Assembly (NCBI RefSeq): GCF_000196175.1
Contig: NC_005363.1
Coordinates: 496,001-560,000, forward strand
Direction: 5' to 3'
From: Bdellovibrio bacteriovorus HD100
Lineage (GTDB): Bacteria; Bdellovibrionota; Bdellovibrionia; Bdellovibrionales; Bdellovibrionaceae
DNA length: 64,000 nucleotides
Positions within the stretch are counted from its first letter, which is position 1. Each line of letters opens with the position of its first letter. The position numbers and the translations under genes are program-made. Below are positions 1 to 64,000 of the stretch, in pieces. Under the pieces are notes generated by a model. That model did no database searches. It saw only the letters and a program-made list of their open reading frames with translations, and had not been told where the DNA came from.

Positions 1-650
1 ACCAGACCCAAAAGGAGCCAGGGACGGCTTCGGGTCTGAATGCTTATTCTCCAAATGGAGTGCAGGTCGGTTTGGGTGTGCGTACAGCAGGCGTGCAAAA
101 GGATTTTGCCGGCGGCCAGGCGCAGATCACCAAGAATCCTCTGGATCTGCAAATTGAAGGTTCCGGTTTCTTCCAGGTGCTGACGGCGGATGGTGAAACA
201 GCGTATACCCGTGACGGCGCCTTCAAAAAAGATCCTAACGGACGTCTGGTCGACAAAAACGGAAATACCCTGCAGCCGGAAATCACCGTGCCGGCCAACG
301 TTTCCGGTATCGAGGTGGCACCCACAGGCGAAGTGCGTGTGATCACGGGTCTGAATGATGTACCTCAGACGATTGGTCAAATTGATGTGGTGAACTTTGT
401 GAATCCGGCGGGCTTGAAAGCCATGGGTAAGAATCTGTTCACGCAGACTCCGTCCAGCGGTCAGGCGATTGCCTCCCGTCCGGGTCTGAATGGCACAGGC
501 TATCTGGCACAAGGGCAGCTGGAATCCAGCAACGTGAACATTGTGGATGAGATGGTCAATATGATCACTGCCCAGCGTGCGATGGAAACCAACTCCAAAG
601 TGATGCAGGCGTCCGATCAGATGCTTCAAGCCATTAACAATCTGAGATAA
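1..650 (+). CDS. flgG: FlgG, flagellar distal rod protein (5' partial)
   Basis: This is the C-terminal part of the distal rod protein of the flagellar basal body. The reading frame is open from base 3 to the TAA at 648-650, so the gene starts upstream of the window. The visible part shows the FlgG/FlgE-family core (a DLQIEGSGFFQV stretch followed by YTRDGAF) and the typical C-terminal coiled segment with SSNVNIVDEMVNMITAQRA and a MLQAINNL ending, which packs in the rod. It is followed after 3 bases by flgA, which fits the common flgG-flgA-flgH-flgI order. FlgF and FlgE are less likely because the C-terminus and the neighbours match FlgG. Confidence 0.95.
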   Translation, partial: QTQKEPGTASGLNAYSPNGVQVGLGVRTAGVQKDFAGGQAQITKNPLDLQIEGSGFFQVLTADGETAYTRDGAFKKDPNGRLVDKNGNTLQPEITVPANVSGIEVAPTGEVRVITGLNDVPQTIGQIDVVNFVNPAGLKAMGKNLFTQTPSSGQAIASRPGLNGTGYLAQGQLESSNVNIVDEMVNMITAQRAMETNSKVMQASDQMLQAINNLR

Positions 651-653
651 TTG

Positions 654-1583
654 ATGAAGAAGATTTTCTTGCTCGCATTTCTGGTAAGTCTTCAGGCCTT
701 CGCTAGGCCTGAGATCTCTATTCCTTCCAGTGTGGAGATTTCCCAGCGTGAGCTTTTGCGTCTGGGTGACATTGCGACCGTCACGGGCGGCACCGAAGAG
801 CTGGTGAATGCTCTGGATGCTGTGGTTCTGCGCGAGGACTGCCGGGAATTGTTGTTAAGCCAGCATTTGAATTCCAGCGAAATTCTGGTGAAGATGCGTG
901 CGGCATTGAACAGTCAGGAAAATCTGCGTCGTCTGAATCCTCAATTCAAGGTGCCTTCCCAGGTGCAGGTGACTTTTGCTGCCACGCCGGTGTCGCGCCA
1001 GGAAGTTGAGAGAAAAGTTCATAATATTCTAAAAGCGCGCTGCAATGAGTGTGAATATCAGATCAGCATCCAAAGCACGCCACGTCCGGCGTCAAAGCTG
1101 TGGGATCTTGATTTCACTCAGCTTTCCGCCAAGGGCGGCTTTTTGCTGCCACTTCGCGATGGCGATCAGCGCCAGATCAAATGGATTTCCGGCACAATTC
1201 GCGTTTCAAAATTAACCCCTGTAACGACCCGTTTGATCTTACAAGGAGAGAGAGTTCAAGCAGATGACCTGCGCATGTCCATGACGGACGTGACTTTTGC
1301 CAAGGATGGCAGTTTGCGCATGGAGGATATCCAGGGTCAGATGGCAGCTCGCTCACTTCCCGTTGGAAGCACCGTATGGGCTTCTGATCTCAAACGTGAA
1401 CCGGCAGCTAAGAAGGGACAGATCGTTAAAGCTTTGCTTGGCGATGACAGTTTCGAGATCTCCGTCAACATGATGGCGGAGGACAGTGGCTTTGTTGGGG
1501 ATCTTATCAAGGTAAAAAATCTGGAAACCCAAAAAGTTCTGTCCGGTCTGGTCACTGAAAAAGGTGTGGTGAAGTTGCAATGA
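654..1583 (+). CDS. flgA: FlgA, P-ring assembly chaperone
   Basis: FlgA is a periplasmic chaperone that helps FlgI polymerise into the P ring. The product of about 309 residues begins with a signal peptide (MKKIFLLAFLVSLQAFA) and ends with the SAF-type region seen in FlgA proteins (VTTRLILQGERVQADDLRM, then GSTVWASDL, KGQIVKALLGDDSFEISV and a final GLVTEKGVVKL). An in-frame TTG lies 3 bases upstream, but ATG at 654 gives the normal signal peptide start. The middle part (residues about 30-190) is longer than in enteric FlgA. The gene overlaps flgH by 4 bases, which suggests translational coupling. Confidence 0.93.
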   Translation: MKKIFLLAFLVSLQAFARPEISIPSSVEISQRELLRLGDIATVTGGTEELVNALDAVVLREDCRELLLSQHLNSSEILVKMRAALNSQENLRRLNPQFKVPSQVQVTFAATPVSRQEVERKVHNILKARCNECEYQISIQSTPRPASKLWDLDFTQLSAKGGFLLPLRDGDQRQIKWISGTIRVSKLTPVTTRLILQGERVQADDLRMSMTDVTFAKDGSLRMEDIQGQMAARSLPVGSTVWASDLKREPAAKKGQIVKALLGDDSFEISVNMMAEDSGFVGDLIKVKNLETQKVLSGLVTEKGVVKLQ

Positions 1584-2332
1584 TGAAGATGATTTCTTCT
1601 TTCTCAGTTTTGGTTTTGATGGTGTTCACTGCAGGTTGCGCAACCATGCAGGATTTCATGGCGTCTTTGGACGGCCCGAAAGAGGCACCGGCGCTGAAGG
1701 ATATCAACACGGCGCCAAGATATTCTGACAACCAGAACATGGGTGTGCCGACGGATCGTCAGTACAAACGCATGACGAAAAACCGCATGGAAGAAGAATC
1801 CGACCTGGGCGCCAACGCCGGATCCATGTGGGTGATGGAAGGCCAGGGGGCTTACCTGTTTGCGCAAAACAAAATGCGCAAAGAAGGGGACCTGTTGAAT
1901 GTGACCTTGGATGGTCCGGCCAAAAAACAGGTCGACACCAAAGTGTCAGTGATCAAAAAACTTTTGAAGCAGCTGGAAGAGCAGCAGCAACAGCAGTTGA
2001 ACAACTCTTTGGTGCAAAATGGGGATGAGGCCTCCCGTGCCCCGGCTTCGGCCGAAGCGGCAAAAAAACCGGAACCTGCCAAAGTGGAGGAAAAGGATGA
2101 CGGCGCCGCTGATGTGGCGAACATCCCAACCCGTATCGTTGAAAAAATGGCCGATGGCAACTATCGCATCAAAGGTCAGCAGCCGTTCATGATCGGCAAG
2201 CGTGAATACAAAGTCATCGTGACGGGGTTGATCCGTCCGGAGGACTTCAATGATGCGGGCATCAACTCGGATAAACTTCTGGATCCACAGTACGATGTGG
2301 TTTCTTTAAGAAAGACAAAGAGCAATGAATAA
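1580..2332 (+). CDS. flgH: FlgH, flagellar L-ring lipoprotein
   Basis: FlgH forms the outer-membrane L ring around the flagellar rod. The 250-residue product has a lipobox (FTAGC, Cys about residue 20). It has the FlgH core GSMWVMEGQGAYLF followed by KMRKEGDLLNVTLDG, and a C-terminal GLIRPEDFN with YDVVSLRKTKSNE where family members end. A low-complexity stretch at residues about 130-180 (five Gln in a row, then Ala/Glu/Lys-rich) interrupts the core; it is not typical of enteric FlgH and may be a surface loop. The start overlaps the flgA stop and the end overlaps flgI by 8 bases. Confidence 0.93.
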   Translation: MMKMISSFSVLVLMVFTAGCATMQDFMASLDGPKEAPALKDINTAPRYSDNQNMGVPTDRQYKRMTKNRMEEESDLGANAGSMWVMEGQGAYLFAQNKMRKEGDLLNVTLDGPAKKQVDTKVSVIKKLLKQLEEQQQQQLNNSLVQNGDEASRAPASAEAAKKPEPAKVEEKDDGAADVANIPTRIVEKMADGNYRIKGQQPFMIGKREYKVIVTGLIRPEDFNDAGINSDKLLDPQYDVVSLRKTKSNE

Positions 2333-3332
2333 AATCACAAACTTTCTGATTCTTTCCGCTGTCTTGTTTTTCTCTTTGATCGAATCGGCCAACGCCGCCC
2401 GCTTGAAGGACATCGCCAGCATTCGTGGCGTGCGTGAAAATCAGCTGATTGGCTACGGCATCGTCGTGGGCCTTAAAGGCACCGGCGATGGCAAGAATGA
2501 ATTTATGAGCAAGAGCATGGTGCGTATGCTCGACAAGCTGGGAATGAAACTTGATAACGTCGATTTTGCCAGCAAAAACGTGGCGGCGGTGATCGTGACG
2601 GCGACCATGCCGGCATTCGGTAAAGCCGGAAATCCGATTGACATCAATGTCAGTGCAATCGGTGAAGCGTCTTCCTTGCAGGGGGGGACTCTGCTGCAGA
2701 CCCCTTTGCGCGCTGCCAATGAGCAGGTGTTTGCCGTGGCTCAGGGAAGTATCGTGATTGGTGGTGATGGCAAAGATTCACACACCACTGCGGGCCGTAT
2801 CCCGAATGGAGCGACGATTGAACGTGATATGACAGCGGATTTTTCTTCAAGAAAGATGTACCGCCTGACTTTGATCAATCCGGATTTCACGACGGCAGCG
2901 CGCTCTGTGCTGACCATCAATAAAGAGCTGGGGGGTCACTATGCTTCAGCAAAGGATTCCGGCACGATTGATATCATCACACCGTTTGCATATGAGAATC
3001 GCGGTGTGGAGCTTTTGGCGACGATTGAATCTATTGAGATCAATCCCGACATGAAAGCGCGTGTTGTGGTGAATGAAAAAACAGGAACGATTGTTATCGG
3101 TGACAAAGTGAAGATCTCACGCGTTGCTATCTCACACGGAGCACTGTCGGTGAAAGTGGGCGATGGCAAAAAAGGTGCGGAAGAAAAAGTGGCGGTTCTC
3201 GACAGTGGTGTCAGCGTCGGTGAACTGGTCCAGGCACTTAACAAGCTGGGAGTCTCGCCGAAGGACCTGATTACAATACTTCAGTCCATAAAATCAGCTG
3301 GAGCTTTGCACGGGGAACTCGAAGTTTTATGA
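2325..3332 (+). CDS. flgI: FlgI, flagellar P-ring protein
   Basis: FlgI forms the periplasmic P ring, the peptidoglycan-level bushing of the flagellum. The 335-residue product is somewhat shorter than typical FlgI but complete. It has a signal peptide ending near ESANAA, the family signature RLKDIASIRGVRENQLIGYGIVVGL at the mature N-terminus, and conserved blocks GGTLLQTPLRAANEQVFAVAQG, NGATIERD and VVVNEKTGTIVIG. Its C-terminus (LVQALNKLGVSPKDLITILQSIKSAGALHGELEVL) is also typical. It is translationally coupled to flgH and is followed by a 309-base gap containing a structured RNA region. Confidence 0.96.
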   Translation: MNKITNFLILSAVLFFSLIESANAARLKDIASIRGVRENQLIGYGIVVGLKGTGDGKNEFMSKSMVRMLDKLGMKLDNVDFASKNVAAVIVTATMPAFGKAGNPIDINVSAIGEASSLQGGTLLQTPLRAANEQVFAVAQGSIVIGGDGKDSHTTAGRIPNGATIERDMTADFSSRKMYRLTLINPDFTTAARSVLTINKELGGHYASAKDSGTIDIITPFAYENRGVELLATIESIEINPDMKARVVVNEKTGTIVIGDKVKISRVAISHGALSVKVGDGKKGAEEKVAVLDSGVSVGELVQALNKLGVSPKDLITILQSIKSAGALHGELEVL

Positions 3333-3379
3333 GATTTCTGTTTCAGAATGACACAGCATTTAATACAATCAAAGTTATA

Positions 3380-3625
3380 GTTTCAGACACATGGACGTGT
3401 TTGAAACGCGGGGAGGGTGAGAAAGAGATCGCGAACCATGGAAGGTCAAGAGTCAAAAGTTTCTCGCAGGAAACAGGAGCAATAGGTCAGCAGAGATCAC
3501 GGAGTGATCAACACGAGCCGAAGCTACACTCTCAGAATCGAGTGCAGGATGCACATGATTCTCCGACTCTAACTCCCCTTTTTTTCTCTTTCAAAAAAGG
3601 TACATCCGTACCTTTTTCTTTTTTG
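3380..3625 (+). ncRNA. Candidate structured RNA between flgI and flgJ
   Basis: The 309 bases between flgI and the next gene hold no convincing protein gene but are rich in hairpins. An 11-bp stem lies at 3380-3390/3397-3407 (one G-T pair), a 6-bp stem GATCAC/GTGATC at 3495-3509, and a nested stem AGAATC..GTGCA/TGCAC..GATTCT at 3534-3562. A strong terminator ends it at 3593-3625. The order hairpins, terminator, gene could be a riboswitch or attenuator controlling the downstream flgJ-like gene, or a stand-alone small RNA made by processing of the flgI transcript. I could not match it to a known riboswitch consensus, including c-di-GMP-I. Confidence 0.45.
3593..3625 (+). terminator. Intrinsic terminator upstream of flgJ-like gene
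   Basis: A perfect 10-bp stem (AAAAAGGTAC, loop ATCC, GTACCTTTTT) is followed by a C and a T-run. It lies 17 bases upstream of the next start codon, so it would end transcription from flgI unless antitermination or a promoter downstream of it serves the flgJ-like gene. Confidence 0.75.
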
Positions 3626-3641
3626 ATCTAGGAGTCTCGCA

Positions 3642-4349
3642 ATGAGCGATGTGGGATCCGGCGGTTTTAAACCCCTTGGCAATCGTATGATGGGGCGGCC
3701 TGAACAAAAGGCGCCCGAGCAGAAGCTGCGCGAAGTTTCTGATATGTACGAAAAACATTTCCTGCGGGAGATGATGAAAGCCATGCGTTCCACCGTCAAA
3801 GAAGGCGGCTTCATTCAGTCCAATCAGGCTGAAAAAATTTTCCGTGAACAGCTTGATGACCAGTATGTAGAAAAGTGGGGCGAGCGCGGCGGTATCGGTT
3901 TGTCCAACATGATCTATGATCAGCTGATGAACAAGTTCGGTGTGGCCATGGGTGTGCGTGCACCTGTCACAAAGCCTGTTGGACCTTTGGCCATGGATGA
4001 AAAAAGCAACCTGGCTTTGAAGCCGTTCCAGCACCCGGGAAAGAAGCAGGCCCTGTCTTACCGATTCGACACTGAATCGGCCCCAGGAGCGGCTTCCGAG
4101 GTGAAGGCTCCCTGGGATGGCGTGCTTCTTGGCAAGCGCAGTTTGGCCGATGACCAGACCCTGGTCGAGATCGGTCACGACAATGGTCTAAAGAGTCAGA
4201 TGGTTTTCAAAGGCGGACTGTCAAAAGTTTCGACAGGGGAAAAACTGCAAGCTGGCGACACCCTTGGGTTTTTGAGTCCAGAGGCGAAATCACTGTACTG
4301 GACGATTGAACCCCAGAGTGAACCTAGACCAGAAACTGTCTCAGAATGA
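3642..4349 (+). CDS. flgJ: FlgJ-like rod-binding protein with degenerate LytM-like domain
   Basis: The N-terminal part (residues about 28-100) is a rod-binding domain as in FlgJ: EVSDMYEKHFLREMMKAMR, then IFREQLDDQYVEKWGERGGIGLSNMIYDQL. FlgJ caps the growing rod. In enteric FlgJ the C-terminus is a muramidase; here residues about 153-224 instead look like an M23/LytM beta-sheet fold (VKAPWDGVLLG, LVEIGHDNG, VSTGEKLQAGDTLGFLSPE, LYWTIE). The second zinc-binding HxH of active M23 enzymes is replaced by SLYWTIE, so the domain is probably not catalytic. The position between flgI and flgM fits FlgJ. The start at ATG 3642 has a TAGGAG site just upstream. Confidence 0.82.
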   Translation: MSDVGSGGFKPLGNRMMGRPEQKAPEQKLREVSDMYEKHFLREMMKAMRSTVKEGGFIQSNQAEKIFREQLDDQYVEKWGERGGIGLSNMIYDQLMNKFGVAMGVRAPVTKPVGPLAMDEKSNLALKPFQHPGKKQALSYRFDTESAPGAASEVKAPWDGVLLGKRSLADDQTLVEIGHDNGLKSQMVFKGGLSKVSTGEKLQAGDTLGFLSPEAKSLYWTIEPQSEPRPETVSE

Positions 4350-4350
4350 T

Positions 4351-4379
4351 TTGGTGTAATTGTCCCATTGTGATACTAT
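4351..4379 (+). promoter_or_regulatory. Putative sigma-70-type promoter of flgM
   Basis: TTGGTG at 4351-4356 and TACTAT at 4374-4379 are separated by 17 bases. A start near 4386 would give a leader of about 45 bases carrying the 4391-4412 hairpin before flgM. Confidence 0.45.
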
Positions 4380-4390
4380 GAACAGAATAG

Positions 4391-4412
4391 AAGAGTGTGT
4401 TTTTACACTCTT
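4391..4412 (+). promoter_or_regulatory. Hairpin in the flgM leader
   Basis: A perfect 8-bp inverted repeat (AAGAGTGT, loop GTTTTT, ACACTCTT) lies between the putative promoter and the ribosome-binding site of flgM. It has no following T-run, so it is more likely a leader structure or protein site than a terminator. Confidence 0.4.
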
Positions 4413-4429
4413 GACGGAGGAGGATCTCG

Positions 4430-4759
4430 ATGAAGATCACGCACAATAAAGTCGGTCAAAATTTGAATCTTACTGATTCTTCCAGAGCTGACAACGCCGC
4501 TGGTATCAAAGGCAAAGCGGACAATATCGGCGCGGCGAAAGCTGATGTTCTGACTTCCTCCAATCTTGGCGAATCTTCTCGCGTGGAACTTTCTCCTCGT
4601 GCACAAGAAGCAAAACGCATCAAGGAACTTGCATTGGCAACTCCGGATGTTGATGAAGCTAAAGTTGCAAAATTCCGTGCCTTGATTGACGAAGGCAAAT
4701 ACAAAGTTGACGCCAAAGCCATCGCCGACAAAATGGTCGACGAACATTTGGAATTTTAG
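4430..4759 (+). CDS. flgM: FlgM, anti-sigma-28 factor
   Basis: FlgM binds the flagellar sigma factor FliA until the hook is complete, then is exported. The 109-residue product is of family size. Its N-terminal half is polar and likely unfolded; its C-terminal half has the FlgM pattern (SSRVELSPRAQEAKRIKELALATPDVDEAKVAKFRALIDEGKYKVDAKAIADKMVDEHLEF), a region that in the family contacts sigma-28. A strong GGAGGAGG site precedes ATG 4430. It sits directly upstream of flgN, flgK and flgL, the usual late-gene arrangement. It is followed immediately by a dispersed double-hairpin repeat. Confidence 0.93.
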   Translation: MKITHNKVGQNLNLTDSSRADNAAGIKGKADNIGAAKADVLTSSNLGESSRVELSPRAQEAKRIKELALATPDVDEAKVAKFRALIDEGKYKVDAKAIADKMVDEHLEF

Positions 4760-4761
4760 TC

Positions 4762-4814
4762 GCCGCCTCAGCGGGCAGAGCTGAAGCGCGCACAGCGCGC
4801 GTAAGCTGAAGCAG
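4762..4814 (+). repeat. Double-hairpin intergenic repeat, copy A
   Basis: This element begins 3 bases after the flgM stop. It reads hairpin 1 (CCGC/GCGG at 4763-4774), GCAGAG, CTGAAG, hairpin 2 (GCGCGC ACA GCGCGC at 4786-4800), GTAA, GCTGAAGCAG. The same layout occurs at 5423-5515, 6956-7006 and 18451-18504 with different stem sequences. A further hairpin (AACTCC/GGAGTT, 4818-4838) follows before flgN. Confidence 0.75.
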
Positions 4815-4899
4815 CTCAACTCCAGCGAAGCCGGAGTTTAAAAAAAGCTGCCTCGAACATAAATCTTAACCGCCCACGGCGGCATCAAGGATGATGAAG

Positions 4900-5412
4900 A
4901 TGATGGATGCAACAGTCGAAAGAGCGTTTCACAAGTTAGAATCTAATCTCGAAGAACTTACCAAAATCTACCGTTCACTGCTGGATATCGTTCGCAAAGA
5001 AAAAGAAATTCTTTTGAAGGCGGATCGTGAAGCATTGGATGAAAGCAACAAACTGAAAGAAGAGTTGCTGTTCAAACTGCGCGCTCAGGATTCCCTGCGT
5101 TCCCGTTATGCGATGGAACTGGCGACTTTGATTGGTGCGGATGTTGAAAATCCACGTTTGCTGGAGCTTGCACAGAAACTTGCAGGCACTCCAGCCGCAG
5201 ACCGTTTGCGCACGCAGCCCGCGGCGCTGGACATTTTGATCAAACGCATCCCTGAAATTAACAAAGATAACGAAGAATACACAAAGTCCGCTCTGTTGAC
5301 ATTGAACGGCGCTTTGAACAATATCAAAGAGCACGCTTTCCGGCAAGAAAACTTACGGAGGCAAAGGCCAGGTAAAACAAGGCCCACAAGTCGCAGGCAA
5401 CTTCGTATCTAA
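4900..5412 (+). CDS. flgN: FlgN, flagellar export chaperone (3' end frameshifted)
   Basis: FlgN is a cytoplasmic chaperone that escorts FlgK and FlgL to the flagellar export gate; both substrates are encoded just downstream. The helical N-terminal part is intact. The tail in this frame (after NNIKEHAFRQ) is basic and unlike the family. In the next frame the same DNA reads TLSGKKTYGGKGQ, then GNFVSKEA and a stop at 5420-5422, which is a normal FlgN ending. A single extra base near 5330-5336 (aaagagcacg instead of aaagacacg or aaagagacg) would explain this. It may be a sequencing error or a real frameshift affecting the FlhA-interacting tail. ATG at 4891, 4894, 4900 and 4903 are all possible starts; 4900 is best spaced from AAGG. 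Confidence 0.85.
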   Translation: MMDATVERAFHKLESNLEELTKIYRSLLDIVRKEKEILLKADREALDESNKLKEELLFKLRAQDSLRSRYAMELATLIGADVENPRLLELAQKLAGTPAADRLRTQPAALDILIKRIPEINKDNEEYTKSALLTLNGALNNIKEHAFRQENLRRQRPGKTRPTSRRQLRI

Positions 5413-5422
5413 GGAAGCTTAA

Positions 5423-5515
5423 GGGGCGCGAGCCCGCAGAGTCCCGGCTTGACCGGGCAGAGCACCCGCGGAAGCGGGCAGAGCCGAAGGGGCGGAGCCC
5501 CGCAGGCTGAAGCAG
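5423..5515 (+). repeat. Double-hairpin intergenic repeat, expanded copy B
   Basis: This is the longest copy of the repeat. Three successive hairpins each end in GCAGAG: GGGC/GCCC, CCCGG CTTGA CCGGG, and CCCGC GGAA GCGGG. They are followed by CCGAAG, a fourth hairpin GGGGC GGA GCCCC, and GCAGGCTGAAGCAG. It fills most of the flgN-flgK gap and ends about 30 bases before the flgK start. Confidence 0.75.
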
Positions 5516-5545
5516 TAAACGGAACCCACCGGAGATGAGGATAGG

Positions 5546-6955
5546 ATGTCTAAAATCTCGGCTATGATGGATACGGGCAAGCGCTCTCTGATGAACTCTC
5601 AGACAGCGTTGCAAACGGTCGGTCATAACATCGCCAACAAATCGACTGAAGGTTTCTCTCGCCAGAGAGTGGAGCTTCAGACGAACACGCCTATCACTGA
5701 AGGAAATCTTCAGATCGGTATGGGTGCCCGGGCAGGGGTCGTTACCCGTGTTAACAATCCATGGCTTGAAAAACAAATCCAGCGCGAAGGCATGAGCATG
5801 GGTTTCCAGGATTCCCGTGCGGATGCTCTGAGCCGTGTAGAGCAGATTTACAATGAACAAAACAACAAGGGTTTGAATCAGTACATGACTGATTTCTTCA
5901 ACTCTTTCCGTGAACTTTCCAACAACCCTGAAAGTCTGGCTTCCCGTACGATGGTGCGTGAATCCTCTGTGGCGCTGACCAAAGATTTCGGTCGCGTGGT
6001 GGGTCAGTTGAAGGCGGTTCAGGAGGACCTTGACGGTCAGATCAAAACGACCGTCGAAGAGGTCAATCAGTTGTCCAAAGAGATCGCCTCCCTGAATGAA
6101 AAGGTTCAGATGGTTGAGGTGCAGGGCACCCCTGCCAATGACGAGCGGGACCGCCGTGATCTTTTGCTGAAAAAACTGGGCGAAAAAATCGACATTTCCT
6201 GGGCCGAAGGCAGAGACGGCATGGTGACGGTGACTGCGGGTCGTACAGCGATTCTGGTTTCCGGTATCGGCTCTTCTGAATTGAAAGCCCGTCAGACGGA
6301 TGCTCGGGACCGTGTGGAAGTTTTCTTTGAGGGCAGTGGCTCTACTTCCGCGAATATCACAGAGCAAATCACCGGGGGCCGCATTGGTGGTGCTCTGGAT
6401 GTGCGTGACAAGGTGATTGAGGATCTTTTGGGTCATGTTGATAACATGGCCTACACTTTGGCTAAAGAGGTCAATACCGCTCACATCGAGGGTTTTGATA
6501 AAAGCGGCCGTAATGGTGTTTTGTTCTTTGATATGCCAGATCAGGTCAAAGGGGCCGCATCGGTTATCGGTCTGAATAAGACCGTCTTTAACGATGTGGG
6601 AAGAATCGCGACGGGAGCCCAGCCGGGTGCTGCCGGTGATAACACCGTGGCCAACGTGATCTCGGCTTTGCAATATCGCCAGGTGATGGATGGTGGCACC
6701 TCCACATTGGATGATTACTATAGCACGCAGGTGGGTCAGATCGGTGCGGTGACCCAGCGGGCGGTGAAGGCCCAGGAGTCACAAAAGAATGTGATCTCCC
6801 AGCTGACCAATATTCGTGAAAGCATCAGCGGCGTCAGCCTTGATGAAGAAACCACGAAGATGATTGAATTCCAGAAGACTTACGATGCGTCAGCGCGTTT
6901 GATCAAAACCGCCGACGAAATGTTTGATACAGTACTGAATCTAAAACGGATGTAG
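5546..6955 (+). CDS. flgK: FlgK, hook-filament junction protein 1
   Basis: FlgK (HAP1) joins the hook to the hook-filament junction. The 469-residue product has the FlgK N-terminus (SALQTVGHNIANKSTEGFSRQRVEL-type motif, residues about 18-45), the family block LNQYMTDFFNSFRELSNNPES, GRIGGALDVRD in the middle, and the C-terminal coil GVSLDEETTKMIEFQKTYDASARLIKTADEMFDTVLNL. The length is in the normal range without extra domains. It has a GGAGATGAGGATAGG-type site before ATG 5546 and is followed at once by repeat copy C and flgL. Confidence 0.95.
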   Translation: MSKISAMMDTGKRSLMNSQTALQTVGHNIANKSTEGFSRQRVELQTNTPITEGNLQIGMGARAGVVTRVNNPWLEKQIQREGMSMGFQDSRADALSRVEQIYNEQNNKGLNQYMTDFFNSFRELSNNPESLASRTMVRESSVALTKDFGRVVGQLKAVQEDLDGQIKTTVEEVNQLSKEIASLNEKVQMVEVQGTPANDERDRRDLLLKKLGEKIDISWAEGRDGMVTVTAGRTAILVSGIGSSELKARQTDARDRVEVFFEGSGSTSANITEQITGGRIGGALDVRDKVIEDLLGHVDNMAYTLAKEVNTAHIEGFDKSGRNGVLFFDMPDQVKGAASVIGLNKTVFNDVGRIATGAQPGAAGDNTVANVISALQYRQVMDGGTSTLDDYYSTQVGQIGAVTQRAVKAQESQKNVISQLTNIRESISGVSLDEETTKMIEFQKTYDASARLIKTADEMFDTVLNLKRM

Positions 6956-7006
6956 CCGCCCTAGCGGGCAGAGCTGAAGCGGCGGCAGCCGCGTAAGCTG
7001 AAGCAG
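6956..7006 (+). repeat. Double-hairpin intergenic repeat, copy C
   Basis: This copy starts directly after the flgK stop. It has hairpin CCGC/GCGG, then GCAGAG, CTGAAG, hairpin GCGGC GGCA GCCGC, GTAA and GCTGAAGCAG. Only 11 bases separate it from the flgL start, so the ribosome-binding site (ATAAGGA) lies at its edge. Confidence 0.75.
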
Positions 7007-7017
7007 ATAAGGAATAG

Positions 7018-8103
7018 ATGAGAATCGCGGATAAGATGTCTTTCAATCAGGTGAACCAGAATCTGACCAAGAACCGGTCGGATATGGCTGATTTGCAGAA
7101 TCAGGCTGCGACTCAAAAGCGTATCAACAAGCCGTCAGATGATCCTTTGGCTTCCGCGCGTGTTCTGACGGCAAGAACCGAAGAGCGCGGCAACACTCAG
7201 TTCATTAAAAACATCAATAACGCCCGAAGCTTCCTGGAGTTTTCGGATCAGTCCCTGAGCGAGCTGACCGAGATCCTGGTGCGTGCGAAAGAACTGGCCG
7301 TCAGTCAGTCGAATGATGCCAGCGGTAACGAAGAAAGCCGTATGGTCACGGCCAGTGAGATCGAGCAGATCTACAATCAGTCCATCCAGATCGGGAACCG
7401 CAAACTGGGTGAAAGATATATTTTCGGGGGTCAGAAGACCCAGACAACGCCATTCAACCAGTCCGGCGAGTACTTTGGTAACGATTCGGACATGAAGATT
7501 CAGACCCAGAAGGACTCTTTCGTGGCGATGAACCTTCCGGGCAGCAAAGTGTTCCTGGGCCGTGGTTTGGGTGGGGACGGGATTGTCCGTGCCCAATACG
7601 AAACTCCGACCGATGTTCAGTCCCTGAAGGACTTCCAGAATCAGGAAGTTGAGCGTCAACAGGTCAACGAGGAAGTGGACTCCAACTTCCTGACAACGCG
7701 TGGTCCTGCGTCAGAGTCGGGCCGCCAAAGCCGCGCGGACAGGCAAGATCCGGTCACGGGCTCTGTGGGCGTGAATTTGTTCTCGACGCTTAAGAATTTG
7801 GAAATTTCCCTGAAAACCAATGATAAAGCGGGGGTTCAGGAGTCCTTGGATACCCTGGATCAGGCTATTTCCCAGGTGGTTTTGGCTCGCTCCGAGGTTG
7901 GGTCCAGAATTATGGCCGTCAATAACACCAACGATTCCCTGCAAAAGGCCGTGGTGGACAATAAAGTAACGGCTTCCCAGCTGGAAGATGCCGATGCTTT
8001 CCAGGTTATTTCCGACATCAACAAGACCGATAGCACCCTGAAAGCGACCCTCGAAACGTCCGGTAAGCTTATTCAGCCAAGCCTTCTTGACTTTCTAAGA
8101 TAA
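7018..8103 (+). CDS. flgL: FlgL, hook-filament junction protein 3
   Basis: FlgL (HAP3) links FlgK to flagellin in the filament. The 361-residue product has a flagellin-like N-terminal coil (MADLQNQAATQKRINKPSDDPLASARVLTAR, residues about 21-51), FLEFSDQSLSELTEILVRAKELAVSQSND, and the signature KLGERYIFGGQKTQTTPF. The C-terminal coil (QAISQVVLARSEVGSRIMAVN... ASQLEDADAFQVISDINKTDSTLKATLETSGKLIQPSLLDFLR) is complete. It is the last filament-junction gene before csrA. Confidence 0.95.
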   Translation: MRIADKMSFNQVNQNLTKNRSDMADLQNQAATQKRINKPSDDPLASARVLTARTEERGNTQFIKNINNARSFLEFSDQSLSELTEILVRAKELAVSQSNDASGNEESRMVTASEIEQIYNQSIQIGNRKLGERYIFGGQKTQTTPFNQSGEYFGNDSDMKIQTQKDSFVAMNLPGSKVFLGRGLGGDGIVRAQYETPTDVQSLKDFQNQEVERQQVNEEVDSNFLTTRGPASESGRQSRADRQDPVTGSVGVNLFSTLKNLEISLKTNDKAGVQESLDTLDQAISQVVLARSEVGSRIMAVNNTNDSLQKAVVDNKVTASQLEDADAFQVISDINKTDSTLKATLETSGKLIQPSLLDFLR

Positions 8104-8113
8104 AAATAATACC

Positions 8114-8140
8114 TACAGTTCCGCTTAAAACTACCGATAA
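8114..8140 (+). promoter_or_regulatory. Putative sigma-28 (FliA) promoter of csrA
   Basis: TACAGTTC, 11 bases, ACCGATAA matches the flagellar sigma-28 consensus TAAAGTTT-N11-GCCGATAA at 13 of 16 positions with the exact spacing. It lies 24 bases upstream of csrA. This would place csrA (and perhaps fliW by read-through) under FliA and hence FlgM control. Confidence 0.65.
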
Positions 8141-8163
8141 CGACTGCAGCAAAAGGAGTTGTC

Positions 8164-8391
8164 ATGCTGGTTCTCACACGGAAGTTGGGTGAAAGCATCG
8201 CTATCGATGACCACATCAAAATCAGAGTAGTTCAAATTAAAGGTAAACAGGTCCGCCTAGGTATCGAAGCGCCCAAAGACACTAAAATCCACCGTGAAGA
8301 AGTGTACGTTGCGATCCAGGATCAAAATCAGCAGTCTGCTACCACAGATGCCGATAAGACACGTAATATCGCTAAGTTGTTGAAACCATAG
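8164..8391 (+). CDS. csrA: CsrA, RNA-binding carbon storage and flagellar regulator
   Basis: CsrA binds GGA-containing hairpins in mRNA leaders and blocks translation, including that of flagellin in many bacteria. The 75-residue product has the complete core MLVLTRKLGESIAID ... VRLGIEAPKDTKIHREEVY, with the RNA-binding Arg in RLGIEAP, plus a polar tail of about 20 residues longer than in E. coli. An AAAAGGAG site precedes the ATG. A sigma-28-like promoter lies upstream and a terminator downstream. Its partner fliW is the next gene, so a FliW-CsrA-flagellin partner switch is likely here. Confidence 0.97.
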   Translation: MLVLTRKLGESIAIDDHIKIRVVQIKGKQVRLGIEAPKDTKIHREEVYVAIQDQNQQSATTDADKTRNIAKLLKP

Positions 8392-8413
8392 TAGGTTTTA
8401 AATACTTGTGAGC

Positions 8414-8448
8414 AAAAAGGCCTAGGGCAGAGATGCCGGGCCTTTTTT
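8414..8448 (+). terminator. Intrinsic terminator after csrA
   Basis: AAAAAGGCC pairs with GGGCCTTTTTT around an inner GGCA/TGCC stem, and the hairpin ends in a T-run. It begins 22 bases after the csrA stop. Confidence 0.85.
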
Positions 8449-8656
8449 CGTTTCTAAAGACGGGGGCGTTTTGCCAACGTTAGGGACGTCTTTCTCTTTG
8501 TAGTGGCCGCTGTCAGCCTGAAGCGCCCAGTCAATTCTACTAGATTTTAATTGAGTCTCCCTAGATTTAGGTCCAGATTTATACATGTATTCACCATCAT
8601 AGCGCCTTGGTGTGTCTAAAATAAGGGTGAATCCTGAGTACCTTTTGGGAGGATGA

Positions 8657-9184
8657 ATGATCATTTCAACATCGCGATTCGGCCAAGTTGAGCTGAAACA
8701 GGAAGATGTTCTGACTTTCACCGAAGGCCTGTTGGGCTTCGCTGATTTGCGCAAGTTCGTTCTTCTTGACGATCCGAATGATGAAATCTTCGCTTGGTTG
8801 CAGAGCTGCGAAGCGCCTGCAATTGCCTTCCCGGTTCTTGAGCCTGAATTGTTCGCTCCTCAGTACAAAGCAACCCTGACCAAAGGGGACATGGAAGCTT
8901 TGAAACTGACGGCTCAGGACAAAGCCCGCTACTTCTCTATCGTGACTATCCCGGATGATCCTACTTTGATGACTGCGAACCTGAAAGCTCCAGTCGTTGT
9001 GAACATTGAAGCCCGTACGGCTCGTCAGTGTGTTCTTCAGGATAACAACCTGGCTATCCGCGAGCCTATCTTCACCAAGCTGCAACAGCGTGTGGTGCAG
9101 AACCCGGCTGTCGCTATCAAAAATCAATCCACCGGCATCGATGTGGCAACCAAGCTGCATGTTGTTCGCGACGCTGAACTTTAA
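8657..9184 (+). CDS. fliW: FliW, flagellar assembly factor and CsrA antagonist
   Basis: FliW binds and allosterically inhibits CsrA and also binds flagellin, so that flagellin synthesis follows secretion (known in Bacillus and Campylobacter). The 175-residue product has the family pattern: MIISTSRFGQVELKQEDVLTFTEGLLGFADLRKFVLLDDPNDEIFAWLQS near the N-terminus, then AIAFPVLEPELF and FSIVTIPDDPTLMTANLKAPVVVN. A GGGAGGATG site precedes ATG 8657. The csrA terminator at 8414-8448 and a 265-base gap suggest it may have its own promoter. Confidence 0.95.
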   Translation: MIISTSRFGQVELKQEDVLTFTEGLLGFADLRKFVLLDDPNDEIFAWLQSCEAPAIAFPVLEPELFAPQYKATLTKGDMEALKLTAQDKARYFSIVTIPDDPTLMTANLKAPVVVNIEARTARQCVLQDNNLAIREPIFTKLQQRVVQNPAVAIKNQSTGIDVATKLHVVRDAEL

Positions 9185-9205
9185 TTTTTAAAGATTCAGA
9201 AAAAG

Positions 9206-9236
9206 AAAAAGGAGCCCCCGAGGCTCCTTTTTTTAT
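9206..9236. terminator. Bidirectional terminator after fliW
   Basis: GGAGCC, loop CCCG, AGGCTCC with A-rich sequence on the left and a T-run on the right. It can stop fliW (+ strand) and the convergent gene ending at 9251 (- strand). Confidence 0.85.
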
Positions 9237-9250
9237 TTGTGCCTGCAGGG

Positions 9251-10201
9251 TTATTCCAAAGCTGTCAGTTCGGCGTTTTTTTCGATCAATGAAGATTCCA
9301 GCCGGCGGACTTCCTGCTGCTGGCGATCGAGGGTCCTTTGCGCCTGCTGCACCTGACGGCGCAGAGAAAATTCGTTGGTGGTGGATTCATAGATATTTTC
9401 CTGCAGGGATTGGATCTGCGAACGCATGATGGCGATTTCTTCCTGCAGGTCGTTGCGGTTGTCGTTCAGATCCGACAGGGCTTGCTCGCGGGCCTGTTGC
9501 ACTTCCTGAGGGCCTTGCAGGGCCTGGGAAGACAAGAGCACTTTTTCATTTTGCATCAGCTCCAGCTGTTGCTGTTGCTGCGAGAGCAGGTTGCCCAGCT
9601 CCTCCAGGCGGGTCTGGCGCGCGGTCAGATCGTTGGTGTTTTCCTGCCAGTTGATAAGTTCACTCTGGGTCTGTCGTATCAGGTTTTCCTGAATGCGGAT
9701 GTTTTCATCAATTTGCGCGCGGGCCACCTGTGCCTGACTGCTTTGCAGGCGCAAGGCCTCATCCGCGCGGCGATTAATGTCTTCAGCCAGCCTGTCATAA
9801 GAATTTAATTCGCTCATGAAACTTTGCAGCTCCATGCTGCTGTTTTGCAACTCCAGCGAAAAGGTGTCGGCGGAGGGAGCCTGGCTTTCCTCTTGTTGTC
9901 GCGCCCGCAGGCTTTCCAGGGCCTGGCGGGACTGCTCCAGGGTGGTGTTGGCTTCCAATAGCTTTTGTTGCAGGGTCAGCGCTTCCTGGCGCAGACGGGC
10001 TTTGGTGGCGGCGACGGCACGGTTTTCTTGCGGAGGTGCCATCACGACAGGGATCGAGGCGGGGCGACGGACGCGGGTCCGCTCGGCTTGTTCAACCAAA
10101 GCGTCTTGTGTGGTTTTGATTCCGTGATAGGAAAAGTAGAGCCAGATGGATGCGCCGATAATCACGGCCAGACCCAGCAGGAAAAAGTTCTTTCGTGTCA
10201 T
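9251..10201 (-). CDS. Membrane-anchored coiled-coil protein, function unknown
   Basis: I do not recognise this 316-residue protein. It has one N-terminal membrane segment (residues about 5-24, FFLLGLAVIIGASIWLYF), a basic Pro-containing linker (residues about 41-60), and then an almost continuous Gln/Glu/Arg/Leu-rich helix to the end, strongly predictive of a long coiled coil. It probably sits in the inner membrane with the coil in the periplasm; the topology is inferred. A GGGGCC-type site lies before the ATG. It is separated from rmuC, on the same strand upstream, by about 110 bases containing a GC-rich hairpin (CGCGGGC/GCCCGCG near 10286-10304). Confidence 0.8.
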   Translation of the reverse strand: MTRKNFFLLGLAVIIGASIWLYFSYHGIKTTQDALVEQAERTRVRRPASIPVVMAPPQENRAVAATKARLRQEALTLQQKLLEANTTLEQSRQALESLRARQQEESQAPSADTFSLELQNSSMELQSFMSELNSYDRLAEDINRRADEALRLQSSQAQVARAQIDENIRIQENLIRQTQSELINWQENTNDLTARQTRLEELGNLLSQQQQQLELMQNEKVLLSSQALQGPQEVQQAREQALSDLNDNRNDLQEEIAIMRSQIQSLQENIYESTTNEFSLRRQVQQAQRTLDRQQQEVRRLESSLIEKNAELTALE

Positions 10202-10309
10202 GAGGCCCCTTGAACAGGCTAAGTTTCAAGGCGGGAAGGCTCAATCAATTGCCGCGGAATTTGCGGCGGAACAAGTCGGAACTTTGCGCGGGCACAGGGC
10301 CCGCGGTCT

Positions 10310-11533
10310 TTAGGCCTGCTCCAGCTGTGGCAGGGACTTTTCGGTCTTGGCCCCCAGACGTTTCAAGTCTTCGACCTGATCGATCAGGTTGCCACGGCCT
10401 TCGGAGACTTTTTTGATCACGTCTTCGTGGGCTTTTTGGGCGGCACCCAGTTTTTCACCCAGATGCTGAAGGTCTTTCAAAAGACCTGCGAACTTTTCGT
10501 AAAGCAGTCCACCGCGTTTGGCAATTTCCAAGGCGTTCTTTTCCTGGCGATCCTGTTTCCACAAAGCCGCCACAGTTCTGAGTGTCGCCAGCAAAGTGGT
10601 CGGGCTGACGATCGCAACATTTCTTTCCCAAGCGTACTGGAAGATTTCCGGCTTCAGCTTGAAGGCCAGTGCAAACGCAGGTTCCAAAGGCATGAACAGG
10701 ATCACAAAGTCCGGAGAAATCAGCTTGTCAGCCGCGTGGTACTTCTTTTCAGAAAGACCGTCGATGTGTTTTTTCAGGGAATCAATGTGCAGTTTGCCCA
10801 GACGTTCCTGCTCTTCAGCGGTTTCTGCGGAAGAATACTGCTCGTAGGCAATCAACGTCATTTTGGAATCGACGATCAGATGCTTTTCATCCGGCAGGTT
10901 CACGATCACATCCGGGCGCAGGATCTGACCGTCTTCGCCGCGCAGATCCATGTCGGTGCCCTGGATCACGTACTCTTCACCTTTGCGCAGGCCGGATCTT
11001 TCCAGAATGTTTTCCAGAATCAGCTCGCCCCAGTTGCCTTGGGTTTTGACTTCGCCTTTCAGCGCTTTGGTCAGGTTTTGGGTTTCAGCGGACATCACTT
11101 TGTTCAGTTCCATCAGCTTGGTCAGTTCACCACGCAAAACACCGCGCTCGGAACGTTCGGTGGAATAGGTTTCTTCCACTTTTTTCTCGAAGTCCTTGAT
11201 GCGTTCTTTCAGGGGCTCCAGAACAGAGGCGATGTTTTTGTGATTCTGGTCGGTGAATTTGGCGGACTTTTCCTCGAAGATTTTTTGTGCCATCACCTCA
11301 AACTGGGTGTTCATGCGCTGGGAAAGCTCTTCCTGCTGTTTGCGGGCGTCCACCATCAGGGTTTTTTGTTCCGACAGGCTTTGTGAAAGAAGATCATTTT
11401 TCATCTGGGCCGTGGACAGATCGGCTTCCAACTGGGATTTTTCAGAGGCAAACTGCGCTTTCAGCTTGAAATACACCAGCAGTCCGGAAATCACCGCACC
11501 GGCAGCAAAAGCCATCAAAGTCATGCCATTCAT
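10310..11533 (-). CDS. rmuC: RmuC-family DNA recombination protein
   Basis: RmuC proteins limit DNA inversions and have a predicted nuclease-like core; their biochemical role is not settled. This 407-residue product has an N-terminal membrane anchor (TLMAFAAGAVISGLLVYF), a long coiled coil (residues about 30-150), and the RmuC domain: TKALKGEVKTQGNWGELILENILERSGLRKGEEY, then RPDVIVNLPDEKHLIVDSKMTL and FVILFMPLEPAFA. The start at 11533 is chosen because it has a good GGGGG site 6 bases upstream; an ATG 15 bases further upstream is also in frame. Confidence 0.92.
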   Translation of the reverse strand: MNGMTLMAFAAGAVISGLLVYFKLKAQFASEKSQLEADLSTAQMKNDLLSQSLSEQKTLMVDARKQQEELSQRMNTQFEVMAQKIFEEKSAKFTDQNHKNIASVLEPLKERIKDFEKKVEETYSTERSERGVLRGELTKLMELNKVMSAETQNLTKALKGEVKTQGNWGELILENILERSGLRKGEEYVIQGTDMDLRGEDGQILRPDVIVNLPDEKHLIVDSKMTLIAYEQYSSAETAEEQERLGKLHIDSLKKHIDGLSEKKYHAADKLISPDFVILFMPLEPAFALAFKLKPEIFQYAWERNVAIVSPTTLLATLRTVAALWKQDRQEKNALEIAKRGGLLYEKFAGLLKDLQHLGEKLGAAQKAHEDVIKKVSEGRGNLIDQVEDLKRLGAKTEKSLPQLEQA

Positions 11534-11637
11534 AAAAACCCCCTTCATTCGGAAAACCTCCTTCTTTTGCCCTTAGAAATTCTTTTGGTCACGCGAAAAG
11601 AATCTGATACAAAGAGGTTGGATTTTAACCCTTAACA

Positions 11638-12537
11638 ATGCGATGCAAAATGACCTCTGCGACCCAGATTAAAAGTATTCTTCTCGCTTTTCGCCCCAAA
11701 ACTTTGACTGCTGCCCTGGTGCCCTGTGTGGCGGGGACGGCTCTGGTAAAGGCTATCGGTCTTTCCTGGGATGGCTGGGTTTTGTTTTACGCATTGATGG
11801 CCTCCTTCCTGATTCAGATCGGGACCAATCTGGTGAATGATGCCGTGGACTTTAAAAAGGGTGCGGATACGGAAAAACGCATCGGTCCTCAGCGTATCAC
11901 CCAAGCCGGCATTTTGACGGCCAATCAGGTGATGCTGCTGGGTTCGCTTTGTTTCGCCTTGGCTGTGATGTGCGGGATCCCGCTGGTGCTGAAAGGCGGC
12001 TGGGTGATTGTGGCCATTGGTGTGGCTTCGGTTCTGATGGGGTATTCCTACACCGCCGGTCCGTTCCCGTTGGCTTACCTGGGATTGGGCGATCTGTTTG
12101 TCATTATCTTTTTTGGTTTGTTGGCCGTGACGGGGATTGTGTTCCTGAACACCGGTGAGTGGCTGTCCGAGGCGTTTGTATTGGGCCTGCAGATCGGTTT
12201 GCACGCGACAGTGCTGATTGCGATCAACAACTTGCGCGATCATGCCGGTGATCGTCTGGTGAACAAAAAAACCCTGGCGGTGCGTTTTGGTGTGAAATTC
12301 TCTCGCTGGGAAATTGCGGCCTTGGCATTCCTGCCGTTTGTTCTCAATCTGTACTGGTGGTTTGAAGGTTACAAGATCGCGGCGATTGTCTCGATGTTTG
12401 CTTTGCCTTTGGCAGTGAAGATCACAAAAAATGTTTTCGCCACGGAGCCAAGTCCGGCATACAATAAATTCCTGGGGCAGGCAGCGGGATTGCATCTGCT
12501 CTTTGGACTTCTTATTGCGATTGGATTTGCTTTTTGA
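11638..12537 (+). CDS. menA: MenA, 1,4-dihydroxy-2-naphthoate prenyltransferase
   Basis: MenA joins the polyprenyl tail to dihydroxynaphthoate in menaquinone synthesis at the inner membrane. The roughly 299-residue polytopic protein has the MenA start FRPKTLTAALVPCVAGTALV, the first Asp motif NLVNDAVDFKKGAD and the second NNLRDHAGDRLVNKKTLAVRFG, both of which bind Mg-diphosphate. Menaquinone as electron carrier is implied. The gene overlaps menC by 4 bases. The start is either ATG 11638 or ATG 11650; neither has a clear ribosome-binding site. Confidence 0.93.
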   Translation: MRCKMTSATQIKSILLAFRPKTLTAALVPCVAGTALVKAIGLSWDGWVLFYALMASFLIQIGTNLVNDAVDFKKGADTEKRIGPQRITQAGILTANQVMLLGSLCFALAVMCGIPLVLKGGWVIVAIGVASVLMGYSYTAGPFPLAYLGLGDLFVIIFFGLLAVTGIVFLNTGEWLSEAFVLGLQIGLHATVLIAINNLRDHAGDRLVNKKTLAVRFGVKFSRWEIAALAFLPFVLNLYWWFEGYKIAAIVSMFALPLAVKITKNVFATEPSPAYNKFLGQAAGLHLLFGLLIAIGFAF

Positions 12538-13526
12538 TCAAGATCAGCTACAGCCCCTACACTCTGAAACCTGTCCAGTCCCTGAATGCCGCTACAGCGG
12601 CCACCGCGCGTGAAGGGGTCTTGCTGAAGGTTGAGTGGAATGACGGGCTGTATGGCTTTGCGGATCTTCATCCGTGGCCTGAGCTGGGAGATCTGTCCCT
12701 GGAAGAACAGCTTTCTGATCTGCGTATGGGGCGCATGACCACACAGATTGAGCAAAGCATCTGGCTGGCCCGTCGGGACGCGCTTCTTCGCAAAGAAAAG
12801 AAACACGTCTTTGATGGCGGCGAAAAAATCAAAAACAACTATCTGCTTTCGCACTTTCAGGACCTGAAGCCCGGGTTTTTGGATGGACTGAAAAACGAAG
12901 GCTACAACACGGTCAAAGTCAAAATGGGCCGTGATCTGCAAAAAGAAGCCGACATGTTAACCCATATCGCCGCTTCGGGCATGCGCATGCGCCTGGATTT
13001 CAATGCGTTGGGAAGCTGGCAGACTTTTGAAAAGTTCATGGTGAACCTGCCGCTGACGGTGCGTCCGCTGATTGAATACGTTGAAGATCCCTTTCCGTTT
13101 GATTTTCACGCCTGGGGCGAAGCCCGCAAGCTGGCCAAAATCGCGTTGGACAATCAGTACGACAAAGTGCCGTGGGGTAAGATTGCTTCAGCGCCTTTTG
13201 ATGTGATCGTGATTAAGCCCGCAAAGACCGACGTCGACAAGGCGGTCGCCCAATGCCAGAAGTGGAACCTGAAACTGGCGGTGACCAGCTATATGGATCA
13301 TCCGGTGGGTGTTGTGCATGCCGTGGGTGTGGCGATGGAATTAAAAGACAAGTATGGGGACATGATTCTTGAATCCGGCTGTCTGACTCATCGCCTGTAC
13401 CAGATGGATTCTTTTGCCGCCGAGCTTTCCACGCAAGGACCGTATCTTTTGAAGAACAAAGGCACGGGAGTGGGCTTTGATAAACTGCTGGAGGCCCTGA
13501 CGTGGTATCAGCTCAAAGTCCGATAG
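12534..13526 (+). CDS. menC: MenC, o-succinylbenzoate synthase
   Basis: MenC dehydrates SHCHC to o-succinylbenzoate. The 330-residue product is an enolase-superfamily barrel. The catalytic set is visible in order: KVKMG (the KxK pair), RLDFN (Asp), IEYVEDPF (Glu), ALDNQ (Asp) and DVIVIKPAK (Lys). The lid region has WPELGDLSLEEQL. It starts at TTG 12534 overlapping the menA stop and shares 25 bases with menE, so the three genes are translationally coupled. An Ala-Glu epimerase or other superfamily member would lack this context. Confidence 0.9.
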   Translation: MIKISYSPYTLKPVQSLNAATAATAREGVLLKVEWNDGLYGFADLHPWPELGDLSLEEQLSDLRMGRMTTQIEQSIWLARRDALLRKEKKHVFDGGEKIKNNYLLSHFQDLKPGFLDGLKNEGYNTVKVKMGRDLQKEADMLTHIAASGMRMRLDFNALGSWQTFEKFMVNLPLTVRPLIEYVEDPFPFDFHAWGEARKLAKIALDNQYDKVPWGKIASAPFDVIVIKPAKTDVDKAVAQCQKWNLKLAVTSYMDHPVGVVHAVGVAMELKDKYGDMILESGCLTHRLYQMDSFAAELSTQGPYLLKNKGTGVGFDKLLEALTWYQLKVR

Positions 13527-14665
13527 ATCTTCATTCTGAATCTAACGAAATCCTGCTGAACCCGCGCTGGCCTGAAATCGACTATCAGGCTTTGTACCGT
13601 CTTGCGGAAGAAAGTCAGATTGAAAAAAACCTGAAAGGCCATGTGTGGATCGCAACATCCGGTTCCACCGCGAATTCGATTTCGGCGACCAAGCTTGTGG
13701 CTTTATCGAAGCAGGCGCTGCTGGCATCGGCTCGGGCGGTGAATCTTCATCTGCAAAGTTCTGCTAAAGATGTGTGGACTCAGGTGCTGCCGCATTTTCA
13801 TGTTGGGGGCCTGGGTATAGAAATCCGCGCGCATCTTAGCGGAGCCAAGGTTGTGAAGGCCCTGAAAGACGGGCGCTGGGACGTTCAGTATTTTTATGAC
13901 GTGCTTGTTTCTGAAGGTTGTACTTTGTCGGCCCTGGTGCCCACGCAAGTGTATGATCTGGTGTCGCACGGCTTAAGGGCGCCAGCGACTTTGCGTGCGG
14001 TCGTGGTTGGTGGCGGAGCCTTTGAGGTGGATCTTTACAAAAAAGCCCGCGCACTCGGATGGCCAGTTCTTCCCAGTTATGGGATGAGCGAAACGGCCTC
14101 GCAGATTGCCACGGCGTCTTTGGACAGTCTGAATCAGGATGAATTTCCGCCCGTGGGGCTTTTGACTCACGCCAAAGCCCGGCAGAATGCTGGTGGCTAT
14201 TTGGAAGTATGGGCAGATTCTTTATTTACTTGTTATGCCCAGAACACGGAATCCGGTTCCCGTATCTGGAATCCCAAAACGGCCGACGGATGGTTTACGA
14301 CGGAAGACAAAGGTTCGGTCGTGAATGGCAGTCTGCTGATTGAAGGCCGCAGCAAAGACTATGTCAAGATTGGTGGCGAAGCGACCAATGTGGCAAGACT
14401 TCGTTCTGTTCTTGAATCCTGCGCTTTGCATTTGAATCCGCACTGGCCGACTCAGGTGACGTTGTTGGATGTGCCTTCTGACAGACTGGGGGCTGAGATT
14501 CATCTGGTCAGTCTTTTGTCGGAAGCTGACACAGACAAAGTCCTGAAGTTGTATTCAGAAAAAGTGCTTCCCTTTGAAAAAGCACGTAAAATTTATTATA
14601 TGAACGAGATCCCACGCAGTGATTTGGGAAAAATTCTGTGGGCGGAGCTGAGGAGAAAACTATGA
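13502..14665 (+). CDS. menE: MenE, o-succinylbenzoate-CoA ligase
   Basis: MenE activates o-succinylbenzoate to its CoA thioester through an acyl-adenylate. The 387-residue product is short for the ANL family, as MenE often is. It has the P-loop ATSGSTANS, the HFHVGGLGIEIRAHLSGA block, the GYGMSETASQIA-type adenylation motif (PSYGMSETASQ), WFTTEDKGSV, and the C-terminal catalytic Lys in RSDLGKILW. The GTG start at 13502 lies inside the end of menC. Its stop overlaps the ATG of the next gene. Confidence 0.9.
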   Translation: MVSAQSPIDLHSESNEILLNPRWPEIDYQALYRLAEESQIEKNLKGHVWIATSGSTANSISATKLVALSKQALLASARAVNLHLQSSAKDVWTQVLPHFHVGGLGIEIRAHLSGAKVVKALKDGRWDVQYFYDVLVSEGCTLSALVPTQVYDLVSHGLRAPATLRAVVVGGGAFEVDLYKKARALGWPVLPSYGMSETASQIATASLDSLNQDEFPPVGLLTHAKARQNAGGYLEVWADSLFTCYAQNTESGSRIWNPKTADGWFTTEDKGSVVNGSLLIEGRSKDYVKIGGEATNVARLRSVLESCALHLNPHWPTQVTLLDVPSDRLGAEIHLVSLLSEADTDKVLKLYSEKVLPFEKARKIYYMNEIPRSDLGKILWAELRRKL

Positions 14666-14979
14666 AGCACGAAGAAAACCCCTGGTCCAAAGGCATCGTT
14701 CTGATCTGCACGAAATGCCATAAATCCATCAGCCCCAAACTGCTGGAAGAAGAAGGCAACAGTGCCGACAATCTGAAAATGTTCCTGAAAAAGTCTTTCA
14801 AGGAAAGTGGAGACGGCTCCAAGATCCGTGTGGTGACGACAAGCTGTCTGGATGTTTGTATCGACGACACTCAGGCGGTGACATTTGCCTCTACTGAAGG
14901 TGAAACAGAAACGTTCGCGATCCATCCAGAGAAGGACCGCGAAAAGCTTCTGAAACATCTGTATCAAAAGATCAAATAG
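14662..14979 (+). CDS. Thioredoxin-fold [2Fe-2S] ferredoxin-like protein
   Basis: This 105-residue protein resembles the small thioredoxin-fold 2Fe-2S ferredoxins. Candidate cluster ligands are CTKCHK near residue 15-20 and CLDVC in the middle (VTTSCLDVC), the usual split CxxC...CxxxC arrangement. ATG 14662 overlaps the menE stop (ATGA), so it belongs to the menaquinone operon. A role in electron transfer there is inference. It is soluble, with no signal peptide. It ends 3 bases before the convergent gene at 14983. Confidence 0.75.
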   Translation: MKHEENPWSKGIVLICTKCHKSISPKLLEEEGNSADNLKMFLKKSFKESGDGSKIRVVTTSCLDVCIDDTQAVTFASTEGETETFAIHPEKDREKLLKHLYQKIK

Positions 14980-14982
14980 CTA

Positions 14983-16923
14983 TTATTGGAAGGTTCCGTT
15001 GAAGGCGGAGCCTGACACTCCAGCGACTGCGGAAACAGTGAGGTCCAGCATCTTGCCGTTCAAGCCGGCGGTTTGTATGTACAGAACTGCCGCGCCCATT
15101 CCAGATCCCACCGTGATATAGCTTGGCGAAGCCGGCACGCTGCAGCTCGGATCAGCAAAGATCACATTGCTGCCTGGTGTGGGTGTGATGGAAATTGAAA
15201 TCGGTGCATTGTAAGTCTGGTCGGCGATACGGAAGATCCCGGCCCCGTCGGCAACTCCAATAGAAACCGCCTTGCAGGCACCAGCAATCATATCTATCGG
15301 TGCAATTTTAAATTGTGTGATCGGAGTTCTGATGTTCACGATTGGCGTGTGGTTCGTCAATCCCGGCGCATTCACATTAAAGTGATAGGACCCGGCGTTG
15401 GCCGCTGCCGCACGGAAATAAACTTTTTTAAGTGCGGTGTCTTTGCTTACGACGGCAGTACTGATCGGTGTTGCGCAGGTTTCATCGGCAAAGAACTGCC
15501 CCAGATTGCTTTCCTGGGTTGCCAGGTTTACGGTCAAATTACTGGTGGTCGGCAATAAGGTGCCGTTGGCATTCATTGTCGCGACACTATAGGCATTGCA
15601 ATAGCCGTTGGCGATATCACGAGGACCCCAGATATCCAGTTTGGCAGGGCTGGACTTGCTGCTCAGATCCACACGGAAATTCAGAGGGACTGCATCGTAG
15701 TAATAGTTGTTGCCAACCGCCCCGGTAATGGTGAGGTTTACAGAGGCCATGGTGTCCGTTGATGAGGCTTCTGAGAACTTCACATAGCCGACAATCAGGG
15801 AATTATAGCTGCTGAAAGTGTAACTGGAGGTGACAGTGCCGCAGGAAGCATCGGTATAGAACTTCATGCGCGCATCACTGGCGACCAGATCCAGTGTGCC
15901 GCCGAATTGATCGTAGGCCGGACTGTTGTTGAAATTATTGGATCTTAGGCGGATCGGATAACAAGTATTCTTGTAGATCTGGAACATGTGCTCTTCCAGC
16001 GACAACCAACGATATGTGGAAGAGGCTTCGGAGTTTCGCAGAGTCACTGCCGCCGCCGTTGTGCTTGCACGCAGGGCTGAGGTGTTGATGATCTTGAAAT
16101 TCAAAACAGCATCCAGCGGGGTGGATGGGAAGCGATAAATGATTTCTGTATAATCAGAGCCGGCCGGAATGGTGAAGGTGTCAGTGATATTGGAATCACT
16201 GTGGCAGTCACTCCAGTTCTTATAGGCAGTGATTCCCGAATAGGTGGAACCTGCCACTGTTTTGCTGAGCTTAAAGCTGACATCCGCCGTGTGAGTGGCC
16301 CGCTGGCCGTTTTCGGTATTAAGGAAAGCCATGAAGGAGCCGCATTGGTCCGAACCCGCAAAGCCGCGTGGCCAGTTCTTTTCAAGAACCACCAGTGCTG
16401 CCACCCCCGAGTTGGGGCCGGTTCCCGGGCTGTTGACGTCGCCATCCACCAGGGTCAGTGTTTCTGTGTCCCCAATGATCGAGGATCCTTTGATATAGAT
16501 ATAGTCCACGCCTGATCCGGTGGTTCCGGAAGAGCCAGTGGTGATGCCCCAGATATTCTGCAGGTCGTTCTTGGTCAGGTAGATGTCAAAGCTGCCATCA
16601 GAGCAGTCAGAGTCATTAGTAATGCCGGCGGACAGGGCGGTGTCGGTCAAGTCAGGTGAAGACGGGGGCTGGTGCCAGATGTTTTTATCAAAGCTGACCA
16701 GGATCGTGCCCACGCGGGAATCACAGCTTCCCTGCACACGCGCATAGTTCTGGCTGTCGAAGTCCTGCTCAAACGGACTGCTGCCTTTAAGGGAAGGAGC
16801 CGGAAGCTTCTTGCCCAGGGTTGAAAGCTGCATCTCGGGTTCTTTGCACCCAGTCAGCGCAAACACTGTCAGGATAAAAACTATGAGATTCTTGCCACTT
16901 ACGTTCATCATGACATTACTCAT
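14983..16923 (-). CDS. Large secreted lipoprotein, function unknown
   Basis: The 646-residue product has a lipobox (FALTGCKEP, Cys about residue 26) and is otherwise Ser/Thr/Asn/Gly-rich with regularly spaced Cys residues (motifs such as GSCDSRVGTI, SDCSDG, DASCGTVTSS, DETCATPIS, DPSCSVPAS). The repeated pattern of a short strand followed by (D)xxC and small residues suggests several related beta-sandwich modules stabilised by disulphides, about 100-130 residues apart. Export to the periplasm or cell surface is likely. No enzyme motif was found. Such long Cys-containing lipoproteins are frequent in Bdellovibrio, but the role is unknown. Confidence 0.8.
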   Translation of the reverse strand: MSNVMMNVSGKNLIVFILTVFALTGCKEPEMQLSTLGKKLPAPSLKGSSPFEQDFDSQNYARVQGSCDSRVGTILVSFDKNIWHQPPSSPDLTDTALSAGITNDSDCSDGSFDIYLTKNDLQNIWGITTGSSGTTGSGVDYIYIKGSSIIGDTETLTLVDGDVNSPGTGPNSGVAALVVLEKNWPRGFAGSDQCGSFMAFLNTENGQRATHTADVSFKLSKTVAGSTYSGITAYKNWSDCHSDSNITDTFTIPAGSDYTEIIYRFPSTPLDAVLNFKIINTSALRASTTAAAVTLRNSEASSTYRWLSLEEHMFQIYKNTCYPIRLRSNNFNNSPAYDQFGGTLDLVASDARMKFYTDASCGTVTSSYTFSSYNSLIVGYVKFSEASSTDTMASVNLTITGAVGNNYYYDAVPLNFRVDLSSKSSPAKLDIWGPRDIANGYCNAYSVATMNANGTLLPTTSNLTVNLATQESNLGQFFADETCATPISTAVVSKDTALKKVYFRAAAANAGSYHFNVNAPGLTNHTPIVNIRTPITQFKIAPIDMIAGACKAVSIGVADGAGIFRIADQTYNAPISISITPTPGSNVIFADPSCSVPASPSYITVGSGMGAAVLYIQTAGLNGKMLDLTVSAVAGVSGSAFNGTFQ

Positions 16924-17065
16924 CGACAGGTCCAGTGGTCCCCTAAAGATTCAAACTGAGATTCTTGACCAACTTTTGTCGGATGTAAGATTGCCGCATC
17001 AAACTGAGCTATAAGAGCTTGAGTCCCCTCATATTCAGGGGGATAGTTGGGGGCGAGGTCTCGCT

Positions 17066-17725
17066 ATGAAACAGATTTTTCTTTTCGCACTGATGTTGGT
17101 TTCCGTTCCGGCCCATTCAATCCCCGTTCCGGATCCGATCCCGGGGCTGCAGGCGGCGCTGCAGTTCTGTCTGATGATTGAGGATGAAAATGAAATCCCA
17201 CAATGCGTGCGCCTGGAAAGCGGCGCCAACTGGGTCACCAAAGAGGCTCTGCCAATCTGTCGCAACCAGAATTTCGATTCCGACCGTGTGAACTGTCTGG
17301 CGGGCATTGTGAACCGGGATATCCGCCCGGAGGAAGTGGACGTCTGTGAGTCTCTGACTTTCGACGATGAAAAGGCCCGCTGTCTGGCCGGGATTCAAAG
17401 ACCCTTCCCCTATCGCACGCGTCTGAAAGTGGATCCTCGCCCGGGTTTGCAGGCCGCCTCCCGTTTGTGTCAGTCCTTCTTTCATGATGAAGACAAACGT
17501 CGTTGTCTGAACGAAATGTCCGCCGCGGAATTATTTACTGTGGAGGCGGTGGGCTTCTGTGCGGATCGTTTTAGTGATGACGAAAAGATTCAGTGTTTGG
17601 GAAGACTGCGCAACAAGTTTATTGTGCGCGAGGAAGTGCTGATGTGTGACCGGGTCTTTGATGAGGGCGGGAAGCTGGCGTGCCTTGAAGGCGTGCAGCG
17701 CAAGTATCAGTTACGCCGCCCTTAA
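17066..17725 (+). CDS. Exported cysteine-repeat protein, function unknown
   Basis: The 219-residue product has a signal peptide (MKQIFLFALMLVSVPAHS). The mature part is built of six units of the form C-x(10-11)-C with acidic residues between: CLMIEDENEIPQC, CRNQNFDSDRVNC, CESLTFDDEKARC, CQSFFHDEDKRRC, CADRFSDDEKIQC, CDRVFDEGGKLAC. Each is followed by a short Leu-containing helix, giving a repeat of about 33-40 residues. The even Cys number suggests intra-unit disulphides in the periplasm. I do not know a named family for it. It stands alone between the large lipoprotein and the L,D-transpeptidase. Confidence 0.8.
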   Translation: MKQIFLFALMLVSVPAHSIPVPDPIPGLQAALQFCLMIEDENEIPQCVRLESGANWVTKEALPICRNQNFDSDRVNCLAGIVNRDIRPEEVDVCESLTFDDEKARCLAGIQRPFPYRTRLKVDPRPGLQAASRLCQSFFHDEDKRRCLNEMSAAELFTVEAVGFCADRFSDDEKIQCLGRLRNKFIVREEVLMCDRVFDEGGKLACLEGVQRKYQLRRP

Positions 17726-17736
17726 TATTTCAATTC

Positions 17737-18351
17737 TTATTTGGTTGGGCTGATTTTGCAGACTTCAACCAGGGTTCTTTCTTTCACTAGTGCGTAGATC
17801 TCTTCGATTTCTTTGTTGGTCACGGCGATGCAGCCCAGTGTCCAGTCATACGGGTGAATCTTGCTGATGCGCTCGTATTTCTGTGGGTTGGAAGGCAAGC
17901 CGTGAATCATGATGTCGCCACCCGGGGAGCGGCCCTGGGATTTTGCATAGGCGATGTCGGCTTTGTTCGGGTAGTCCACATGCAAAGACTTGGTGAACTG
18001 GCTTTTTGGATTTTTGTAATCGATGGAATAGATGCCTTCCGGAGTTTTGCCGTCACCTTCGAATTGTTTGTGACCGATAAAGTTCCAGCCGAAAGCCACC
18101 GTGTAAGTTCTTAGCAAAGTGTCGCCGGAAACCAGATACAACTGGCGTTTGTCTTTGGAAACGACGATGCGTTCGATATTCAAACCTTCGCGCTGGATAC
18201 GTTCTACAGATTCGCGGCTGCGATCCAGCAACTTGTCGATTTGGGTCATGTCATCGCAGTACTTGTAGGAACGGTCCGTGGCTTTAGAACCGGCAAAAGA
18301 CTGCAGGGAAACGAGCGTCAAAGCAATAAGGGGGAAGATGAGTTTTTTCAT
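17737..18351 (-). CDS. L,D-transpeptidase (YkuD family)
   Basis: This enzyme forms or exchanges 3-3 cross-links or attaches ligands to meso-diaminopimelate in peptidoglycan. The 204-residue product has a signal peptide (KKLIFPLIALTLVSLQSFAG). Its YkuD domain carries IMIHGLP (His about residue 150) and DWTLGCIAV with the catalytic Cys about residue 174. The conserved lead-in (RQLYLVSGDTLLRTYTVAFG, then GDGKTPEGIYSI) is also present. The start at 18351 is chosen because it begins the signal peptide; an upstream in-frame extension has none. In Bdellovibrio such enzymes can act on prey or self wall; which applies cannot be told. Confidence 0.92.
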   Translation of the reverse strand: MKKLIFPLIALTLVSLQSFAGSKATDRSYKYCDDMTQIDKLLDRSRESVERIQREGLNIERIVVSKDKRQLYLVSGDTLLRTYTVAFGWNFIGHKQFEGDGKTPEGIYSIDYKNPKSQFTKSLHVDYPNKADIAYAKSQGRSPGGDIMIHGLPSNPQKYERISKIHPYDWTLGCIAVTNKEIEEIYALVKERTLVEVCKISPTK

Positions 18352-18450
18352 GAGGTCCTTTGTAACACAAGGGACCTCACTTTCCAGAATTGCAATCATG
18401 GAATTTGCTGGATAACGGTAAGAAATGCCTGACTGTCTAAAGCTTGGACA

Positions 18451-18504
18451 GCCTCGGCGGCAGCCGGTAGAGCTGCAGCCCCGGCAGGGGCGGAAACTGA
18501 AGCA
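18451..18504 (+). repeat. Double-hairpin intergenic repeat, copy D
   Basis: The layout is hairpin CGGC GGCA GCCG, then GTAGAG, CTGCAG, hairpin CCCC GGCA GGGG, CGGAA and ACTGAAGCAG. It lies 3 bases from the stop of the - strand gene at 18507. Relative to the flanking genes it is in the opposite orientation from copies A-C. Confidence 0.65.
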
Positions 18505-18506
18505 GC

Positions 18507-18962
18507 TTACTTGCCCCAGCCCTGTTCGCTTTTGATTTGTTCGCGAATCTGTTGCTCGATACGCTCAGCCGGGATCACAGGGCCTTTGCCTACGCCGGGG
18601 CAGAAGGCTTTGACGTCCTTGGCCCAGGATTTGGCGTTCATAACCTCCGGCCAGAACGGCCAGGTTCGGCATTGGGTCGGGCGGGCCTCATAGACACTGC
18701 AGCCCTTGCCTTTCAGGAACATACAATCCGGGTTTTTCGGGTCTTCTTTCAGGTGCCAGATACCGCCGGTCATATCACAATATTTGCGGGTGAAATCGCC
18801 GGTGCGCATTTTCAGGTGTTTGGCGAAACGCTGTCGGTCCTCCAGGCTCAGGTATACAAAGCCGTACTCTCCGTGGGAGGTGCAGCATTTGCCGGAACCC
18901 GTGCATTCAAAACGAACGCCTTCGCGCCACCATTCTTTTCCTGTGAATTTAAACTCTTCCAT
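18507..18962 (-). CDS. YkgJ-type cysteine-cluster protein
   Basis: The 151-residue product belongs to the family of small proteins with clustered Cys thought to bind zinc or iron. The ligands are visible as RFECTGSGKCC near the N-terminus, PDCMFLKGKGCSVYEARPTQCRTWPFWPE in the middle, and a late Cys in KAFCPGVG. These match the family signature in order. There is no signal peptide, so it is cytoplasmic. It is 10 bases downstream of the thioesterase gene on the same strand and probably shares its transcript. The function of the family is not established. Confidence 0.85.
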   Translation of the reverse strand: MEEFKFTGKEWWREGVRFECTGSGKCCTSHGEYGFVYLSLEDRQRFAKHLKMRTGDFTRKYCDMTGGIWHLKEDPKNPDCMFLKGKGCSVYEARPTQCRTWPFWPEVMNAKSWAKDVKAFCPGVGKGPVIPAERIEQQIREQIKSEQGWGK

Positions 18963-18972
18963 GCGCGCTCCT

Positions 18973-19401
18973 CTAGCAGCCTTGACCGGTGGATTCCAGA
19001 TAAGGCTCCAGACGGGATTTCATCAGCGACGGCAGGGTCGCCTTTTGTTTTGTCTTTCCATCAATCACGGAGTGAACCATGGTGACGATGGCGTGGGTTT
19101 TGTCTTTTTGGGTGAAGACGTACTTCATTTTAAAGGAAGTCTCACCAAAACTTGCGACGGATACATTCACGTCATAGGTTTCGCCGGGGATGAATGGCGC
19201 CAGAAAGTTGGATTCTGTGTGGCGCAGGGGGATCATCAGGTCGCGGGTGGAAAACCACTCGTTCCAAGTGTAGCCGGCGTCGACGATGAACTCTTCAAAA
19301 GCATCGTGGGCGAAACCAAAAATATTTCCGAAAAACATGATTCCCGCAGGGTCGGCATCCCTGAAGGTGATGGTCTTTTTCGTGCGAAAGACTTTATTCA
19401 T
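18973..19401 (-). CDS. 4-hydroxybenzoyl-CoA thioesterase-type hotdog protein
   Basis: This 142-residue protein has the hotdog thioesterase motif FRDADPAGIMFFGNIFGFAHDAFEEF near residue 14-39, in which the Asp of DADPAGI is the likely catalytic residue. Proteins of this class hydrolyse aryl- or acyl-CoA. Since menA, menC and menE lie nearby and an isoprenoid-tail enzyme is divergent, a dihydroxynaphthoyl-CoA thioesterase role (MenI-like) is possible but unproved; a general acyl-CoA thioesterase (YbgC-like) is the alternative. It is transcribed away from the polyprenyl synthase gene. Confidence 0.8.
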   Translation of the reverse strand: MNKVFRTKKTITFRDADPAGIMFFGNIFGFAHDAFEEFIVDAGYTWNEWFSTRDLMIPLRHTESNFLAPFIPGETYDVNVSVASFGETSFKMKYVFTQKDKTHAIVTMVHSVIDGKTKQKATLPSLMKSRLEPYLESTGQGC

Positions 19402-19493
19402 AATGTCTCGGACTTTACGGCCTTGAAGCCCTTGACAGCAAGCAGATAAATCGCGAAGTTAGCGGGACTATTCGACCTCTTCAGGAGTTAAAA

Positions 19494-20450
19494 TTGCAAC
19501 GCAGCGTCATTGATCTTAAAGTCTATGATCCAAAGGATTTTCCGGCGTACCTGCCAAAGCTGAACAAGCTTTACGAGGACCTGTTTTCCGGCGGCAAAGG
19601 CTTCCGCGCAAAATTGATCCGCATGATGTCGGCTCACCTGGGCATTGAACCTAAAACTGAGCTGCTCTTGTCCCAGACAATCGAATTCATTCATAACGCC
19701 TCTTTGCTTCATGATGATCTGATCGACCGCTCTCATCTTCGCCGTGGCAAGACAGCTGCGTGGCTGAAATACACGCCGGAGTACGCGGTTCTGGCGGGTG
19801 ACTATCTGCTGGCGCGTGTGATGGTGAACCTTTCCGGTCACGGCAACATCAAGCTGGTTCAGTACACGGCGGAAGTGATTTCTGATCTTTTGGAAGGTGA
19901 ATGGTTGCAGGACTCTGTGGTGGGCGATTTCTTCGTCACCATGGAACAACTGGATCGCATTCACAATCTGAAGACCGCAAGTCTGTTTAAGTGGTGCATC
20001 CGTGCGCCGTTCATCGCGCAAGAACGCTACGACGAGGAACTGCACAATATTCTTTCTGAAATGGGCACGCTGCTGGGTCAGTTGTTCCAGCGCAGTGATG
20101 ACCTTCTGGATTACGACATCCGTAACGACGAAGGCAAAGCGATCCTGGGTGACTTGAAATCCGGTTATCTGAATTCCTTCGGGGCGTTCATGTGTGCCGG
20201 GGCCACTCGCCATGAAATCGACCATATCGTGAAATCCAAAACTCTGGAGCAGTACTACGAAAACGTCGGCGGCAAAGCGCGCTTTGACCAGAAACTGGCG
20301 GAATTCGACGAGATCAACCGCGGCCTGATCAAAATGTATGATCATCATCTGGAGCGCCTGAAGTCCCTGTTGAAGCCGGGCGAAGAAAAGCTGATTGATC
20401 AACTGCGCCCGCTGACCGAGATTTTGTACTGGAGAAGGAAGCCTTCGTGA
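19494..20450 (+). CDS. Long-chain polyprenyl diphosphate synthase
   Basis: The enzyme extends allylic diphosphate with isopentenyl units to make the quinone side chain. The 318-residue product has GGKGFRAKLIRMMSAHLG near the N-terminus, the first Asp motif LLHDDLIDRSHLRRGK (DDxxD), and the second, QRSDDLLDYD. TTG 19494 is the likely start because CAGGAG lies 6 bases upstream. The gene overlaps the UbiA-like gene by 4 bases, so tail synthesis and tail transfer are coupled. Chain length cannot be told from sequence alone; IspB or HepT-type naming would be a guess. Confidence 0.9.
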   Translation: MQRSVIDLKVYDPKDFPAYLPKLNKLYEDLFSGGKGFRAKLIRMMSAHLGIEPKTELLLSQTIEFIHNASLLHDDLIDRSHLRRGKTAAWLKYTPEYAVLAGDYLLARVMVNLSGHGNIKLVQYTAEVISDLLEGEWLQDSVVGDFFVTMEQLDRIHNLKTASLFKWCIRAPFIAQERYDEELHNILSEMGTLLGQLFQRSDDLLDYDIRNDEGKAILGDLKSGYLNSFGAFMCAGATRHEIDHIVKSKTLEQYYENVGGKARFDQKLAEFDEINRGLIKMYDHHLERLKSLLKPGEEKLIDQLRPLTEILYWRRKPS

Positions 20451-21514
20451 GTGAACTGATCACGCTTTCCAAAAAAGACGCCCAGTTTGAATCCTATTTG
20501 CTGGGGACGTTCTCCAAAACACACCGGGCTCTGCCGCAGCAGACCCTGAACGTCAATTCCGCGTCGGAGCTGGTGACGTTTCGTGTGCTGCCGTTAAACG
20601 AGATCACCAAACCTTCTTTCTGGGCCAAGATGTCCCAGATTTACAAGGTGCGCACCTTCCTTCTGATCTTTCTGCCGCTGTTTCTGATTCTGACCAAGAA
20701 TATCGACGATCAAACCATGCAAGATCCGGTGACCACGGCGATTGCCACCATCGGTGTTTTGCTGGCGTTTATCTCCATTAACTTGCGCAACGACTATATG
20801 GACCATATGAAGGGTGTTGATCGAGTGCTGGAACGTTCCGGCAGCCGTGCCATCCAAAATGGCTGGATCACGGCTGCTCAGGTGAAACATCTTTCCTCTT
20901 TCTTCCTTTTCATGGCGCTGGTGTGTGCGGTGCCACTGCTGTTTGCTTTCCCGCAACTGGCGGGGATCTTTGCGGTCAGTCTGGTTGTCGGCTTGTGGGC
21001 TCAGTTTAAAAAACAGAATTCCTTCAAGTACCGCATCGGGGGTGAATTCGCTCTGTTTGTGATGCTGGGGCCTTTGTTGACTGTGGGCTTTCAGATCGCG
21101 ATGGGGGTTCCGGGGGATGTGGAAGCGTTCTGGCTGGGCTGTGTGTGGGGTTGGCTGGTGCTCTTTGTTGTGCACCTTAGAAACTTCATGAATATCTTCC
21201 CCAGCAGTCAGGCGGGATTCACGAACACCGTGAACTGGCTGGGTTTTGATAAGGCCCGTCGTCTGATTGCCGGCTGGTGGATTCTGTTCCTGGTTTTCAA
21301 TCTGACCTATCATCTGACATACGCTGGTTTTTACTGGGGTGTCTATCTGACGGTGGTTCTGGCTTTTGCCTCTGTGGGTTTCATCTATAAGTTGAAAAAT
21401 ATCTCAAGCCCCGTGGGCAGTGAGATGCGCAAGGTGTTCCGCTCTGGTTTTTATCTGTTCCTGATCGCCATTGGCATGTGGGTCTTTGAGTGTCTTTGGT
21501 ATCTGCTTCGCTAG
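20447..21514 (+). CDS. UbiA-superfamily prenyltransferase with altered second Asp motif
   Basis: The 355-residue polytopic membrane protein has a hydrophilic N-terminal part of about 65 residues and then about eight hydrophobic segments. The first Asp-rich motif is present as NLRNDYMDHMKGVDRV (NDxxD). The second motif, DxxxD in MenA and UbiA, is replaced by HLRNFMNIFPSSQAGFTNT. So diphosphate binding through that loop should differ or be lost. It is the second UbiA-type gene in the window after menA and is coupled to polyprenyl synthase. Its substrate is unknown; a quinone, haem or lipid acceptor are all possible. Confidence 0.75.
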   Translation: MSELITLSKKDAQFESYLLGTFSKTHRALPQQTLNVNSASELVTFRVLPLNEITKPSFWAKMSQIYKVRTFLLIFLPLFLILTKNIDDQTMQDPVTTAIATIGVLLAFISINLRNDYMDHMKGVDRVLERSGSRAIQNGWITAAQVKHLSSFFLFMALVCAVPLLFAFPQLAGIFAVSLVVGLWAQFKKQNSFKYRIGGEFALFVMLGPLLTVGFQIAMGVPGDVEAFWLGCVWGWLVLFVVHLRNFMNIFPSSQAGFTNTVNWLGFDKARRLIAGWWILFLVFNLTYHLTYAGFYWGVYLTVVLAFASVGFIYKLKNISSPVGSEMRKVFRSGFYLFLIAIGMWVFECLWYLLR

Positions 21515-22254
21515 ACGGCGGCCTCCGCATTTGTGTTCGGGCTTCCGCCCCGGAAGTCCACGACAAGGCTGTCGCCTGGGCGTCTTTTCTGAAGGCGCCA
21601 CTGAACCCTGAAAACCCCGAACAATACTTCTTTCATTTTTTCGTTGAACCTGAGGGCGTGTATGTGCGCGATCAGGAAAAGCGCCTGCTAGAAATTGATT
21701 TCGATAAAAATCATCTGGACTACGAGCGCAAAGGCCATCGCGGCAAAAATGAACTGATTGCCAAAGCCCTGGGCGTGGCCAAAGGCGCGCGCCGAATTCT
21801 GGATCTGTCTGTCGGTATGGGTATCGACAGTGTGTTTTTGACTCAGCTGGGATTTTCGGTGATCGGGGTGGAGCGTTCTCCGGTGCTGTACGCTCTTTTG
21901 AAAGAAGCCTTTGCCCGAACTAAAAAGGACTCTCTGAAATCCTATGAACTGCACTTTGCCGACAGCCTGCAGTTTCTAAAACAGAACAAGGGTCTGCTTG
22001 AAGTGGACGCCATTTATTTTGATCCGATGTATCCGCACAAAAAGAAATCCGCACTTCCCAAGCAGGAGATGGTGGTCTTCCGTGATTTGGTTGGTCACGA
22101 CGATGACGCCAGTCTGGTTCTGCAAGAGGCCCTGACCTGGCCGGTGAAGCGCGTGGTGGTGAAGCGTCCGATGCAGGCTGAAGAGCTGCTGCCGGGCGTT
22201 CGTCATTCTTACGAGGGAAAGGTGGTTCGCTATGATACTTATGTGGTTGGGTAG
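21490..22254 (+). CDS. rsmJ: RsmJ-like 16S rRNA methyltransferase
   Basis: RsmJ methylates N2 of a guanine in the 3' part of 16S rRNA. The 254-residue product has the SAM-binding motif DLSVGMGIDSVFLTQLGFSVIGVERSP and the family-specific active-site block AIYFDPMYPHKKKSALPKQEM, both close to E. coli RsmJ. The GTG start at 21490 lies 25 bases inside the upstream gene; a TTG at 21496 is also possible. It overlaps the next gene by 23 bases. The tight overlaps mean the five genes from 19494 to 23401 probably form one transcript. Confidence 0.87.
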   Translation: MSLVSASLDGGLRICVRASAPEVHDKAVAWASFLKAPLNPENPEQYFFHFFVEPEGVYVRDQEKRLLEIDFDKNHLDYERKGHRGKNELIAKALGVAKGARRILDLSVGMGIDSVFLTQLGFSVIGVERSPVLYALLKEAFARTKKDSLKSYELHFADSLQFLKQNKGLLEVDAIYFDPMYPHKKKSALPKQEMVVFRDLVGHDDDASLVLQEALTWPVKRVVVKRPMQAEELLPGVRHSYEGKVVRYDTYVVG

Positions 22255-23401
22255 TTTTGTCATGATGATGCTGGGGCTTTATCTGTCACAAAAGTACGTG
22301 GCGGTGGTTTTCTCTGGCCTGCAAAAAAGTTTTTTGGACAAGGGGCTGGAAACAACCCTGGGGAAGATGTTCATCCGCGCTTTGGATGTGGTGGTGCTGG
22401 AGGCGTCCCCGCAAAAATCTTTGTATTCCGGGATGGCACTTTTGAATCTGCGGGTTCTGGGGACTCGTCCCAGTGCTTTGTTGATGTGTCTGAGCACTTT
22501 GGGGGCCTGGTGGGTGCTGATTCTGGGTTTGCTCTTCATGAGTTTCAACGGCTACTTCCTGCTGGGGCTGGCGGGTGTGGGTCTGCTGACTGTTTTTATG
22601 TCCGTGCAGATTAAAAATATTCTGGGCTGGGTTTTGGGCACCGGATTGTTCCTGGTGGGTGGCGAAACCATGCTTCGCAATGCCAGTGTTCTGATGACGA
22701 CCCTGGGGCAGAGTGATTTGGCCTATTTCCTGGCCGATGGCCGTTTCCCGACCGTGGTTGCTTTCTTCTGTCTGGCCGCTTTGATCAGTTTGATTGTGCA
22801 GCTGGAATTCTGGTCCCTGGCTTTGGCTTTGGGGTTGTTATTGACCAACACCATCTCTTTCAACGCGGCCCTGGGGCTGGTTGCCGGTGAACGTGTGGGT
22901 CGCATGATCTTCTTCTGGTGGCAAAGCCGTTCGTTGAATCAGGAATGCCGTCGTATTGGATCGCAGTTTGCGATGGTGTCAGCCAGCGGGGCGTTTCTGG
23001 GAATGATGATGGCCGGGGAAGTTCGCACTTTGCTGAATCTGGGCTTCACCAGTGGCACGACGGCGGCTCAGGACAAGACCCTGCAGTTTGTCCTGCTGTT
23101 TGCTTTGATCTTGGCTGTGCAGTGGGTGGCACAGATGATCTGGGGACACTTTGGCGGCAACGCGAAAGTCGATGAAGTGCAGGCCTCCCGCTATTTCGGT
23201 CCGACCTGGAAACGCTGGGAGCTTTTGTCTGTCACCGCGATGACCTGGGCCCGCGAAAAAGTCCACAAACGACACAGCGAGATCCGCTATCACCTTCAGG
23301 GGTTGGGAAGTTTGAAAGAAGGGCAGGTGCCCGAACACATTCAAGCCCGACTAAAGGCCGAAGAAGAACAACTGAATCTGTTCCTTCACGACTGGGCGTA
23401 A
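22232..23401 (+). CDS. Polytopic inner-membrane protein, function unknown
   Basis: The 389-residue protein has about eight to nine hydrophobic segments between residues 1 and 300 and a soluble charged C-terminal tail of about 80 residues (from DEVQASRYFG to LHDWA). The stretch GLFLVGGETMLRNASVLM and the paired arrangement of helices recall the Na/phosphate cotransporter-like fold, but I cannot show the paired Gln/Ser motifs of that family. It starts inside rsmJ (ATG 22232; ATG 22241 also possible). Substrate and role are unknown. Confidence 0.7.
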   Translation: MILMWLGSFVMMMLGLYLSQKYVAVVFSGLQKSFLDKGLETTLGKMFIRALDVVVLEASPQKSLYSGMALLNLRVLGTRPSALLMCLSTLGAWWVLILGLLFMSFNGYFLLGLAGVGLLTVFMSVQIKNILGWVLGTGLFLVGGETMLRNASVLMTTLGQSDLAYFLADGRFPTVVAFFCLAALISLIVQLEFWSLALALGLLLTNTISFNAALGLVAGERVGRMIFFWWQSRSLNQECRRIGSQFAMVSASGAFLGMMMAGEVRTLLNLGFTSGTTAAQDKTLQFVLLFALILAVQWVAQMIWGHFGGNAKVDEVQASRYFGPTWKRWELLSVTAMTWAREKVHKRHSEIRYHLQGLGSLKEGQVPEHIQARLKAEEEQLNLFLHDWA

Positions 23402-23424
23402 AAAAGAATTTATTATAAGCCGTC

Positions 23425-24318
23425 ATGGCAAAAGAACAAGACGAACTCAAAGAGCGAATTTCAGAACTGGAACACGAACTGGCGGTGAAAGAGGCGGAAC
23501 TTCACCGCTATCGCCTTGAGCTGTCCAAAGCCAACGGCGCTCTGGAAAAAATGATTGCGCAGATCAGCCAGGAGCTGAAGCTGGCGCAGGTCATGCAAAA
23601 GTTTCTTTCGCCCACCGAGCTTCCCAATGTCCAGGGCTTTGAGTTCAGCACCAAATTCCTTCCCGGCACGCGGTCGGGGGGGGACTACTTCGATATCTTT
23701 GAACACGAAGACAAACTCAAATTCGGCATTCTGATTTCCAGTGCCAGCGGTTATTCGCTGTCTTCGGTGCTGCTTTCCGTGATCATCAAAATCTCTTCGC
23801 AGATCGAGGCCCGCCGGGGCTTGGAGGCTCACAAGGTGCTGGCGTTGCTGGCCAAGGAAGTGGTGCCGTCCATTCAGAATGAAGACAAGGCCAGCGTGTT
23901 TTACGGGATCGTGGATCGCCGCAGCTTCGAAATGCAGTACTGCTCTGTCGGAAACATCGACGGCTTCATGCAGGTCTATGGTCAGGACAGTTTGGTGGAG
24001 CTTCTGCCGACCGGTCCTAGCCTTGGTAAGGACTTTAACACGGAGCCACAAAGCCGGGTGATCCAGCTCAATCCGCGGGATCGCCTGATACTGGCGACCG
24101 AAGGTTTGAAGCTGTCCCAAAACTCCCTGGGTGTGAACTGGGGTGGACACGGGATTTCCGAGGCGATTTCTCGGGCCCCGAAGCAGGGTGTGCACGAGCT
24201 GCGCAACGAGATTCTGCTCTCGAATGAGCGGTACTCAGGCAAACAGGATCCCGTCCGGGATCAGACTTTGATCGTCACGGAAGTGAAGGATCGGGTCATT
24301 AAACTGGCGTCCCGCTAA
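23425..24318 (+). CDS. SpoIIE/RsbU-type PPM phosphatase domain, probably degenerate
   Basis: The 297-residue product has an N-terminal coiled coil (residues 1-50) and then a PPM-type SpoIIE domain (residues about 55-290), as in RsbU-like regulators that dephosphorylate anti-anti-sigma factors. The first metal motif is kept (RSGGDYFDIF, residues 84-92). The second, normally DVSGHG, reads SSASGY at residues 105-110 and lacks the Asp. The third, normally TDG, reads TEG at 225-227. The last, normally DDxT, reads RDQT at 278-281. Loss of the second Asp suggests weak or no catalysis; it may act as a binding or sensory module. Confidence 0.8.
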   Translation: MAKEQDELKERISELEHELAVKEAELHRYRLELSKANGALEKMIAQISQELKLAQVMQKFLSPTELPNVQGFEFSTKFLPGTRSGGDYFDIFEHEDKLKFGILISSASGYSLSSVLLSVIIKISSQIEARRGLEAHKVLALLAKEVVPSIQNEDKASVFYGIVDRRSFEMQYCSVGNIDGFMQVYGQDSLVELLPTGPSLGKDFNTEPQSRVIQLNPRDRLILATEGLKLSQNSLGVNWGGHGISEAISRAPKQGVHELRNEILLSNERYSGKQDPVRDQTLIVTEVKDRVIKLASR

Positions 24319-24384
24319 TCTGATTTTTACTATGTTTTCAGTGGCCTGGTTTGTAAGACCTAGGATCGGGAACCGCGTGACAAC

Positions 24385-24412
24385 TTGTGAAAACTCCTGT
24401 TAAGTCTACAAT
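24385..24412 (+). promoter_or_regulatory. Putative sigma-70 promoter of gltA
   Basis: TTGTGA at 24385-24390 and TACAAT at 24407-24412 are separated by 16 bases, 43 bases upstream of the gltA start. Confidence 0.55.
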
Positions 24413-24455
24413 GTTTAAAAAAAGAAGTATTTGATAAGTCAGAAAGGAAACTACG

Positions 24456-25595
24456 ATGGCTGAAGTAAATATCTATGAAGGCGCCTTGGACAAGGGTTTG
24501 GAAGGCGTTGTTGCATGTACGACGAAAGTGTCTTTTATCGTCGGTGATTCTCTAAATTTCCGTGGTTACACGATCGATGATCTTGCTGCGAATTCCACTT
24601 TTGAGGAAGTAACTTATCTTCTTTGGAACGACAAACTTCCAAATGCTCAAGAGCTGGCGGCATTCTCCACTCAACTTCGCAATGAAATGGCTTTGAGCCC
24701 TGATTTCATCAAAGTTTTGAAAGCAATCCCTACCAACGTTCACCCAATGGGTTGGTTGCGTACGGCTGTTTCTTTGATGGCTCACTGGGATTCTGATGCC
24801 AACGACAACGGCGCTGAAGCAAACTTGCGCAAGTCTGTTCGTTTGACTGCGAAAATGGGAACTCTTCTTTGTGCATTCGATGCCATCCGCAAAGGCAAAG
24901 AGCCTGTAGCTCCTAAAGCTGACAAATCCATGGCTTGGAACATGATGTACATGCTGGGCGGCGGAGCTGAGCCAAAAGCTGAGCACGTAAAAGTGATGGA
25001 CACGTGCTTGATCCTTCACGCTGACCACGAGCTGAACTGCTCTGCGTTCGCAACTCGCGTAACCGCTTCTTCTTTGTCTGACCTTCACTCTGCAATCGTT
25101 TCTGCTATTGGCGCGTTGAAAGGTCCTTTGCACGGTGGTGCGAACGAACAAGTGATCCTGATGCTGCAAAAAATCGGCACGATGGAAAAAGCTCAGCAGT
25201 TCGTTAAAGACGCTTTGGCTGCAAAAGAAAAAGTTATGGGTATCGGTCACCGCGTTTACAAAAACGGCGACCCTCGCGCTCGTATCCTGCGTGGCATGTC
25301 CGACAAGCTGACTAAAGATGCTGGCATCCACCACATGTATGAAATGTCCACTTTGATCGACGACACCATGTTCAACGAAAAAGGCTTGATGCCGAACGTG
25401 GACTTCTACTCTGCAACTGTTTACTTCTCTATGGGCATCCCGACAGATCTGTTCACGCCGATCTTCGCGGCTTCCCGTATTTCCGGCTGGTGCGCACACG
25501 CCTTCGAGCAGTACGCAAACAACCGTATCTACCGTCCTCGTGGCAAATGGGCAGGCAAAGAGGGTCTGAAATGGACTCCAGCCAACCAACGCTAA
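24456..25595 (+). CDS. gltA: Citrate synthase
   Basis: Citrate synthase condenses oxaloacetate and acetyl-CoA at entry to the TCA cycle. The 379-residue product matches the short type found in Gram-positive and many other bacteria. Active-site elements are visible: HADHELNCSAFATRV (His), GIGHRVYKNGDPRARIL (His and Arg) and NVDFYSATVYFSMGIP (Asp). The C-terminus has NRIYRPRGKWAG. Codon use is strongly biased to preferred codons, as for a highly expressed gene. A good promoter lies upstream and a terminator 25 bases downstream, so it is monocistronic. Methylcitrate synthase is a minor alternative. Confidence 0.95.
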   Translation: MAEVNIYEGALDKGLEGVVACTTKVSFIVGDSLNFRGYTIDDLAANSTFEEVTYLLWNDKLPNAQELAAFSTQLRNEMALSPDFIKVLKAIPTNVHPMGWLRTAVSLMAHWDSDANDNGAEANLRKSVRLTAKMGTLLCAFDAIRKGKEPVAPKADKSMAWNMMYMLGGGAEPKAEHVKVMDTCLILHADHELNCSAFATRVTASSLSDLHSAIVSAIGALKGPLHGGANEQVILMLQKIGTMEKAQQFVKDALAAKEKVMGIGHRVYKNGDPRARILRGMSDKLTKDAGIHHMYEMSTLIDDTMFNEKGLMPNVDFYSATVYFSMGIPTDLFTPIFAASRISGWCAHAFEQYANNRIYRPRGKWAGKEGLKWTPANQR

Positions 25596-25620
25596 GAATT
25601 TCGGTTTAAGATCGAATGAA

Positions 25621-25647
25621 AAAGGGAGCTGCAAAGCTCCCTTTTTT
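25621..25647. terminator. Terminator between gltA and convergent protease gene
   Basis: AAAGGGAGCT, loop GCAA, AGCTCCCTTTTTT, a perfect stem with T-runs on both strands. It serves gltA and possibly the - strand gene whose stop is at 25646. Confidence 0.9.
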
Positions 25648-26479
25648 ATTTCAGAGGCTCGTCTGAAATAAGGGCCACGTTTTTCTGAATCCAGGCCATT
25701 TGATGGGCGATATTGACATAGGCCGCCCGATTGTAACACTCGTTGGAATTGACCGGGTCCCCCTTGTACCGGAAGGTCGCGTGGGTGATGCCAATGATGG
25801 CCGGTTCGCCCTTTTCGTCCGCCTTAAGCAGCGGTCCGCCAGAATCTCCCTGGCAAATCCCGATTCCGTTTCTTTGATTTCCAATCAGGTGGGTGTCATT
25901 GATATCGGTGATGATCGTCGGGGTGGAATGCAGTATTCCACGCTCGTTGATCTTGGGGCCGGCCGCGGTGTTGCCATAGCCGATGGCTAAAAATGTCGTG
26001 GGCTGCTCCAGCGGTGGTTCCACTTGCAGACCCAGCACCTTCAAGCGGGCCGGTTTGGTGCCGCGGATCTTGATCAGAGCAATGTCGTTGGGATTGAGGG
26101 ACTCTGTGGATGGTGCATAGTCTTCGTGCACCAGCACTTTGTCGATTTTGATCACCTTGCGCTTTTCCTCCAGGGGGCTTAAGCCATAGGCAACCTCATA
26201 AGTGGCACCTTTTTCGGTCACGCAGTGAGCCGCAGTCAGTACGATGTCCTCTGTGATAAAGGCACCGGTACAGATGCCGGATCCTTTGAATAAAAAGAAT
26301 CCTTTGGTCCCGCGGACCATCACCACCCAGTTTGCACGGGGATCATTCGCTCGTACGCGACGGCCACCGACAATAGCAGAATCCAGATCTTCCTGAAGCA
26401 AATGCTCGGTCACCGGCTCTTGCAAAGCCGGCGCACAGGCACTTAATAAGAACAGAAAAATCAGAAAACACTTTTTCAC
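25646..26479 (-). CDS. Trypsin-like serine protease lipoprotein (S1 family)
   Basis: The 277-residue product has a lipobox (FLLSACAP, Cys15), so it should be anchored in a membrane on the periplasmic or outer face. The chymotrypsin fold is complete: IVGG activation site at residues 36-39, catalytic His in TAAHC (H85), Asp in NDIALIKI (D132) and Ser in GDSGGP (S213). Two disulphide pairs are likely. The residues before the IVGG site form a short propeptide after the lipid-modified Cys. It lies 3 bases downstream of the metallopeptidase lipoprotein gene, so the two peptidases share a transcript. Secreted S1 proteases are common in predatory bacteria. Confidence 0.92.
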   Translation of the reverse strand: MKKCFLIFLFLLSACAPALQEPVTEHLLQEDLDSAIVGGRRVRANDPRANWVVMVRGTKGFFLFKGSGICTGAFITEDIVLTAAHCVTEKGATYEVAYGLSPLEEKRKVIKIDKVLVHEDYAPSTESLNPNDIALIKIRGTKPARLKVLGLQVEPPLEQPTTFLAIGYGNTAAGPKINERGILHSTPTIITDINDTHLIGNQRNGIGICQGDSGGPLLKADEKGEPAIIGITHATFRYKGDPVNSNECYNRAAYVNIAHQMAWIQKNVALISDEPLK

Positions 26480-26482
26480 AAA

Positions 26483-28171
26483 TTACATCTCGCAGGAATT
26501 AAGGGCTTTGGAGTTTTGCGCAGTCACCAGTTTTTTGCAAGTGTCCGGGATTAATTCTTTGCGAACCTGCGCAATTTGCAGCGCGCGGTACAGACCCGAG
26601 GAGTGCACGGCTTGAGCCCCGTCAACTTTTAAAGACGGCTCCTTTTCCTCGGAAGCAAAGAAGCAACCATAGTTCGATTGTTTTTTAGGCAGAACGTTTT
26701 GCAGCTGTAGCACAACTTTGGCTGCCAGCACGTCCGAGAAGTCCTCATTCAGGAACTGCTGTGAGCCCTGCTTGTCAGCCAGACAGGCTTTTGCGGATTC
26801 AAACTGTTTTGCATGGGCAAATACGTGGTGGGCAAACTCATGCGCCAGAATGGAGATGCCATATGTCGGAAGCTTCACGGACATCCAGCTGACTTTGATA
26901 CCGGTCAGGCCCGGGCTTGCGAAGTCAGAAATATTCAGGTTTACCAGGTCTTCGCAAAGCAGGTCGTTTTCACCCAAAGTCTGTGAAAGCAGGGATCCCA
27001 GCAGCAGGGTGGTGGACGCATCCATCTTTAAAAGCTTTTCCACCTGCAGCCTGTCGGTGCGGGCTCTGTCGTTCAGGGATTGGACCAGTGATTTAGAAAG
27101 GTCGTTGATGGACTCAGGCATATAGACGGCAATCTTTTTTACGATCTCAAATGCGGGATCCTGCGAGTTCAGGTTTTTCAAAACCTGTTCGCGCACCACT
27201 TCGACCTTTTCCTGGAAGGCAGTCACATCTTTGACTTCCGGATACAGATTAAGACCTTGATATATGCGCACTTCGCAGGCTGATTTCAGACTCGGAGCCT
27301 CTGCCAGGCGCTTTTGCAGGCGGGCCTTCAGGTCGGATTTGGCCAGATGGGTGCGAATGGTCTCTGACTTCAGTGGCAGGGCGTCGGCAATAGCCGTGTC
27401 CTTCAAGGTCAGGATGTGCACCAGACGCACGCTATAGGAGCTTTGAATCAGATCTTTCAGTTCAGAGGCGTCTGCGGCGCCACCAGCTTTCAAGCGGGCG
27501 ATCGCTCCGTGTTCCATATCGATGAACTTAAAGCCGATAGCCGTGTTCAGTGCTTCCTGCAATTCCAGAATGTGACTGATTTCGGCGCGGGCGGCATCCA
27601 TCACAGTTTTGTCCGGGTGCATGGACAACAGATAAGCTTGGGGTCCTTGCAGTTTTGCCCGGGCTTCGGCCTTGGCAAAGTCATAGGTGGAAATTTTGGC
27701 AAAAATGGCTTTTTGGTCGGATTCGGAAATCTCTTTTCCGTTCAGGATATAGATGACTTTGATCAAGCGCATCTGCGCTTCGTTCAGTTCGGCATTGGCA
27801 AATTCGGATTCTTTCGCCTGCAACTGATTCAGGGTTGTGGTGTGCAGTTGCACCTTGGCATCGATCGCTTCTTTCAGGCGTGCTTCCAAATGTTGCTGGT
27901 AATAGTCCTTTTGATCTTTGCTGGGCTGAGCTGCTTTTGTCATCAGAGTTTCGTAAGAGATCTCTGTCGACTGAGAAGCGCACAGATCCTGATAGCACAG
28001 TTGTGCTGAGGTCATTGCGGCTCTTTCTGCTTTTTGCTTTTCAGTCAGGGGAGCCGAGGCTTTTGAGATCTTGGCAGTGCGCACGGGATTGTTGGACTGC
28101 TTTTTACATGCAGCCAAATTTACGCAACCCGCGATCAAGCCCAGGGTGAGAATCGATTTCGACCATCTCAT
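26483..28171 (-). CDS. HExxH zinc-metallopeptidase-like lipoprotein
   Basis: The 562-residue product begins with a signal peptide and lipobox (NLAACKK, Cys22). A long helical middle (residues about 40-400) has no recognised domain. Near the C-terminus GISILAHEFAHHVFAH gives a zinc HExxH at about residues 444-448. About 30 residues later NEDFSDVLAA provides ExxxD, the third-ligand pattern of gluzincins such as M13 neprilysin-like enzymes. The start at ATG 28171 is preceded by GGGAGG; an in-frame TTG upstream is less likely. Family assignment below gluzincin is uncertain. It is followed by the serine protease gene after 3 bases. Confidence 0.75.
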   Translation of the reverse strand: MRWSKSILTLGLIAGCVNLAACKKQSNNPVRTAKISKASAPLTEKQKAERAAMTSAQLCYQDLCASQSTEISYETLMTKAAQPSKDQKDYYQQHLEARLKEAIDAKVQLHTTTLNQLQAKESEFANAELNEAQMRLIKVIYILNGKEISESDQKAIFAKISTYDFAKAEARAKLQGPQAYLLSMHPDKTVMDAARAEISHILELQEALNTAIGFKFIDMEHGAIARLKAGGAADASELKDLIQSSYSVRLVHILTLKDTAIADALPLKSETIRTHLAKSDLKARLQKRLAEAPSLKSACEVRIYQGLNLYPEVKDVTAFQEKVEVVREQVLKNLNSQDPAFEIVKKIAVYMPESINDLSKSLVQSLNDRARTDRLQVEKLLKMDASTTLLLGSLLSQTLGENDLLCEDLVNLNISDFASPGLTGIKVSWMSVKLPTYGISILAHEFAHHVFAHAKQFESAKACLADKQGSQQFLNEDFSDVLAAKVVLQLQNVLPKKQSNYGCFFASEEKEPSLKVDGAQAVHSSGLYRALQIAQVRKELIPDTCKKLVTAQNSKALNSCEM

Positions 28172-28416
28172 TTTGAGACCTCCCAAAAAAGTTCAACAGC
28201 TGTAGATCTTTTATGCGATGAACTCGCATTGAACTGCAGCCGGCGAACGATATTGTTACCTGAACTGATAAGGAGCAAAGTCAGAGCCAGTTTTCTGTGG
28301 CAAAACATCCAGTTTGTTTTGTTTTGGAAATCTTCAAGTCCGTCGACCAGACCCAGCCTAACAATGCCGCAAGAACGGAGACAAAATTAATTTAAAAGAA
28401 GACATGAGGAGGGGTT

Positions 28417-29934
28417 ATGGAGCTGGTGCGTCTCATGGGTTTCTTGACTGTTCTGAGCCTTGCTTTGAGTGCGAACGCGCAGAATTCAAAGGACTACTTG
28501 GTCGTTGTGGACAGAATTCCGGTAAGTGAACTGCGCTGGGTGATGACACAGTCAGGGGATCATGGAGTCAATGCGAAGAGCTACTGGTCGGATTCAATGG
28601 AGCAAACTTTTTTGGTTGATCCACTCAATCCCACTCTGCGAAATCAGGCGAGCGTTAACTATCTGCGCCTGCTGCAGAATGTTTCCACTGGAATTGTCGA
28701 TCCGGCCCTGGTGGGTGTGGATGTGAAACTGACCAAGAAAAAATTCCCGACAGCCCTGGAGCTCGAGACTGCGTTGGCTGCCGCCGGACAAAATCCCAAT
28801 GTGCTGCTGGAATCAATGTCCCCGCAGTCTCCTCAATATCTGGCGTTGCGCGACAGTCTTCGCAAATTGAACAATGCCTGTGTAAACAACCTGTGGCCAG
28901 CCTTGCCCAAAGTCAAAAAGACTTTGAAGCTGGGGAGTAAAGACGCCATTTTGATTCCTTTAAAAACACGCATGACTCAACTGGGATATCCCATGACCAG
29001 TCTGGACAATGTCTTTGATGACAAAGTGGTGGCGGCGGTGAATGACATTCAGTGGAACCTGCGTTTTAAACCGGACAGCAAAATTTCCCCAGGCGGCAAA
29101 ACTTGGAAGTACCTGAATGTGTCCTGTCAGGATCGTATGCGCCAGATCCGTCTGGATATGGAAAAGCTGCGCTGGTTCCCTCAGCACTTTGAAGACCGCT
29201 ATATCTTTATCAATCTGGCGATGTCCTATTTTAGCCTGGTCGACAAGAGTGGAGGGGGCTTTTATTCAATGAGTTTCCGCACGATCAACGGTCGACCAGA
29301 AAGAAAGTCTCCGACGATGAAAGACAAGATCGTCTACATCGTGATCAATCCATTCTGGGTGGTGCCTCCGACGATCTTCCGCGAAGACAAGGTCGAAGAG
29401 ATCAAGAATTTATGGCCTTGGGAGATCCGCGAATACTTTGATACCCGTCATTATCAGGTTTGGAACAAGTCCTTCACTCAAAGGTTCGATCCGGCCAGTA
29501 TTGACTGGTACAACATGGATCCAAATCAGGATGCCAATATTTATATTCGTCAAAGCCCGCATCGCATGAATGCCCTGGGCTCATTGAAGTTTATGATGAC
29601 CAATTCCTATGCGATCTATCTGCATGATACGAATCAGCGGGAATTGTTCGCCGAGCCTCATCGACTGCTTAGTTCCGGTTGTGTGCGGGTGGAAAAGCCC
29701 GTGGATCTTGCCGAATACCTGCTGAAGGGGACTGAATGGGACCGCGCTGCGATCGAGCGTTATATGGCAAAACCCGGGGAAGTGCTGGATAAAGACACCA
29801 AGGTTCAACTGAAACAGCAGATGCCGGTCTATATGGTGTTCCTGACGTCGCAGCTGAGTTCTGATGGAATTCTGCGCTTTGCCGAGGACTCTTACAGACA
29901 AGGCACCCGTTTGTTAAGACTGGGTGCCTGGTAG
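28417..29934 (+). CDS. L,D-transpeptidase, YcbB/LdtD type with scaffold domain
   Basis: The 505-residue exported protein (signal peptide MELVRLMGFLTVLSLALSANAQ) has the layout of large periplasmic L,D-transpeptidases. It has an N-terminal scaffold part (residues about 25-160), a peptidoglycan-binding helical region (LKTRMTQLGYPMTSLDNVFDDKVVAAVNDIQ, about 182-212), and a catalytic domain from about 255. The catalytic motif is intact: IYLHDTNQRELFAEPHRLLSSGCVRVEKP, with His403 and Cys422. These enzymes make 3-3 cross-links in peptidoglycan. It is the second such enzyme in the window. A strong AGGAGGGG site precedes the ATG. Confidence 0.93.
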   Translation: MELVRLMGFLTVLSLALSANAQNSKDYLVVVDRIPVSELRWVMTQSGDHGVNAKSYWSDSMEQTFLVDPLNPTLRNQASVNYLRLLQNVSTGIVDPALVGVDVKLTKKKFPTALELETALAAAGQNPNVLLESMSPQSPQYLALRDSLRKLNNACVNNLWPALPKVKKTLKLGSKDAILIPLKTRMTQLGYPMTSLDNVFDDKVVAAVNDIQWNLRFKPDSKISPGGKTWKYLNVSCQDRMRQIRLDMEKLRWFPQHFEDRYIFINLAMSYFSLVDKSGGGFYSMSFRTINGRPERKSPTMKDKIVYIVINPFWVVPPTIFREDKVEEIKNLWPWEIREYFDTRHYQVWNKSFTQRFDPASIDWYNMDPNQDANIYIRQSPHRMNALGSLKFMMTNSYAIYLHDTNQRELFAEPHRLLSSGCVRVEKPVDLAEYLLKGTEWDRAAIERYMAKPGEVLDKDTKVQLKQQMPVYMVFLTSQLSSDGILRFAEDSYRQGTRLLRLGAW

Positions 29935-29945
29935 GTTCTTGAATA

Positions 29946-31739
29946 TTAACGTCCGGCTGGAATCGTTGTGGTGGTTGTAGAATTGATGATCGGTACCGGT
30001 GCCAGGGAACTGGTGCCGGTGGAGTAGATCGGTGTTGGTCCCGACGACGTGCTGGAGCTGAGTGTTCCACCCAGATAGCTTGTGCCACCGTACTGCACCT
30101 GCTGAATTCGATACATCAGGTTGTACATCTCTTGCTGCAGGGAAGACACAGTTTGGTATTTCTGCACCATCTGTTGCTGGTATTGCTGCTGATACTGCAT
30201 CGCTGTTTGATACTGTTGCATCTGCATTTGCATCATCTGTTGTTGCAGTGCCATCGAAGAAGAATCATATCCGGTCATGGATCCCATCATCGAACCGTAG
30301 CCCATCATGCTTCCACTGTAGGTGCCCATCATAGAACCCATCATACTGCCAGTCATGGAACCCATCATTGAACCATAGTTACCCATCATGGACCCCATCA
30401 TTCCACCATAGCCGGCAAGTCCGCCGACCATGCTGCTCATCATGGATCCGCCCATCATACTTCCCATCATGGAGCCATAGCCCATCATGTTGCCCATCAT
30501 TCCACCCATCATGGCGCCGCCGTACATACCAAGGCCCCCCATGCCGCCCATGTTCATTCCGTTCATGCCCCACGGGCCCATGCCGGAGGCATACATTCCG
30601 CCACCCATGGTGTTACCCATCATGCCTGCGGGATACCCGAAGGCTCCGCCCATGCCGGCATTTCCGTACATGCCACCCATACCATAGGCGCCTGTCATGC
30701 CCATGGCGCCATTCATGTTGCCCGTGCCGTTCATACCACTGCCACAGCCGAAGCTGCCCTGACCGGTGCCTCCGCTGACCGCGCCATAAAGACCCGCCAT
30801 CAGATAGGGGTATCCATAGCTCAAAGCCGGGTAGGACTGTGTCGGCCAGCCGGCGTTGGAGTTGTATTCAGCAACCATCTGATTTTGTTTGTAACCCACA
30901 TACGACGCGAACAATCCTGTGCCCACGTTAGCGATCACATTGGCCCAATCTGTTTTCGGAGCGGAGGCCTGAGATCCATTTCCTTGAGCAATACACTCGA
31001 CGCAAACGCCACCTTCAGTGTCAGAAGAGGCAAGGCCGTTGCGGCGGTCCTCCAAAGCGTCGGCTTTGGCGTCTTTCAGATCTTCTTTCAGGTTGGTGAT
31101 CTGGTTTTCCATGCGTTCGATTTCACGTTGCAGTTTTTCTGACTGGGAATACTGCTTGCGATAGTCTGACAGACCTTTTTTACAAGTGGTGGCATCGCTG
31201 CCCCGGCCGCCATCAGTTTCACGGTATTTGGAATTGGAGCAAACTGATCCGCTGACAGAACCCGCTTTGCCGCGGTCGCAGTACTGGTACCATTCCGCGG
31301 TGGAAAAACCATACACCGGAATCATGTCGGCGTTGGGGGCTGCGGCTTCGCCACCTTCTTCGCCTTGAGCGATAAATTCCCCGGACTGCTCCTGCAGGCC
31401 CTTGTACTCTTCACAGCGGCGGGAATTTTCCATGTGTTCAAAGATAAAGTCGGCATAGTCGCTGGAGATGGATTTTTCCACATCAGTGCGGGTTCGTTGC
31501 AGGGTGCGGTCGATCTTTTTCTTTTCGGCCTTTTTGGTTTTTAGCTGCTGCTGGGCCTCTTGCAGTTCGGCCTGAATTTCTTTGGTGCCGTCATCGACGC
31601 TGGTGGCGCCGTTGCCCGCACGCATTCCGGTGGAACAGCTTTGCATCCCGCCGTACATTCCAGTGCCCCACATCGAAGTTTGTGCCGTGGCCAGCGCCGG
31701 TGTGATCAGAAAAATTGTCAGAAGAATTTTTTGTAACAT
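29946..31739 (-). CDS. Exported Met/Gly-rich repeat protein, function unknown
   Basis: The 597-residue product has a signal peptide (MLQKILLTIFLITPALATAQ), a charged helical part with Cys residues (about 50-270), then a striking low-complexity region (about 310-500) dominated by Met, Gly, Ser and Tyr in units such as GSMMGSM, GYGSMMG and MMGNMMG. A Gln-rich segment (LQQQMMQMQMQQYQ) and a Ser/Thr-rich tail follow. Export is clear; function is not. Met-rich tracts can bind copper or scavenge oxidants, and Gly/Met tracts can be adhesive, but these are guesses. It converges with the L,D-transpeptidase gene with 11 bases between stops. Confidence 0.8.
   Translation of the reverse strand: MLQKILLTIFLITPALATAQTSMWGTGMYGGMQSCSTGMRAGNGATSVDDGTKEIQAELQEAQQQLKTKKAEKKKIDRTLQRTRTDVEKSISSDYADFIFEHMENSRRCEEYKGLQEQSGEFIAQGEEGGEAAAPNADMIPVYGFSTAEWYQYCDRGKAGSVSGSVCSNSKYRETDGGRGSDATTCKKGLSDYRKQYSQSEKLQREIERMENQITNLKEDLKDAKADALEDRRNGLASSDTEGGVCVECIAQGNGSQASAPKTDWANVIANVGTGLFASYVGYKQNQMVAEYNSNAGWPTQSYPALSYGYPYLMAGLYGAVSGGTGQGSFGCGSGMNGTGNMNGAMGMTGAYGMGGMYGNAGMGGAFGYPAGMMGNTMGGGMYASGMGPWGMNGMNMGGMGGLGMYGGAMMGGMMGNMMGYGSMMGSMMGGSMMSSMVGGLAGYGGMMGSMMGNYGSMMGSMTGSMMGSMMGTYSGSMMGYGSMMGSMTGYDSSSMALQQQMMQMQMQQYQTAMQYQQQYQQQMVQKYQTVSSLQQEMYNLMYRIQQVQYGGTSYLGGTLSSSTSSGPTPIYSTGTSSLAPVPIINSTTTTTIPAGR
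30240..30680 (-). repeat. Coding tandem-like repeat (GSMMG units)
   Basis: On the + strand the motif CCCATCAT recurs many times at short, irregular distances, giving MMG on the - strand. The units are degenerate and lie inside the Met/Gly-rich gene. Slippage here could change the length of the protein. Confidence 0.8.
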
Positions 31740-31840
31740 GGTCCCGCCTTATTTACACATTCAGGATAGCGGGCAAGTATTGAGCGATTATGGAGTTAGG
31801 ACCTCACGGTTTAAAGTGAGATCCTGTGGAGGGACGGGGA

Positions 31841-32515
31841 TTAAACGGCTTTTTCCAGGCGATAGCCCTGGCCATAGACGGAATTGATTTTCACCATGGT
31901 GACACCGTTTTTGGTCAGCTTGGAACGGATATGGCTGATGTGGGAATCTACGGTGCGATCAAATATTTCCTCGCCCGAAGCCAGGCGTTCTATCAGCTGT
32001 TCGCGGGTCACAATTGTTTCCGGGTGTTCAAAGAACGTCGTCAGGATTTCAAATTCCCGGCGGTTCAGATTGATCAGAGCTTCGCCATTCTTAAGCACCT
32101 GCTGATTTTTGATCAGGGTCAGGCCGGCAAATCGAACCAGTTCCAGTGTTGCCTTGTTGTCAGCCAGCTGGTTGCGGATGCGGGCAATCAGTTCGCGCTG
32201 ACTGAAGGGTTTGCGAACATAGTCATTGGCGCCCTGGTCAAAGCCTTGCACAACACTTTCTTCATCAGTGCGTGCGGTCAGGAAGATCACGGGATTTTTC
32301 TGGTCTTGGGCGCGCAACCAGTTGCAGAAATCCATCCCGCTGCCATCGGGAAGGTTGATGTCCAAAAGATAAAGATCTGCTTTGCATTCTGCGCTTTGGC
32401 GTTTGGCATCAGCAAGGGTTTGCACCCACTCTACTTTATAGTTTTCGAGTTCCAACTGCAGTTGGACGGCTTTGCCAATTACTGGGTCATCTTCAAGCAG
32501 AAAAATAGTGCTCAT
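31841..32515 (-). CDS. OmpR/PhoB-family response regulator
   Basis: The 224-residue regulator has a receiver domain (residues 1-115) with acidic pocket LLEDD and phospho-acceptor Asp52 in YLLDINLPDGSG, the switch Thr in IFLTART and Lys in RKPF. A winged-helix DNA-binding domain follows (about 128-222; LINLNRREFEILTTFFEHPE, FDRTVDSHISHIRSKL, VYGQGYRLE). No cognate histidine kinase is adjacent; two orphan hybrid kinases occur elsewhere in the window. Target genes are unknown. Confidence 0.93.
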   Translation of the reverse strand: MSTIFLLEDDPVIGKAVQLQLELENYKVEWVQTLADAKRQSAECKADLYLLDINLPDGSGMDFCNWLRAQDQKNPVIFLTARTDEESVVQGFDQGANDYVRKPFSQRELIARIRNQLADNKATLELVRFAGLTLIKNQQVLKNGEALINLNRREFEILTTFFEHPETIVTREQLIERLASGEEIFDRTVDSHISHIRSKLTKNGVTMVKINSVYGQGYRLEKAV

Positions 32516-32702
32516 ATAGTCTCCAGCCTACCATAGGCTTCGTGGTTGTCTCAGGTCTTATTCTTACCGGGGAGTATTGAGCAATTGTGGAAGCTGGGCC
32601 AATGTCCCGGTTTGAAACGGGGACCCGGGGTGTTGAAGCTGGTCAAAGCCCTTGGGATCAGGCATGATTTCCCAGAGTTTTTAGCAAATGTAAGGAGACC
32701 TC

Positions 32703-33104
32703 ATGGCTTCAGTTTTCACCAAAATTATTAACGGCGAATTTCCCTGCTATAAAATTTATGAAGACGACAGCATCCTGTCCTTCCTGGCGCTGGATCAGGT
32801 CAATTTGGGACATACGCTGGTGATCAGCAAAGAAGAAATCAATCATTGGACAGAAGTGCCGTCTGAAACCTACGCTCATCTTCACAAAGTTTCCCAGAAG
32901 ATCGGAAAAGCCATTTTGAAGGCGTCAGGTTCCCCGCGTGTGGGACAGATTGTCGCAGGCTTTGAGGTTCCGCACTATCATCTGCACCTGATCCCGGCAT
33001 GGTCCATTCCTGATCTGGATTTCAAACGCGCCCAGCGCCGTTCCGATGCCGAGATGAAACAGATCCAGTCTGAAATCATCAAACACCTGGAAGCGATGAA
33101 ATAA
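32703..33104 (+). CDS. HIT-family nucleotide hydrolase or transferase
   Basis: The 133-residue product is a histidine-triad protein of the Hint/HinT type. The triad HYHLHLIP (His91, 93 and 95) is intact, and the N-terminal block SVFTKIINGEFPCYKIYEDDSILSFLALDQVNLGHTLVI is typical of the family. Such enzymes hydrolyse nucleoside phosphoramidates or related substrates in the cytoplasm. A TAAGGAG site precedes the ATG. The leader contains a small GC-rich hairpin (TCCCG/CGGGG near 32609-32627). It probably starts an operon with ppa and the next two genes. Confidence 0.92.
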   Translation: MASVFTKIINGEFPCYKIYEDDSILSFLALDQVNLGHTLVISKEEINHWTEVPSETYAHLHKVSQKIGKAILKASGSPRVGQIVAGFEVPHYHLHLIPAWSIPDLDFKRAQRRSDAEMKQIQSEIIKHLEAMK

Positions 33105-33121
33105 CTTAATACGGAGGCCCT

Positions 33122-33682
33122 ATGAATCCCTGGCATGATTTGAGTCCCGGAGAAAAAGCTCCGGAAGTGGTGACCGCGCTGATTGAAATTCCCGCAGGAT
33201 CCAAAACCAAGTTCGAGCTGGACAAGGTTTCAGGCCTTCTGAAAGTGGACCGGGTGCTTTACAGCTCGGTTCACTATCCTGCCAACTATGGTTTTATTCC
33301 GCGCACTTATTGTGGTGATCATGACCCGCTGGACATTCTGGTGTTGGGTCAGGCCCAAGTGTATCCGCTCAGTATTATGCGGGCCCGTCCGGTGGGTTGC
33401 ATGCGCATGCTCGATCAGGGCGAGATGGACGACAAGGTCATTGCGGTTCATGAAGATGATCCCGAGATGGCGCACATCCATTCCATCAAGGATCTGGCGC
33501 CGCACCAGTTGAAAGAAATCCGCAACTTCTTTGAAATCTACAAGGGTCTTGAAAACAAAAAGGTCGAAGTCGAAGGCTTCCACGATCTGCCGGAAACCCT
33601 GAAGATCATCAAAGAGGCCTTTGATCTGTACAAACAGGAACGAACGACGCTGTTGAAGCAGTCTGAAAGCGGCCATGATTAA
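33122..33682 (+). CDS. ppa: Inorganic pyrophosphatase
   Basis: Family I soluble pyrophosphatase, which hydrolyses the PPi released by biosynthesis. The 186-residue product has the metal-site signature [12 protein letters not shown] and the conserved blocks [33 protein letters not shown], and [12 protein letters not shown]. It lacks a signal peptide. It lies 17 bases downstream of the HIT gene and overlaps the following gene by 8 bases. Its dibasic/acidic C-terminal tail is a little longer than in E. coli. Confidence 0.95.
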
Positions 33683-33914
33683 AGAAACAGCCCACGACAT
33701 CGTTGCTGGCGGTATCTATCAGCATTATTCCGGCAAACAATACCGTGTGATCGGCGTCGGCCGGCACAGTGAAAGCCTGGATGAGATGGTGTTTTACGAA
33801 TCCCTTTACAACAACTCGGTTGGCCGTCTGTGGTGCCGACCCTTGCCGATGTGGAATGAAATTGTTGAAGTTGAAGGGCAGAAAGTTCCGCGTTTCAAAT
33901 TCCTGTTCAAGTAA
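33675..33914 (+). CDS. DUF1653-family small protein
   Basis: The 79-residue protein matches the DUF1653 pattern: [39 protein letters not shown] and then [26 protein letters not shown]. The fold is a small beta-rich domain of unknown function, often found next to nucleotide or housekeeping enzymes. The start overlaps the ppa stop, so the two are translationally coupled. Confidence 0.85.
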
Positions 33915-33925
33915 CGAGGTCAATT

Positions 33926-34951
33926 GTGCCTGAAGCCCACTGGAAGCTGACAGAGGTCCCCGTAATCCAAGGCCCCATGGCGGGAGGCTACACCACAGCC
34001 GAGCTGGTTTCTGCTGTCAGTAACAGCGGGGGGCTGGGCTCGATCGGTGCTGGATACATGTCACCGGATTCCTTGCGCTTGCTCATTCAAAAAGTAAAAA
34101 ATTTGACCACAAGACCTTTTGCGGTGAATCTGTTCATTCCAACGTCCCCGGCGGTGGATCTGCTGCAGGTCGAAAGAATGAAGAAACTTCTGCTGCCATT
34201 CTATCGGGAACTGGGGATGGATTCCGTTCCTGAGCTTTCCTATGACCCTGATCTTTTCCAAAAACAATTTGCCGTTGTGCTGGAAGAAAAAGTCCCTGCT
34301 TTCAGTTTCACCTTCGGGTGCCTGAAGCCGTCAGAGATGGCGGCGCTGAAATCTCTGAACGTGTTTGTCATGGGGACTGCCACCAGTTTGGAAGAGGCAG
34401 AGTATTTGCAAAAGCAGGGTTGTGATGCGGTGGTGGCGCAGGGCCTGGAGGCCGGAGGTCATCGCGGGTCTTTTTTGGATGGAAAGTTTCCGCTGTTGCC
34501 TGCGAAAAATCTGGTTCAGGAGATATCGGAAAGGTTTCAGATCCCGGTGATCGCCGCTGGTGGAATTGTGAGCAAAGCAGACATGCAAACGATGCTTTCT
34601 GCCGGTGCGGTTGCGGTTCAAATCGGCACGGCTTTCCTGGTCTGTCACGAAAGCGGAGCTTCACAGGAATACCGGGACCTTTTGCTCAAAGGAAAACCCA
34701 AAGATACAGAACTAATTAAAGTCTTCAGTGGTCGCTGGTCTCGAGGATTGAGCAATCGGTTTTCCCGGGAAATGAAAATTCACGAAACTGATACTCCGGA
34801 CTATCCAATTCAACACTGGCTGACGACTCCGTTGCGAAAAAAAGCGCAGGAAAGCGGTCGTCCTGAGTTTCAGTCACTGTGGTCAGGACAAGGTTTGGGC
34901 TCTCTGAGGGCGTGTTCTGTGGCTGAGTATATGGCCACATTAAGTCGGTAG
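33926..34951 (+). CDS. Nitronate monooxygenase-family flavoprotein
   Basis: The 341-residue FMN-dependent barrel belongs to the 2-nitropropane dioxygenase/nitronate monooxygenase family, which oxidises toxic nitronates; some members are enoyl reductases. Visible features are the N-terminal PVIQGPMAGGYTTAELVSAVSNSGGLGSIGAGYMSP, the catalytic-His region AQGLEAGGHRGSF, and the phosphate-binding PVIAAGGIVSKADM with GAVAVQIGTAFL. GTG 33926 is the likely start, 11 bases after the DUF1653 gene. The substrate is not determined by the sequence. Confidence 0.88.
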   Translation: MPEAHWKLTEVPVIQGPMAGGYTTAELVSAVSNSGGLGSIGAGYMSPDSLRLLIQKVKNLTTRPFAVNLFIPTSPAVDLLQVERMKKLLLPFYRELGMDSVPELSYDPDLFQKQFAVVLEEKVPAFSFTFGCLKPSEMAALKSLNVFVMGTATSLEEAEYLQKQGCDAVVAQGLEAGGHRGSFLDGKFPLLPAKNLVQEISERFQIPVIAAGGIVSKADMQTMLSAGAVAVQIGTAFLVCHESGASQEYRDLLLKGKPKDTELIKVFSGRWSRGLSNRFSREMKIHETDTPDYPIQHWLTTPLRKKAQESGRPEFQSLWSGQGLGSLRACSVAEYMATLSR

Positions 34952-35112
34952 AATTTTCAGATTATTCAGGAGTTTCCGCCACCTAGGGTGGGGTTATCAG
35001 TAAGCTTTCAGTTGGCGTTCAAGGCCTTCTCATTTATCGCTAAATAAGGTGCGGGGTCTTTACAGTTTCCGGGGGCGGGCCTACAAACGGGCCTCACTGG
35101 AGAACTCGATAA

Positions 35113-36459
35113 ATGAAATGGGCCCTTGCACTTATTTTTGCCATGTCTTCTGCTGCCCAGGCACAGGAGAAAACAACGACCACCACCACGGCGGTGCTTC
35201 AAGGCACGTCGACCACCGAAAGCACACCAAAGATTGAAAACGAGGCGGAAGAAGCTCCGGTGCTGAGCCAAGTGGCGACTGTCACTGAAGTCAAAAAAGA
35301 ATACCCGCAATTTGAGTTCACATCGTATGGTTACATCTCCTTTTCCCAAGGCGAGACGTTTAAAACCGTTCAGAACCTTGAACCGATCGTTCGTCGTTCC
35401 ATGGATCTGGCAGAGTTTGCCTTTGAGGGTGAATACAAACTGACTGACAGCTCTAAAATCGAGTTCGAAGTTGAAATTGAACACGGTGGCGTCGGTACGA
35501 CCATTGAATTCGATCCCTTCGAAGAGTTCGGGGAATTTGAACAGGAGATCGAAAAGGGCGGGGAAGTTGTCCTTCACGAAATCTACTATAAAAAGGATTT
35601 CAAAAAGACCGACACGTCCGTGCGTTTTGGTAAATTTCCTCTGTTCATCTCTTTGGGCTCTGTGCTAACGAAACCACACAAGTACCCAACCATTCTGGCC
35701 TCTGATCTTGAAGGCCGCATGATTCCACTGGGCTGGGCTGAAACCGGCGCAGGTGTTGAACAGAAATACAAAGGCTTCACCGGTCGTGTGTCTTTGGTGA
35801 ATGGATTGAACTCGGAGTTCTTCCGTACCTACTCGTGGGTGGGCGGTGGTTATCAGCGCCACTTTGAAAGCATGAATGCCGACAATCTGGCGACGTTGTT
35901 CAGTCTTGAATTCGGCTCCGTCTCCAAAGGCACGGGCATTGCGGTTTCCCAGTACTCTGGTGACACCACGGACAACCGCTACAAAGTCGACAAACTGAAA
36001 GTTCCTGCTGTGGTCCGCATCACATCCGTGATGGGCAACTACAAATGGAAAGGTCTTGGTATCGCAGCGGAGTACATTGAAGGTTCTTTGGACAATTCAG
36101 ACAAAGTATCCGCAGCCAACGCCACTTTGGGTGGTCTGGCGAAACCAAAGGCGTTTGCGCCACTGGGTCACAAAGCCCGTCTGGAATCCGTGCAGCTTTC
36201 CTATGACTGGGAAACTCCGGGTCTGGTGTTCTTCCTGAAAGCCGAACACGTGAACACCTTTGCAGATGTTCAGGGCAGCATCGTTAAAAATCCGCGTTAC
36301 GATGTCAGCCGCCGTTCGGGTGGTTTCATGTGGATGTGGGATACGGCGGCCTTCATGAAGGTGCAGTATGCCCGCGACAAAACCGAACTGGAAGGTTTGC
36401 CTGAAACCTACCAGGCCAACGTGGCCTTCGGTTTCGATCTGTCCGCTTTTGAAAAGTAA
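35113..36459 (+). CDS. Porin-like outer-membrane beta-barrel protein
   Basis: The 448-residue product has a signal peptide (KWALALIFAMSSAAQA), a Thr/Glu-rich linker (residues about 18-60), and then alternating amphipathic strands typical of a beta-barrel (for example FEFTSYGYISFSQ, KIEFEVEIEHG, VSLVNGLNSEFF, ARLESVQLSYDW). It ends in AFGFDLSAFEK, close to but not a classic terminal-Phe signal. It is not a TonB-dependent receptor by size and lacks a plug. Its place directly upstream of imelysin and a di-haem protein suggests it serves that system as a channel or outer-membrane partner. Confidence 0.75.
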   Translation: MKWALALIFAMSSAAQAQEKTTTTTTAVLQGTSTTESTPKIENEAEEAPVLSQVATVTEVKKEYPQFEFTSYGYISFSQGETFKTVQNLEPIVRRSMDLAEFAFEGEYKLTDSSKIEFEVEIEHGGVGTTIEFDPFEEFGEFEQEIEKGGEVVLHEIYYKKDFKKTDTSVRFGKFPLFISLGSVLTKPHKYPTILASDLEGRMIPLGWAETGAGVEQKYKGFTGRVSLVNGLNSEFFRTYSWVGGGYQRHFESMNADNLATLFSLEFGSVSKGTGIAVSQYSGDTTDNRYKVDKLKVPAVVRITSVMGNYKWKGLGIAAEYIEGSLDNSDKVSAANATLGGLAKPKAFAPLGHKARLESVQLSYDWETPGLVFFLKAEHVNTFADVQGSIVKNPRYDVSRRSGGFMWMWDTAAFMKVQYARDKTELEGLPETYQANVAFGFDLSAFEK

Positions 36460-36494
36460 TTTAAATTTTTTATTAACAACCAAGGAGACTTAAA

Positions 36495-37580
36495 ATGAAA
36501 GCTCTTAAAATGATGTTGGCAGCAGTGGCGTTCGCCGGTGCGACGGCCCAAGCTGCAACCAACAAAGAAATCATCAATCATGTTTCTTACAACGTGATTC
36601 TTGCGACTTACAACGACCTGGCGACTAAAACTGCGGAATTGTCTGCAGCAGTTGACGCTTTGGCAGCCAGCACCAATCAGGAAAACCTGGATAAAGCTCA
36701 GGCCGCTTGGCGCGCAGCTCGTATTCCTTGGGAAAGCTCTGAATCCTTCCTGTTCGGTCCGGTGGATTCTTTGGGTATCGATCCTTTGTTAGACACTTGG
36801 CCTTTGAATAAGTTGGATTTGGACTCTGTTATGTCCTCCAACCGCAAGATCACTGTGGATCTGGTGCGTGCACTGGGGACCAACCTGCAGGGTTTCCACA
36901 CTTTGGAATATCTGCTGTTCGGTGACGGCAAAGTTTCCAACACAAAACCAGCAGCTTCTTTGACTGCAAAACAACTTGAGTACTTGAAAGCAAGTGCACA
37001 GCTTTTGGCTGAACACACGGCGGAACTGGCTCACGCCTGGACGACGAACTATGATCCGGAAAACCCGGCGGCTCCAGGTTACGTAAAAGTGATCAGCACT
37101 CCGGGCTTGAACAATGAATTCTACTCTTCTGAAAGAGCCGTCATGGAAGAATTCGTTCAAGGCATGATGGGTATCGTTGACGAAGTTGCCAACGGTAAAA
37201 TGTCTGACCCAATGGGCGCGGACATCGGCTCTGCGAACATGGCGTTGGTTGAATCTCCATTTGCCTGGAATTCTTTGAAAGACTTCCAGCACAACATCCG
37301 TTCCGTTTACAGCATCTACACTGGCCACTACAAAAACAACAAAGGCCCGGGCGTAAAAGCCTTGGTTGAAAAAGTGGATGCGTCCTTGGCAGCTCGTGTT
37401 GAAGCTGACATCCTGAATTGCATCGCTTTGATCGAAGCGATCCGTCCAGCAGGTGGTGGTGACTTCGGTCAGGCGATCTTCACTAAAGACGGCCGTGCCC
37501 GCACTCAGGCGGCAATTGAAGCTCTGAACGCACTTCACGCAACACTGGAGTCTGAAGTTCTTCCGACTCTGGACATGTAA
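36495..37580 (+). CDS. Imelysin-family protein (M75-like), iron-uptake related
   Basis: The 361-residue exported protein (signal peptide ending ATAQAA) carries the imelysin GxHxxE motif in LQGFHTLEYLLFGDG and the RIPWESSESFLFGPVDSLGIDP block seen in IrpA/EfeO-like proteins. Imelysins occur in iron-uptake or iron-responsive systems; they are probably metal-binding rather than peptidases. Codon use is strongly biased, so it is likely abundant. It lies 35 bases after the beta-barrel gene and 11 bases before the di-haem gene, forming one operon. No clear Fur box was seen upstream of the operon. Confidence 0.9.
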   Translation: MKALKMMLAAVAFAGATAQAATNKEIINHVSYNVILATYNDLATKTAELSAAVDALAASTNQENLDKAQAAWRAARIPWESSESFLFGPVDSLGIDPLLDTWPLNKLDLDSVMSSNRKITVDLVRALGTNLQGFHTLEYLLFGDGKVSNTKPAASLTAKQLEYLKASAQLLAEHTAELAHAWTTNYDPENPAAPGYVKVISTPGLNNEFYSSERAVMEEFVQGMMGIVDEVANGKMSDPMGADIGSANMALVESPFAWNSLKDFQHNIRSVYSIYTGHYKNNKGPGVKALVEKVDASLAARVEADILNCIALIEAIRPAGGGDFGQAIFTKDGRARTQAAIEALNALHATLESEVLPTLDM

Positions 37581-37591
37581 TCGGGAAATAT

Positions 37592-39100
37592 ATGAAGGCT
37601 TGGATTGTACTGACTGTTTTGAATTTGATGGCAGGGGCGGCGACAGCTGCTCCTCAAATTGACATGGACTATGTTCACGCGGAGAAATCCGGTGGCGAGA
37701 CCACAGTGTTTTTCAAAGGCCAGTCCATCTGGGCCTTCCGCAACCCGGCTGCAAATTTGTCTGAAGAAGAGATCGCTCGTCACCTGACGGGCGACGCTCT
37801 TTTTGAGAGAAATTTCTCTGATGATCCGAATCGTTTTGAATATGGTTTGGGTCCGGTCCATAACAACACCAGCTGCAATGCCTGTCACGCCAAAGACGGC
37901 CGTGGGGCTTTGCCGGTGGTTCCTTTCAATAAAGAATGGGTGCCTTTGCGCCAGAATGAAGCGGTCTTCCTGCGTATCAGCATTGAAGACGGTGTGAAAA
38001 AGCCAAAGACAAAAGAAAACAAATTCGGCGCTCCAGTGCCGGTTCCGGGTTTCTCGGATCAATTGTTCCACCTGGGTTCGTTGGGGGTTCGTGAGGATCT
38101 TCCGGGGACAGGGCAGGCCCAGGTCTGGATGAAATATGAAAAGTCCCAGTTCACCTATCCTGATGGGGACGTGGTTGAATTGCGCAAGCCCGTGTTCAAA
38201 GTCACGGGTGCGTATGACGAATACTTCGACTCTGTGAGTGGCGAAATGAAAAGCCGTCTTTATGAAAAAGACGTTCGCATGGGCGCGCGTATCGGAACAC
38301 CGATGATCGGTTTGGGTTTGCTTGAGGCGATCAAAGAATCCGACATTTTGGCATTGGCCCAGCGTGATCTTTCTGCGGAAGGTGTTTCCGGAAAAGCCAA
38401 CTGGGTGTTTGATATCGAAAAAAGCATGGCGGGAGATCCGTACCCGGTTTCCCTGGGTCGTTTCGGTTTGAAGAACAACACTCCATCCGTATTGCACCAG
38501 TCTTTGGGGGCTTTGCGCGGTGATATCGGTGTGACGAACTATGCCTTCCCTGATGAAAGCATCGCGGGAACTCCGCTGTATGAAGCATACAGAAGCGGAC
38601 GTGAACCTCACGCCGGTGTGGAAGCGACTGATCAGGTGGCCAACGACATCGTTTTCTATTCTCAGACACTGGCCGTGCCGGCGCGTCGCGGAGCGACCGA
38701 AGCCGAAGTGATTCGCGGTGCAGGGATCTTCCATCAGGTCAGCTGCACAACGTGCCACCAGCCAAGCTTCACCACTGGCGATCATCCGATCAAAGCTTTC
38801 GCGAATCAAAAAATCTATCCTTACACCGACCTGCTTTTGCACGACATGGGAGAAGGCCTGGCAGACGGTCGCCAGGATTTCGATGCTGACGGACGCGAAT
38901 GGAAGACCCGTCCTTTGTGGGGGATGGGACACACTCAAACCATCAATCCTCGTGCGGGCTTTCTGCATGACGGTCGTGCGCGCACTCTGGAAGAGGCGAT
39001 CTTGTGGCATGGTGGTGAGGCTGAGTATTCCAAAAACAAATTCGCACGACTTCCCAAAGCGGATCGTTCCGCTTTGATTCAGTTCATCAAGTCGTTGTAA
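37592..39100 (+). CDS. Di-haem oxidoreductase (DUF1111, putative peroxidase)
   Basis: The 502-residue exported protein (signal peptide ending AGAATAAPQ) has two c-type haem sites: CNACHAKDGRG about residues 93-103 and CTTCHQPSF about residues 381-389. The layout, with GVREDLPGTGQAQVW, RIGTPMIGLGLLEAI and a C-terminal RTPxLWG-like TRPLWGMGHT, matches the DUF1111 family of putative thiol or peroxide oxidoreductases. Pairing with imelysin is frequent in other bacteria, and a redox role in iron handling is likely (inference). Cytochrome c maturation genes must be elsewhere. Confidence 0.9.
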   Translation: MKAWIVLTVLNLMAGAATAAPQIDMDYVHAEKSGGETTVFFKGQSIWAFRNPAANLSEEEIARHLTGDALFERNFSDDPNRFEYGLGPVHNNTSCNACHAKDGRGALPVVPFNKEWVPLRQNEAVFLRISIEDGVKKPKTKENKFGAPVPVPGFSDQLFHLGSLGVREDLPGTGQAQVWMKYEKSQFTYPDGDVVELRKPVFKVTGAYDEYFDSVSGEMKSRLYEKDVRMGARIGTPMIGLGLLEAIKESDILALAQRDLSAEGVSGKANWVFDIEKSMAGDPYPVSLGRFGLKNNTPSVLHQSLGALRGDIGVTNYAFPDESIAGTPLYEAYRSGREPHAGVEATDQVANDIVFYSQTLAVPARRGATEAEVIRGAGIFHQVSCTTCHQPSFTTGDHPIKAFANQKIYPYTDLLLHDMGEGLADGRQDFDADGREWKTRPLWGMGHTQTINPRAGFLHDGRARTLEEAILWHGGEAEYSKNKFARLPKADRSALIQFIKSL

Positions 39101-39147
39101 TGACTTGATTCAGTCTGAACTGAGTGCGTGAAAACTGGACCTCAGAT

Positions 39148-39177
39148 TTGTGGCAAAACACAGTTCGACCATAGTAT
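39148..39177 (+). promoter_or_regulatory. Putative promoter of the 39.2 kb small RNA
   Basis: TTGTGG at 39148-39153, 18-base spacer, TAGTAT at 39172-39177. A start near 39184 would fit the structured region that follows. Confidence 0.4.
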
Positions 39178-39183
39178 CATCTA

Positions 39184-39345
39184 ATCTAAGCTTCTATTGG
39201 GGCTGGTAAGGAGGTGATGCTTATGGTTAAAAACGTAGACATAACCAAGGCGGAGGTGACGTCCTCTTAGGACGCCTAGACCTTCGCCGAGGGTTCGAAA
39301 GAATCATAAACCTAAGAGCGACCGTAAGGTCGCTCTTCTTATTTG
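39184..39345 (+). ncRNA. Candidate small RNA with very strong Shine-Dalgarno and micro-ORF
   Basis: The 328-base gap before cheA holds a compact unit of about 160 bases. TAAGGAGGTGAT at 39207-39218 is complementary to 12 bases of the conserved 16S rRNA 3' end. Five bases later ATG 39223 opens a 15-codon ORF ending at TAG 39270 (MVKNVDITKAEVTSS). Overlapping it are stems GGTTA/TAACC (39225-39246), GGCGGAGGT/ACCTTCGCC (39249-39288, one G-T pair), and within that CGTCCT/AGGACG (39260-39274). A terminator closes it. It could be a leader peptide, a highly translated micropeptide, or an RNA that binds 30S subunits. I match it to no known RNA family. Confidence 0.5.
39314..39345 (+). terminator. Intrinsic terminator of the 39.2 kb small RNA
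   Basis: AAGAGCGACC, loop GTAA, GGTCGCTCTT, a perfect 10-bp stem followed by a T-rich tract (CTTATTT). Confidence 0.8.
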
Positions 39346-39428
39346 GGGCACTTGTAATTCAAATCTGGCCTAAATAAACCACCGTCCGTTCTAACTTAAA
39401 TCCCTGAAATACCGATAAATTCCCTAAT

Positions 39429-41165
39429 ATGTCGGACGAAAACAAACCCCAGGACAGCCAAGAGGTGGATCTTTCTGCCTTTATCGACTTTGAACAGGTC
39501 GAAGAGGTGTCCCGTGCGTTCTTCGAAGAGTCCAAAGAGATTCTGGAAGATCTCGACAACCTGATTCTCAAGCTGGAAAACAATCCGGAAGATCAGGATC
39601 AGGTGAATGTGCTTTTCCGGAAAATTCACACCATCAAAGGCAGCGTCGGCGCCGTTCCCGGCGGTCAGTTGTTGGGCTCTTTGTCACATGAATTTGAAGC
39701 CCTGCTCACCCGGATCAAACGGGAATCCCGTCCGGTCACCAAAAACTGCATTGATCTGTTCCTGAAAAGCTCCCGCATACTGAAGGTTCTTGCGCAAAGC
39801 CTCCGCGACAAGCGCGAAGTCTATCCGGAAGAACTCAGTGAAGCCATTGAGATTATCTCTGCCTATGGAGTCTTTGAATTCGGCGATGAATCCTCGCCGC
39901 GGGCGAATCGACCTGCAGCCAGTCGGGCGGTGTCTTCGTCAGACGACGAAGGCGTGTGGTTGAGTGTAAAACAGATGAACGAGCTTTTACGGTTGTCCGG
40001 CGAACTGCTGGTGCTTAAAAACTTTTTCCAGATGATGAATCAGACGGTGAACTTCCGGGTTCAGCCCGAGGTCTTTGAACGCCGTCAAAGCGATTTTGCC
40101 CAGAATCTGGGGAAGATCAGTGACCAGTTCCAAAGCCAGGTGCAGAGTGTGCGCAAGGAAAAAGCCGGAGACAGTCTTTCCGGTTTGCCGCTGCTGGTGC
40201 GTCAGGCTTCCACCGAATTGAACAAAAGTGTTCATCTGGAATTCACGGGATCGGATCTTCTGATCGACAAGGGACTTGGGAAAGACCTCTATGAATGTCT
40301 TGTGCATCTGGTGCGAAACTCCATCGATCACGGGATCGAGGATCAGTTTGAGCGCGCCGTGCAGGGAAAACCCACGATTGGTTTGCTGAATCTGGAAGTG
40401 CTGGAAAAGAACGGCGCTGTGCATGTGATCTTTAAAGATGACGGCAAAGGTCTGGATCGCGAGCGCATTCTTCAACGCGCCATTAAAAATGCCCTGGTGA
40501 CGGAAGAAGCCGCAAAGAGTCTTGCGGATGAGCAGATTTACAAATTTATCTTCCACGCCGGCTTCTCGACCAAAGAGAAAGTCACGACCATTTCCGGTCG
40601 TGGAGTCGGTATGGATATTGTTCTGTCCACGGTGGAAAGATACAAAGGGCGCATTCAGATTGACAACAATCCGGGAGCCGGTGCGACTTTCCATCTGGAA
40701 ATTCCGATCCCCCAGCATATTATGGTCGAAAGTGCGTTGCTCTGTGCGTGGAGTCACTTCCAGCTGGCAGTGCCATTGACGTCGGTGGCGCACATCACTT
40801 CCTGTGATGAACTGCAGGTCACCACGGTGGATCATCTGCGCTATTGCCAGTTCAGCGGCATGACGGTGCCGCTTCTGAACTATAGTGAGATTCTGAATCT
40901 GCGCACTTCGGTCTCCGACGAGGTTGTTCGCAACTCATCGGCAGTCTTTATTCGTATGAAAGAGGCGGTCTTTGCCCTGCTGGTGGATCGTATCGATGCG
41001 CAGACCGACCTGGTCGTAAAGTCCTTTGGCACTATGATCGGCGAGCAAAAAGGTTTCAAGGGCATTTCCATCCTGGCAGATGAAAAAGTGACTTATATTG
41101 TGGATCCGGAAAAAATGATGGCTTTGATGATGTTTGACCAGCAGAAGCACGAGGAGGCCGCATGA
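39429..41165 (+). CDS. cheA: CheA-type chemosensory histidine kinase
   Basis: The 578-residue kinase begins with an Hpt domain (phospho-His67 in IHTIKGS), lacks an evident P2 (CheY/CheB-binding) domain, and continues with the dimerisation helices (LSGELLVLKNFFQ), the ATPase domain (N box ECLVHLVRNSIDHGIED; DDGKGLD; GRGVGMDIV), and a C-terminal CheW-like domain (residues about 430-570). In chemosensory arrays CheA phosphorylates response regulators in response to receptors. It overlaps the next gene by 4 bases. No chemoreceptor or cheY is in the window, so this may be an alternative-output system rather than the main motility array. Confidence 0.92.
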   Translation: MSDENKPQDSQEVDLSAFIDFEQVEEVSRAFFEESKEILEDLDNLILKLENNPEDQDQVNVLFRKIHTIKGSVGAVPGGQLLGSLSHEFEALLTRIKRESRPVTKNCIDLFLKSSRILKVLAQSLRDKREVYPEELSEAIEIISAYGVFEFGDESSPRANRPAASRAVSSSDDEGVWLSVKQMNELLRLSGELLVLKNFFQMMNQTVNFRVQPEVFERRQSDFAQNLGKISDQFQSQVQSVRKEKAGDSLSGLPLLVRQASTELNKSVHLEFTGSDLLIDKGLGKDLYECLVHLVRNSIDHGIEDQFERAVQGKPTIGLLNLEVLEKNGAVHVIFKDDGKGLDRERILQRAIKNALVTEEAAKSLADEQIYKFIFHAGFSTKEKVTTISGRGVGMDIVLSTVERYKGRIQIDNNPGAGATFHLEIPIPQHIMVESALLCAWSHFQLAVPLTSVAHITSCDELQVTTVDHLRYCQFSGMTVPLLNYSEILNLRTSVSDEVVRNSSAVFIRMKEAVFALLVDRIDAQTDLVVKSFGTMIGEQKGFKGISILADEKVTYIVDPEKMMALMMFDQQKHEEAA

Positions 41166-41926
41166 GTGATTTCTTCGGTGATGACTTCACAGCGGAACTC
41201 AAAGCCTATTTCCTGGACAGCGTGACCAAGGAGATAGACAAGTTCATTGATCTGACCGATGAAAAATTATGGCGCCGGATTCTGTCCGAGGTTTCCGAGC
41301 AAACCCGCGCCTGGGCTGTGGATGCCAAAACAAATGAGTTCCTGCATCTGGCCGCGTGGCTGGAAGGTTTTGATGAAAAGAGCCGCAACCTGGAAGGGGC
41401 TGCGGAGTTGATCAAAGCCTTGAAGACTCTTAAGGGCTATGTAGAAGCTCTGGGTGTTGAAAAGGCCGATTCAGCGGATCTGGCCACCCGTTTTGCGCTC
41501 AATGCGCAGAACCTGCGGGAGATTCTGCTTCTGCACTGCCGCTTTGGCAGCCAGGAGTTCGCCGTTCCGATCTTAAGTGTGATCGAAATCAGCGGCAGGC
41601 TGCCGCTCTACGATCTGCCAGAGAAAAAAGAGGGCCTTCTGGGAGTCATTCCGTTCCGCGGTGAAGCGGTGCCGGTGGTGAATCTTCAGGATCATGGCTT
41701 TGCCCGGATGGATGCTGACAATTTCTTCTATGTGATTTGTGAAGAGCAGGGGGTTCGATTCTCTCTGCAGGTCACTCACACCGATGACATGATCAGCCTG
41801 AAAGAAGCCGATTTGCAAAATTTTGAAAACCAATCCTCCATGATGTCTGCGAACTTTGTTCACCAGTTTTTCATCAAAGACCGCCGCAGTATCATGGTTC
41901 TGGATCTTGAAAAACTGGTGGCTTGA
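41162..41926 (+). CDS. CheW-domain protein with helical N-terminal extension
   Basis: The 254-residue protein has a CheW-like beta-barrel domain at residues about 118-254 (LLLHCRFGSQEFAVPILSVIEISGRLPLYDLPEKKEGLLGVIPFRGEAVPVVNL). The N-terminal 115 residues are helical and not a standard CheW feature; they resemble a helical bundle and could be a decayed Hpt-type domain, although no phospho-His motif is seen. CheW adapters link receptors to CheA. It is fused by overlap to cheA upstream and to the cheD-cheB gene downstream (3-base overlap of stop and TTG/ATG). Confidence 0.85.
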   Translation: MSDFFGDDFTAELKAYFLDSVTKEIDKFIDLTDEKLWRRILSEVSEQTRAWAVDAKTNEFLHLAAWLEGFDEKSRNLEGAAELIKALKTLKGYVEALGVEKADSADLATRFALNAQNLREILLLHCRFGSQEFAVPILSVIEISGRLPLYDLPEKKEGLLGVIPFRGEAVPVVNLQDHGFARMDADNFFYVICEEQGVRFSLQVTHTDDMISLKEADLQNFENQSSMMSANFVHQFFIKDRRSIMVLDLEKLVA

Positions 41927-43485
41927 TGAACACTCATTATCTTTTTCCCGGTAAGCTGGCGGCCTTCAAAGAAGAGACCGTGATTTCCACTTTGCTGGGC
42001 TCTTGCGTGGCGGTGGCTTTGCATGACCCCACAACCCGCATCGGCGGCTTGAATCACTATCTGCTTGCCGATGGCATGCCGGACGAACGCGAGAACACGC
42101 GCTATGGGGCGCATGCCATTCCGTTGCTGATTGAAGAGTGTGTTCATCTGGGAGCCAATCGCGGCCGCCTGCAGGCCAAGATTTACGGCGGCGGGAATGT
42201 GATCAGTGTTTCCCAGATTGGGGAAGGCATTGGCAAGCGCAACATCGAGTTCGCGGAAAAGATCCTGCGTGATCACGGCATTCCGATCCTGGAAAGAAAT
42301 GTCGCCGGTGAATCGGCGCGCACAATTAAAATGAACACGGCCACTTTTGAAGTGCTGCACAACTCCTCGCAAGGGGGCAGTGTTGATAAACCTGTGGATG
42401 TCTCGGGCTTCAGACCCTTGGCTGTGGCCAAAAGCGTGAAGGTTCTGGTCGTCGATGACTCGGCAACCGTGCGAACTCTGTTCACGAATATCTTCACCAA
42501 AAGCGGACTGGAAGTTGTCGGTTCTGCGGCGGACGCCTATCAGGCGCGTGAAATGATTTTGAGCAAGAAACCCGACGTTCTGACTCTGGACATCGAGATG
42601 CCGAAGATGTCGGGTGTGATGTTCCTGGAAAAGCTGATGAAGCATCACCCGATCCCGGTGGTGATGGTTTCCTCTTTGGCCAGTACCGGTGAAGCGGCGA
42701 TGAAATCCCTGGAGCTGGGTGCTGTGGAGTTCGTGCACAAGCCTTCGCAGTTTGACCCGGCGGTTTTAAAGGACCTGGCGGGAATGCTGGTGGACAAAGT
42801 CCGCGCGGCGGCTTCGGTGAATATTTTGAAGAAACTTAAAGAGACTCCGGCCCCTCAGGAAATCAAGACCACCACCTTTGCGACTCCGACCCGTCGTCGT
42901 GCGGCTGAGTTGAAAGTGGTGGTGCTGGGCGGAAATGCCGGCAGTGCGGAAGCGCTGGAAAAGTTTGTCAAAGGCCTTGCGGCGGACACGCCTCCGGTGG
43001 TGGTGGCCTGCAGTACGGTGGCGAACTTTGTGACGGCTTTCATCAGCAAGCTGAAGGTGGGATCCAAAGTCACGCCGGTGGTGGGTAAAGACGGTGATTT
43101 CCTCAGAATGGGGCATGTTTATTTTGTGCCAGCCGAACACCATGGGAAAATCGTCACCGGTCCTCAGGGACCCGTGCTGAATCTTTCCAAAGGAGCTCCG
43201 GTTTCCTCACAATTGCCTTCGGCGAACGTGCTTTTCAACTCGGCGGCGCAGTCTTATGGGCAGGGTGTTTATGCCCTGCTGTTGGGTGGGTTTGGCACCG
43301 ACGGAGTCGATGGACTGGTGGAAGTGCAAAAACGCGGTGGCGCCAGCGTGGTGCAGCACCCGGAAGAAGCTCAATTTCCCTATGCTCCTCAAAAAGCGAT
43401 TGAACTGGGAGTGGCGGATGAGATACTTAAAGCCGACATGTTGGCGCATCACCTGATGCAGTATCGAAACCAAAACTTATACTAG
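41926..43485 (+). CDS. CheD-CheB fusion with inactive-looking methylesterase domain
   Basis: The 519-residue product joins CheD (residues 1-about 150), a receiver domain (about 171-290) and a CheB-type C-terminal domain (about 328-515). CheD, a receptor glutamine deamidase, keeps Cys27 (LGSCVAV) and His44 (LNHYLL). The receiver keeps its pocket (VVDDS) and Asp222 (TLDIEMP). The CheB domain has lost two of three catalytic residues: the Ser of GxSTGG is Asn337 (GGNAGS) and the His of QHM is Ser363 (ACSTV); the Asp is kept (GFGTDG, Asp459). Methylesterase activity is therefore unlikely. ATG 41926 overlaps the upstream stop; TTG 41923 is also in frame. Confidence 0.9.
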   Translation: MNTHYLFPGKLAAFKEETVISTLLGSCVAVALHDPTTRIGGLNHYLLADGMPDERENTRYGAHAIPLLIEECVHLGANRGRLQAKIYGGGNVISVSQIGEGIGKRNIEFAEKILRDHGIPILERNVAGESARTIKMNTATFEVLHNSSQGGSVDKPVDVSGFRPLAVAKSVKVLVVDDSATVRTLFTNIFTKSGLEVVGSAADAYQAREMILSKKPDVLTLDIEMPKMSGVMFLEKLMKHHPIPVVMVSSLASTGEAAMKSLELGAVEFVHKPSQFDPAVLKDLAGMLVDKVRAAASVNILKKLKETPAPQEIKTTTFATPTRRRAAELKVVVLGGNAGSAEALEKFVKGLAADTPPVVVACSTVANFVTAFISKLKVGSKVTPVVGKDGDFLRMGHVYFVPAEHHGKIVTGPQGPVLNLSKGAPVSSQLPSANVLFNSAAQSYGQGVYALLLGGFGTDGVDGLVEVQKRGGASVVQHPEEAQFPYAPQKAIELGVADEILKADMLAHHLMQYRNQNLY

Positions 43486-43493
43486 GATCTTCG

Positions 43494-44879
43494 TTGGAAC
43501 TGCAAAATTTTATCGGAGGGGCCTTTGTCCCTTCCGACAGTCAGAAAACCTTCGCAAAAATTTCTCCTTTTGATGGCACGGAACTGGCGCGCGTGACGGC
43601 GTCAGATGCCATGGATGTGATTAAAGCCATCCAGTCGGCAAAAAAAGCGGCCCCTGTGATGAAGGATATGCCTTTGTCTGACCGTGCCTCTTTGCTGTTG
43701 AAGCTGGCCTCTGCTCTGGAGGAAAAATCCGACGACTGTGCTTATCAGGAAGCCCTTCATCAGGGCTTGCCTCAAAGTTTTGTTCTGGAGCACAGTCTGC
43801 GTCCGGCCATCAGAATTTTGAAAGAAGTCGCGGGAAGTCTGAATCAGCCCCTGTCAGCCCAGGTGCTGCCGCAGCCCGTGGGGCTTGTGGGTATTATCGC
43901 TTCGTGGAACTTGTCTTTGCTATTGGTGATCGAGCGCTTGGCCCCGGCTTTGGCAGCGGGGAATGCGTGTGTGGTGAAGATCTCTGAGCTGTCGCCGATC
44001 ACGGCGCAGATTCTGGGTGAGGCTTTGCAAAAAGCGGAAGTCCCGGCAGGAGCCGTGTCTTTGCTTCAAGGGGATGCCGAAGTCGGCAAGGTCGTGGCTG
44101 GTCATCCCAGCATTCACGCGGTGACGGCTGTGGGGAAGACCTCCACGATGGAACAAATTGCCAAGGCGGGTCTTTCACAGTTTAAGAAACTGCAACTGGC
44201 TGGCAGCGTGAAGAACTCTTCCGTGGTGCTCTCCGGGACTGACTTTCAGGCGCAGATGGCAGAGATTCTGAAATCCTTCCTGGTGGGTCAGGGGCAGCTT
44301 TGCTGGAACAGCTCCCGTTTGTTCCTTTTGGAATCCATGTCCGCTGATTTTATTGAGGCGATGAAGACATATCTTGATAAGCTGGAGCCTTTGATGGACC
44401 CGAAGGGCACTTCTCCGTGGACGCCGCTGATCACGTCCGCCCGTCGCGAAGAACTGCAGAAGAAAGTTCAGGAAGGCAAAGTCGAACATGGGAAAGTATT
44501 GTCGGGTGGTGACAGCGGTCCGGGCCCGGGCTTTCACATGAAGCCGGTGATGATGCTGGATCTGCCGAACTGTTCGGTTCTGCAGCAGGATGAATTGCAG
44601 GGCCCTTTGTTTCTGATGACTCCGGTCAAATATCAGCATGAAATTCTGAAGTGGGCGAACACGTCTTATCTGGCTCAGTCCGCGGTGGTCTGGGGGCCTC
44701 AGGAAAAACTGGGTAAGGTGGCTTCGCAGTTGGATTGCGCGCAAGTGTGGCTGAATCAGTGGCAGCCCAATTCCCTCAACAATGTCTTTGGATTCAAACA
44801 ATCCAGCTTCGGAAATCCAGATCAAGCCTGGTCAGGCACCTTTTATTCGGATGTTAAGATCTTGACGGGGACATTGTAA
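43494..44879 (+). CDS. Aldehyde dehydrogenase-family protein with Glu-to-Gln change
   Basis: The 461-residue protein has the ALDH fold: oxyanion Asn in ASWNLSLLL, cofactor Lys in ACVVKISELSP, and the catalytic Cys270 in GQGQLCWNSSR. The general-base Glu, normally in ELGGK, is Gln234 (LQLAGS), and the adjacent Gly is Ala. Such a change usually slows thioester hydrolysis, so the protein may have reduced or altered activity. It starts at TTG 43494, 8 bases after the cheD-cheB stop, and may be co-transcribed with that operon. The substrate is unknown. Confidence 0.85.
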   Translation: MELQNFIGGAFVPSDSQKTFAKISPFDGTELARVTASDAMDVIKAIQSAKKAAPVMKDMPLSDRASLLLKLASALEEKSDDCAYQEALHQGLPQSFVLEHSLRPAIRILKEVAGSLNQPLSAQVLPQPVGLVGIIASWNLSLLLVIERLAPALAAGNACVVKISELSPITAQILGEALQKAEVPAGAVSLLQGDAEVGKVVAGHPSIHAVTAVGKTSTMEQIAKAGLSQFKKLQLAGSVKNSSVVLSGTDFQAQMAEILKSFLVGQGQLCWNSSRLFLLESMSADFIEAMKTYLDKLEPLMDPKGTSPWTPLITSARREELQKKVQEGKVEHGKVLSGGDSGPGPGFHMKPVMMLDLPNCSVLQQDELQGPLFLMTPVKYQHEILKWANTSYLAQSAVVWGPQEKLGKVASQLDCAQVWLNQWQPNSLNNVFGFKQSSFGNPDQAWSGTFYSDVKILTGTL

Positions 44880-44923
44880 CGTCAAAGAGGTGACGAAATC
44901 CCCGTCGAAAAGTTGACCGGACC

Positions 44924-45130
44924 CTAGTTCAGAACGTGGGTGCGGTTGCGGGTTTTGACTTCGCAATGAGGGCAGAACGCCTCTTCTTTCACTTCAGAAA
45001 CTTCACGGTCGGCAATGTGTTTTAGCTCCAGTACGGTGCCGCAAAGTATGCAATTGTTTTGGGAAATGATGAACTCACGGTGTTGTGGAGAGTCCGCTTT
45101 TTCGAAGTAGTTGATCTTGTTGTAATCCAT
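44924..45130 (-). CDS. Small zinc-ribbon protein
   Basis: The 68-residue product has two Cys knuckles, NNCILCGTVLEL and EAFCPHCEVKT, forming a zinc ribbon, with a polar linker between. ATG 45130 is preceded by GAGG. Such small proteins are often unannotated; a role in nucleic-acid or protein binding is only a guess. It lies convergent to the aldehyde dehydrogenase gene and divergent from the collagen-like lipoprotein gene. Confidence 0.65.
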   Translation of the reverse strand: MDYNKINYFEKADSPQHREFIISQNNCILCGTVLELKHIADREVSEVKEEAFCPHCEVKTRNRTHVLN

Positions 45131-45320
45131 GCGCCTCAAATCCTTGGCATTTCATCGTCATCCTGACGAAGTCTCTTCCCAGAGCATCTCTGTGCCAATG
45201 CAAGATCTGTTCACAGGCCAAGGTCCGGCATTCGGCCGCGACAACCCACCATGCCCGAACGGGCCCGGGCCGGAATTTGTAAAACCCCTTTGCGATCTGC
45301 AAACTTTGAAAGGGTTCGAT

Positions 45321-46256
45321 ATGAAGTACGGATTGATGGGAATGTTGGTGGTGATTTTGGTTTCAACAGCGGGATGTGTGGAGGTCCGGGATAAAGAAGA
45401 CGCCGCCCCGGTAAAACCCATGGTTCAGGTCCACACAGTCAGCCGCATGGTGGTGGATGGTGAGATGTACCTGTTTAACGGCGCTTTCCTGACCCGCCCC
45501 GAGTTGGAACTGGAACTGCGCAGAGCCCCGAAAATCTGGCCGGTGGAGGAACTGGAATTTCACTATAAAGAAGTCATTCTGAAAAAGAATGCCGTCCTGT
45601 TCACCATGGGCCACCGCGTGCGCCTGCATATCGACCGCCTTGAATCCGATGGAGCAAGAATCCAAACCCTGTCCCCAGAGTTCAAAGCCGGTGTCGGACA
45701 ACCCGGGCGTCATGGTGGGCACATCAATCTCGACGTGGGAACGGCCAAAGGCTCTTTGCGAATTCAAATGCTGGGACAGGATGGTGGGGCCGGGAAGGCC
45801 GGCGCGGCGCCTGATGAATCCATGCGTGGATTAAAAGGGGAAGATGGAAAGAGCGGCCTGTGCGCAGATTCCGGCGCAAATCTCGAACAAGCCAGCGGTA
45901 AGGATGGCGGCAAAGGCCAGCAGGGAAATCGCGGCAGCAACGGTTCGCCCGGCGGTGACAGCGGCACATTGGAAGTGACGATTCAATCCGGAAAGGACTT
46001 TCAATTGGATCACTTCCGCAGTCCTGGACAAGGCGGTGCTGGTGGAGCCGGGGGTAAAGGTGGACCGGGCGGTTACGGCGGCAAGGCAGTCAGAATGAAG
46101 ATGGGGTACGATGGGATACTCCGTCCCTGCGCGTTCAAATCTCGGGAGGGAACTCAAGGGCCGGAAGGTGGCTCAGGTTTCAATGGTCTGCCAGGCAACC
46201 CCGGGGCTATGCAGTCCATCTGCATCACCCGCGCACAAGTCATCACTTGTATCTAA
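45321..46256 (+). CDS. Lipoprotein with collagen-like Gly-rich repeats
   Basis: The 311-residue product has a signal peptide and lipobox (LVSTAGCVEV). Residues about 30-170 form a hydrophilic domain of unknown fold. From about residue 175 Gly-rich segments occur: GKDGGKGQQGNRGSNGSPGGDSG, GGAGGAGGKGGPGGYGGKA and EGTQGPEGGSGFNGLPGNPGA, many with the Gly-x-y spacing of collagen-like proteins. Four late Cys may form disulphides. ATG 45321 follows GAAAGGG with good spacing; a longer frame upstream lacks a signal peptide. Surface or periplasmic location is likely; function is unknown. It ends 4 bases inside the convergent kinase gene. Confidence 0.8.
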   Translation: MKYGLMGMLVVILVSTAGCVEVRDKEDAAPVKPMVQVHTVSRMVVDGEMYLFNGAFLTRPELELELRRAPKIWPVEELEFHYKEVILKKNAVLFTMGHRVRLHIDRLESDGARIQTLSPEFKAGVGQPGRHGGHINLDVGTAKGSLRIQMLGQDGGAGKAGAAPDESMRGLKGEDGKSGLCADSGANLEQASGKDGGKGQQGNRGSNGSPGGDSGTLEVTIQSGKDFQLDHFRSPGQGGAGGAGGKGGPGGYGGKAVRMKMGYDGILRPCAFKSREGTQGPEGGSGFNGLPGNPGAMQSICITRAQVITCI

Positions 46257-48253
46257 GTGGTTTCCATCGAATAGTTCAAAATAGTCTGAATCAATGACTC
46301 CACCTGTACGGGCTTCGTCAGATAGTCTGTGCAGCCCGCTTCAAGGCAACGTTCGCGGTCATCTTTCATCGCATGCGCCGTCAGGGCGATGATCGGCTTG
46401 CTATAGCCGGCCTGGCGCAGTTTTCGAGTGGCTGTGTAGCCATCCATCACCGGCATCTGAATATCCATCAGGATGATATCAAATTCTTTTTCAAGTGCTT
46501 TGGTCAGGCCTTCCTGTCCGTTGGTGGCCAAGGTCAGGTTCGCACCCCGTTTGGCCAGCATCCTTTGAATCAACAAGCGGTTGTCTTCAACATCATCCAC
46601 CAAAAGGATCGATGTCGAGGAAAGCTGTGCCGCCAAGTGAACTTCCTTGGCCTTGATGGGGACGATTTTTTGCGTGTGGATCTTGGGAATGTCCAAAGAG
46701 ATTTTTACGATGAACGTGCAGCCTTTGCCGGGCTCACTGTCCTCCAAGTGGACATCTCCGCCCATCATCTGTGCCAGACGACGAGAAAGCACCAGCCCCA
46801 GTCCTGTGCCTTCATATTTGCGCGAAACCGAGTTGTCGATTTGCGAGAATGCCTGGAACAAATTGGATCTTTGCGCGGATGAAATTCCCACACCAGTGTC
46901 TTTGACGGTGAAAAGCAGATTGCTGCCCGAGATTTCATAGGTCATGCGCACATAACCCTGATCAGTGAACTTGATGGCGTTGCCGATGATATTGGTCAGG
47001 ATCTGGCGCAGACGCAAAGGATCGGTGCGAATCATGTCCGGCACGATGCCACGGCGATTGAACTCGACATGCACGGGCTTGTCACCCACGCGTGCCACCA
47101 TCAGGATGTGCAGATCCTCCAGCAGCGAGTTCAGATTCACCGGGTGACTTTGCATTTCCAGATGGCCAGCCTCCACTTTCGAAAGATCCAGAATGTCGTT
47201 GATGATGCGGGTCAGGTGTTCGCCGGTGCGGTGAATGATGTTCACGTACTGCAGGCGTTCGCTTTCATCCAGGTTTGATTCTTTCAGCAAATCTGAAAAA
47301 CCAATGATTGCCGCCAGGGGCGTGCGGATCTCGTGGGACATATTTGCCAGGAACAAACTTTTCAGCTGACTGGCTTGTTCGGCTTGCTGTCTTTCTCCGA
47401 TGCTGCTGCTCAGGTGGTGAGCCATCAGATTGATGGACTCGGCCAGTTGCCCCAGTTCATCACCGGAACGAACCGGCACCTGAACATCAAAGCGGCCTTC
47501 GCCGACTTCGTGCGCGGCGCTGTTCAGTTCGGAAAGGCCCTTGGAAAGATTGCGACTGAAACTGATGGTCAGAAACAGGCCGGTGCCTTCGACGATCAGC
47601 ACGGCAAAGATCAGTGTGATCATCAGCATGTTTTCCAGCCAGCGGGATCCTTCACCCAGAGTGTACGAAAACGACGCTTCCAGAACGGTCAGGCGGTCAT
47701 TCAGATCATCCACACTGTTCAAGGCCTTGAAGATCTCAGACTCCGGAGCGTTTTTTTGAATCAGCATGTGCAGGTTTTCACCCATGACAATCAGCTCTTG
47801 AGTCATCTGGTCACCCTCGCGCCAGATCTCGATGGCTTTTTTCACGTGTTTGAAGTCATGAAATCGCAGCACCAAAGAGATAACCCCCGGGATATCATCC
47901 GGATGGACCTTTCCTTGCAGCAGACCTTCTTTGGCCTTTGCGGTGTCGGGCGGAACCTGTTCAAGAGCGTTGCGGGCTTTGCTGTCGCCCAAGGGCACAC
48001 GCACGTTTTCCTGGAAGGTGATGTAAAACTGCGGGTCCCGGGTGCGGGCGTATTTGTGCAAAGTGATGACGGCGTCTTTCTGCCCCTTCGACCACATGCT
48101 TTCTCCGGCAACAAAGGCGCGCACAGAAGAAAGTGAATTCATGGCGAAATAAAGCGTGAAAAGCTCCAGGGCAATAAGGAGTGCCATGACGCCGATAACG
48201 ATATACAGCTTGTTTGCGACTGAGAGATATTTCCAGAAACGTCTGATGCCCAT
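46253..48253 (-). CDS. Hybrid sensor histidine kinase with C-terminal receiver
   Basis: The 666-residue kinase has a membrane segment at about 14-37, a periplasmic helical sensor part (about 38-205), a second membrane segment (about 208-230), HAMP (about 232-285), HisKA with phospho-His307 (NMSHEIRTPL), an ATPase domain (about 415-525: NIIGNAIKFTDQG, DTGVGIS, GTGLGL) and a receiver (about 545-660; LMDIQMPVMDG, TKPVQ). It is a hybrid phosphorelay kinase without an obvious partner regulator nearby. The sensor has no recognised Cache or PAS domain. Confidence 0.93.
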   Translation of the reverse strand: MGIRRFWKYLSVANKLYIVIGVMALLIALELFTLYFAMNSLSSVRAFVAGESMWSKGQKDAVITLHKYARTRDPQFYITFQENVRVPLGDSKARNALEQVPPDTAKAKEGLLQGKVHPDDIPGVISLVLRFHDFKHVKKAIEIWREGDQMTQELIVMGENLHMLIQKNAPESEIFKALNSVDDLNDRLTVLEASFSYTLGEGSRWLENMLMITLIFAVLIVEGTGLFLTISFSRNLSKGLSELNSAAHEVGEGRFDVQVPVRSGDELGQLAESINLMAHHLSSSIGERQQAEQASQLKSLFLANMSHEIRTPLAAIIGFSDLLKESNLDESERLQYVNIIHRTGEHLTRIINDILDLSKVEAGHLEMQSHPVNLNSLLEDLHILMVARVGDKPVHVEFNRRGIVPDMIRTDPLRLRQILTNIIGNAIKFTDQGYVRMTYEISGSNLLFTVKDTGVGISSAQRSNLFQAFSQIDNSVSRKYEGTGLGLVLSRRLAQMMGGDVHLEDSEPGKGCTFIVKISLDIPKIHTQKIVPIKAKEVHLAAQLSSTSILLVDDVEDNRLLIQRMLAKRGANLTLATNGQEGLTKALEKEFDIILMDIQMPVMDGYTATRKLRQAGYSKPIIALTAHAMKDDRERCLEAGCTDYLTKPVQVESLIQTILNYSMETT

Positions 48254-48329
48254 GTCCCTAGTGTATCGGCTAAATGGACGACTAAATAAACAAAAATAAT
48301 TTTTGACGGCGCTTCAGGACATAGGATGG

Positions 48330-48356
48330 AAGACCCTGAAAACTTTCAGGGTCTTT
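48330..48356 (-). terminator. Hairpin downstream of ddl, possible terminator
   Basis: AAGACCCTGAAA and TTTCAGGGTCTT form a stem of up to 12 bp around ACT, about 20 bases after the ddl stop on the - strand. The T-tract is weak, so termination is uncertain. Confidence 0.5.
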
Positions 48357-48376
48357 AACACTAGCATTGCAGAAAG

Positions 48377-49468
48377 TTAATCCAAGTAGCTGGTTTTGAG
48401 GCTTTGCTCGCCTTCGAACTTTTCAAAGCCCAATTGAATCAGCTGAGAGATCAAATCTTTGTAGCTCAGACCAGAGGCTTCCCACATTTTGGGATACATC
48501 GAAATCTTGGTAAAACCAGGAATGGTGTTGATTTCGTTGATGTACAGCTCCCCATTCGGGCGAATGAAGAAGTCGACACGGGTCAAACCATCGCAGCCCA
48601 TGGCCTGATAGGTTTGTTCAGCCATCTTTTGCACGGCTTTGGTGGTCTCTGGTGACAGCTCTGCCGGAATTTTCAGAAGGGCGCCGTTGTCGTCGATGTA
48701 CTTGGCTTCATAGGAATAGAATTCGTGCTGCGGGATCACCTCGCCCGGCAAAGAGGCTTTGGGAGCGTGGTTATGGCCCATCACGGAACATTCCACTTCG
48801 CGGCCCTGGATGAATTCCTCGGCCAGAACTTTGGTGTCAAATTGGAAGGCGTCTTTCAGTTTCACGACAAAGTCTTCGGCAGTTTTGATTTTATGAACGC
48901 CGACAGAAGACCCGGCATTGGCCGGTTTGATAAAGAACGGGGAGCCCAGCTCTTTGACGATTTCGTTGTAGTCGTTTTTCTGATGCGGAGTCAGCAGCAG
49001 ATAACGGGCGTTCGGGATTTTCGCCACGGCCAAAAGACGTTTCATGATCTCTTTGTCCATGCCCGCCGCAGAGGACCAAACTCCGCAACCCACAAACGGA
49101 AGCTGAACCATCTTAAACAGCCCCTGAATCGTTCCGTCTTCACCCATAGTTCCATGCAAAATAGGGAAGGCCACGTCGACCGCGGTCTTGGAATGATCTT
49201 TCAAGGAATAAAGGACCGGTTTCCCCTGCAAAGACATCAAAGCCACCGGCTCTGCTTTGGAGGGAAGGGCGCTATCAACAATCTTGGTCGCCTCAGTAAA
49301 GACACCCATATCCGGGAAACGATACCAGCTGCCTTCTTTACTGATCCCAATCAAAACGGGCGTAAACTTGTCTTTATCCAAAGCATCCGCCACATTCTTA
49401 GCCGAACGCAAAGAAACTTCATGCTCCGCAGACTTGCCACCAAAAATCAAAGCCACAATTTTCTTCAT
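48377..49468 (-). CDS. ddl: D-alanine--D-alanine ligase
   Basis: Ddl makes the D-Ala-D-Ala dipeptide for peptidoglycan precursors in the cytoplasm. The 363-residue ATP-grasp enzyme has the N-terminal [54 protein letters not shown], the catalytic region REVECSVMG, and [20 protein letters not shown]. The Tyr/Phe at the D-Ala-D-Ala versus D-Lac determining position was not resolved. ATG 49468 has AGGA upstream; an in-frame TTG lies 6 bases before it. The gene is about 70 bases downstream of elbB on the same strand. Confidence 0.95.
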
Positions 49469-49487
49469 ACTCAAAATCCTCTAACGT

Positions 49488-49537
49488 CCTACGTCCAATT
49501 TCCTACGCCAATTTTCAATTTTCCAATGTCCAATTTC
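49488..49537 (-). repeat. Short degenerate CCAATTT repeats in the elbB-ddl gap
   Basis: The motif (G)CCAATTT(C) occurs about four times in 50 bases (for example GTCCAATTTC, GCCAATTTTC, GTCCAATTTC), with CCTACG between. It is an imperfect tandem array upstream of ddl with no assigned role. Confidence 0.5.
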
Positions 49538-49539
49538 TA

Positions 49540-50193
49540 TCAAGCCCATTCCACGATTTCGTGGGCCAAACCAAAGATGCCGGCAAAGACTTCATTCGGT
49601 TTTGCATCTCCGTACATATAGGCCGGAGTTGTGACCACTTTGCTTTCGCGGTCGGTGATATAGTCATTCACCGGGCACTCTTCGTGAATGGCTCCGGTTT
49701 TTTCAATTTCCGCCGCCGTGGCCGCATCATCACCAATGGTCACCGTGACTTTCTTGTCGCCCAGAACTTTTGCCACCAGAACCGGAGCAATACAAAGGGC
49801 TCCGATAGGTTTGCTGGCCGAGTGGAATTCAAGGATCACACGTTTTACATCCGGATTCACTTCACACTGGGCCCCTTTTTCTGCCCAGTTGCTCAGGTTC
49901 TTGGCGGCGCCATAACCGCCGGGGAAAACAACAGCATCAAAATCTTTGGCGTGAAGTTTATCCAGGCTTTGAATATGACCACGGGCGATGCGGGCAGCCT
50001 CAGTCAGCAGACTGCGCTTTTCGCCTTGAGCTTCGCCATTGATATGATTGGTGATGGGAATTTGAATGTCAGGAGCGAAGCAGTGAACTTCGGCCCCTGC
50101 CTGGTGAAGGCCGATCAACAAACTGACGGATTCAGTGATTTCGCTTCCGTCGCGATGACCACAACCAGAGAGTACAACGGCAATTTTTTTCAT
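49540..50193 (-). CDS. elbB: ElbB-family DJ-1/PfpI-superfamily protein
   Basis: The 217-residue product matches ElbB (isoprenoid biosynthesis protein with amidotransferase-like domain). It has AVVLSGCGHRDGSEITESVSLLIGL at the N-terminus, FDAVVFPGGYGAAKNLSNWA, and the nucleophile-elbow Cys in IGALCIAPVL. ElbB is linked to the isoprenoid pathway and has reported glyoxalase activity in E. coli; the biochemical role here is uncertain. It lies in a co-oriented group with ddl. Confidence 0.92.
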   Translation of the reverse strand: MKKIAVVLSGCGHRDGSEITESVSLLIGLHQAGAEVHCFAPDIQIPITNHINGEAQGEKRSLLTEAARIARGHIQSLDKLHAKDFDAVVFPGGYGAAKNLSNWAEKGAQCEVNPDVKRVILEFHSASKPIGALCIAPVLVAKVLGDKKVTVTIGDDAATAAEIEKTGAIHEECPVNDYITDRESKVVTTPAYMYGDAKPNEVFAGIFGLAHEIVEWA

Positions 50194-50261
50194 AAAACCT
50201 CCACAGGAGGTTTTAGCCTACAAGATTCACCAGGTGTTGGCAACGAATCGCAAGGCGCGGA

Positions 50262-51131
50262 CTAGGTGCCGCCCGCTTTATAATTTTTCATTCGTGTGCA
50301 CACTGTCACGAGTGCTTTTTGCGATCCAGCCTGTGCCAGTGCACGATAGCAGTAATCCGTCACGCGGGAAAAGAACGGCAGATCCGGAGTGATGGAGATG
50401 CTGTAATTGACCTTCTGCTTCTCGGTGGTTTCACCTTTTTTGTAGTAGGCCGCCCAGTCAAATGAAACGGTTTTTACTTTCATGGTGCAGTTGGCAAGCC
50501 CACCGCAGTTTGTCTGAGCTTTCATCAGATCCGGAGCCGGGCGCATTTCTTCAGAAACCTGCAGATTGAAGCATTTCACTTCACAGCTGTCGTAACCTAG
50601 ATTTTCAGTGCAGATTTTCTTTTGTTCATCTGTCAGCTGGCAGGCATACGCCAGGCCAATCAGACGCTCAAAACCCAAAGACATTTGCAGATCATCGGCC
50701 ATTGGCGAAATTTCGCCTTTCAACTTTTGACCACGGGTGAAGACTTCCATGGCGGGCTCGGCCTTTGTGACAGTGCGATGGTCTTCCCGGGTGGACTGTT
50801 GGGTGTTGCCGTCAGAGGTCAGGGTTTCTGTCTGATAAAGATAAGTGTACAGCCAGTCATTGGTGCGCTCTTCTTTTTTGGAAATGGTGATGCCTTCCTG
50901 CAAAAGCATGCGATCTTCACCGGTTTCAATTTTGCGGTAAGTCTGCTGCAGCAGGAAATCATTCGGACTCATCGTCAACGGATCGGCGCTGCCCCAGGCT
51001 TCGGACAAAGAGTCCTGAACCTGTGCTATGGTGGAGGGGCTTTCTTCCTCTTCCAGCTCCGGAGTTTTAATGCATGACACGGCCGTCGCGGCCAGAAGCA
51101 GCGGCAACAGGGGTTTTAAAAATCGGTTCAT
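50262..51131 (-). CDS. Lipoprotein of unknown function
   Basis: The 289-residue product has a lipobox (ATAVSCIKTP) after a short signal peptide (MNRFLKPLLPLLLAA). The mature protein starts with a Glu-rich stretch (PELEEEESPS) and has six or more Cys in the C-terminal half (CQLTDEQKKICTENLGYDSCEVKCFNL, NCGGLANC, DYCYRAL, TVCTRM). These are probably disulphide-bonded in the periplasm. No domain is recognised. ATG 51131 begins the signal peptide; an upstream in-frame extension of eight residues is not needed. It overlaps the GNAT gene by 4 bases. Confidence 0.8.
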   Translation of the reverse strand: MNRFLKPLLPLLLAATAVSCIKTPELEEEESPSTIAQVQDSLSEAWGSADPLTMSPNDFLLQQTYRKIETGEDRMLLQEGITISKKEERTNDWLYTYLYQTETLTSDGNTQQSTREDHRTVTKAEPAMEVFTRGQKLKGEISPMADDLQMSLGFERLIGLAYACQLTDEQKKICTENLGYDSCEVKCFNLQVSEEMRPAPDLMKAQTNCGGLANCTMKVKTVSFDWAAYYKKGETTEKQKVNYSISITPDLPFFSRVTDYCYRALAQAGSQKALVTVCTRMKNYKAGGT

Positions 51132-52219
51132 ATAGAGTCCCATCCCCAGATCCACAGATTCAGTGGCAGTATTTTTTCAAGTTTGATCGCGGTTTCTTCT
51201 TTAAAGATTCCCAAGCCGCGGAAGTCCACCGGGCCAAACAGCAGGCGCACCATGTCTGTTTCGTTGTTGATGGTGTAAAGATCCTGACCGACTCCGAAGA
51301 CGAAGTGGTTGGGATGTTTTTCCAGCACGATGTCGGCGATGCCTTCGGCGCGGAACGCACGTTTGATCTTGGCTGCCAGCTGGTCAAAGTTCACCAGCTT
51401 GATCATGCCCAGATAACCATGGTTCATCGTCACATCCTTGGTTTGCAAAGCCTGAATCAGGTTCGTTGCATGGCGTGGGCAGATGATGGTGTAGGGCTGA
51501 TCTTTTTGTGCGCGGATGAAGGCAAACAGCGCCATCAGTTTTGAAACCGAGCCGCCCCATTCATGGATATAGCCACCCAGATCCGCACCTTTTCCTTCAA
51601 TCGCATACGCTGCCAATTGGCCGTTCGGTTCCCAGGCGGTGTACACTTTTGTTTGTGGGATTGAGAGGAACTTTCTGGTTTCTTCAATCGTGCGCACAGA
51701 ATTGACGGAATGAGCCGCATAAAGGCGGTAAATTGCATCCGGCGACACTTTGTTGTCGGTGGAGAAACGCAGATTGATCGGCGGAACATCAAAGTTTTCC
51801 TCGATCACAAAGCTGACTTCCGATCCCGCCAGTTCAAAGCCCATGCGGCGGTAGAAATCAAACAGGTCGGTCCACAGAATCGCGATATCGCAGGACTGTT
51901 CGGTTGCGGATTTCAGGCAGTCTTTGATGATCTGCGTGCTGTAACCCTGACCCTGGTGCTGATCGTCGGTGACGACAGAGCCGATCGCGCCCACTTTAAA
52001 GATCACATGGGGGCTTTTAATGATAAGAGGTTTCATAACCGCATGGGATAATACGGATCCCTCATCGGCGATGATACGCATATTGTGCAAGTTGTTAGAG
52101 GAAAAGGCTGTTGGATATTCCGCAGCAATGGACCAAGAGGCATCAGTGCGCAGCTTTTTATTGAGGAAATCCAGAACCTGAGGAAGCTCAGCTTCCAGGG
52201 GGGAACGAGGTCCTTCCAT
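51128..52219 (-). CDS. GNAT-family N-acetyltransferase
   Basis: The 363-residue protein has an N-terminal GNAT domain: strand VGAIGSVVTDDQHQGQGYSTQIIKDCLKSA (acetyl-CoA pyrophosphate loop QGQGYS) and ILWTDLFDFYRRMGFELAG. The C-terminal half (residues about 190-363) looks like a second, diverged GNAT-like or SCP-like module, as in Eis-type acetyltransferases. The substrate is unknown. It is transcribed away from the ferredoxin operon; the 52232-52366 inverted repeat lies just upstream of its start. Confidence 0.85.
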   Translation of the reverse strand: MEGPRSPLEAELPQVLDFLNKKLRTDASWSIAAEYPTAFSSNNLHNMRIIADEGSVLSHAVMKPLIIKSPHVIFKVGAIGSVVTDDQHQGQGYSTQIIKDCLKSATEQSCDIAILWTDLFDFYRRMGFELAGSEVSFVIEENFDVPPINLRFSTDNKVSPDAIYRLYAAHSVNSVRTIEETRKFLSIPQTKVYTAWEPNGQLAAYAIEGKGADLGGYIHEWGGSVSKLMALFAFIRAQKDQPYTIICPRHATNLIQALQTKDVTMNHGYLGMIKLVNFDQLAAKIKRAFRAEGIADIVLEKHPNHFVFGVGQDLYTINNETDMVRLLFGPVDFRGLGIFKEETAIKLEKILPLNLWIWGWDSI

Positions 52220-52231
52220 GAACTCTCCTTA

Positions 52232-52366
52232 TATCTATATACGACGCCCTAGGCGCCTTGGAAGACTGCCACTTCAGACAGTCCTCGCGGCGGCGATCCC
52301 TTTGGGATCTGCCGGCTGCGGAACTCGTGACATTCTTCCAAGGCGCCTAGGGCTCATATATAGATA
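52232..52366. repeat. Long inverted-repeat element between divergent genes
   Basis: Arms of 33-34 bases at 52232-52265 and 52334-52366 are complementary over TATCTATATA, a three-base discrepancy, then CCCTAGGCGCCTTGGAAGA. Inside are ACTG/CAGT and a perfect GATCCC TTT GGGATC hairpin within GC-rich flanks. It lies 12 bases upstream of the GNAT start codon and about 140 bases upstream of the ferredoxin gene. No transposase is linked. Confidence 0.8.
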
Positions 52367-52444
52367 CTATACGAGGGACGGGGTGGGGACCCAGTGAGTA
52401 ACATAGGACGGCCTGAAAAATGCGACCCAAGTCGGGAAGGGGGT

Positions 52445-52472
52445 TTGACATCAAGGGCAAAAGCCTTATATT
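52445..52472 (+). promoter_or_regulatory. Putative sigma-70 promoter of the ferredoxin-nth-thi operon
   Basis: A perfect TTGACA at 52445-52450 and TATATT at 52467-52472 are spaced by 16 bases (TATTAA with 18 is also possible). The first gene starts 32 bases downstream. No thiamine-pyrophosphate riboswitch was recognised in this leader. Confidence 0.65.
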
Positions 52473-52503
52473 AAGGCGGCTTGGCCCCCCTAAGGAGTTT
52501 GTG

Positions 52504-52737
52504 ATGGCAGAGAAAAGTCAGTCTTGGAAAGAAAATAAGCCCGGCAAGATGTTCGTGGATCAGTCTTGCATTGCTTGTGATGCCTGCGTTCTGACGGCGC
52601 CTAAGAATTTCTCCATGCATGAGGAAGACGGCCACGCGTTCGTATCCCGCCAGCCGGAAACTCCGGAAGAAGAAGCTCTGTGCAAAGAGGCCATGGAAGG
52701 TTGCCCGGTTGAGGCAATCGGAAACGATGGCGAGTAA
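52504..52737 (+). CDS. Single-cluster [4Fe-4S] ferredoxin
   Basis: The 77-residue protein has cluster ligands CIACDAC near the start of the fold and CKEAMEGCPVEAI later, the CxxCxxC...CP pattern of small single-cluster ferredoxins. There is no signal peptide. ATG 52504 follows CTAAGGAG at good spacing. The end overlaps nth by 11 bases. Endonuclease III also carries a 4Fe-4S cluster, but a functional tie between the two is inference. Confidence 0.88.
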   Translation: MAEKSQSWKENKPGKMFVDQSCIACDACVLTAPKNFSMHEEDGHAFVSRQPETPEEEALCKEAMEGCPVEAIGNDGE

Positions 52738-53392
52738 GCAGTCTCCTGCCAAAAAGCCCTCTGCCAAGCAGGCGGGCATTCTTGCAACTATTGAACTTCT
52801 CAAGAGATATTACCCTGACGCTTATTGCGCCCTGAATTACACCAATCCTTTTGAGCTTCTGGTGGCCACCATTCTTTCAGCCCAGTGCACGGATGAAAGA
52901 GTCAACATGGTGACCCCGGCGCTGTTCAAAAAATACCCAACCCCGAAGGCCATGGCAAAAGCTCCGGTAGAGTCCCTTGAGGAACTCATCCGTTCTACGG
53001 GGTTCTATAAAAACAAAGCAAAAAATCTGAAAGCCTGTGCAACCACTCTGGTGGAAAAGCACCATGGCGAAGTCCCGCAAAGTCTCGAGGCTTTGGTCGA
53101 GCTGGGAGGCGTGGGTCGCAAGACCGCCAATGTGGTGCTGGGAAATGCCTTCAATATTCCAAGCGGGATCGTTGTGGACACCCATGTGACCCGATTGGCC
53201 AACCGCTTAGGGTGGGTGAAAACCGACAATGCGGTGATGATTGAGCGTCAATTGTCAAAGCTCGTCCCAGTTGAAGATTGGATCATGCTGCCGCACTGGC
53301 TGATTTCTCATGGTCGAGCTGTCTGTAAGGCGAGAAAACCTGCGTGCAGTCATTGCTTTCTCGAGGAGACTTGCCCTAAGAAGGGTGTCTAG
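52727..53392 (+). CDS. nth: Endonuclease III, DNA glycosylase/AP lyase
   Basis: Nth removes oxidised pyrimidines from DNA in base-excision repair. The 221-residue product is of family size and has the helix-hairpin-helix ELGGVGRKTANVVL (catalytic Lys132), the conserved Asp151 in VVDTHVTRLANRLG, and a complete C-terminal 4Fe-4S site C-x6-C-x2-C-x5-C (residues 200-216). ATG 52727 overlaps the end of the ferredoxin gene. No frameshift or missing residue was found. Confidence 0.96.
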   Translation: MASKQSPAKKPSAKQAGILATIELLKRYYPDAYCALNYTNPFELLVATILSAQCTDERVNMVTPALFKKYPTPKAMAKAPVESLEELIRSTGFYKNKAKNLKACATTLVEKHHGEVPQSLEALVELGGVGRKTANVVLGNAFNIPSGIVVDTHVTRLANRLGWVKTDNAVMIERQLSKLVPVEDWIMLPHWLISHGRAVCKARKPACSHCFLEETCPKKGV

Positions 53393-53406
53393 TTCACAAT
53401 GGCTTC

Positions 53407-53889
53407 ATGTTAGTTTCATTCTTTGAGAGCGTTAAATACGTAGGTCATCTTCTTCCGATCTCTTTTTTAAGAATCTTCCTGGGTTATTATTATCTGGAAC
53501 AAGCCCTGATGAAATATCGTGGCGACTACCTGACCCGTCCGCGCATCGCGGATCAAATGGCCGAATGGCTTCCGGCCAGTCATGCGCCGAACTGGTTTAA
53601 GATTTTTGCCAGTGCCACGATGATTCCCAACTGGCAGACGGTGGCCTTTATTGTTCTGGGCCTTGAATTTGCGATCGCGATTTCCTATGTCATCGGTTAT
53701 GTGGTTCGCCCTGTGGCTTTGCTGGGGGTGTTGCTGTGTGTGACCATGCTCTTTATTTCCGGCCCGGCAATGGAGGATTTGTACAAGACCTTCCTGGCCA
53801 TTCACCTGATCCTGGCTTGGGTCGGTGCGGGACGCTGTCTGGGCTTTGACTATTATTTCTTCAAACGCCGTCGCGGACTTTGGTGGTAG
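53407..53889 (+). CDS. DoxX-like membrane protein
   Basis: The 160-residue protein has about four membrane helices (LLPISFLRIFLGYYYLEQAL, TVAFIVLGLEFAIAISYVIGYV, PVALLGVLLCVTMLFISG, FLAIHLILAWVGAG) with a soluble loop after the first. The order resembles DoxX/DoxD-type small membrane proteins, which act in respiratory or sulphur redox processes. Fit to a named family is moderate. It lies between nth and thiB within the operon; its link to thiamine is unknown. Confidence 0.65.
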   Translation: MLVSFFESVKYVGHLLPISFLRIFLGYYYLEQALMKYRGDYLTRPRIADQMAEWLPASHAPNWFKIFASATMIPNWQTVAFIVLGLEFAIAISYVIGYVVRPVALLGVLLCVTMLFISGPAMEDLYKTFLAIHLILAWVGAGRCLGFDYYFFKRRRGLWW

Positions 53890-53892
53890 AGC

Positions 53893-54933
53893 GTGAAGCA
53901 CTTTGTTCTTTTCCTGACTGTAGTATTTTTGGGTCTGTTCTTGGCGGTGCTGAACCGCACGGATACGGCCGCGCCAAACAGCTCTCTTCCCACCGTGCGT
54001 GTTTTTGGTTATGCGTCCTTCACCGGTCGCTGGGGACCGGGGCCTGCGTTGAAGGATCTGTTTGAAAAAAGCTGCAAGTGCAAAGTGGAGTTTATCGAAG
54101 GCAGTGATTCCGGCATTCTATTGCAACGTCTGAAAATCGAAGGTGAAAGCCTGGGCGCGGATGTTGTGGTGGGTTTGGATCAGTTTGATCTTTCCAAAGC
54201 CGTGTCCGAACAAAGCTGGAGAAAACTAAGTCTGGGGCAGCTGGATGTCTATGATGCTGTGAAACCGGCACTGGCCAACAGCTTCTTTGTTCCCTATGAC
54301 TGGGGGGCTTTGACTTTCGTGGCCCGCAAAAACGAGCTGATGCGCATGCCGGCCTCTTTGGATGATCTGCTGGCGCCGGAACTTGCCAAGAAAATCGCGC
54401 TGCAGGATCCCCGCACCAGTTCCCCGGGAATGCAGTTCCTGTACTGGGTGATTCGCTCCAAGGGCGAGGATGAAGGCTTCCGCTATCTGCAAAAGCTGAT
54501 GAGCCAGGTGCACAGTTTTTCCCCGACATGGTCCACGTCTTATGGTCTTTTCACCAACAAGCAGACCAAGCTGGTTTACTCTTATGTGACTTCGCCGTTG
54601 TATCACGAGGTCGAGGAAAAAAAGAAAGACTATGTGGCGCTGCCGTTCAACGAAGACCTGCCAGTGCAGTTTGAATTTGTCGGCATTCCAGAGTTCTGCC
54701 GCCACTGTGATTTGGCCGAGCAGTTTGTGAATCTGATGCTTTCCAACGAAGGCCAGAAGATCATCATGGAAAAGAACTATATGTTCCCGGTGATGAAGGG
54801 TGTGATGGAAAACACTTCCTTTGCTCCACTTATGAATGTCAAAACCATGCAACAGGTTGAGATTCTTTCTTCCACCGAAGTGGACCGCCTGCTTCGCCGT
54901 TGGACAGAGATCCGCCGGGGCGATCTCAATTGA
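53893..54933 (+). CDS. thiB: ThiB, thiamine ABC-transporter binding protein
   Basis: ThiB captures thiamine or its phosphates in the periplasm for ThiPQ. The 346-residue protein has an N-terminal signal anchor (FVLFLTVVFLGLFLAVL) and the iron/thiamine-type bilobal binding fold: VRVFGYASFTGRWGPGPALKDLF, SLGADVVVGLDQFDLSKA, FVPYDWGALTFVARK, LQDPRTSSPGMQFLYWV and SPTWSTSYGLFT. Iron(III)-binding proteins are the close alternative; the thiP and thiQ neighbours favour thiamine. GTG 53893 is the likely start. The stop overlaps the thiP start. Confidence 0.85.
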   Translation: MKHFVLFLTVVFLGLFLAVLNRTDTAAPNSSLPTVRVFGYASFTGRWGPGPALKDLFEKSCKCKVEFIEGSDSGILLQRLKIEGESLGADVVVGLDQFDLSKAVSEQSWRKLSLGQLDVYDAVKPALANSFFVPYDWGALTFVARKNELMRMPASLDDLLAPELAKKIALQDPRTSSPGMQFLYWVIRSKGEDEGFRYLQKLMSQVHSFSPTWSTSYGLFTNKQTKLVYSYVTSPLYHEVEEKKKDYVALPFNEDLPVQFEFVGIPEFCRHCDLAEQFVNLMLSNEGQKIIMEKNYMFPVMKGVMENTSFAPLMNVKTMQQVEILSSTEVDRLLRRWTEIRRGDLN

Positions 54934-56393
54934 ACCTGCGCCAGTGCCTCAGAATTGGCCTGGTGCTGTTTCTGATTTTTCCATTCCTGTTTTTGCTGAC
55001 CCAGTTTGGCTTTTCCGGCTGGCCCGATATGGGCGAGCTGGTTTGGGCGTTTAAAAACAGTTTCCTGCAGGCATTCTTTTCTTCCGTCTTTTCATTGATC
55101 ATGGGTTTTTGGGTGGCGCTGGGTTTGTTGACTCTGCACTCGGCCCGCGGTCGCAAAATTCGCTGGGGGCTTGAGATTCTGTGCCTGCTGCCGAACTTTA
55201 TGCCGCCGATCTTTATTCTGCTTTCCACTTTGAATGTGATTGATCCGTTTCCGATGGGAATCCCCGGGATTGTGATCGTGCACACATTAATGAATTTCGG
55301 TCTGGTGGCGGTTTTGTTGGCGTCGACCATTGAAAACAAACTGGGCGGCATGATCGAACTTGCTTATGTGGAAGGGGCGGGTCGGTGGCAGTTCCTGCTG
55401 CGCGGGCTTTTCCCGATGTTGAAAAAAGACTTCTGGCTGCTGGGTTTATTTATTTTTGTGATCTGTTTTGGCAGCTTCGCGGTGCCGTTGATCGTGGGCG
55501 GCGGGCGTGGCACCACCGTGGAAGTTTTGATCTATGAAAAGATCCGGCTTTCCAGCAACTGGGGGGACGCCGTTTTACTGGCCTTCCTGCAATCGGTGTT
55601 TATCTTTGCCTTGTCCTTTGTTGCCAGCCGTGGAAAAGGAATGCACAGCACCCGCACGGCGAACTTGAGCCTGCTGAAAACACCGAGCGGAATTTTTGTT
55701 ATTGCCGGTTTGTCTTTATTGTACCTGTTTGGGTATGTGCAGGGCTTCTTGTCAGGACTTTCGCAGATTTCTACTTTCTATGAGTTGCAGTCCGCTTTGA
55801 TCTGGAACTTTATCGGCAGTCTGACCTTGGGAATGAGCGTGGGAATTCTGTCTTATGCCGGTTTGCTGCTGATTGCTTACTGTTGGCCAAAGGCTTGGTT
55901 TGAAAGATTCCTGAACGGGTATGTGGCGCCGTCGACTTCATTGGCGTGTTTTTGTCTTTTGATCCTGGGCCCCAATGAGGGTTTTTATCCGTTCATCAAA
56001 ATTCCGGTGGCGTTGACCCTGCTCAGTCTGAACAGTTTGTTCCGCATGGGCTGGGACAGTGAACTGCACGCTTTGCAGAATCAGATGACGGTCGCTTATT
56101 CCATGGGGGCTTCAAAAGCCCAGATCTTTAAAGAGATCCTGTTCCCGCAGCTTTCAGGGCGTGCGGGTTTGCTGGCGGGGATTGCGTCGATCTGGGCTGC
56201 CGGTGACTTTGCGGTGTCGCGTATTCTGGCGCACCGGGATCTGAGCATCGCCATGATGACGGAAACTTTGATGTCAGGTTATCGCCTGAATCAGGCCATT
56301 GTTCTTAGCAGTTTGATTATTGTCGCCGGTTTGATTTGTTTTGCATTGTGTGTGGGAGGCAGCCGTGTCCTTGGTCGAAAATTTGCACCGTGA
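54930..56393 (+). CDS. thiP: ThiP, thiamine ABC-transporter permease
   Basis: The roughly 487-residue polytopic protein has two homologous permease halves of about six helices each. The EAA-type loops that contact the ATPase are visible as MIELAYVEGAGRWQFLLRGLFPMLKKDF and MTVAYSMGASKAQIFKEILFPQLSG. This double-length permease is the ThiP/FbpB layout. TTG 54930 overlaps the thiB stop and avoids a non-membrane extension from an upstream in-frame start. The gene overlaps thiQ by 29 bases. Confidence 0.88.
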   Translation: MNLRQCLRIGLVLFLIFPFLFLLTQFGFSGWPDMGELVWAFKNSFLQAFFSSVFSLIMGFWVALGLLTLHSARGRKIRWGLEILCLLPNFMPPIFILLSTLNVIDPFPMGIPGIVIVHTLMNFGLVAVLLASTIENKLGGMIELAYVEGAGRWQFLLRGLFPMLKKDFWLLGLFIFVICFGSFAVPLIVGGGRGTTVEVLIYEKIRLSSNWGDAVLLAFLQSVFIFALSFVASRGKGMHSTRTANLSLLKTPSGIFVIAGLSLLYLFGYVQGFLSGLSQISTFYELQSALIWNFIGSLTLGMSVGILSYAGLLLIAYCWPKAWFERFLNGYVAPSTSLACFCLLILGPNEGFYPFIKIPVALTLLSLNSLFRMGWDSELHALQNQMTVAYSMGASKAQIFKEILFPQLSGRAGLLAGIASIWAAGDFAVSRILAHRDLSIAMMTETLMSGYRLNQAIVLSSLIIVAGLICFALCVGGSRVLGRKFAP

Positions 56394-56997
56394 TTACGGA
56401 GACTTCAAGTTAGACATCGATTCCTGGGAAATCCTGGATGAAGGTGTCACTGTGCTATGGGGGCCGTCAGGCTCCGGGAAAACCTCGGTGTTTCGCATTT
56501 TGCTGGGGCTGGAAAGCTGCCCGGGATTTAAATGGACGTATCAGGGAACGGATCTGGCCAAGTTGAAAACTCCGGATCGTCATCTGGGTGTGGTGTTTCA
56601 GACTTTGGATCTATTTCCGCACTTGAGTGCTGAAGAAAACTTGATGTTTGCGGCCCGCGCCCGCAAAGTGGATCCAGCCAAAGCCAACGCGCGTTTGAAA
56701 GAACTGTCATCGATCCTTAAAATGGAATCCTTCCTACAAAGACCGGCCGCGGTGTTGTCGGGCGGGGAAAAACAGCGGGTCGCCATTGCGCGGGCGTTGA
56801 TGGGCGAACCGCGGTTGCTTTTGTTGGATGAACCGTTTTCCGCCTTGGATCAGGAGTTGCGGGATGAAAGCCGCAAGCTGGTGAAAAGTGTGATTGAGAC
56901 TGAGAAAATTCCGACGTTGTTAGTGACCCATGACCAGCGGGACGTGGAGATCCTGGGCAACAAGGTCACCACCATTCGCAACGGCCGCCTCGCTTAG
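56365..56997 (+). CDS. thiQ: ThiQ, thiamine ABC-transporter ATPase
   Basis: The 210-residue ATPase powers ThiP. Motifs in order are Walker A GPSGSGKTS (residues 33-41), Q-loop VVFQTLDLFPHLS, signature LSGGEKQRVAIARAL, Walker B LLLLDEPFSALD and the switch His in VTHDQ. Length is normal for ThiQ and lacks the C-terminal regulatory domain of maltose-type ATPases. GTG 56365 has GGGAGGC upstream; an in-frame TTG earlier is less likely. The gene is followed at once by the 57000-57120 hairpin. Confidence 0.9.
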   Translation: MSLVENLHRDYGDFKLDIDSWEILDEGVTVLWGPSGSGKTSVFRILLGLESCPGFKWTYQGTDLAKLKTPDRHLGVVFQTLDLFPHLSAEENLMFAARARKVDPAKANARLKELSSILKMESFLQRPAAVLSGGEKQRVAIARALMGEPRLLLLDEPFSALDQELRDESRKLVKSVIETEKIPTLLVTHDQRDVEILGNKVTTIRNGRLA

Positions 56998-56999
56998 CC

Positions 57000-57120
57000 G
57001 GCTGGTGAAAAAGGGCCATCCGACTGCGTTGTCGGGCGGCCTTCTCGCTCCGACGTGCTTGGAGCACGCCTGCGCTGCGAGGGCCTACTCCGCCTTGCGG
57101 CTGACCCTTTTTGACCAGCC
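57000..57120. repeat. Long cloverleaf-like inverted repeat after thiQ
   Basis: The outer arms (57000-57015 and 57105-57120) match over 16 bases with one mismatch: GGCTGGTGAAAAAGGG and CCCTTTTTGACCAGCC. Inside are CCGAC/GTCGG, a central arm GGCC.TCTCGC/GCGAG.GGCC capped by CGTGC TTGGA GCACG, and CCGC CTT GCGG. The right edge runs into a T-rich tract, so it may also end transcription between thiQ and the convergent kinase gene. Confidence 0.8.
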
Positions 57121-57136
57121 TTTAATTTTTGGAAGA

Positions 57137-59866
57137 TTAGCCCAGATATCTATGAATCATTTCCAGCAGGGCTGATTTTTTGATGGGCTTGGTGACGTGT
57201 TCTGAACAGCCGACATCCAGAGATTTTTGCATGTCTTCAGCCATGGCATTGGCGCTCACTGCGATGATCGGAATCGGTTTTAAGCCCTGGTCTTTTTCCC
57301 ACTGACGGATCTTGCGGGTGGCCGCATAGCCGTCCATCACCGGCATCTGGATGTCCATCAAAATCAGATCAAACGGTTCAGCCAGAACTTTTTCGACGGC
57401 CTCTTTGCCGTTTTCCGCCTGAACGACTTCAAACGGCAGCTTTTTCAGATACGTGAGAAGCAGGAAGCGATTGTCTTCGGTGTCATCCACCACCAGAATG
57501 CGCGCGGAACGGGTTACGGTCAGTTCATTCATAGTCGGTCGTGGTGTGGTTTCGGCAGCCTGGGTCTTCTCCGGAGCAGCCAGTTCCCGTGGAGCTTCCG
57601 TCGGCACATAAGGCACGGTGAAATAGAAGGAGCTTCCCGAGCCCTCTTCACTCTGGAACCAAATGCGTCCACCCATCAGCTCCACCAGATTTTTCGAGAT
57701 CGTCAGTCCCAGGCCACTGCCGCCAAATTTGCGGGTTATGGAACTGTCGGCCTGAACAAAGCTCTGGAACAGCAGATGTTGTTTGTCTTTCGGAATCCCG
57801 GTACCAGTGTCGCGGATCGTGAAGCGCACGAATTTCTGTGAACTGCTGTCAAAGTCCAGCAACACGGCAATCTCGCCTTCTTGGGTGAACTTGATGGCGT
57901 TACCGATCAGGTTGAACAGAATCTGGCGCAGACGAGTCGGATCCCCGATGACCAGCGGAGCGCGGTTCTTCGGCAGATTCACAGTCAAAGAAAACTTCAG
58001 ATCTTTTTCCGTCGCTTTTTGTTTCAGGATGTCGCAGATGTTGGTGGTTGTGGATTCCAGGTCAAACGCGATTTTTTCCAGGCGCACTTCGCGCGCCTCA
58101 ATTTTCGAAATATCCAGAATGTCGTTGATCAGCGCCAGCAGGTTTTCCCCGGCATTGGCGCAGACACGCACCAGCTGGGACTGTTCCGGTTTCAGATCGG
58201 ATTCCGCCAGAATGTCGGTGATACCGATGATGGCATTGAGTGGGGTGCGGATCTCGTGACTCATGCGGGCCAGGAACTCGGATTTAGCCTGGGACGCTTT
58301 CACGGCCTGCTCTCGCGCCTCGATCAGGGCCTGCTCGGCCGTGATGCGGTCGGTGATGTCAGTGCAGACGAATACGAAGGTCAGGTCTTTACTGGTGCGG
58401 TTTGGAAGGGCGGCCCAGTTCATCAGAATCGGCAGGCGACGGCCGTCCTGAGCCGTGATCTCGGCCTCGATACTGAGACGGGTTTGCAGCAGCCAGGTGT
58501 AGTTATTGAATTCTTCCTGCGTGTTGATCAACTGCTTCAGATCCACATGGGAAATCTGGTTCAGAGAGTAGCCCAGGAACTTTAACGCCGATTCATTGGC
58601 TTGCGAGATCATGTACGACGCCTGTCTCCAGTCGTCGTGATGGCTCACTTTGACGATGAACAGGAAGGCTTTGATGGATTGAATGACACTGTCCAGGAAT
58701 TCTTTGGAAACGGTGGTGGTTTCTAAACGGTCGGCCAGCTGATTGTACTTGCTTACCAGCAAACCGATTTCGTCTTTGGAATTGTAGTTGATCTTCTGGG
58801 TCAGGTTGCTTGTTCCCAGTTTTTCCAGACGGTCGGTCAGGAGCTGGATCGGTTCCACGACTTTTCCGGTGGCGGCAAAGGTCGCAAAGAAGAACAGGAT
58901 AAAGATCAGCACAGCCGCGGCGCTGGAGGCAATCGCGATACGGTCCAAAACGGCAAAGGCTTCGCTTTCGTCAATCTTGGTCTGGATGTACCAAAGCTCT
59001 CCGTTGGGCAGATAGATCTTTCCAATGGAGCGGATGACTTTCTGCCCGCGATAGTCGGTGCCCAGTTCGCGCACCTCGCTGAGATTTTCAATTTTCTTGA
59101 TATCTTCATCGCCCCGATTGGAAGATAGCACCTCGGCTTCCAGGCTGCCCTGGGCGCTCTGGTTGGCTTCCACGCGGAATCGGCCGGTGTTGCGCAGACT
59201 CCAGTCCTCGCCGTAAATCAGGGTCTCGCCCGTTTGGCCCATGCCGTGGGTCGGCCAGGCGAAGTTGTCACTGGTGATGCGATCAATTTCTGAGATGGAA
59301 ATTTTCAGAACCAGAACGCCGACCGGACGCAGATTGCGATAGATCGGGGAAGCCACAAATCCTGTGGCCGAGTTGGGATTCAGGGTGTCCTTGTCAAAGT
59401 CCAGGAACAGGGTTGAGCCCTCTTGGGCTTTCACGCCCCAGGTGTAGATGTCCTTGAGCTTGGATCCTTGCGGCAGATCCGTGGTGACTGAGGCGCCATC
59501 CTCGATGTCTTTGCGGGTGGTGTAAACCACGACGCCCTGATTGTTGATCAGAGCCATGTCGTAAATGTTGAAGTCCAGGACATAGTTGTCCAGCAGGCGA
59601 CGGAACTCAGGCAGGCTGTCGACTTTCCTTTCGCGCAGCAGATCATCGGTCAGTTCGTGGGAAGAGATCAGGTTGATGGCAGTTTGCAGATCACGGAAAT
59701 AGTTTTCGATGGAGCTGGTCTTGCTGATACGGATTTGAGTCAGACGTTCATAGGTGCTGTCGATAACCGTGGATTCGACAATCTTGAGGCCAATAAGCGC
59801 AACAACAAACGTCGCAAGAAAGACGGAGATTAAATTGAATAAGAAAATTCTTAAACGTAATGTCAT
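57137..59866 (-). CDS. Hybrid histidine kinase with extracytoplasmic Cache-like sensor
   Basis: The 909-residue kinase has an N-terminal membrane helix (about 8-29), a large extracytoplasmic sensor (about 30-305) resembling double Cache domains (for example MALINNQGVVVYTT, FVASPIYRNLRPVGVLVLKI), a second helix (about 309-332), HAMP (about 333-385), a PAS-like part (about 395-510), HisKA with His537 (RMSHEIRTPLNAIIG), an ATPase domain (NLIGNAIKFTQEGE, DTGTGIP, GSGLGL) and a C-terminal receiver (LMDIQMPVMDG). Such Cache sensors bind small ligands directly. It is divergent from a periplasmic binding-protein gene, which could be a functional partner. Confidence 0.92.
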   Translation of the reverse strand: MTLRLRIFLFNLISVFLATFVVALIGLKIVESTVIDSTYERLTQIRISKTSSIENYFRDLQTAINLISSHELTDDLLRERKVDSLPEFRRLLDNYVLDFNIYDMALINNQGVVVYTTRKDIEDGASVTTDLPQGSKLKDIYTWGVKAQEGSTLFLDFDKDTLNPNSATGFVASPIYRNLRPVGVLVLKISISEIDRITSDNFAWPTHGMGQTGETLIYGEDWSLRNTGRFRVEANQSAQGSLEAEVLSSNRGDEDIKKIENLSEVRELGTDYRGQKVIRSIGKIYLPNGELWYIQTKIDESEAFAVLDRIAIASSAAAVLIFILFFFATFAATGKVVEPIQLLTDRLEKLGTSNLTQKINYNSKDEIGLLVSKYNQLADRLETTTVSKEFLDSVIQSIKAFLFIVKVSHHDDWRQASYMISQANESALKFLGYSLNQISHVDLKQLINTQEEFNNYTWLLQTRLSIEAEITAQDGRRLPILMNWAALPNRTSKDLTFVFVCTDITDRITAEQALIEAREQAVKASQAKSEFLARMSHEIRTPLNAIIGITDILAESDLKPEQSQLVRVCANAGENLLALINDILDISKIEAREVRLEKIAFDLESTTTNICDILKQKATEKDLKFSLTVNLPKNRAPLVIGDPTRLRQILFNLIGNAIKFTQEGEIAVLLDFDSSSQKFVRFTIRDTGTGIPKDKQHLLFQSFVQADSSITRKFGGSGLGLTISKNLVELMGGRIWFQSEEGSGSSFYFTVPYVPTEAPRELAAPEKTQAAETTPRPTMNELTVTRSARILVVDDTEDNRFLLLTYLKKLPFEVVQAENGKEAVEKVLAEPFDLILMDIQMPVMDGYAATRKIRQWEKDQGLKPIPIIAVSANAMAEDMQKSLDVGCSEHVTKPIKKSALLEMIHRYLG

Positions 59867-59971
59867 GCTTATTGATTAGCCTATGCATTTTTAGTGATAT
59901 CGTATACGTCTTCCTAGTTCAATCAGCGAGTGACATACAAGCAGGAAACTAGGCTTGGGAGTAGAGGTTAA

Positions 59972-60712
59972 ATGAATGTAATCAAGGCGTTCTTTCTAGC
60001 GGCAGTGCTGCTGCTCACAAGCTCCCGGTCCCATGCGGAACGCTGGGTGGTGATGACGTTGGAATGGCCACCTTTCACCTGCTCTCGCTGCCCCGAAAAC
60101 GGAGCGGCGGCCAAGGCCTTGAAAGACACTCTCAACAAGGCCGGTGTGAGTGTCGAGTTTGTATTCTATCCTTGGACTCAGACACAGAAGAAAGCCGAAC
60201 AGCCCGATGTGATTGGCTATTTTCCCTCTTGGAAAGATGTACTGCCGGGCTTTACGCGTTCCGAGCCCCTGTTTAAATCTCCGTTGGGTTTTATCCAGCA
60301 AAGAAGCAAGCCTCTGGTCTGGTCAAAATTGCCCGATCTCAAGGGGAAAAAGCTGGGGATCACCGAAGGGTACAGCAACACCACAGAGTTCAATCGTCTG
60401 GTGAAGGAAAAAGTACTGACTGTCGAACCTGTGCAAAGTGACGACACCAACGTGCGACGTGTGGCTCTGGGCCAGATTGATGGCGCCTTGATGGATATTA
60501 ACAATGCCCGGTATCTGATTTCGAAAGCGCATTCCCAATATGCGGGCAGGGTGTCCGTCAATCAGAGGATTCTGGAAGACAAAGAGCTGTATTTTGCATT
60601 CAACAGCCACAATCGTGATAAGGCAGCTAAGCTAAAGAAGGCTCTGGAGAACGTCAATTATCAGCGTATGGTGGATGACTACTTGCTGAAGTACCTATTG
60701 CGCAATGATTAA
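59972..60712 (+). CDS. Periplasmic solute-binding protein, family 3 type
   Basis: The 246-residue exported protein (signal peptide ending SSRSHA) has the family 3 binding fold: WVVMTLEWPPFTCSRC, FVFYPWTQTQKKAEQPDVIGYFPSWKD, LKGKKLGITEGYSNTTEF and LDKELYFAF-like DKELYFAFNSH. No permease or ATPase is adjacent, so it may be a sensor accessory rather than a transporter part. It is transcribed divergently from the Cache hybrid kinase with a 105-base gap. A hairpin TTTCCGGC/GCCGGAAA at 60755-60773 lies in the gap downstream. Confidence 0.82.
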   Translation: MNVIKAFFLAAVLLLTSSRSHAERWVVMTLEWPPFTCSRCPENGAAAKALKDTLNKAGVSVEFVFYPWTQTQKKAEQPDVIGYFPSWKDVLPGFTRSEPLFKSPLGFIQQRSKPLVWSKLPDLKGKKLGITEGYSNTTEFNRLVKEKVLTVEPVQSDDTNVRRVALGQIDGALMDINNARYLISKAHSQYAGRVSVNQRILEDKELYFAFNSHNRDKAAKLKKALENVNYQRMVDDYLLKYLLRND

Positions 60713-60822
60713 ACTTTTGCCATCAGTGTAAGCCTTACACGCGCTTACTGTATTTTTCCGGCGAGGCCGGAAATCCCCTCCGGAATTTGCTATAAATAGC
60801 GGGAACAAAGGAGGGCCCAAAC

Positions 60823-61536
60823 ATGAAAATTTTCAGTCAGATTTTGGCTCTTCTTGGGGCCGTTTTGTTGCTCAATGCCTGCGCGGCTTCGAAATCCAGC
60901 GAAGGTTCCGGTTTGACGCCGACCATTTACTACAAACCCACGATTCAGCTGGATAAAAACAAATGCTCTTCGGCTTCGTTGCGTGATCTGCTTTCTCCGG
61001 AGGGGCGCGTCCTGACGACTCTTTGTGATTCTGACTATGCCCAGTGCCTGCTTCAGGGATCGTGCCTGATTGATGACCAGGGCCTGTTGACATCCTACAA
61101 CTATCACTCCACCAAAGATGGACTGGCTCGGTTTATCGTGACCGACACCAAGGCCTGTCCCTTCGGCTATGGCGTAAGCAATGCGTGTCTGGATCCTTAC
61201 TTCTCGGCGGCTGCGGATTTGAAAATCTATAAGCTGGGTGATGTGATTTACATTCCCCGTTTGGTCGGCGCGAAGATGCCCAATGGTGAGGTTCATGATG
61301 GCTACATCGTCATTCGCGACGCTGGCGGCGGAGTCAAAGGGGCTGGCCGCTTTGACTTCTTCACCGGCTACCTGGATCATCGCAATAAGAAAAATACCAT
61401 GGCGCGCCTTGGTTTTGGGGACCCCAAGAACCGCATCGAATATCGTGTGGTCCGCGGTGAAGAAGCGGCCCGTGCGCGCGAGCGCCGAGGTTTCCCAGGA
61501 CTTAAAAAGTCCATTCTGGAAGAGCAGCAAGAATAG
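60823..61536 (+). CDS. 3D-domain lipoprotein (MltA-like fold)
   Basis: The 237-residue product has a lipobox (LLNACAA, Cys20). The C-terminal half carries a 3D domain, named for three conserved Asp: visible as HDGYIVIRDAGGGVKGAGRFDFFTGY (Asp159, 166 and 178). In MltA and Rpf2-type proteins this domain takes part in peptidoglycan glycan cleavage. Additional Cys at 48, 68, 75, 81, 112 and 122 suggest disulphides. An extended -10-like TGCTATAAAT lies 26-36 bases upstream. Whether it acts on self or prey wall is unknown. Confidence 0.82.
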   Translation: MKIFSQILALLGAVLLLNACAASKSSEGSGLTPTIYYKPTIQLDKNKCSSASLRDLLSPEGRVLTTLCDSDYAQCLLQGSCLIDDQGLLTSYNYHSTKDGLARFIVTDTKACPFGYGVSNACLDPYFSAAADLKIYKLGDVIYIPRLVGAKMPNGEVHDGYIVIRDAGGGVKGAGRFDFFTGYLDHRNKKNTMARLGFGDPKNRIEYRVVRGEEAARARERRGFPGLKKSILEEQQE

Positions 61537-61596
61537 CATAAAAGCTCTATTTTTTAGCTGTTGCCAAGGCCCAGAGCCTTTGTTACTTCCAGCTGC

Positions 61597-62634
61597 ATGA
61601 AAAAAATCGCTCTGTTCATTTCAGTTCTTCTGGTATCACTGACAGCCGCGGCAAAGGTTCAGCATCTTCGTTTGGGAACCGGCAAGGTGATTGCCTATGA
61701 GCACATCCAAACCAACAAAGCCTCTTCGACATTGATTTTACTTCCTGGGGTCAATCGCTCCCTCAGCGCCGACGATCGCTCCGTGCAACTGCTGGCAGAG
61801 CAGGGCTGGAATTTGTTGTTGCCGTCACTTCCTGCGCATCCGCTTTCCATTGAGGGGCTTTCCGCGGGTGAAACGCCGTACTTCTTGTATGACTCTTCAC
61901 TTCGCGCAGTGGATTTCGCCTCGGACATTGAAAAGCTTGTCGCGGCTTTGAAAATCAAACAGGCCATTCCGGTGACGTTGTCTTACACGTCAACTGTGGG
62001 TGCTTACTTGAATCCAAAACTTTTTCCGCATGTGATTGAAACAGTGCCGTTGGGCATCCCCACGGAAACAAATCCTGAAGCCGCCCGCAATGCCCAGCTG
62101 TGGGAAAACTGGCTGCGTATGAATCCGGTGATGGCTCCCTTTTGGATTCGTCAGTCCCGCGACCAGGCATACAGCAAACACTGGGGGGCGGTGGTGGATG
62201 CGAACCTTGCCAGGGATCCGGACTATTACGGGGCAAATCCGCGCATCGCGGATATCAAGTCGGGATATGTGACGATTGCCCGGGCCGCCGAGGACTTTGA
62301 TCTGACGAAGGTGGATTATAAGGCGAACGCTGTGACTCGGGACTTTGTTCTGGCGGGTCAGGAAAATTCAGAACGTCTAAAAAATCAGATTGTGGCTTTG
62401 AAGAACTATCTGCGCTCGGGAAAACCCGCGCGTGTGATGGTGGTGGCGAATGCGGGGCATGTGCTGCCGTCGGAGTCTCCGTCAGTGTATGCGGCGGCGA
62501 TCGGGGTGCTGGCGCAGCAGCCTGTGTCTGCGGGAGTGTCGTTCATGGTTGTGCGCAAGGCTGCGGATGTGCACAAAGCCCAGTGGCAGGGGGCTTCGGA
62601 ATTGGAAGCCTGGATGGATGGGATCGTGAAATAG
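61597..62634 (+). CDS. Exported alpha/beta-hydrolase-fold protein
   Basis: The 345-residue protein has a signal peptide (KKIALFISVLLVSLTAAA) and an alpha/beta-hydrolase layout: TLILLPGVNRSLSADDRSVQLLAEQGWNLLLPSLPAHP, then a nucleophile-elbow position PVTLSYTSTVG and a late His in VVANAGHVLPSESP. The elbow lacks the usual GxSxG glycines (TLSYT instead), so catalysis is uncertain. The substrate is unknown. It lies downstream of the 3D-domain gene. The gene following it begins an AT-richer stretch. Confidence 0.75.
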   Translation: MKKIALFISVLLVSLTAAAKVQHLRLGTGKVIAYEHIQTNKASSTLILLPGVNRSLSADDRSVQLLAEQGWNLLLPSLPAHPLSIEGLSAGETPYFLYDSSLRAVDFASDIEKLVAALKIKQAIPVTLSYTSTVGAYLNPKLFPHVIETVPLGIPTETNPEAARNAQLWENWLRMNPVMAPFWIRQSRDQAYSKHWGAVVDANLARDPDYYGANPRIADIKSGYVTIARAAEDFDLTKVDYKANAVTRDFVLAGQENSERLKNQIVALKNYLRSGKPARVMVVANAGHVLPSESPSVYAAAIGVLAQQPVSAGVSFMVVRKAADVHKAQWQGASELEAWMDGIVK

Positions 62635-62727
62635 CGGCTTTAAATGTCGCTGTGTCAAAGTGATACACAGTTTATTCTGCTGAAATCGTTTATATTGCAT
62701 TTTGACTAGCATCGAAATTGCTGAATG

Positions 62728-62749
62728 AAGACCTATTAGGTGAGGTCTT
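62728..62749 (+). promoter_or_regulatory. Hairpin overlapping the ribosome-binding region of the DUF1460 gene
   Basis: AAGACCT (62728-62734) and AGGTCTT (62743-62749) form a 7-bp stem whose right arm ends one base before ATG 62751. The AGGTGAGG ribosome-binding site lies in the loop and right arm, so folding could reduce translation. Confidence 0.4.
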
Positions 62750-62750
62750 T

Positions 62751-63683
62751 ATGCGTTTTCTTTGGTCGGCTACAATGCTTTCAGTTTCCTTGATGCTGTT
62801 TGCGCCGGCTATTTTTGCTACGCAATCGCACAAAGATCAGGCTTATTTGTATCTTCAAAATATTTATTCTCGCGACAATGTAAGCAAATTGCATGTCCTG
62901 AGTTTACAGCAAAGGTTAGAGTACTTCTCCCGCATTTTCCTAGGAAAACCTTACCTTGGGGGAGCCCTCGGTGAGGGGGCAAATTCCGCATATGATAATG
63001 ATCCTCTATACAGATTTGATGCGTTTGATTGTACTACTTATGTGGAAACAGTTGCCGCCCTGACCTTGTCTTATGGTGAAGCAGAATTTCAAAAGAATAT
63101 GAATGTGATCCGGTACCAAGATGGAGTGGTGAGTCTTATTACTCGTAATCACTTTACCAGCGTAGATTGGAATCCTAATGTTGAAAAATTGGGAATTCTT
63201 AGAGACGTGACTGCTGAAATTGGTTTGGCTGATGTCTCCACTTTGCAGACCCTGATTGACAAGAAGGAATGGTATAAAAAGCAAGCTTCGGCAATGGTAA
63301 AAGTTAAGGACAATGAGGCAAAAAAGGTTGGTGGCATCATCGCTCGAACTCAGGCAATTCGTCCCCAGATCTCAGCACTTAACTTTCTAAGCAAGGAGAT
63401 TCTAACTGCAAAGCCCGACCTTCTCCTTCGATTTCCCAAGGCTGGGATAGTTAATATTGTCAGAAAAAACTGGAATGTTAGAGATGCTATAGGTACGAAC
63501 TTGGACGTTTCCCACCAAGGTATTATTTTTGAGAGAGATGGAGAAATTATTTTCCGTCACGCTAGTTATAAAAAGAGCTCTCAATATGTTGTTGAAGTTC
63601 CGCTACTCGAATATGTGAAAAAGAACTTTGGTGATCAAACATTCGCAGGGCTGAATGTTCTTTCATTTGTGGGCGGCCTTTGA
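62751..63683 (+). CDS. Exported DUF1460 amidase-like protein (NlpC/P60-related)
   Basis: The 310-residue protein has a signal peptide (RFLWSATMLSVSLMLFAPAIFA). It belongs to DUF1460, whose known structures are NlpC/P60-like cysteine peptidases acting on peptidoglycan fragments. The catalytic Cys is in FDCTTYVETVAAL (Cys93) and a His is in RNHFTSVDWNP (His134). A later SHQGIIFERDGE fits the third part of the fold. It overlaps by one base with a downstream ankyrin lipoprotein (TGATG), so the two are coupled. The region is visibly richer in A and T than the genes before it. Confidence 0.85.
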   Translation: MRFLWSATMLSVSLMLFAPAIFATQSHKDQAYLYLQNIYSRDNVSKLHVLSLQQRLEYFSRIFLGKPYLGGALGEGANSAYDNDPLYRFDAFDCTTYVETVAALTLSYGEAEFQKNMNVIRYQDGVVSLITRNHFTSVDWNPNVEKLGILRDVTAEIGLADVSTLQTLIDKKEWYKKQASAMVKVKDNEAKKVGGIIARTQAIRPQISALNFLSKEILTAKPDLLLRFPKAGIVNIVRKNWNVRDAIGTNLDVSHQGIIFERDGEIIFRHASYKKSSQYVVEVPLLEYVKKNFGDQTFAGLNVLSFVGGL

Positions 63684-64000
63684 TGGAATTTTCTGCGCGC
63701 TTAATCACTACCACTTTTCTCTCTCTGGCAATATTTGGCTGCGGATTTAAGAAGGATGTTCCTGGCTTAGTTGAGAAAAATGTTAGAGAAACCTCGCTTT
63801 TGAATCAACGTCTCGGGAGTGAAGACGCGTTAAAGCGTGCCGTCGCAGATGGGGATCTGGTCGATATAAGAAGAATTATCGAGCAGAATCCAAGTATTCA
63901 GCTAAACCAAGAGATTAGCGAAGAGACGGTTCTATCAGTAGCTTTACGGCGAGGGGATTTCGAAGTTGTAGCGTTACTTATGAGTTATGGTGCATCTCCT
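63683..64000 (+). CDS. Ankyrin-repeat lipoprotein (3' partial)
   Basis: The frame is open to the window end and gives 106 residues. It has a signal peptide and lipobox (LSLAIFGCGF, Cys20), then ankyrin-type helices: EDALKRAVADGDLVDIRRIIEQNPS, then ETVLSVALRRGDFEVVALLMSYGASP. Ankyrin repeats bind proteins. A membrane-anchored ankyrin protein coupled to a wall amidase suggests binding or restraint of that enzyme; in B. bacteriovorus the ankyrin protein Bd3460 protects the predator from its own endopeptidases. Here that role is inference. The rest of the gene lies beyond the window. Confidence 0.85.
   Translation, partial: MEFSARLITTTFLSLAIFGCGFKKDVPGLVEKNVRETSLLNQRLGSEDALKRAVADGDLVDIRRIIEQNPSIQLNQEISEETVLSVALRRGDFEVVALLMSYGASP

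Follow-up and report, generated by a model that had tools for sequence, protein, structure and literature searches.

A dispersed double-hairpin repeat in Bdellovibrio, probably mobile, with copies between flagellar genes

Double-hairpin repeats between flgM, flgN, flgK, and flgL

The window analyzed here, a stretch of 64,000 nucleotides, corresponds to bases 496001-560000 of the Bdellovibrio bacteriovorus HD100 genome (G000), a single contig whose 3,782,950 bases were all searched. It carries four flagellar genes in succession on the plus strand, i.e., flgM (4430..4759, PF04316), flgN (4891..5412, PF05130), flgK (5546..6955, PF22638), and a flagellin-like flgL (7018..8103; PF00669, Flagellin_N). 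As proposed in a first-pass annotation, three copies of a double-hairpin repeat separate these genes, whose identity is confirmed by Pfam, with copies A and B lying among flgM, flgN, and flgK and copy C between flgK and flgL. Copy A (4760..4814, plus strand), between flgM and flgN, begins directly 3′ of the flgM stop codon TAG and comprises hairpin 1, CCGC(CTCA)GCGG, the linker GCAGAGCTGAA, hairpin 2, GCGCGC(ACA)GCGCGC, and the tail GTAAGCTGAAGCAG. Copy B (5413..5515, plus strand), between flgN and flgK, is an array that begins directly 3′ of the flgN stop codon TAA. GCAGAG comes after each of its three hairpin-1 units, as had been recognized previously, and a fourth hairpin, the hairpin 2 GGGGC(GGA)GCCCC, followed by the tail, must be added to them. 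The match to copy C (6953..7006, plus strand) includes the flgK stop codon TAG (6953-6955), so that the element proper spans 6956-7006; its hairpin 2 is GCGGC(GGCA)GCCGC. Copy D (18452..18505, plus strand), with GCCCC(GGCA)GGGGC as hairpin 2, is antisense to the minus-strand gene at 18507-18962 and lies 1 nt from the stop codon of that gene.

A covariance model was seeded with 13 copies picked by eye, with three degenerate copies (L007, L018, and L029) and extra array units left out of the seed set. Genome-wide, its matches in the window were exactly copies A, B, C, and D, each within a few bases of its first reported position, and the common blocks GCAGAG, CTGAAG, G(T/G)AA, and GCTGAAGCAG were found in them as described. 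A strict two-anchor pattern gave three matches in the genome versus none for a reversed control pattern, and a comparison with 4227 Rfam families returned no match in the window at the gathering score. The repeat extends well beyond these four copies. In HD100, the model found 36 places with E≤10, of which 25 had E≤0.01, and at the latter threshold it matched 22 of the 24 genomes of the genus (0 to 39 copies per genome), with G001 and G022 as the two exceptions. Across 140 genomes of the order, 22 matched at E≤1e-5, namely, 21 of the genus and G035, which belongs to a different genus of the same family and is the sole match among the 116 genomes outside the genus. The window copies are therefore members of a genus-wide family of repeats of about 50 bases in predatory Bdellovibrio. 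The genes hosting the copies have no common function, and the flagellar setting of copies A to C is incidental to the family.

Anatomy of the repeat and covariation of its stems

Scanning of 86 loci, with the weak matches L059 to L067 left out, yielded 101 matches, from which 89 distinct copies were parsed. The unit consists, in order, of hairpin 1 (often repeated), the linker GCAGAGCYGNA, hairpin 2, and the tail GNARGCTGAAGCAG. Hairpin 1 is variable and repeatable, with GCAG after every repeat in the 89 copies, and hairpin 2 usually has a 5-bp stem and a GGCA-like loop of 4 nt. The linker pairs with the tail, and the resulting outer stem carries hairpin 2, which is flanked by GC/GC and GCY/RGC pairing with a GNA/GNA internal loop remaining.

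Covariation was evaluated on 63 distinct 39-mers from the 89 copies, the remainder differing in the length of stem or loop or having a poor linker. Two-sided changes were found in 8 of 11 pairs. In the named structure, 95.5% of the 693 cells were paired compared to 84.7% in shuffles, 64 cells showed two-sided changes compared to 9.1 in shuffles, and the covariation score reached 0.337, versus 0.117 for shuffled sequences and at most 0.060 for slid controls. The proposed pair A5-U32 was broken in 22 of the 63 sequences, indicating that the middle helix really has three pairs. Hairpin-2 stems accounted for 315 pairs in this set, of which 305 were Watson-Crick, 8 were G-T, and 2 were mismatched. 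Single copies did not fold clearly better than shuffled sequences (z from −0.03 to −1.88), so the evidence for structure is the covariation across copies and not folding energy. This covariation bears out the earlier claim that the stems vary and still pair, except for the outer AGCT helix of copy D, where pairing is incomplete (AGCT versus AACT). Of the two results that the first-pass annotation had set as refutations, confinement of the repeat to the four copies and covariation lacking statistical backing, neither was obtained.

The hairpin-2 loops of the same set were most often GGCA (28), followed by GGTA (8), GGAA (6), and GGTC (5), with a C-G closing pair in 60 of 63. The frequent GGCA and GGAA loops noted at first are thus represented, with GGCA the commonest, but the loop of copy A is ACA. 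Among the GNNA loops, the third base was a pyrimidine in 42 of 50 and a purine in 8 of 50, counts in which the loops are not independent observations owing to the common ancestry of the copies. C(GNNA)G and C(GNA)G form stable mini-hairpins in DNA. The loops found here, mostly closed in this way and with their third-position pyrimidine, fit such DNA mini-hairpins better than RNA GNRA tetraloops, a preference that serves as a pointer since the copies are related.

Placement past stop codons and turnover at orthologous sites

A same-strand stop codon of an open reading frame (ORF) of at least 100 codons was present within 300 nt upstream of 70 of the 89 copies, the other 19 having none in that range. 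Of these 70 copies, 37 start at most 1 nt from the stop and 41 at most 3 nt. The stops at the 41 close copies are TAA (28) or TAG (13) and never TGA, which accounts for 84 of the 357 long-ORF stops in the stretches examined; the probability of this absence by chance is about 2e-5 to 5e-5 if the copies are taken as independent, which orthologues are not. Reading of 28 loci in HD100, with three coding copies set aside, showed that 15 of the 25 noncoding sites start 0 to 3 nt past a same-strand stop. Exceptions include L195 and L052, which lie away from any stop, as well as copy D, L046, and L058, which abut a stop on the opposite strand. The empty sites at L045, L049, L208, and L210 retain the stop codon, which is thus not supplied by the element.

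Copies also occur in frame within genes, where no TAA or TAG precedes them, and both strands of the element encode an Ala-rich peptide in one frame. The HD100 gene for the dihydrolipoamide acyltransferase (E2) contains two antisense copies, which separate its lipoyl, E3-binding, and catalytic domains and translate as AAPASAPAGAAALPAAAGK and AAPASAPTGAPALPAAASK, and the E2 gene of G021 contains one sense copy located at nearly the same linker. One antisense copy was found in a Rod-binding/M23 gene of G007, a relative of the gene at 3642-4349 in the window. Sense copies in differing numbers follow a signal-like start in a CTI-family protein of HD100 and G003, and one copy follows a signal-like peptide in a G021 protein without a Pfam match.

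FlgK was detected in all 24 genomes of the genus, which allowed the flagellar sites to be compared. Copy C is absent 3′ of flgK in G003, G006, and G007, where flgL starts within a few bases, and the FlgK proteins of G003 and G006 are 99% identical to that of HD100. Seven other species (G002, G005, G009, G019, G010, G013, and G015) have a related element exactly 3′ of the flgK stop codon, in some of them as a short form with hairpin 1 alone. The copy B site between flgN and flgK is occupied in eight species, starting at the first base 3′ of the flgN stop; the stems at these sites differ and yet pair, as with AGGGC/GCCCT in G018 and an outer AC/GT in G009. The remaining genomes have unrelated repeats or none at this site. 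A remnant at the flgN-flgK site of G006 (L097) forms the long hairpin TCCGCC-GAA-GGGGC(GGA)GCCCC-GAA-GGCGGA with a GAA/GAA internal loop. In three genomes (L108, L109, and L114), the flgN-flgK site contains a third element, GTGCGAGTTCCGCAGC...GCGAGGACTGTCCGAGC within a long inverted repeat.

Elsewhere in the genome, comparison of HD100, G003, and G006 showed that most sites common to HD100 and G003 are old. The element is absent from G006 at L045 and L049 and from HD100 at L193/L208, L195/L209, and L210. L052 is near-empty or reduced in G003 and G006, and so is the copy D site in G006, where a remnant is left; in G003, the element at the copy D site is inverted. At L040 and L221, a different repeat family replaces the double-hairpin repeat. 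A second family, with repeats of about 130 nt (GATGAAAAAGGCCC...GCGTTG...GAACCTTTTTGATC), was observed directly past stop codons where other strains have the double-hairpin repeat, at L239 (G000:C1:2125000-2142000), L222 (G003), L240 (G006), and L099 (G007). At one further site, represented by L057, L202, and L214, the number of hairpin-1 units varies among three close strains, with an unrelated hairpin insert in HD100.

Turnover was also apparent within retained copies. Hairpin-2 stems compared between genomes at 18 sites, mostly HD100 against G003 or G006, were identical at 11 and had both arms altered or replaced at 7, with no case of change in one arm. At the copy A site of G003 and G006, GGCCC(GGTA)GGGCC replaces GCGCGC(ACA)GCGCGC as hairpin 2, while hairpin 1 and the upstream flank are unchanged. 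This exact stem-loop was found nowhere else in G000, G003, or G006, although near matches differing by one loop base are present in G000 and G003.

A probable mobile repeat and its alternatives

The family thus shows presence/absence polymorphism, inversion at one site, hairpin-1 expansion, hairpin-2 replacement at fixed sites, strong stop-codon placement, and in-frame copies in genes. It shares with REPs its nature as a dispersed palindrome of many, mostly extragenic copies with pairing kept, and with MITEs a short, itself noncoding sequence whose presence at orthologous sites differs between relatives. No target-site duplication could be established. We consider it probable that the copies are genus-wide, non-autonomous, REP/MITE-like mobile palindromic repeats, probably handled as single-stranded DNA by an enzyme acting in trans. 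Presence and absence, inversion, coding copies in both orientations, and genus-wide dispersal together point to a mobile repeat without an enzyme of its own; the mobilizing enzyme would be supplied in trans. HUH (Y1) transposases recognize a folded single strand at the ends of REPs and of IS200/IS605 elements. By analogy, the structure of the Bdellovibrio repeat may be kept because its mobilizing enzyme recognizes a folded single DNA strand. Any effect of the copies on flagellar mRNA would be secondary.

The first-pass annotation had instead suggested an element selected for its structure in RNA processing, stability, or protein binding. Such a cis-acting element, located in the 3′ untranslated region or between the cistrons of an mRNA and acting on stability, as a barrier to RNase or ribosomes, or as a protein site, would be selected at the transcript level, its dispersal being secondary. 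The strong covariation agrees with this proposal, as do the sense orientation directly past stop codons at most sites and the pairing maintained between flgN and flgK over eight species, including the compensatory AGGGC/GCCCT of G018 and AC/GT of G009. However, an RNA role does not explain the main facts, i.e., presence and absence in near-identical relatives, in-place inversion, in-frame copies in both orientations, and host genes without a common function. Copy D and the HD100 E2 copies are antisense, the loops are not of the GNRA type, and single copies have no clear folding advantage over shuffled sequences. We therefore regard a primary RNA function as unlikely. A secondary RNA effect of the repeat is possible, given that the flgN-flgK copy has been kept with its pairing in several species; together with the old sites common to HD100 and G003, this retention also fits selection in place.

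Another reading, which we put forward tentatively as a minority view, ties targeting to the stop codon itself. A not-yet-recognized transposase acting in trans would move the element into single-stranded DNA just past the translation stop, cassette exchange or template switching would renew both hairpin arms jointly, and copies inside genes would provide Ala/Pro-rich linkers in either orientation.

A family of fixed, nonmobile palindromes appears rather improbable; in it, template switching inside a hairpin or gene conversion among the copies would renew the stems, and deletions would account for the empty sites. The complete absence of one-arm changes among the 18 compared hairpins speaks for such a process, and the copy A site, with its swapped hairpin 2 beside a preserved hairpin 1 and upstream flank, is consistent with it, as is the presence of a near-identical GGCCC/GGGCC stem-loop at other copies. 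Against this, the search for the exact G003/G006 stem-loop provided no clean donor, empty sites free of remnants occur in either direction and need insertion, and insertion is also needed for the E2 genes of two species, where a sense copy in one stands against antisense copies in the other.

The closest known arrangement to the mobile repeat favored here is that of REPs moved by RAYTs, though the tag and the flanking transposase are missing in this case. GTAG-tagged, RAYT-associated REPs are described in PMC3733652 and PMC2817692 as short palindromes after genes, in arrays, as dimers, and as intragenic copies. PMC3733652 also records REP ends that directly adjoin TAG stops, as well as REPs within genes, so neither trait is unique to the Bdellovibrio repeat, which resembles these REPs in its hairpins after genes, arrays, TAG contiguity, intragenic copies, and pairing kept despite stem changes. 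It is thus conceivable, but quite doubtful, that a classical REP is moved here by a RAYT (Y1 HUH) that these genomes themselves encode. Besides these likenesses, HD100 has four Y1_Tnp matches, three of them above the cutoff, and the genus has 82. Unlike those REPs, the Bdellovibrio repeat has a two-hairpin unit with paired linkers and a GNA/GNA internal loop, and the consensus of the 63 copies lacks a GTAG/GTGG head, the bases preceding hairpin 1 being the TAA or TAG of the host gene where a copy abuts a stop. Nor does the repeat flank RAYT genes: at 33 scanned Y1_Tnp loci of the 82, no copy at E≤1 was found within about 1.5 kb. Y1_Tnp and repeat counts were uncorrelated over the 24 genomes (Spearman 0.09, p 0.68), and G014 holds 18 copies with zero detected Y1_Tnp. 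Accordingly, RAYT mobilization gained no support from the Y1_Tnp search, the locus scan, or the count correlation, and the search for Y1_Tnp genes yielded no autonomous parent for the repeat. One single-domain, RAYT-like Y1_Tnp gene (G000:C1:563484-563747), near a flagellin gene about 3.5 kb past the right end of the window, is one of the four HD100 matches, none of which has the repeat at its flanks.

Other described repeats offer partial parallels. CGTC-tagged REPs, which include Rickettsia RPE-4 and RPE-6, share with the Bdellovibrio repeat the lack of a dedicated transposase beside the copies and the location of intragenic copies in linkers or at termini (PMC3733652). They differ from it in their CGTC (or TGTC/CCTC) tag and 8- to 9-bp stem, neither of which appears in the consensus or stem lengths found here (5 bp in hairpin 2), and in their tail. 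Enterobacterial RU-1/2/3 and other bacterial MITEs (PMC2759123 and PMC2229807) are also small, non-autonomous, and add peptides to proteins; this likeness is one of description, and the RU units are 103 to 168 bp (PMC2759123) versus about 50 bp for the Bdellovibrio unit. We found no description of a Bdellovibrio repeat of such kind in a survey confined to the open-access literature, which included PMC3733652, PMC6006769, PMC2817692, PMC2267715, PMC5941755, and PMC3627812, subscription papers lying outside its scope. The family would be a REP/MITE-like mobile palindrome without the defining tags or the transposase association.

Finally, CsrA-binding hairpins with a GGA loop, brought to mind by the loop of copy B, by fliW at 8657-9184, and by a putative csrA-like reading frame noticed nearby by eye, are ruled out on loop sequence and hardly credible for copies that are spread genome-wide with mostly GGCA loops.

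As a mobile repeat, the family would show how a small element supplies protein linkers in either orientation, including those of the 2-oxoacid dehydrogenase E2. If its stems are rewritten concertedly, each site changes both arms at once, and small sites that can be compared between strains while their hairpins change in this manner make a compact case. The repeat makes two questions testable, i.e., what moves REP-like repeats that lack a RAYT and how the arms of a palindrome keep their match as the sequence changes. As a warning, strong covariation among scattered copies is insufficient by itself to identify a functional RNA.

Follow-up and report, generated by a model that had tools for sequence, protein, structure and literature searches.

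The locus lies in a 64,000-nucleotide stretch of the Bdellovibrio bacteriovorus HD100 genome (the window; its first base is genome position 496,001) and consists of a cheA-cheW-cheD/B operon on the forward strand, the final gene of which encodes a fusion of CheD, a receiver (REC) and a CheB domain. The first gene, cheA (39429..41165, 578 aa), specifies a P1 domain with His67 in an HTIKG motif, a weak P3, a P4 ATPase and a CheW-like P5, as judged by Pfam and invariant motifs. P2 is missing, as had been suspected in an earlier note made from the DNA sequence: Pfam gives no match and about 50 residues separate P1 from P3. P2 is absent from many CheAs, so its absence here does not disqualify the protein as a CheA kinase. 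The phospho-His of P1 (H67) and the ATP-site motifs of P4 are invariant in nine CheAs.

The second gene (41162..41926, 254 aa) encodes a CheW-like protein in which the CheW domain (Pfam; aa 119-254) is preceded by a modelled four-helix bundle (aa 4-100). This is the N-terminus that the earlier note had called odd. In Bdellovibrio the bundle has no phospho-His. When CheW itself is set aside, the structures it resembles most closely are CheA P1 domains (Z 12); helical bundles can score as high as Z 13 by chance, so that this match is only suggestive, and a profile comparison with Hpt is not significant. In two relatives outside Bdellovibrio (G003 and G066), Pfam recognises an Hpt domain in the corresponding region, with HTLKG or HSMKG as its motif. 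Homology of the bundle to CheA P1/Hpt is likely.

The fusion itself is a single open reading frame (41926..43485, 519 aa, or 520 aa if a TTG three bases earlier is taken as the start). cheA and the cheW-like gene overlap in ATGA, and the ATG of the fusion overlaps the stop of the cheW-like gene in TGATG, which suggests translational coupling across all three genes. An aldehyde dehydrogenase gene (Pfam; forward strand, 43494..44879) begins 8 bases downstream and is probably co-transcribed with the fusion. Aldehyde dehydrogenase genes also adjoin a CheD standing alone in five other genomes (G004, G011, G060, G061 and G063).

The coordinates, domain order and key residues first read from the sequence agree with Pfam, alignment and fold matching. 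The CheD domain (aa 1-150, 41926..42375) matches its Pfam family above the cut-off (9.6e-25) and Thermotoga CheD (2f9z_C) at 1.9e-22, with a structural match of Z 21.8 and 1.8 A over 146 residues. The active-site residues C27 and H44 are kept, as proposed earlier, and T22 occupies the position of the catalytic Thr in the Thermotoga enzyme; all three are invariant in the orthologue alignment (A1). The receiver (aa 170-298, 42433..42819; Pfam Response_reg 6.3e-24, above cut-off) retains its phospho-acceptor D222 (42589-42591), which together with D177, D178, S249 and K272 is invariant across 12 diverse orthologues. An AF2 model has long flexible linkers on either side of the receiver and leaves it uncertain how CheD, REC and CheB are arranged with respect to one another (pTM 0.44).

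The C-terminal domain (aa 327-519, 42904..43482) is a CheB by family (Pfam CheB_methylest 8.2e-33, above cut-off) and by fold, the model of residues 325-519 matching the 1chd chain (152-348) over 194 residues with an rmsd of 2.2 A and Z 29.2. Sequence alignment to Salmonella CheB (1a2o) and fold matching to 1chd and 3sft give the same constant offset of 173. The catalytic residues S164, H190 and D286 of the Salmonella enzyme are therefore equivalent to N337 (aat, 42934-42936), S363 (agt, 43012-43014) and D459 (gac, 43300-43302). The reading that Ser had become Asn337 and His Ser363, with only Asp459 left of the triad, was thus correct in its numbering as well as in substance. The orthologue alignment contains no alternative conserved Ser-His pair in the CheB site; no His is invariant, and the only invariant Ser residues, S432 and S439, correspond to S259 and S266 in active CheB, of which S266 is constant there too. 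Around the pocket, many residues that active CheB holds constant have drifted (T165, G167, Q189, H190, E213 and M283), and three residues, N337, P479 and F484, are newly fixed.

Orthologues were sought in 141 genomes of the order, in 369 of the phylum and in genome contigs, the contig scan using two peptide patterns from the receiver and being uninformative on absence from other phyla. The CheB site is present in 30 sequences, the window's own included, spread over several families of Bdellovibrionota (most Bdellovibrio species, G035, G066, G003, G087, G136, G080, G088, G273 and two further MAGs). S164 is replaced by Asn and H190 by Ser, Ala or Thr in all 30, and D286 is Asp in every one. Such a signature is far from chance, and a catalytic loss confined to one strain is ruled out. 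In every catalytic CheD-CheB fusion examined from the phylum, S, H and D are retained. In the phylogeny, the altered domains form one clade with support 100/100, which contains several long branches and lies apart from the active CheBs and from the catalytic fusions, pointing to a single origin. Between near species pairs (dS about 1.2 or less) the altered domain has a dN/dS of 0.017-0.041, close to the values for CheD and REC, and is under strong purifying selection. Alignment, conservation and phylogeny together support loss of the esterase chemistry, and by these sequence criteria the domain is a maintained pseudoenzyme, referred to below as pseudo-CheB.

The protein resembles ordinary CheB (Salmonella 1a2o, Thermotoga 3sft) in the order of REC and CheB_methylest, in fold (rmsd about 2 A) and in the phospho-acceptor and catalytic Asp residues. 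It differs in lacking the nucleophile Ser and the catalytic His, in its changes at M283 and T165, and in its position behind CheD. The catalytic CheD-REC-CheB proteins of Bdellovibrionota (G116, G039, G061 and others) share the three-domain order, the length and the setting in che clusters, but they retain STGG, His, TGMG and Asp, are located beside MCP-CheR-CheA and form a separate clade. No report of a CheD-CheB fusion or of a pseudo-CheB was found in open-access papers, nor any described lineage that keeps CheB as a fixed non-catalytic domain fused to CheD. The main text of a Tn-seq paper does not mention the operon genes.

No receptor, cheR or single-domain cheY occurs within the window, as first remarked, but this absence is local. 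The genome has 20 MCPs and two CheRs, as well as a canonical CheB and a CheD besides the fused one, with a canonical cheA-cheR-cheB cluster elsewhere. A second HD100 cluster (L199:4327-9261) combines an MCP with CheR, CheD and a protein that has three CheW domains, and includes neither CheA nor CheB. Outside Bdellovibrio, the operon is often adjoined by cheR or MCP genes, and in eight cases (G003, G066, G087, G080, G088, G273, L068 and L070) the next gene after the fusion is a catalytic cheB. An ordinary receptor-adaptation cluster is therefore taken to be the origin of the operon. Bdellovibrio and G035 lack the adjacent catalytic cheB at the locus. Two of the eight are MAG contigs labelled 'Betaproteobacteria' (L068) and 'Silvanigrella' (L070), which share this operon and its flanking genes; the former is probably misbinned.

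Two Bdellovibrio species (G004 and G011) and a sister genus (g19) have CheD alone at this locus, the CheA, the CheW-like protein and the REC-CheB part having gone; the orthologous CheA is missing. Synteny is retained, with the lone CheD gene adjoining porin/imelysin/cytochrome genes, a HIT-protein gene or the aldehyde dehydrogenase gene, and in the tree the lone CheDs nest inside the clade of fusion CheDs. Topology tests reject the fusion CheDs as one clade (p-AU 0.038) and do not reject the lone CheDs as one (p 0.079), so the module has been lost between one and three times. The retention of CheD after loss of the whole kinase, coupling and receiver module suggests that the work is done by CheD and that the other parts control it; it also indicates that the REC-CheB arm is dispensable for CheD.

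Partial forms exist as well. In G088 (L046:9255-10394), CheD runs straight into pseudo-CheB with no receiver between them and is followed by a catalytic CheB, whereas G196 has CheD-REC without CheB. The Bdellovibrio plasmid pBdHAGR1 (L033:7243-9056) has, near IS21-type genes, the cheW-like gene together with a CheD-REC that is cut just past the CheB-domain Asn; this is possibly a transposed partial copy. The parts are thus separable, which weakens any strict model of gating.

An active site that is dismantled yet tightly conserved suggests that the pseudo-CheB domain is probably a control or docking arm for a live CheD. We would put at about even the chance that REC-pseudoCheB is specifically a phosphorylation-responsive arm of this kind, doing for CheD the job done in Bacillus by CheC and CheY-P. 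On this reading the protein is a CheD, which both modifies receptors and binds them in adaptation, with its regulator built in. CheA would phosphorylate the receiver at D222. Receiver and pseudo-CheB together would keep the phosphorylation-dependent rearrangement of CheB while no longer cutting methyl esters, and would probably retain a receptor-facing surface. The rearrangement may then govern both the place and the ease of access of the tethered CheD to receptors. In Bacillus subtilis, CheD mainly binds receptors and CheC under the control of CheY-P and raises CheA activity, its deamidase being minor, and the availability of CheD is controlled by CheC and CheY-P (PMC3513319). The HD100 protein shares with the CheD of B. 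subtilis and Thermotoga maritima the fold, the T-C-H residues and, on the present proposal, phosphorylation-linked control, but the controller would be a covalent REC-pseudoCheB in place of a separate CheC, a one-chain counterpart of the Bacillus arrangement. A separate CheC was not found in HD100, where matches to the CheC motif sit in two CheX-like proteins. CheD binds CheB in Halobacterium, and Thermotoga CheD has methylesterase activity (PMC3579733); in Halobacterium salinarum, as would be the case here, CheD and CheB physically act together, although as two proteins with a catalytic CheB rather than as one chain with a dead one.

The earlier note had favoured a phosphorylation-controlled CheD switch, or a scaffold, over receptor demethylation. 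Loss of the esterase chemistry is supported; gating by the receiver pure and simple is not universal, given the variants in G088, G196 and pBdHAGR1; we infer that a switch or scaffold is the best reading left. The first competing explanation makes pseudo-CheB a decoy for, or partner of, catalytic CheB, competing or pairing with it at receptor sites to tune demethylation, with CheD merely carried along. The eight catalytic cheB neighbours, and the canonical CheB that HD100 has elsewhere, are what such an arrangement would call for. Yet in Bdellovibrio and G035 pseudo-CheB is still strongly constrained after the neighbour has been lost, and a CheD that stays where the module goes is no passenger. 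We consider this explanation unlikely.

A second possibility is that the receiver only drains phosphate from CheA while pseudo-CheB anchors CheD at receptor arrays, with no control of CheD by phosphorylation. It would suit a CheA without P2, a CheW-like partner with a P1-like bundle devoid of His, the flexible linkers around the receiver and an operon without CheY. A sink, however, could make do with a receiver and has no need of N337 and D459, both fixed throughout the 30 sequences, and it too seems an improbable account. More speculative is a role as a reader, in which the fixed N337/D459 pocket binds methyl-ester or Glu/Gln sites, leaving them uncut, and passes the receptor to CheD upon phosphorylation of the receiver. 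We regard this as rather a long shot; if true, pseudo-CheB would make the fusion a reader-eraser protein in bacterial chemotaxis.

That the CheB domain still acts as an esterase or deamidase through other residues is very improbable. The fold and D286 are indeed kept, and some Ser or Thr residues lie near the site in single species, but the two invariant Ser residues have counterparts in active CheB, no His is invariant, the H190 position varies between S, A and T, and M283 and T165 are changed as well. A decaying relic, as two lost catalytic residues and the truncated plasmid copy might suggest, is hardly credible, being contradicted by the low dN/dS, by a frame that is open in all relatives and by the uniform signature.

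One point against the proposed arm comes from the genome's own receptors. Among methylation-type sites of the HD100 receptors, nearly all are Glu-Glu (48 of 59 motif matches), and there would thus be few Gln substrates for a deamidase; binding by CheD, or ester hydrolysis, may consequently matter more than deamidation. Gln at such sites in the receptors (L187-L205) is found mainly in L194, L197, L198 and L199. Six receptors (L187, L190, L191, L193, L194 and L200) end in a near-identical tail, VGTTDGF or VGTIEGF, which departs from the xZxxZ pentapeptide rule and is possibly a tether for an adaptation enzyme.

CheB is the textbook adaptation enzyme, and the fusion would represent a natural separation of its regulatory and docking roles from its chemistry. 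It is also a candidate means of controlling CheD by phosphorylation in an organism that lacks a typical CheC. The organism, a laboratory predator, offers a test system in which species that have kept CheD and lost the module serve as natural controls.

Immediately upstream of the operon lies APsRNA2, an attack-phase small RNA (forward strand, 39188..39321; genome 535,188-535,321; PMC3627812, Table 2). A terminator-like hairpin at 39314-39337 stands 92 nt ahead of cheA. The 2013 paper reported no homologues of APsRNA2 outside B. bacteriovorus (PMC3627812); we find it conserved at 19 loci throughout the genus Bdellovibrio and in G035, and G011 has it ahead of its lone CheD as well. It folds far better than shuffled sequences (z -4.9), and a search of Rfam with the region gave only a sub-threshold match to MicX. 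A Shine-Dalgarno sequence and a frame of 15-17 codons within 39188-39345 are open in all 19 copies; the codon changes (3 synonymous against 64 nonsynonymous) do not support coding constraint, and the element was rejected as an open reading frame. APsRNA2 may act either as an independent sRNA or as an attenuated leader of the operon. A second RNA from the same study, APsRNA1 (PMC3627812), lies at 3375-3581 of the window, between flagellar genes.

Follow-up and report, generated by a model that had tools for sequence, protein, structure and literature searches.

So far as is known, only one dedicated inhibitor shields a predator from its own wall enzymes, namely Bd3460. In Bdellovibrio bacteriovorus this protein binds and inhibits the DacB enzymes Bd3459 and Bd0816 and serves in self-protection (PMC4686830). 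Lambert et al. 2015 also put forward ankyrin genes as pointers to further enzyme pairs, naming Bd1180/Bd1181 (PMC4686830). At the locus described here the enzyme belongs to another class, as it is a DUF1460 amidase and not a DacB endopeptidase. The best-studied DUF1460 enzyme is reportedly an amidase specific for soluble anhydro-muropeptides (Xu et al. 2014). Action of DUF1460 enzymes on such soluble fragments finds partial support in PMC8586454 and PMC10318531, and their catalytic residues are a Cys-His-His set (PMC10318531).

The window, that is the whole 64,000-nucleotide stretch of HD100 DNA that was analysed, ends within a unit of three genes, consisting of the DUF1460 gene and two lipoprotein genes referred to as B and C (Table 1). 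This unit is real, compact and horizontally exchanged. The first-pass annotation had described an exported DUF1460 enzyme that overlaps by one base with a lipobox protein of ankyrin repeats, and this arrangement holds, with the caveat that the ankyrin call is sub-threshold for B alone; the amidase TGA (63681-63683) and the ATG of B (63683-63685) have one base in common (TGATG). Extension past 64000, which the same annotation had proposed, completes B at 64717 as a protein of 344 amino acids and brings in the second lipoprotein gene, C, which starts at 64718, directly after the stop of B (L007:4717), in a zero-base junction. The tags Bd0600 (hydrolase), Bd0601 (DUF1460), Bd0602 (B) and Bd0603 (C) were assigned by counting between Bd0599 and the flagellin gene, which has been reported as Bd0604; no mention of Bd0601-Bd0603 was found in the literature searched.

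Table 1. Features of the HD100 locus (positions in the window unless stated) and exported neighbours of related ankyrin lipoproteins (ANKL)
Feature	Position or genome	Strand	Size and evidence
3D-domain lipoprotein matching published Bd0599	60823..61536	+	237 aa; PF06725 29.7 bits; outside exchanged block
Alpha/beta hydrolase (Bd0600 by counting)	61561..62634	+	345 aa from inner ATG; Abhydrolase_6 29 bits
Exchanged block (leader, DUF1460, B, C)	62677..~65671 (past window end 64000)	+	blastn, GC
Exported DUF1460 / AmiA-like NlpC/P60-fold amidase (Bd0601 by counting)	62751..63683	+	310 aa; PF07313, 2IM9, alignment
Gene B (Bd0602 by counting), ANKL-family ankyrin lipoprotein	63683..64717 (window ends 64000)	+	344 aa
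Gene C (Bd0603 by counting), ANKL-family second lipoprotein	64718..65668 (L007:4718-5668), past window		316 aa
ANKL neighbour: DUF1460	HD100, this locus		
ANKL neighbours: YkuD L,D-transpeptidase and 544-aa exported protein	HD100 L101, 1.12 Mb	same orientation	
ANKL neighbour: YkuD	G011 L110		4-bp overlap
ANKL neighbours: S13 (DacB-type) peptidase with Bd3460-like ankyrin protein	G010, G023		
ANKL neighbour, second position: SLT lytic transglycosylase	G014		
ANKL neighbour: APP1 phosphatase	four genomes		
ANKL neighbour: exported protein X, without assigned role	six genomes		

The amidase matches PF07313 with 204.1 bits (E=2.1e-60; cut-off 27), which places it in DUF1460, and its nearest solved structure is 2IM9 (E=4e-46). 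Alignment with a Bacteroides chain shows the Cys-His-His set to be intact, as Cys94 (DAFDCTT), His255 (DVSHQG) and His270 (FRHAS). Translation is taken to start at the ATG at 62751, the mechanical open reading frame beginning at a TTG at 62718, and the N-terminus is by inspection a Sec-type signal peptide; beyond this signal the amidase has one catalytic domain only, and there are no toxin-delivery domains. A structure model of the DUF1460 protein built from seven sequences was set aside (mean pLDDT 55). Two further wall-enzyme domains are encountered in the window, both YkuD L,D-transpeptidase domains (17761-18171 on the minus strand and 29194-29733 on the plus strand), out of 14 genome-wide.

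Both B and C possess a lipobox, that of B being IFGC followed by GF, with Gly at the residue (+2) after the lipid Cys, and that of C being slightly atypical (CVGC). The ankyrin-like part of B comprises only about 65-75 residues with about two recognisable repeats, roughly a fifth of the protein, and the remainder is without an assigned fold. Against Pfam Ank_2, B alone scores 16.8 bits (cut-off 27.3), and a structure model of moderate quality places helix pairs at residues 80-90 and 93-103. Foldseek searches with the 106-residue start of B return ankyrin proteins as best matches, none with E<0.001, and are supportive only. A profile of the wider family matches ankyrins in the PDB with E values down to 2e-40 at positions ~40-112. 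From profile and model, the ankyrin assignment of B is firm only at the level of the family.

This family, here named ANKL, is defined as ankyrin lipoproteins with a lipobox that includes CxFxK, about two ankyrin repeats and an arrangement as tandem pairs, and it includes B and C. In an alignment of 15 members the lipobox region CxFxK is invariant, and a RGxxEV...GASPF motif is also present. The profile scores B at 293 bits and C at 229 bits, both being among its own 15 rows; independent support comes from a search with the B sequence alone, which recovers other ANKL copies with E values down to 1.7e-9. ANKL matches occur in 20 of the 24 Bdellovibrio genomes searched (at least one in each, some weak), with up to eleven in a genome, and the strong matches are usually overlapping tandem lipoprotein pairs. 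A relationship of B to Bd3460 was considered and rejected at the pairwise level (BLASTP 16 bits, E 0.77), and Bd3460 scores only 23 bits against the ANKL profile, as ankyrin repeats alone would give. Large lipoproteins of 640-830 amino acids, most with an ANKL-like start, were seen at L087, L089, L082, L083 and L120, those at L087 and L089 lying directly after a response-regulator-like gene.

The DUF1460 gene and its two lipoprotein genes differ from their surroundings in origin. DNA homology to the loci of the two closest relatives, G005 and G008, stops in blastn comparisons at 62676 (L007:2676) and resumes at 65672 (L007:5672), four bases past the stop of C. The GC content of DUF1460, B and C is 0.40-0.42 against 0.53-0.55 in the flanking genes; among 268 control genes of HD100 the mean is 0.506 (sd 0.028), and about 1% of genes are at or below 0.42. 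In the same slot, G005 and G008 carry a DUF1460 allele that is 37-38% identical to that of HD100, and the hydrolase, which lies outside the block, is 86-89% identical in both. The DUF1460 tree groups HD100 with G004, G007, G011 and G016 (support 1.0) and not with G005 and G008, in conflict with the flagellin tree, wherein HD100 groups with G005 and G008 (support 0.999). The whole cassette has been swapped by allelic exchange: between the genes for the hydrolase and the flagellin, and within flanks that remain almost identical, it took the place of a quite different DUF1460 allele. The low GC of the block suggests that HD100 was the recipient. A simpler scenario, in which only B and C were inserted and the rest of the locus stayed as it was, is rejected, as the DUF1460 allele was exchanged as well and is also low in GC.

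A DUF1460-ankyrin pair conserved in relatives, on which the first-pass annotation had staked its proposal, is not found. Of the 24 Bdellovibrio genomes, 11 have DUF1460 as a single copy, as do four further genomes of the order, and in none of the 14 carriers other than HD100 does an ankyrin lipoprotein adjoin it. In the ten other Bdellovibrio carriers the gene lies ahead of the same flagellin gene and, as in the four more distant carriers, has no ankyrin-like neighbour. The pairing is specific to the HD100 lineage within the sampled genomes. Among the carriers without an adjacent ANKL gene are the four that have the DUF1460 lineage of HD100 (G004, G007, G011 and G016), which indicates that cells tolerate the enzyme even where no partner gene adjoins it. 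In G016 a 510-aa gene, subtilase-like by motif (L062:2401-3966), lies between DUF1460 and flagellin, so that the slot carries different genes in different species. In the close relative G009, C is reduced to its final 63 residues, at 75% identity and beside the same flagellin gene, from which it follows that C was formerly present there; this remnant (L046:4447-4761) is joined to another signal-peptide start, and adjoining small unrelated genes have replaced the rest of the locus.

Elsewhere in the genus, ANKL genes adjoin genes for a variety of exported proteins, read in the same orientation (Table 1), with overlaps of 1 to 4 bp at several loci indicating tight coupling. Of 14 distinct neighbours, 5 are peptidoglycan enzymes, whereas the exported controls include about 4 in 83 (p=0.003 by Fisher's test), a background that may be slightly low, one control list having held the best 25 of 47 families. 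The controls were exported proteins from 400 kb of HD100 sequence, scored by Pfam. The strictest count, in which the second-position SLT enzyme is dropped and the background raised, gives 4/14 versus 6/83 (p=0.035). This excess is suggestive, the test having been designed post hoc on 14 neighbours. A 547-aa neighbour in G009, which is divergent and polysaccharide deacetylase-like by motif only, was left out of the count. Two other observations concern the neighbours themselves. The 544-aa exported protein encoded before the other HD100 ANKL pair (L101:5043-6677) contains a possible papain-type motif (DCADLPYY ... GHVAII ... DSHPDN), with a Pfam CHAP score of only 14.6 bits, and in G023 and G010 (L111:5189-9834, L107) an ANKL pair lies directly before the DacB-type S13 and Bd3460-like ankyrin genes, an arrangement that is duplicated in G010.

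Exchange is not confined to the DUF1460 slot. Among close relatives, ANKL genes lie within swapped cassettes together with an adjoining exported gene at three loci. At the two loci other than the DUF1460 slot, divergence affects the ANKL genes jointly with the neighbouring exported gene, between outer flanks that are 95-98% identical. At the X locus, the X proteins of HD100 and of G005/G008 start identical and end similar, but identity in the middle drops to about 30%; only G005 and G008 have the ANKL pair there, which is absent from HD100 (L068:5165-6538, 3.257 Mb; compare L047 and L048). A move of the HD100 ANKL pair from the X locus to the DUF1460 slot is unsupported, as the identity of B and C to the copies at the X locus amounts to only about 20%. 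Around the cassette at 1.12 Mb, HD100 and G008 share 95-97% identity, as opposed to 62% and 35% for the ANKL proteins and 75% for YkuD; synonymous divergence here is high or saturated, in keeping with import. Between HD100 and G005, YkuD at the same locus is 97% identical and the ANKL genes 77-81%, so exchange does not always involve the complete unit.

The reading that we favour, with a probability of about 0.45, is that the three-gene cassette was imported whole and that B and C are co-inherited partners that bind or restrain the enzyme. Amidase, B and C are co-encoded, and recombination would have brought them into the HD100 lineage as a single piece. Since Asp does not follow their lipid Cys, B and C would after Sec export be anchored in the outer membrane, facing the periplasm. 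With the ankyrin portion and a variable C-terminal portion they are predicted to bind the co-encoded enzyme, which would thereby be held or restrained before its action on prey wall material or fragments thereof. The recurrent tight linkage and the joint exchange argue that ANKL lipoproteins are functionally connected to the exported protein encoded beside them, and the lipoproteins may be regarded as candidate partners or restrainers of adjacent exported wall enzymes. The enzyme-ankyrin partnership that the first-pass annotation had suggested fails as a conserved DUF1460 pair and gains support in its broader, family-level form (enrichment p=0.003/0.035; three exchanged loci); as to its being an undescribed system, ankyrin-enzyme pairs had already been proposed by Lambert et al. 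2015 (PMC4686830), while the family-level ANKL pattern was not found described in the literature searched.

Several of the same observations bear on whether B and C act on the amidase at all. They may be periplasmic or surface lipoproteins that exchange fast and independently and come to lie beside exported genes as recombination at such loci takes neighbours along, an explanation that is somewhat doubtful. ANKL genes adjoin proteins not known to act on the wall (protein X, APP1 phosphatase) and exported proteins without an assigned role, DUF1460 occurs elsewhere without ANKL, and the unequal identities of ANKL and YkuD at L101 between HD100 and G005 point the same way. One ANKL subfamily has differing neighbours in HD100, G009, G010 and G023, and the occurrence of the same subfamily beside different enzymes in different species speaks against a strict one-to-one pairing. 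Hitch-hiking alone, however, would lead one to expect neither the 1- to 4-bp overlaps at several loci nor the excess of peptidoglycan enzymes among the neighbours.

The amidase might alternatively be teamed with Bd0599, one enzyme freeing anhydro-muropeptides from the prey wall and the other splitting them for uptake, with B and C incidental. Bd0599 is an MltA-like lytic transglycosylase that is induced 15-30 min into predation and whose deletion is without phenotype (PMC10127604); this timing favours such a team, and its products could be processed by the amidase encoded two genes further along, in agreement with the class of substrate known for DUF1460 enzymes. Seven genomes have a 3D-domain gene in the vicinity of DUF1460 (HD100, G004, G005, G007, G008, G020 and G021) but was not found near it in G016, G019, G023 and G053, where contig ends limit some of the comparisons. 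We consider this explanation rather doubtful. It leaves B and C unexplained, and it is a partial rival only, being compatible with restraint of the enzyme by B and C. The probabilities attached to the several readings overlap in part.

Under the favoured reading, restraint or self-protection by B and C is possible. The self-lysis argument is weak for DUF1460, because the characterised enzyme is said to act on soluble anhydro-muropeptides, and this preference makes anchoring or timing control at least as plausible as immunity. A strict effector-immunity system, in which the amidase would damage peptidoglycan and B and/or C would protect the predator, is the strongest special case of the favoured reading and quite improbable: the Bd3460 precedent with its structure and phenotype (PMC4686830), the ankyrin immunity proteins of polymorphic toxin systems (PMC3482391) and a cassette exchange that resembles toxin-immunity polymorphism are set against the specificity for soluble substrates just mentioned, the relatives that retain DUF1460 without an adjacent ANKL gene, and B itself, which has no detectable pairwise similarity to Bd3460 and only about two recognisable repeats.

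If ANKL genes are linked to at least five kinds of exported protein and exchanged with them, they provide a list of candidate enzyme-partner pairs, and cassette swapping would then be a likely way in which the wall toolkit of the predator evolves. A wider proposal, which we hold to be rather improbable, is that there exists a repertoire of exchangeable cassettes, each combining an exported wall enzyme with one or two ankyrin lipoproteins of the outer membrane as its specific restrainers, swapped between strains at fixed chromosomal slots, with DUF1460-B-C as one member. Every predator would in this way possess wall enzymes and fitting restrainers of its own.

Among known systems, the amidase is like Bacteroides uniformis AmiA (4Q5K; related 4H4J and 4Q68) in its PF07313 domain and in the alignment of the catalytic Cys and both His residues; it is longer than the Bacteroides enzyme, like Legionella 2IM9, which has Gln at the third catalytic position where the HD100 amidase has His. 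Polymorphic toxin systems with Imm-ank (PMC3482391) have in common with the HD100 unit an adjacent ankyrin protein and exchangeable cassettes; here, however, the amidase is without toxin-delivery domains and without known toxicity, and the immunity candidates are lipoproteins. A close parallel is Bd3459/Bd0816-Bd3460, where, in the same organism, the gene for an exported ankyrin protein likewise comes immediately downstream of one for an exported peptidoglycan enzyme. Unlike Bd3460, B and C are tandem lipoproteins with about two recognisable repeats and a C-terminal part without an assigned fold, and their synteny with the enzyme is not kept in the 14 other DUF1460 genomes; Bd3460 binds and inhibits its enzymes, and B and C are putative binders or restrainers of theirs. 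Another parallel is Bd1180-Bd1181, a predicted pair of an ankyrin protein and an L,D-transpeptidase (PMC4686830). No link between B/C and Bd1180 was found in the literature searched. Given the matching gene types, the HD100 locus at 1.12 Mb (L101) is most likely that of Bd1180/Bd1181, and although the enzyme beside B and C differs (DUF1460, not YkuD), the ANKL pair that lies there directly before YkuD belongs to the same family as B and C.
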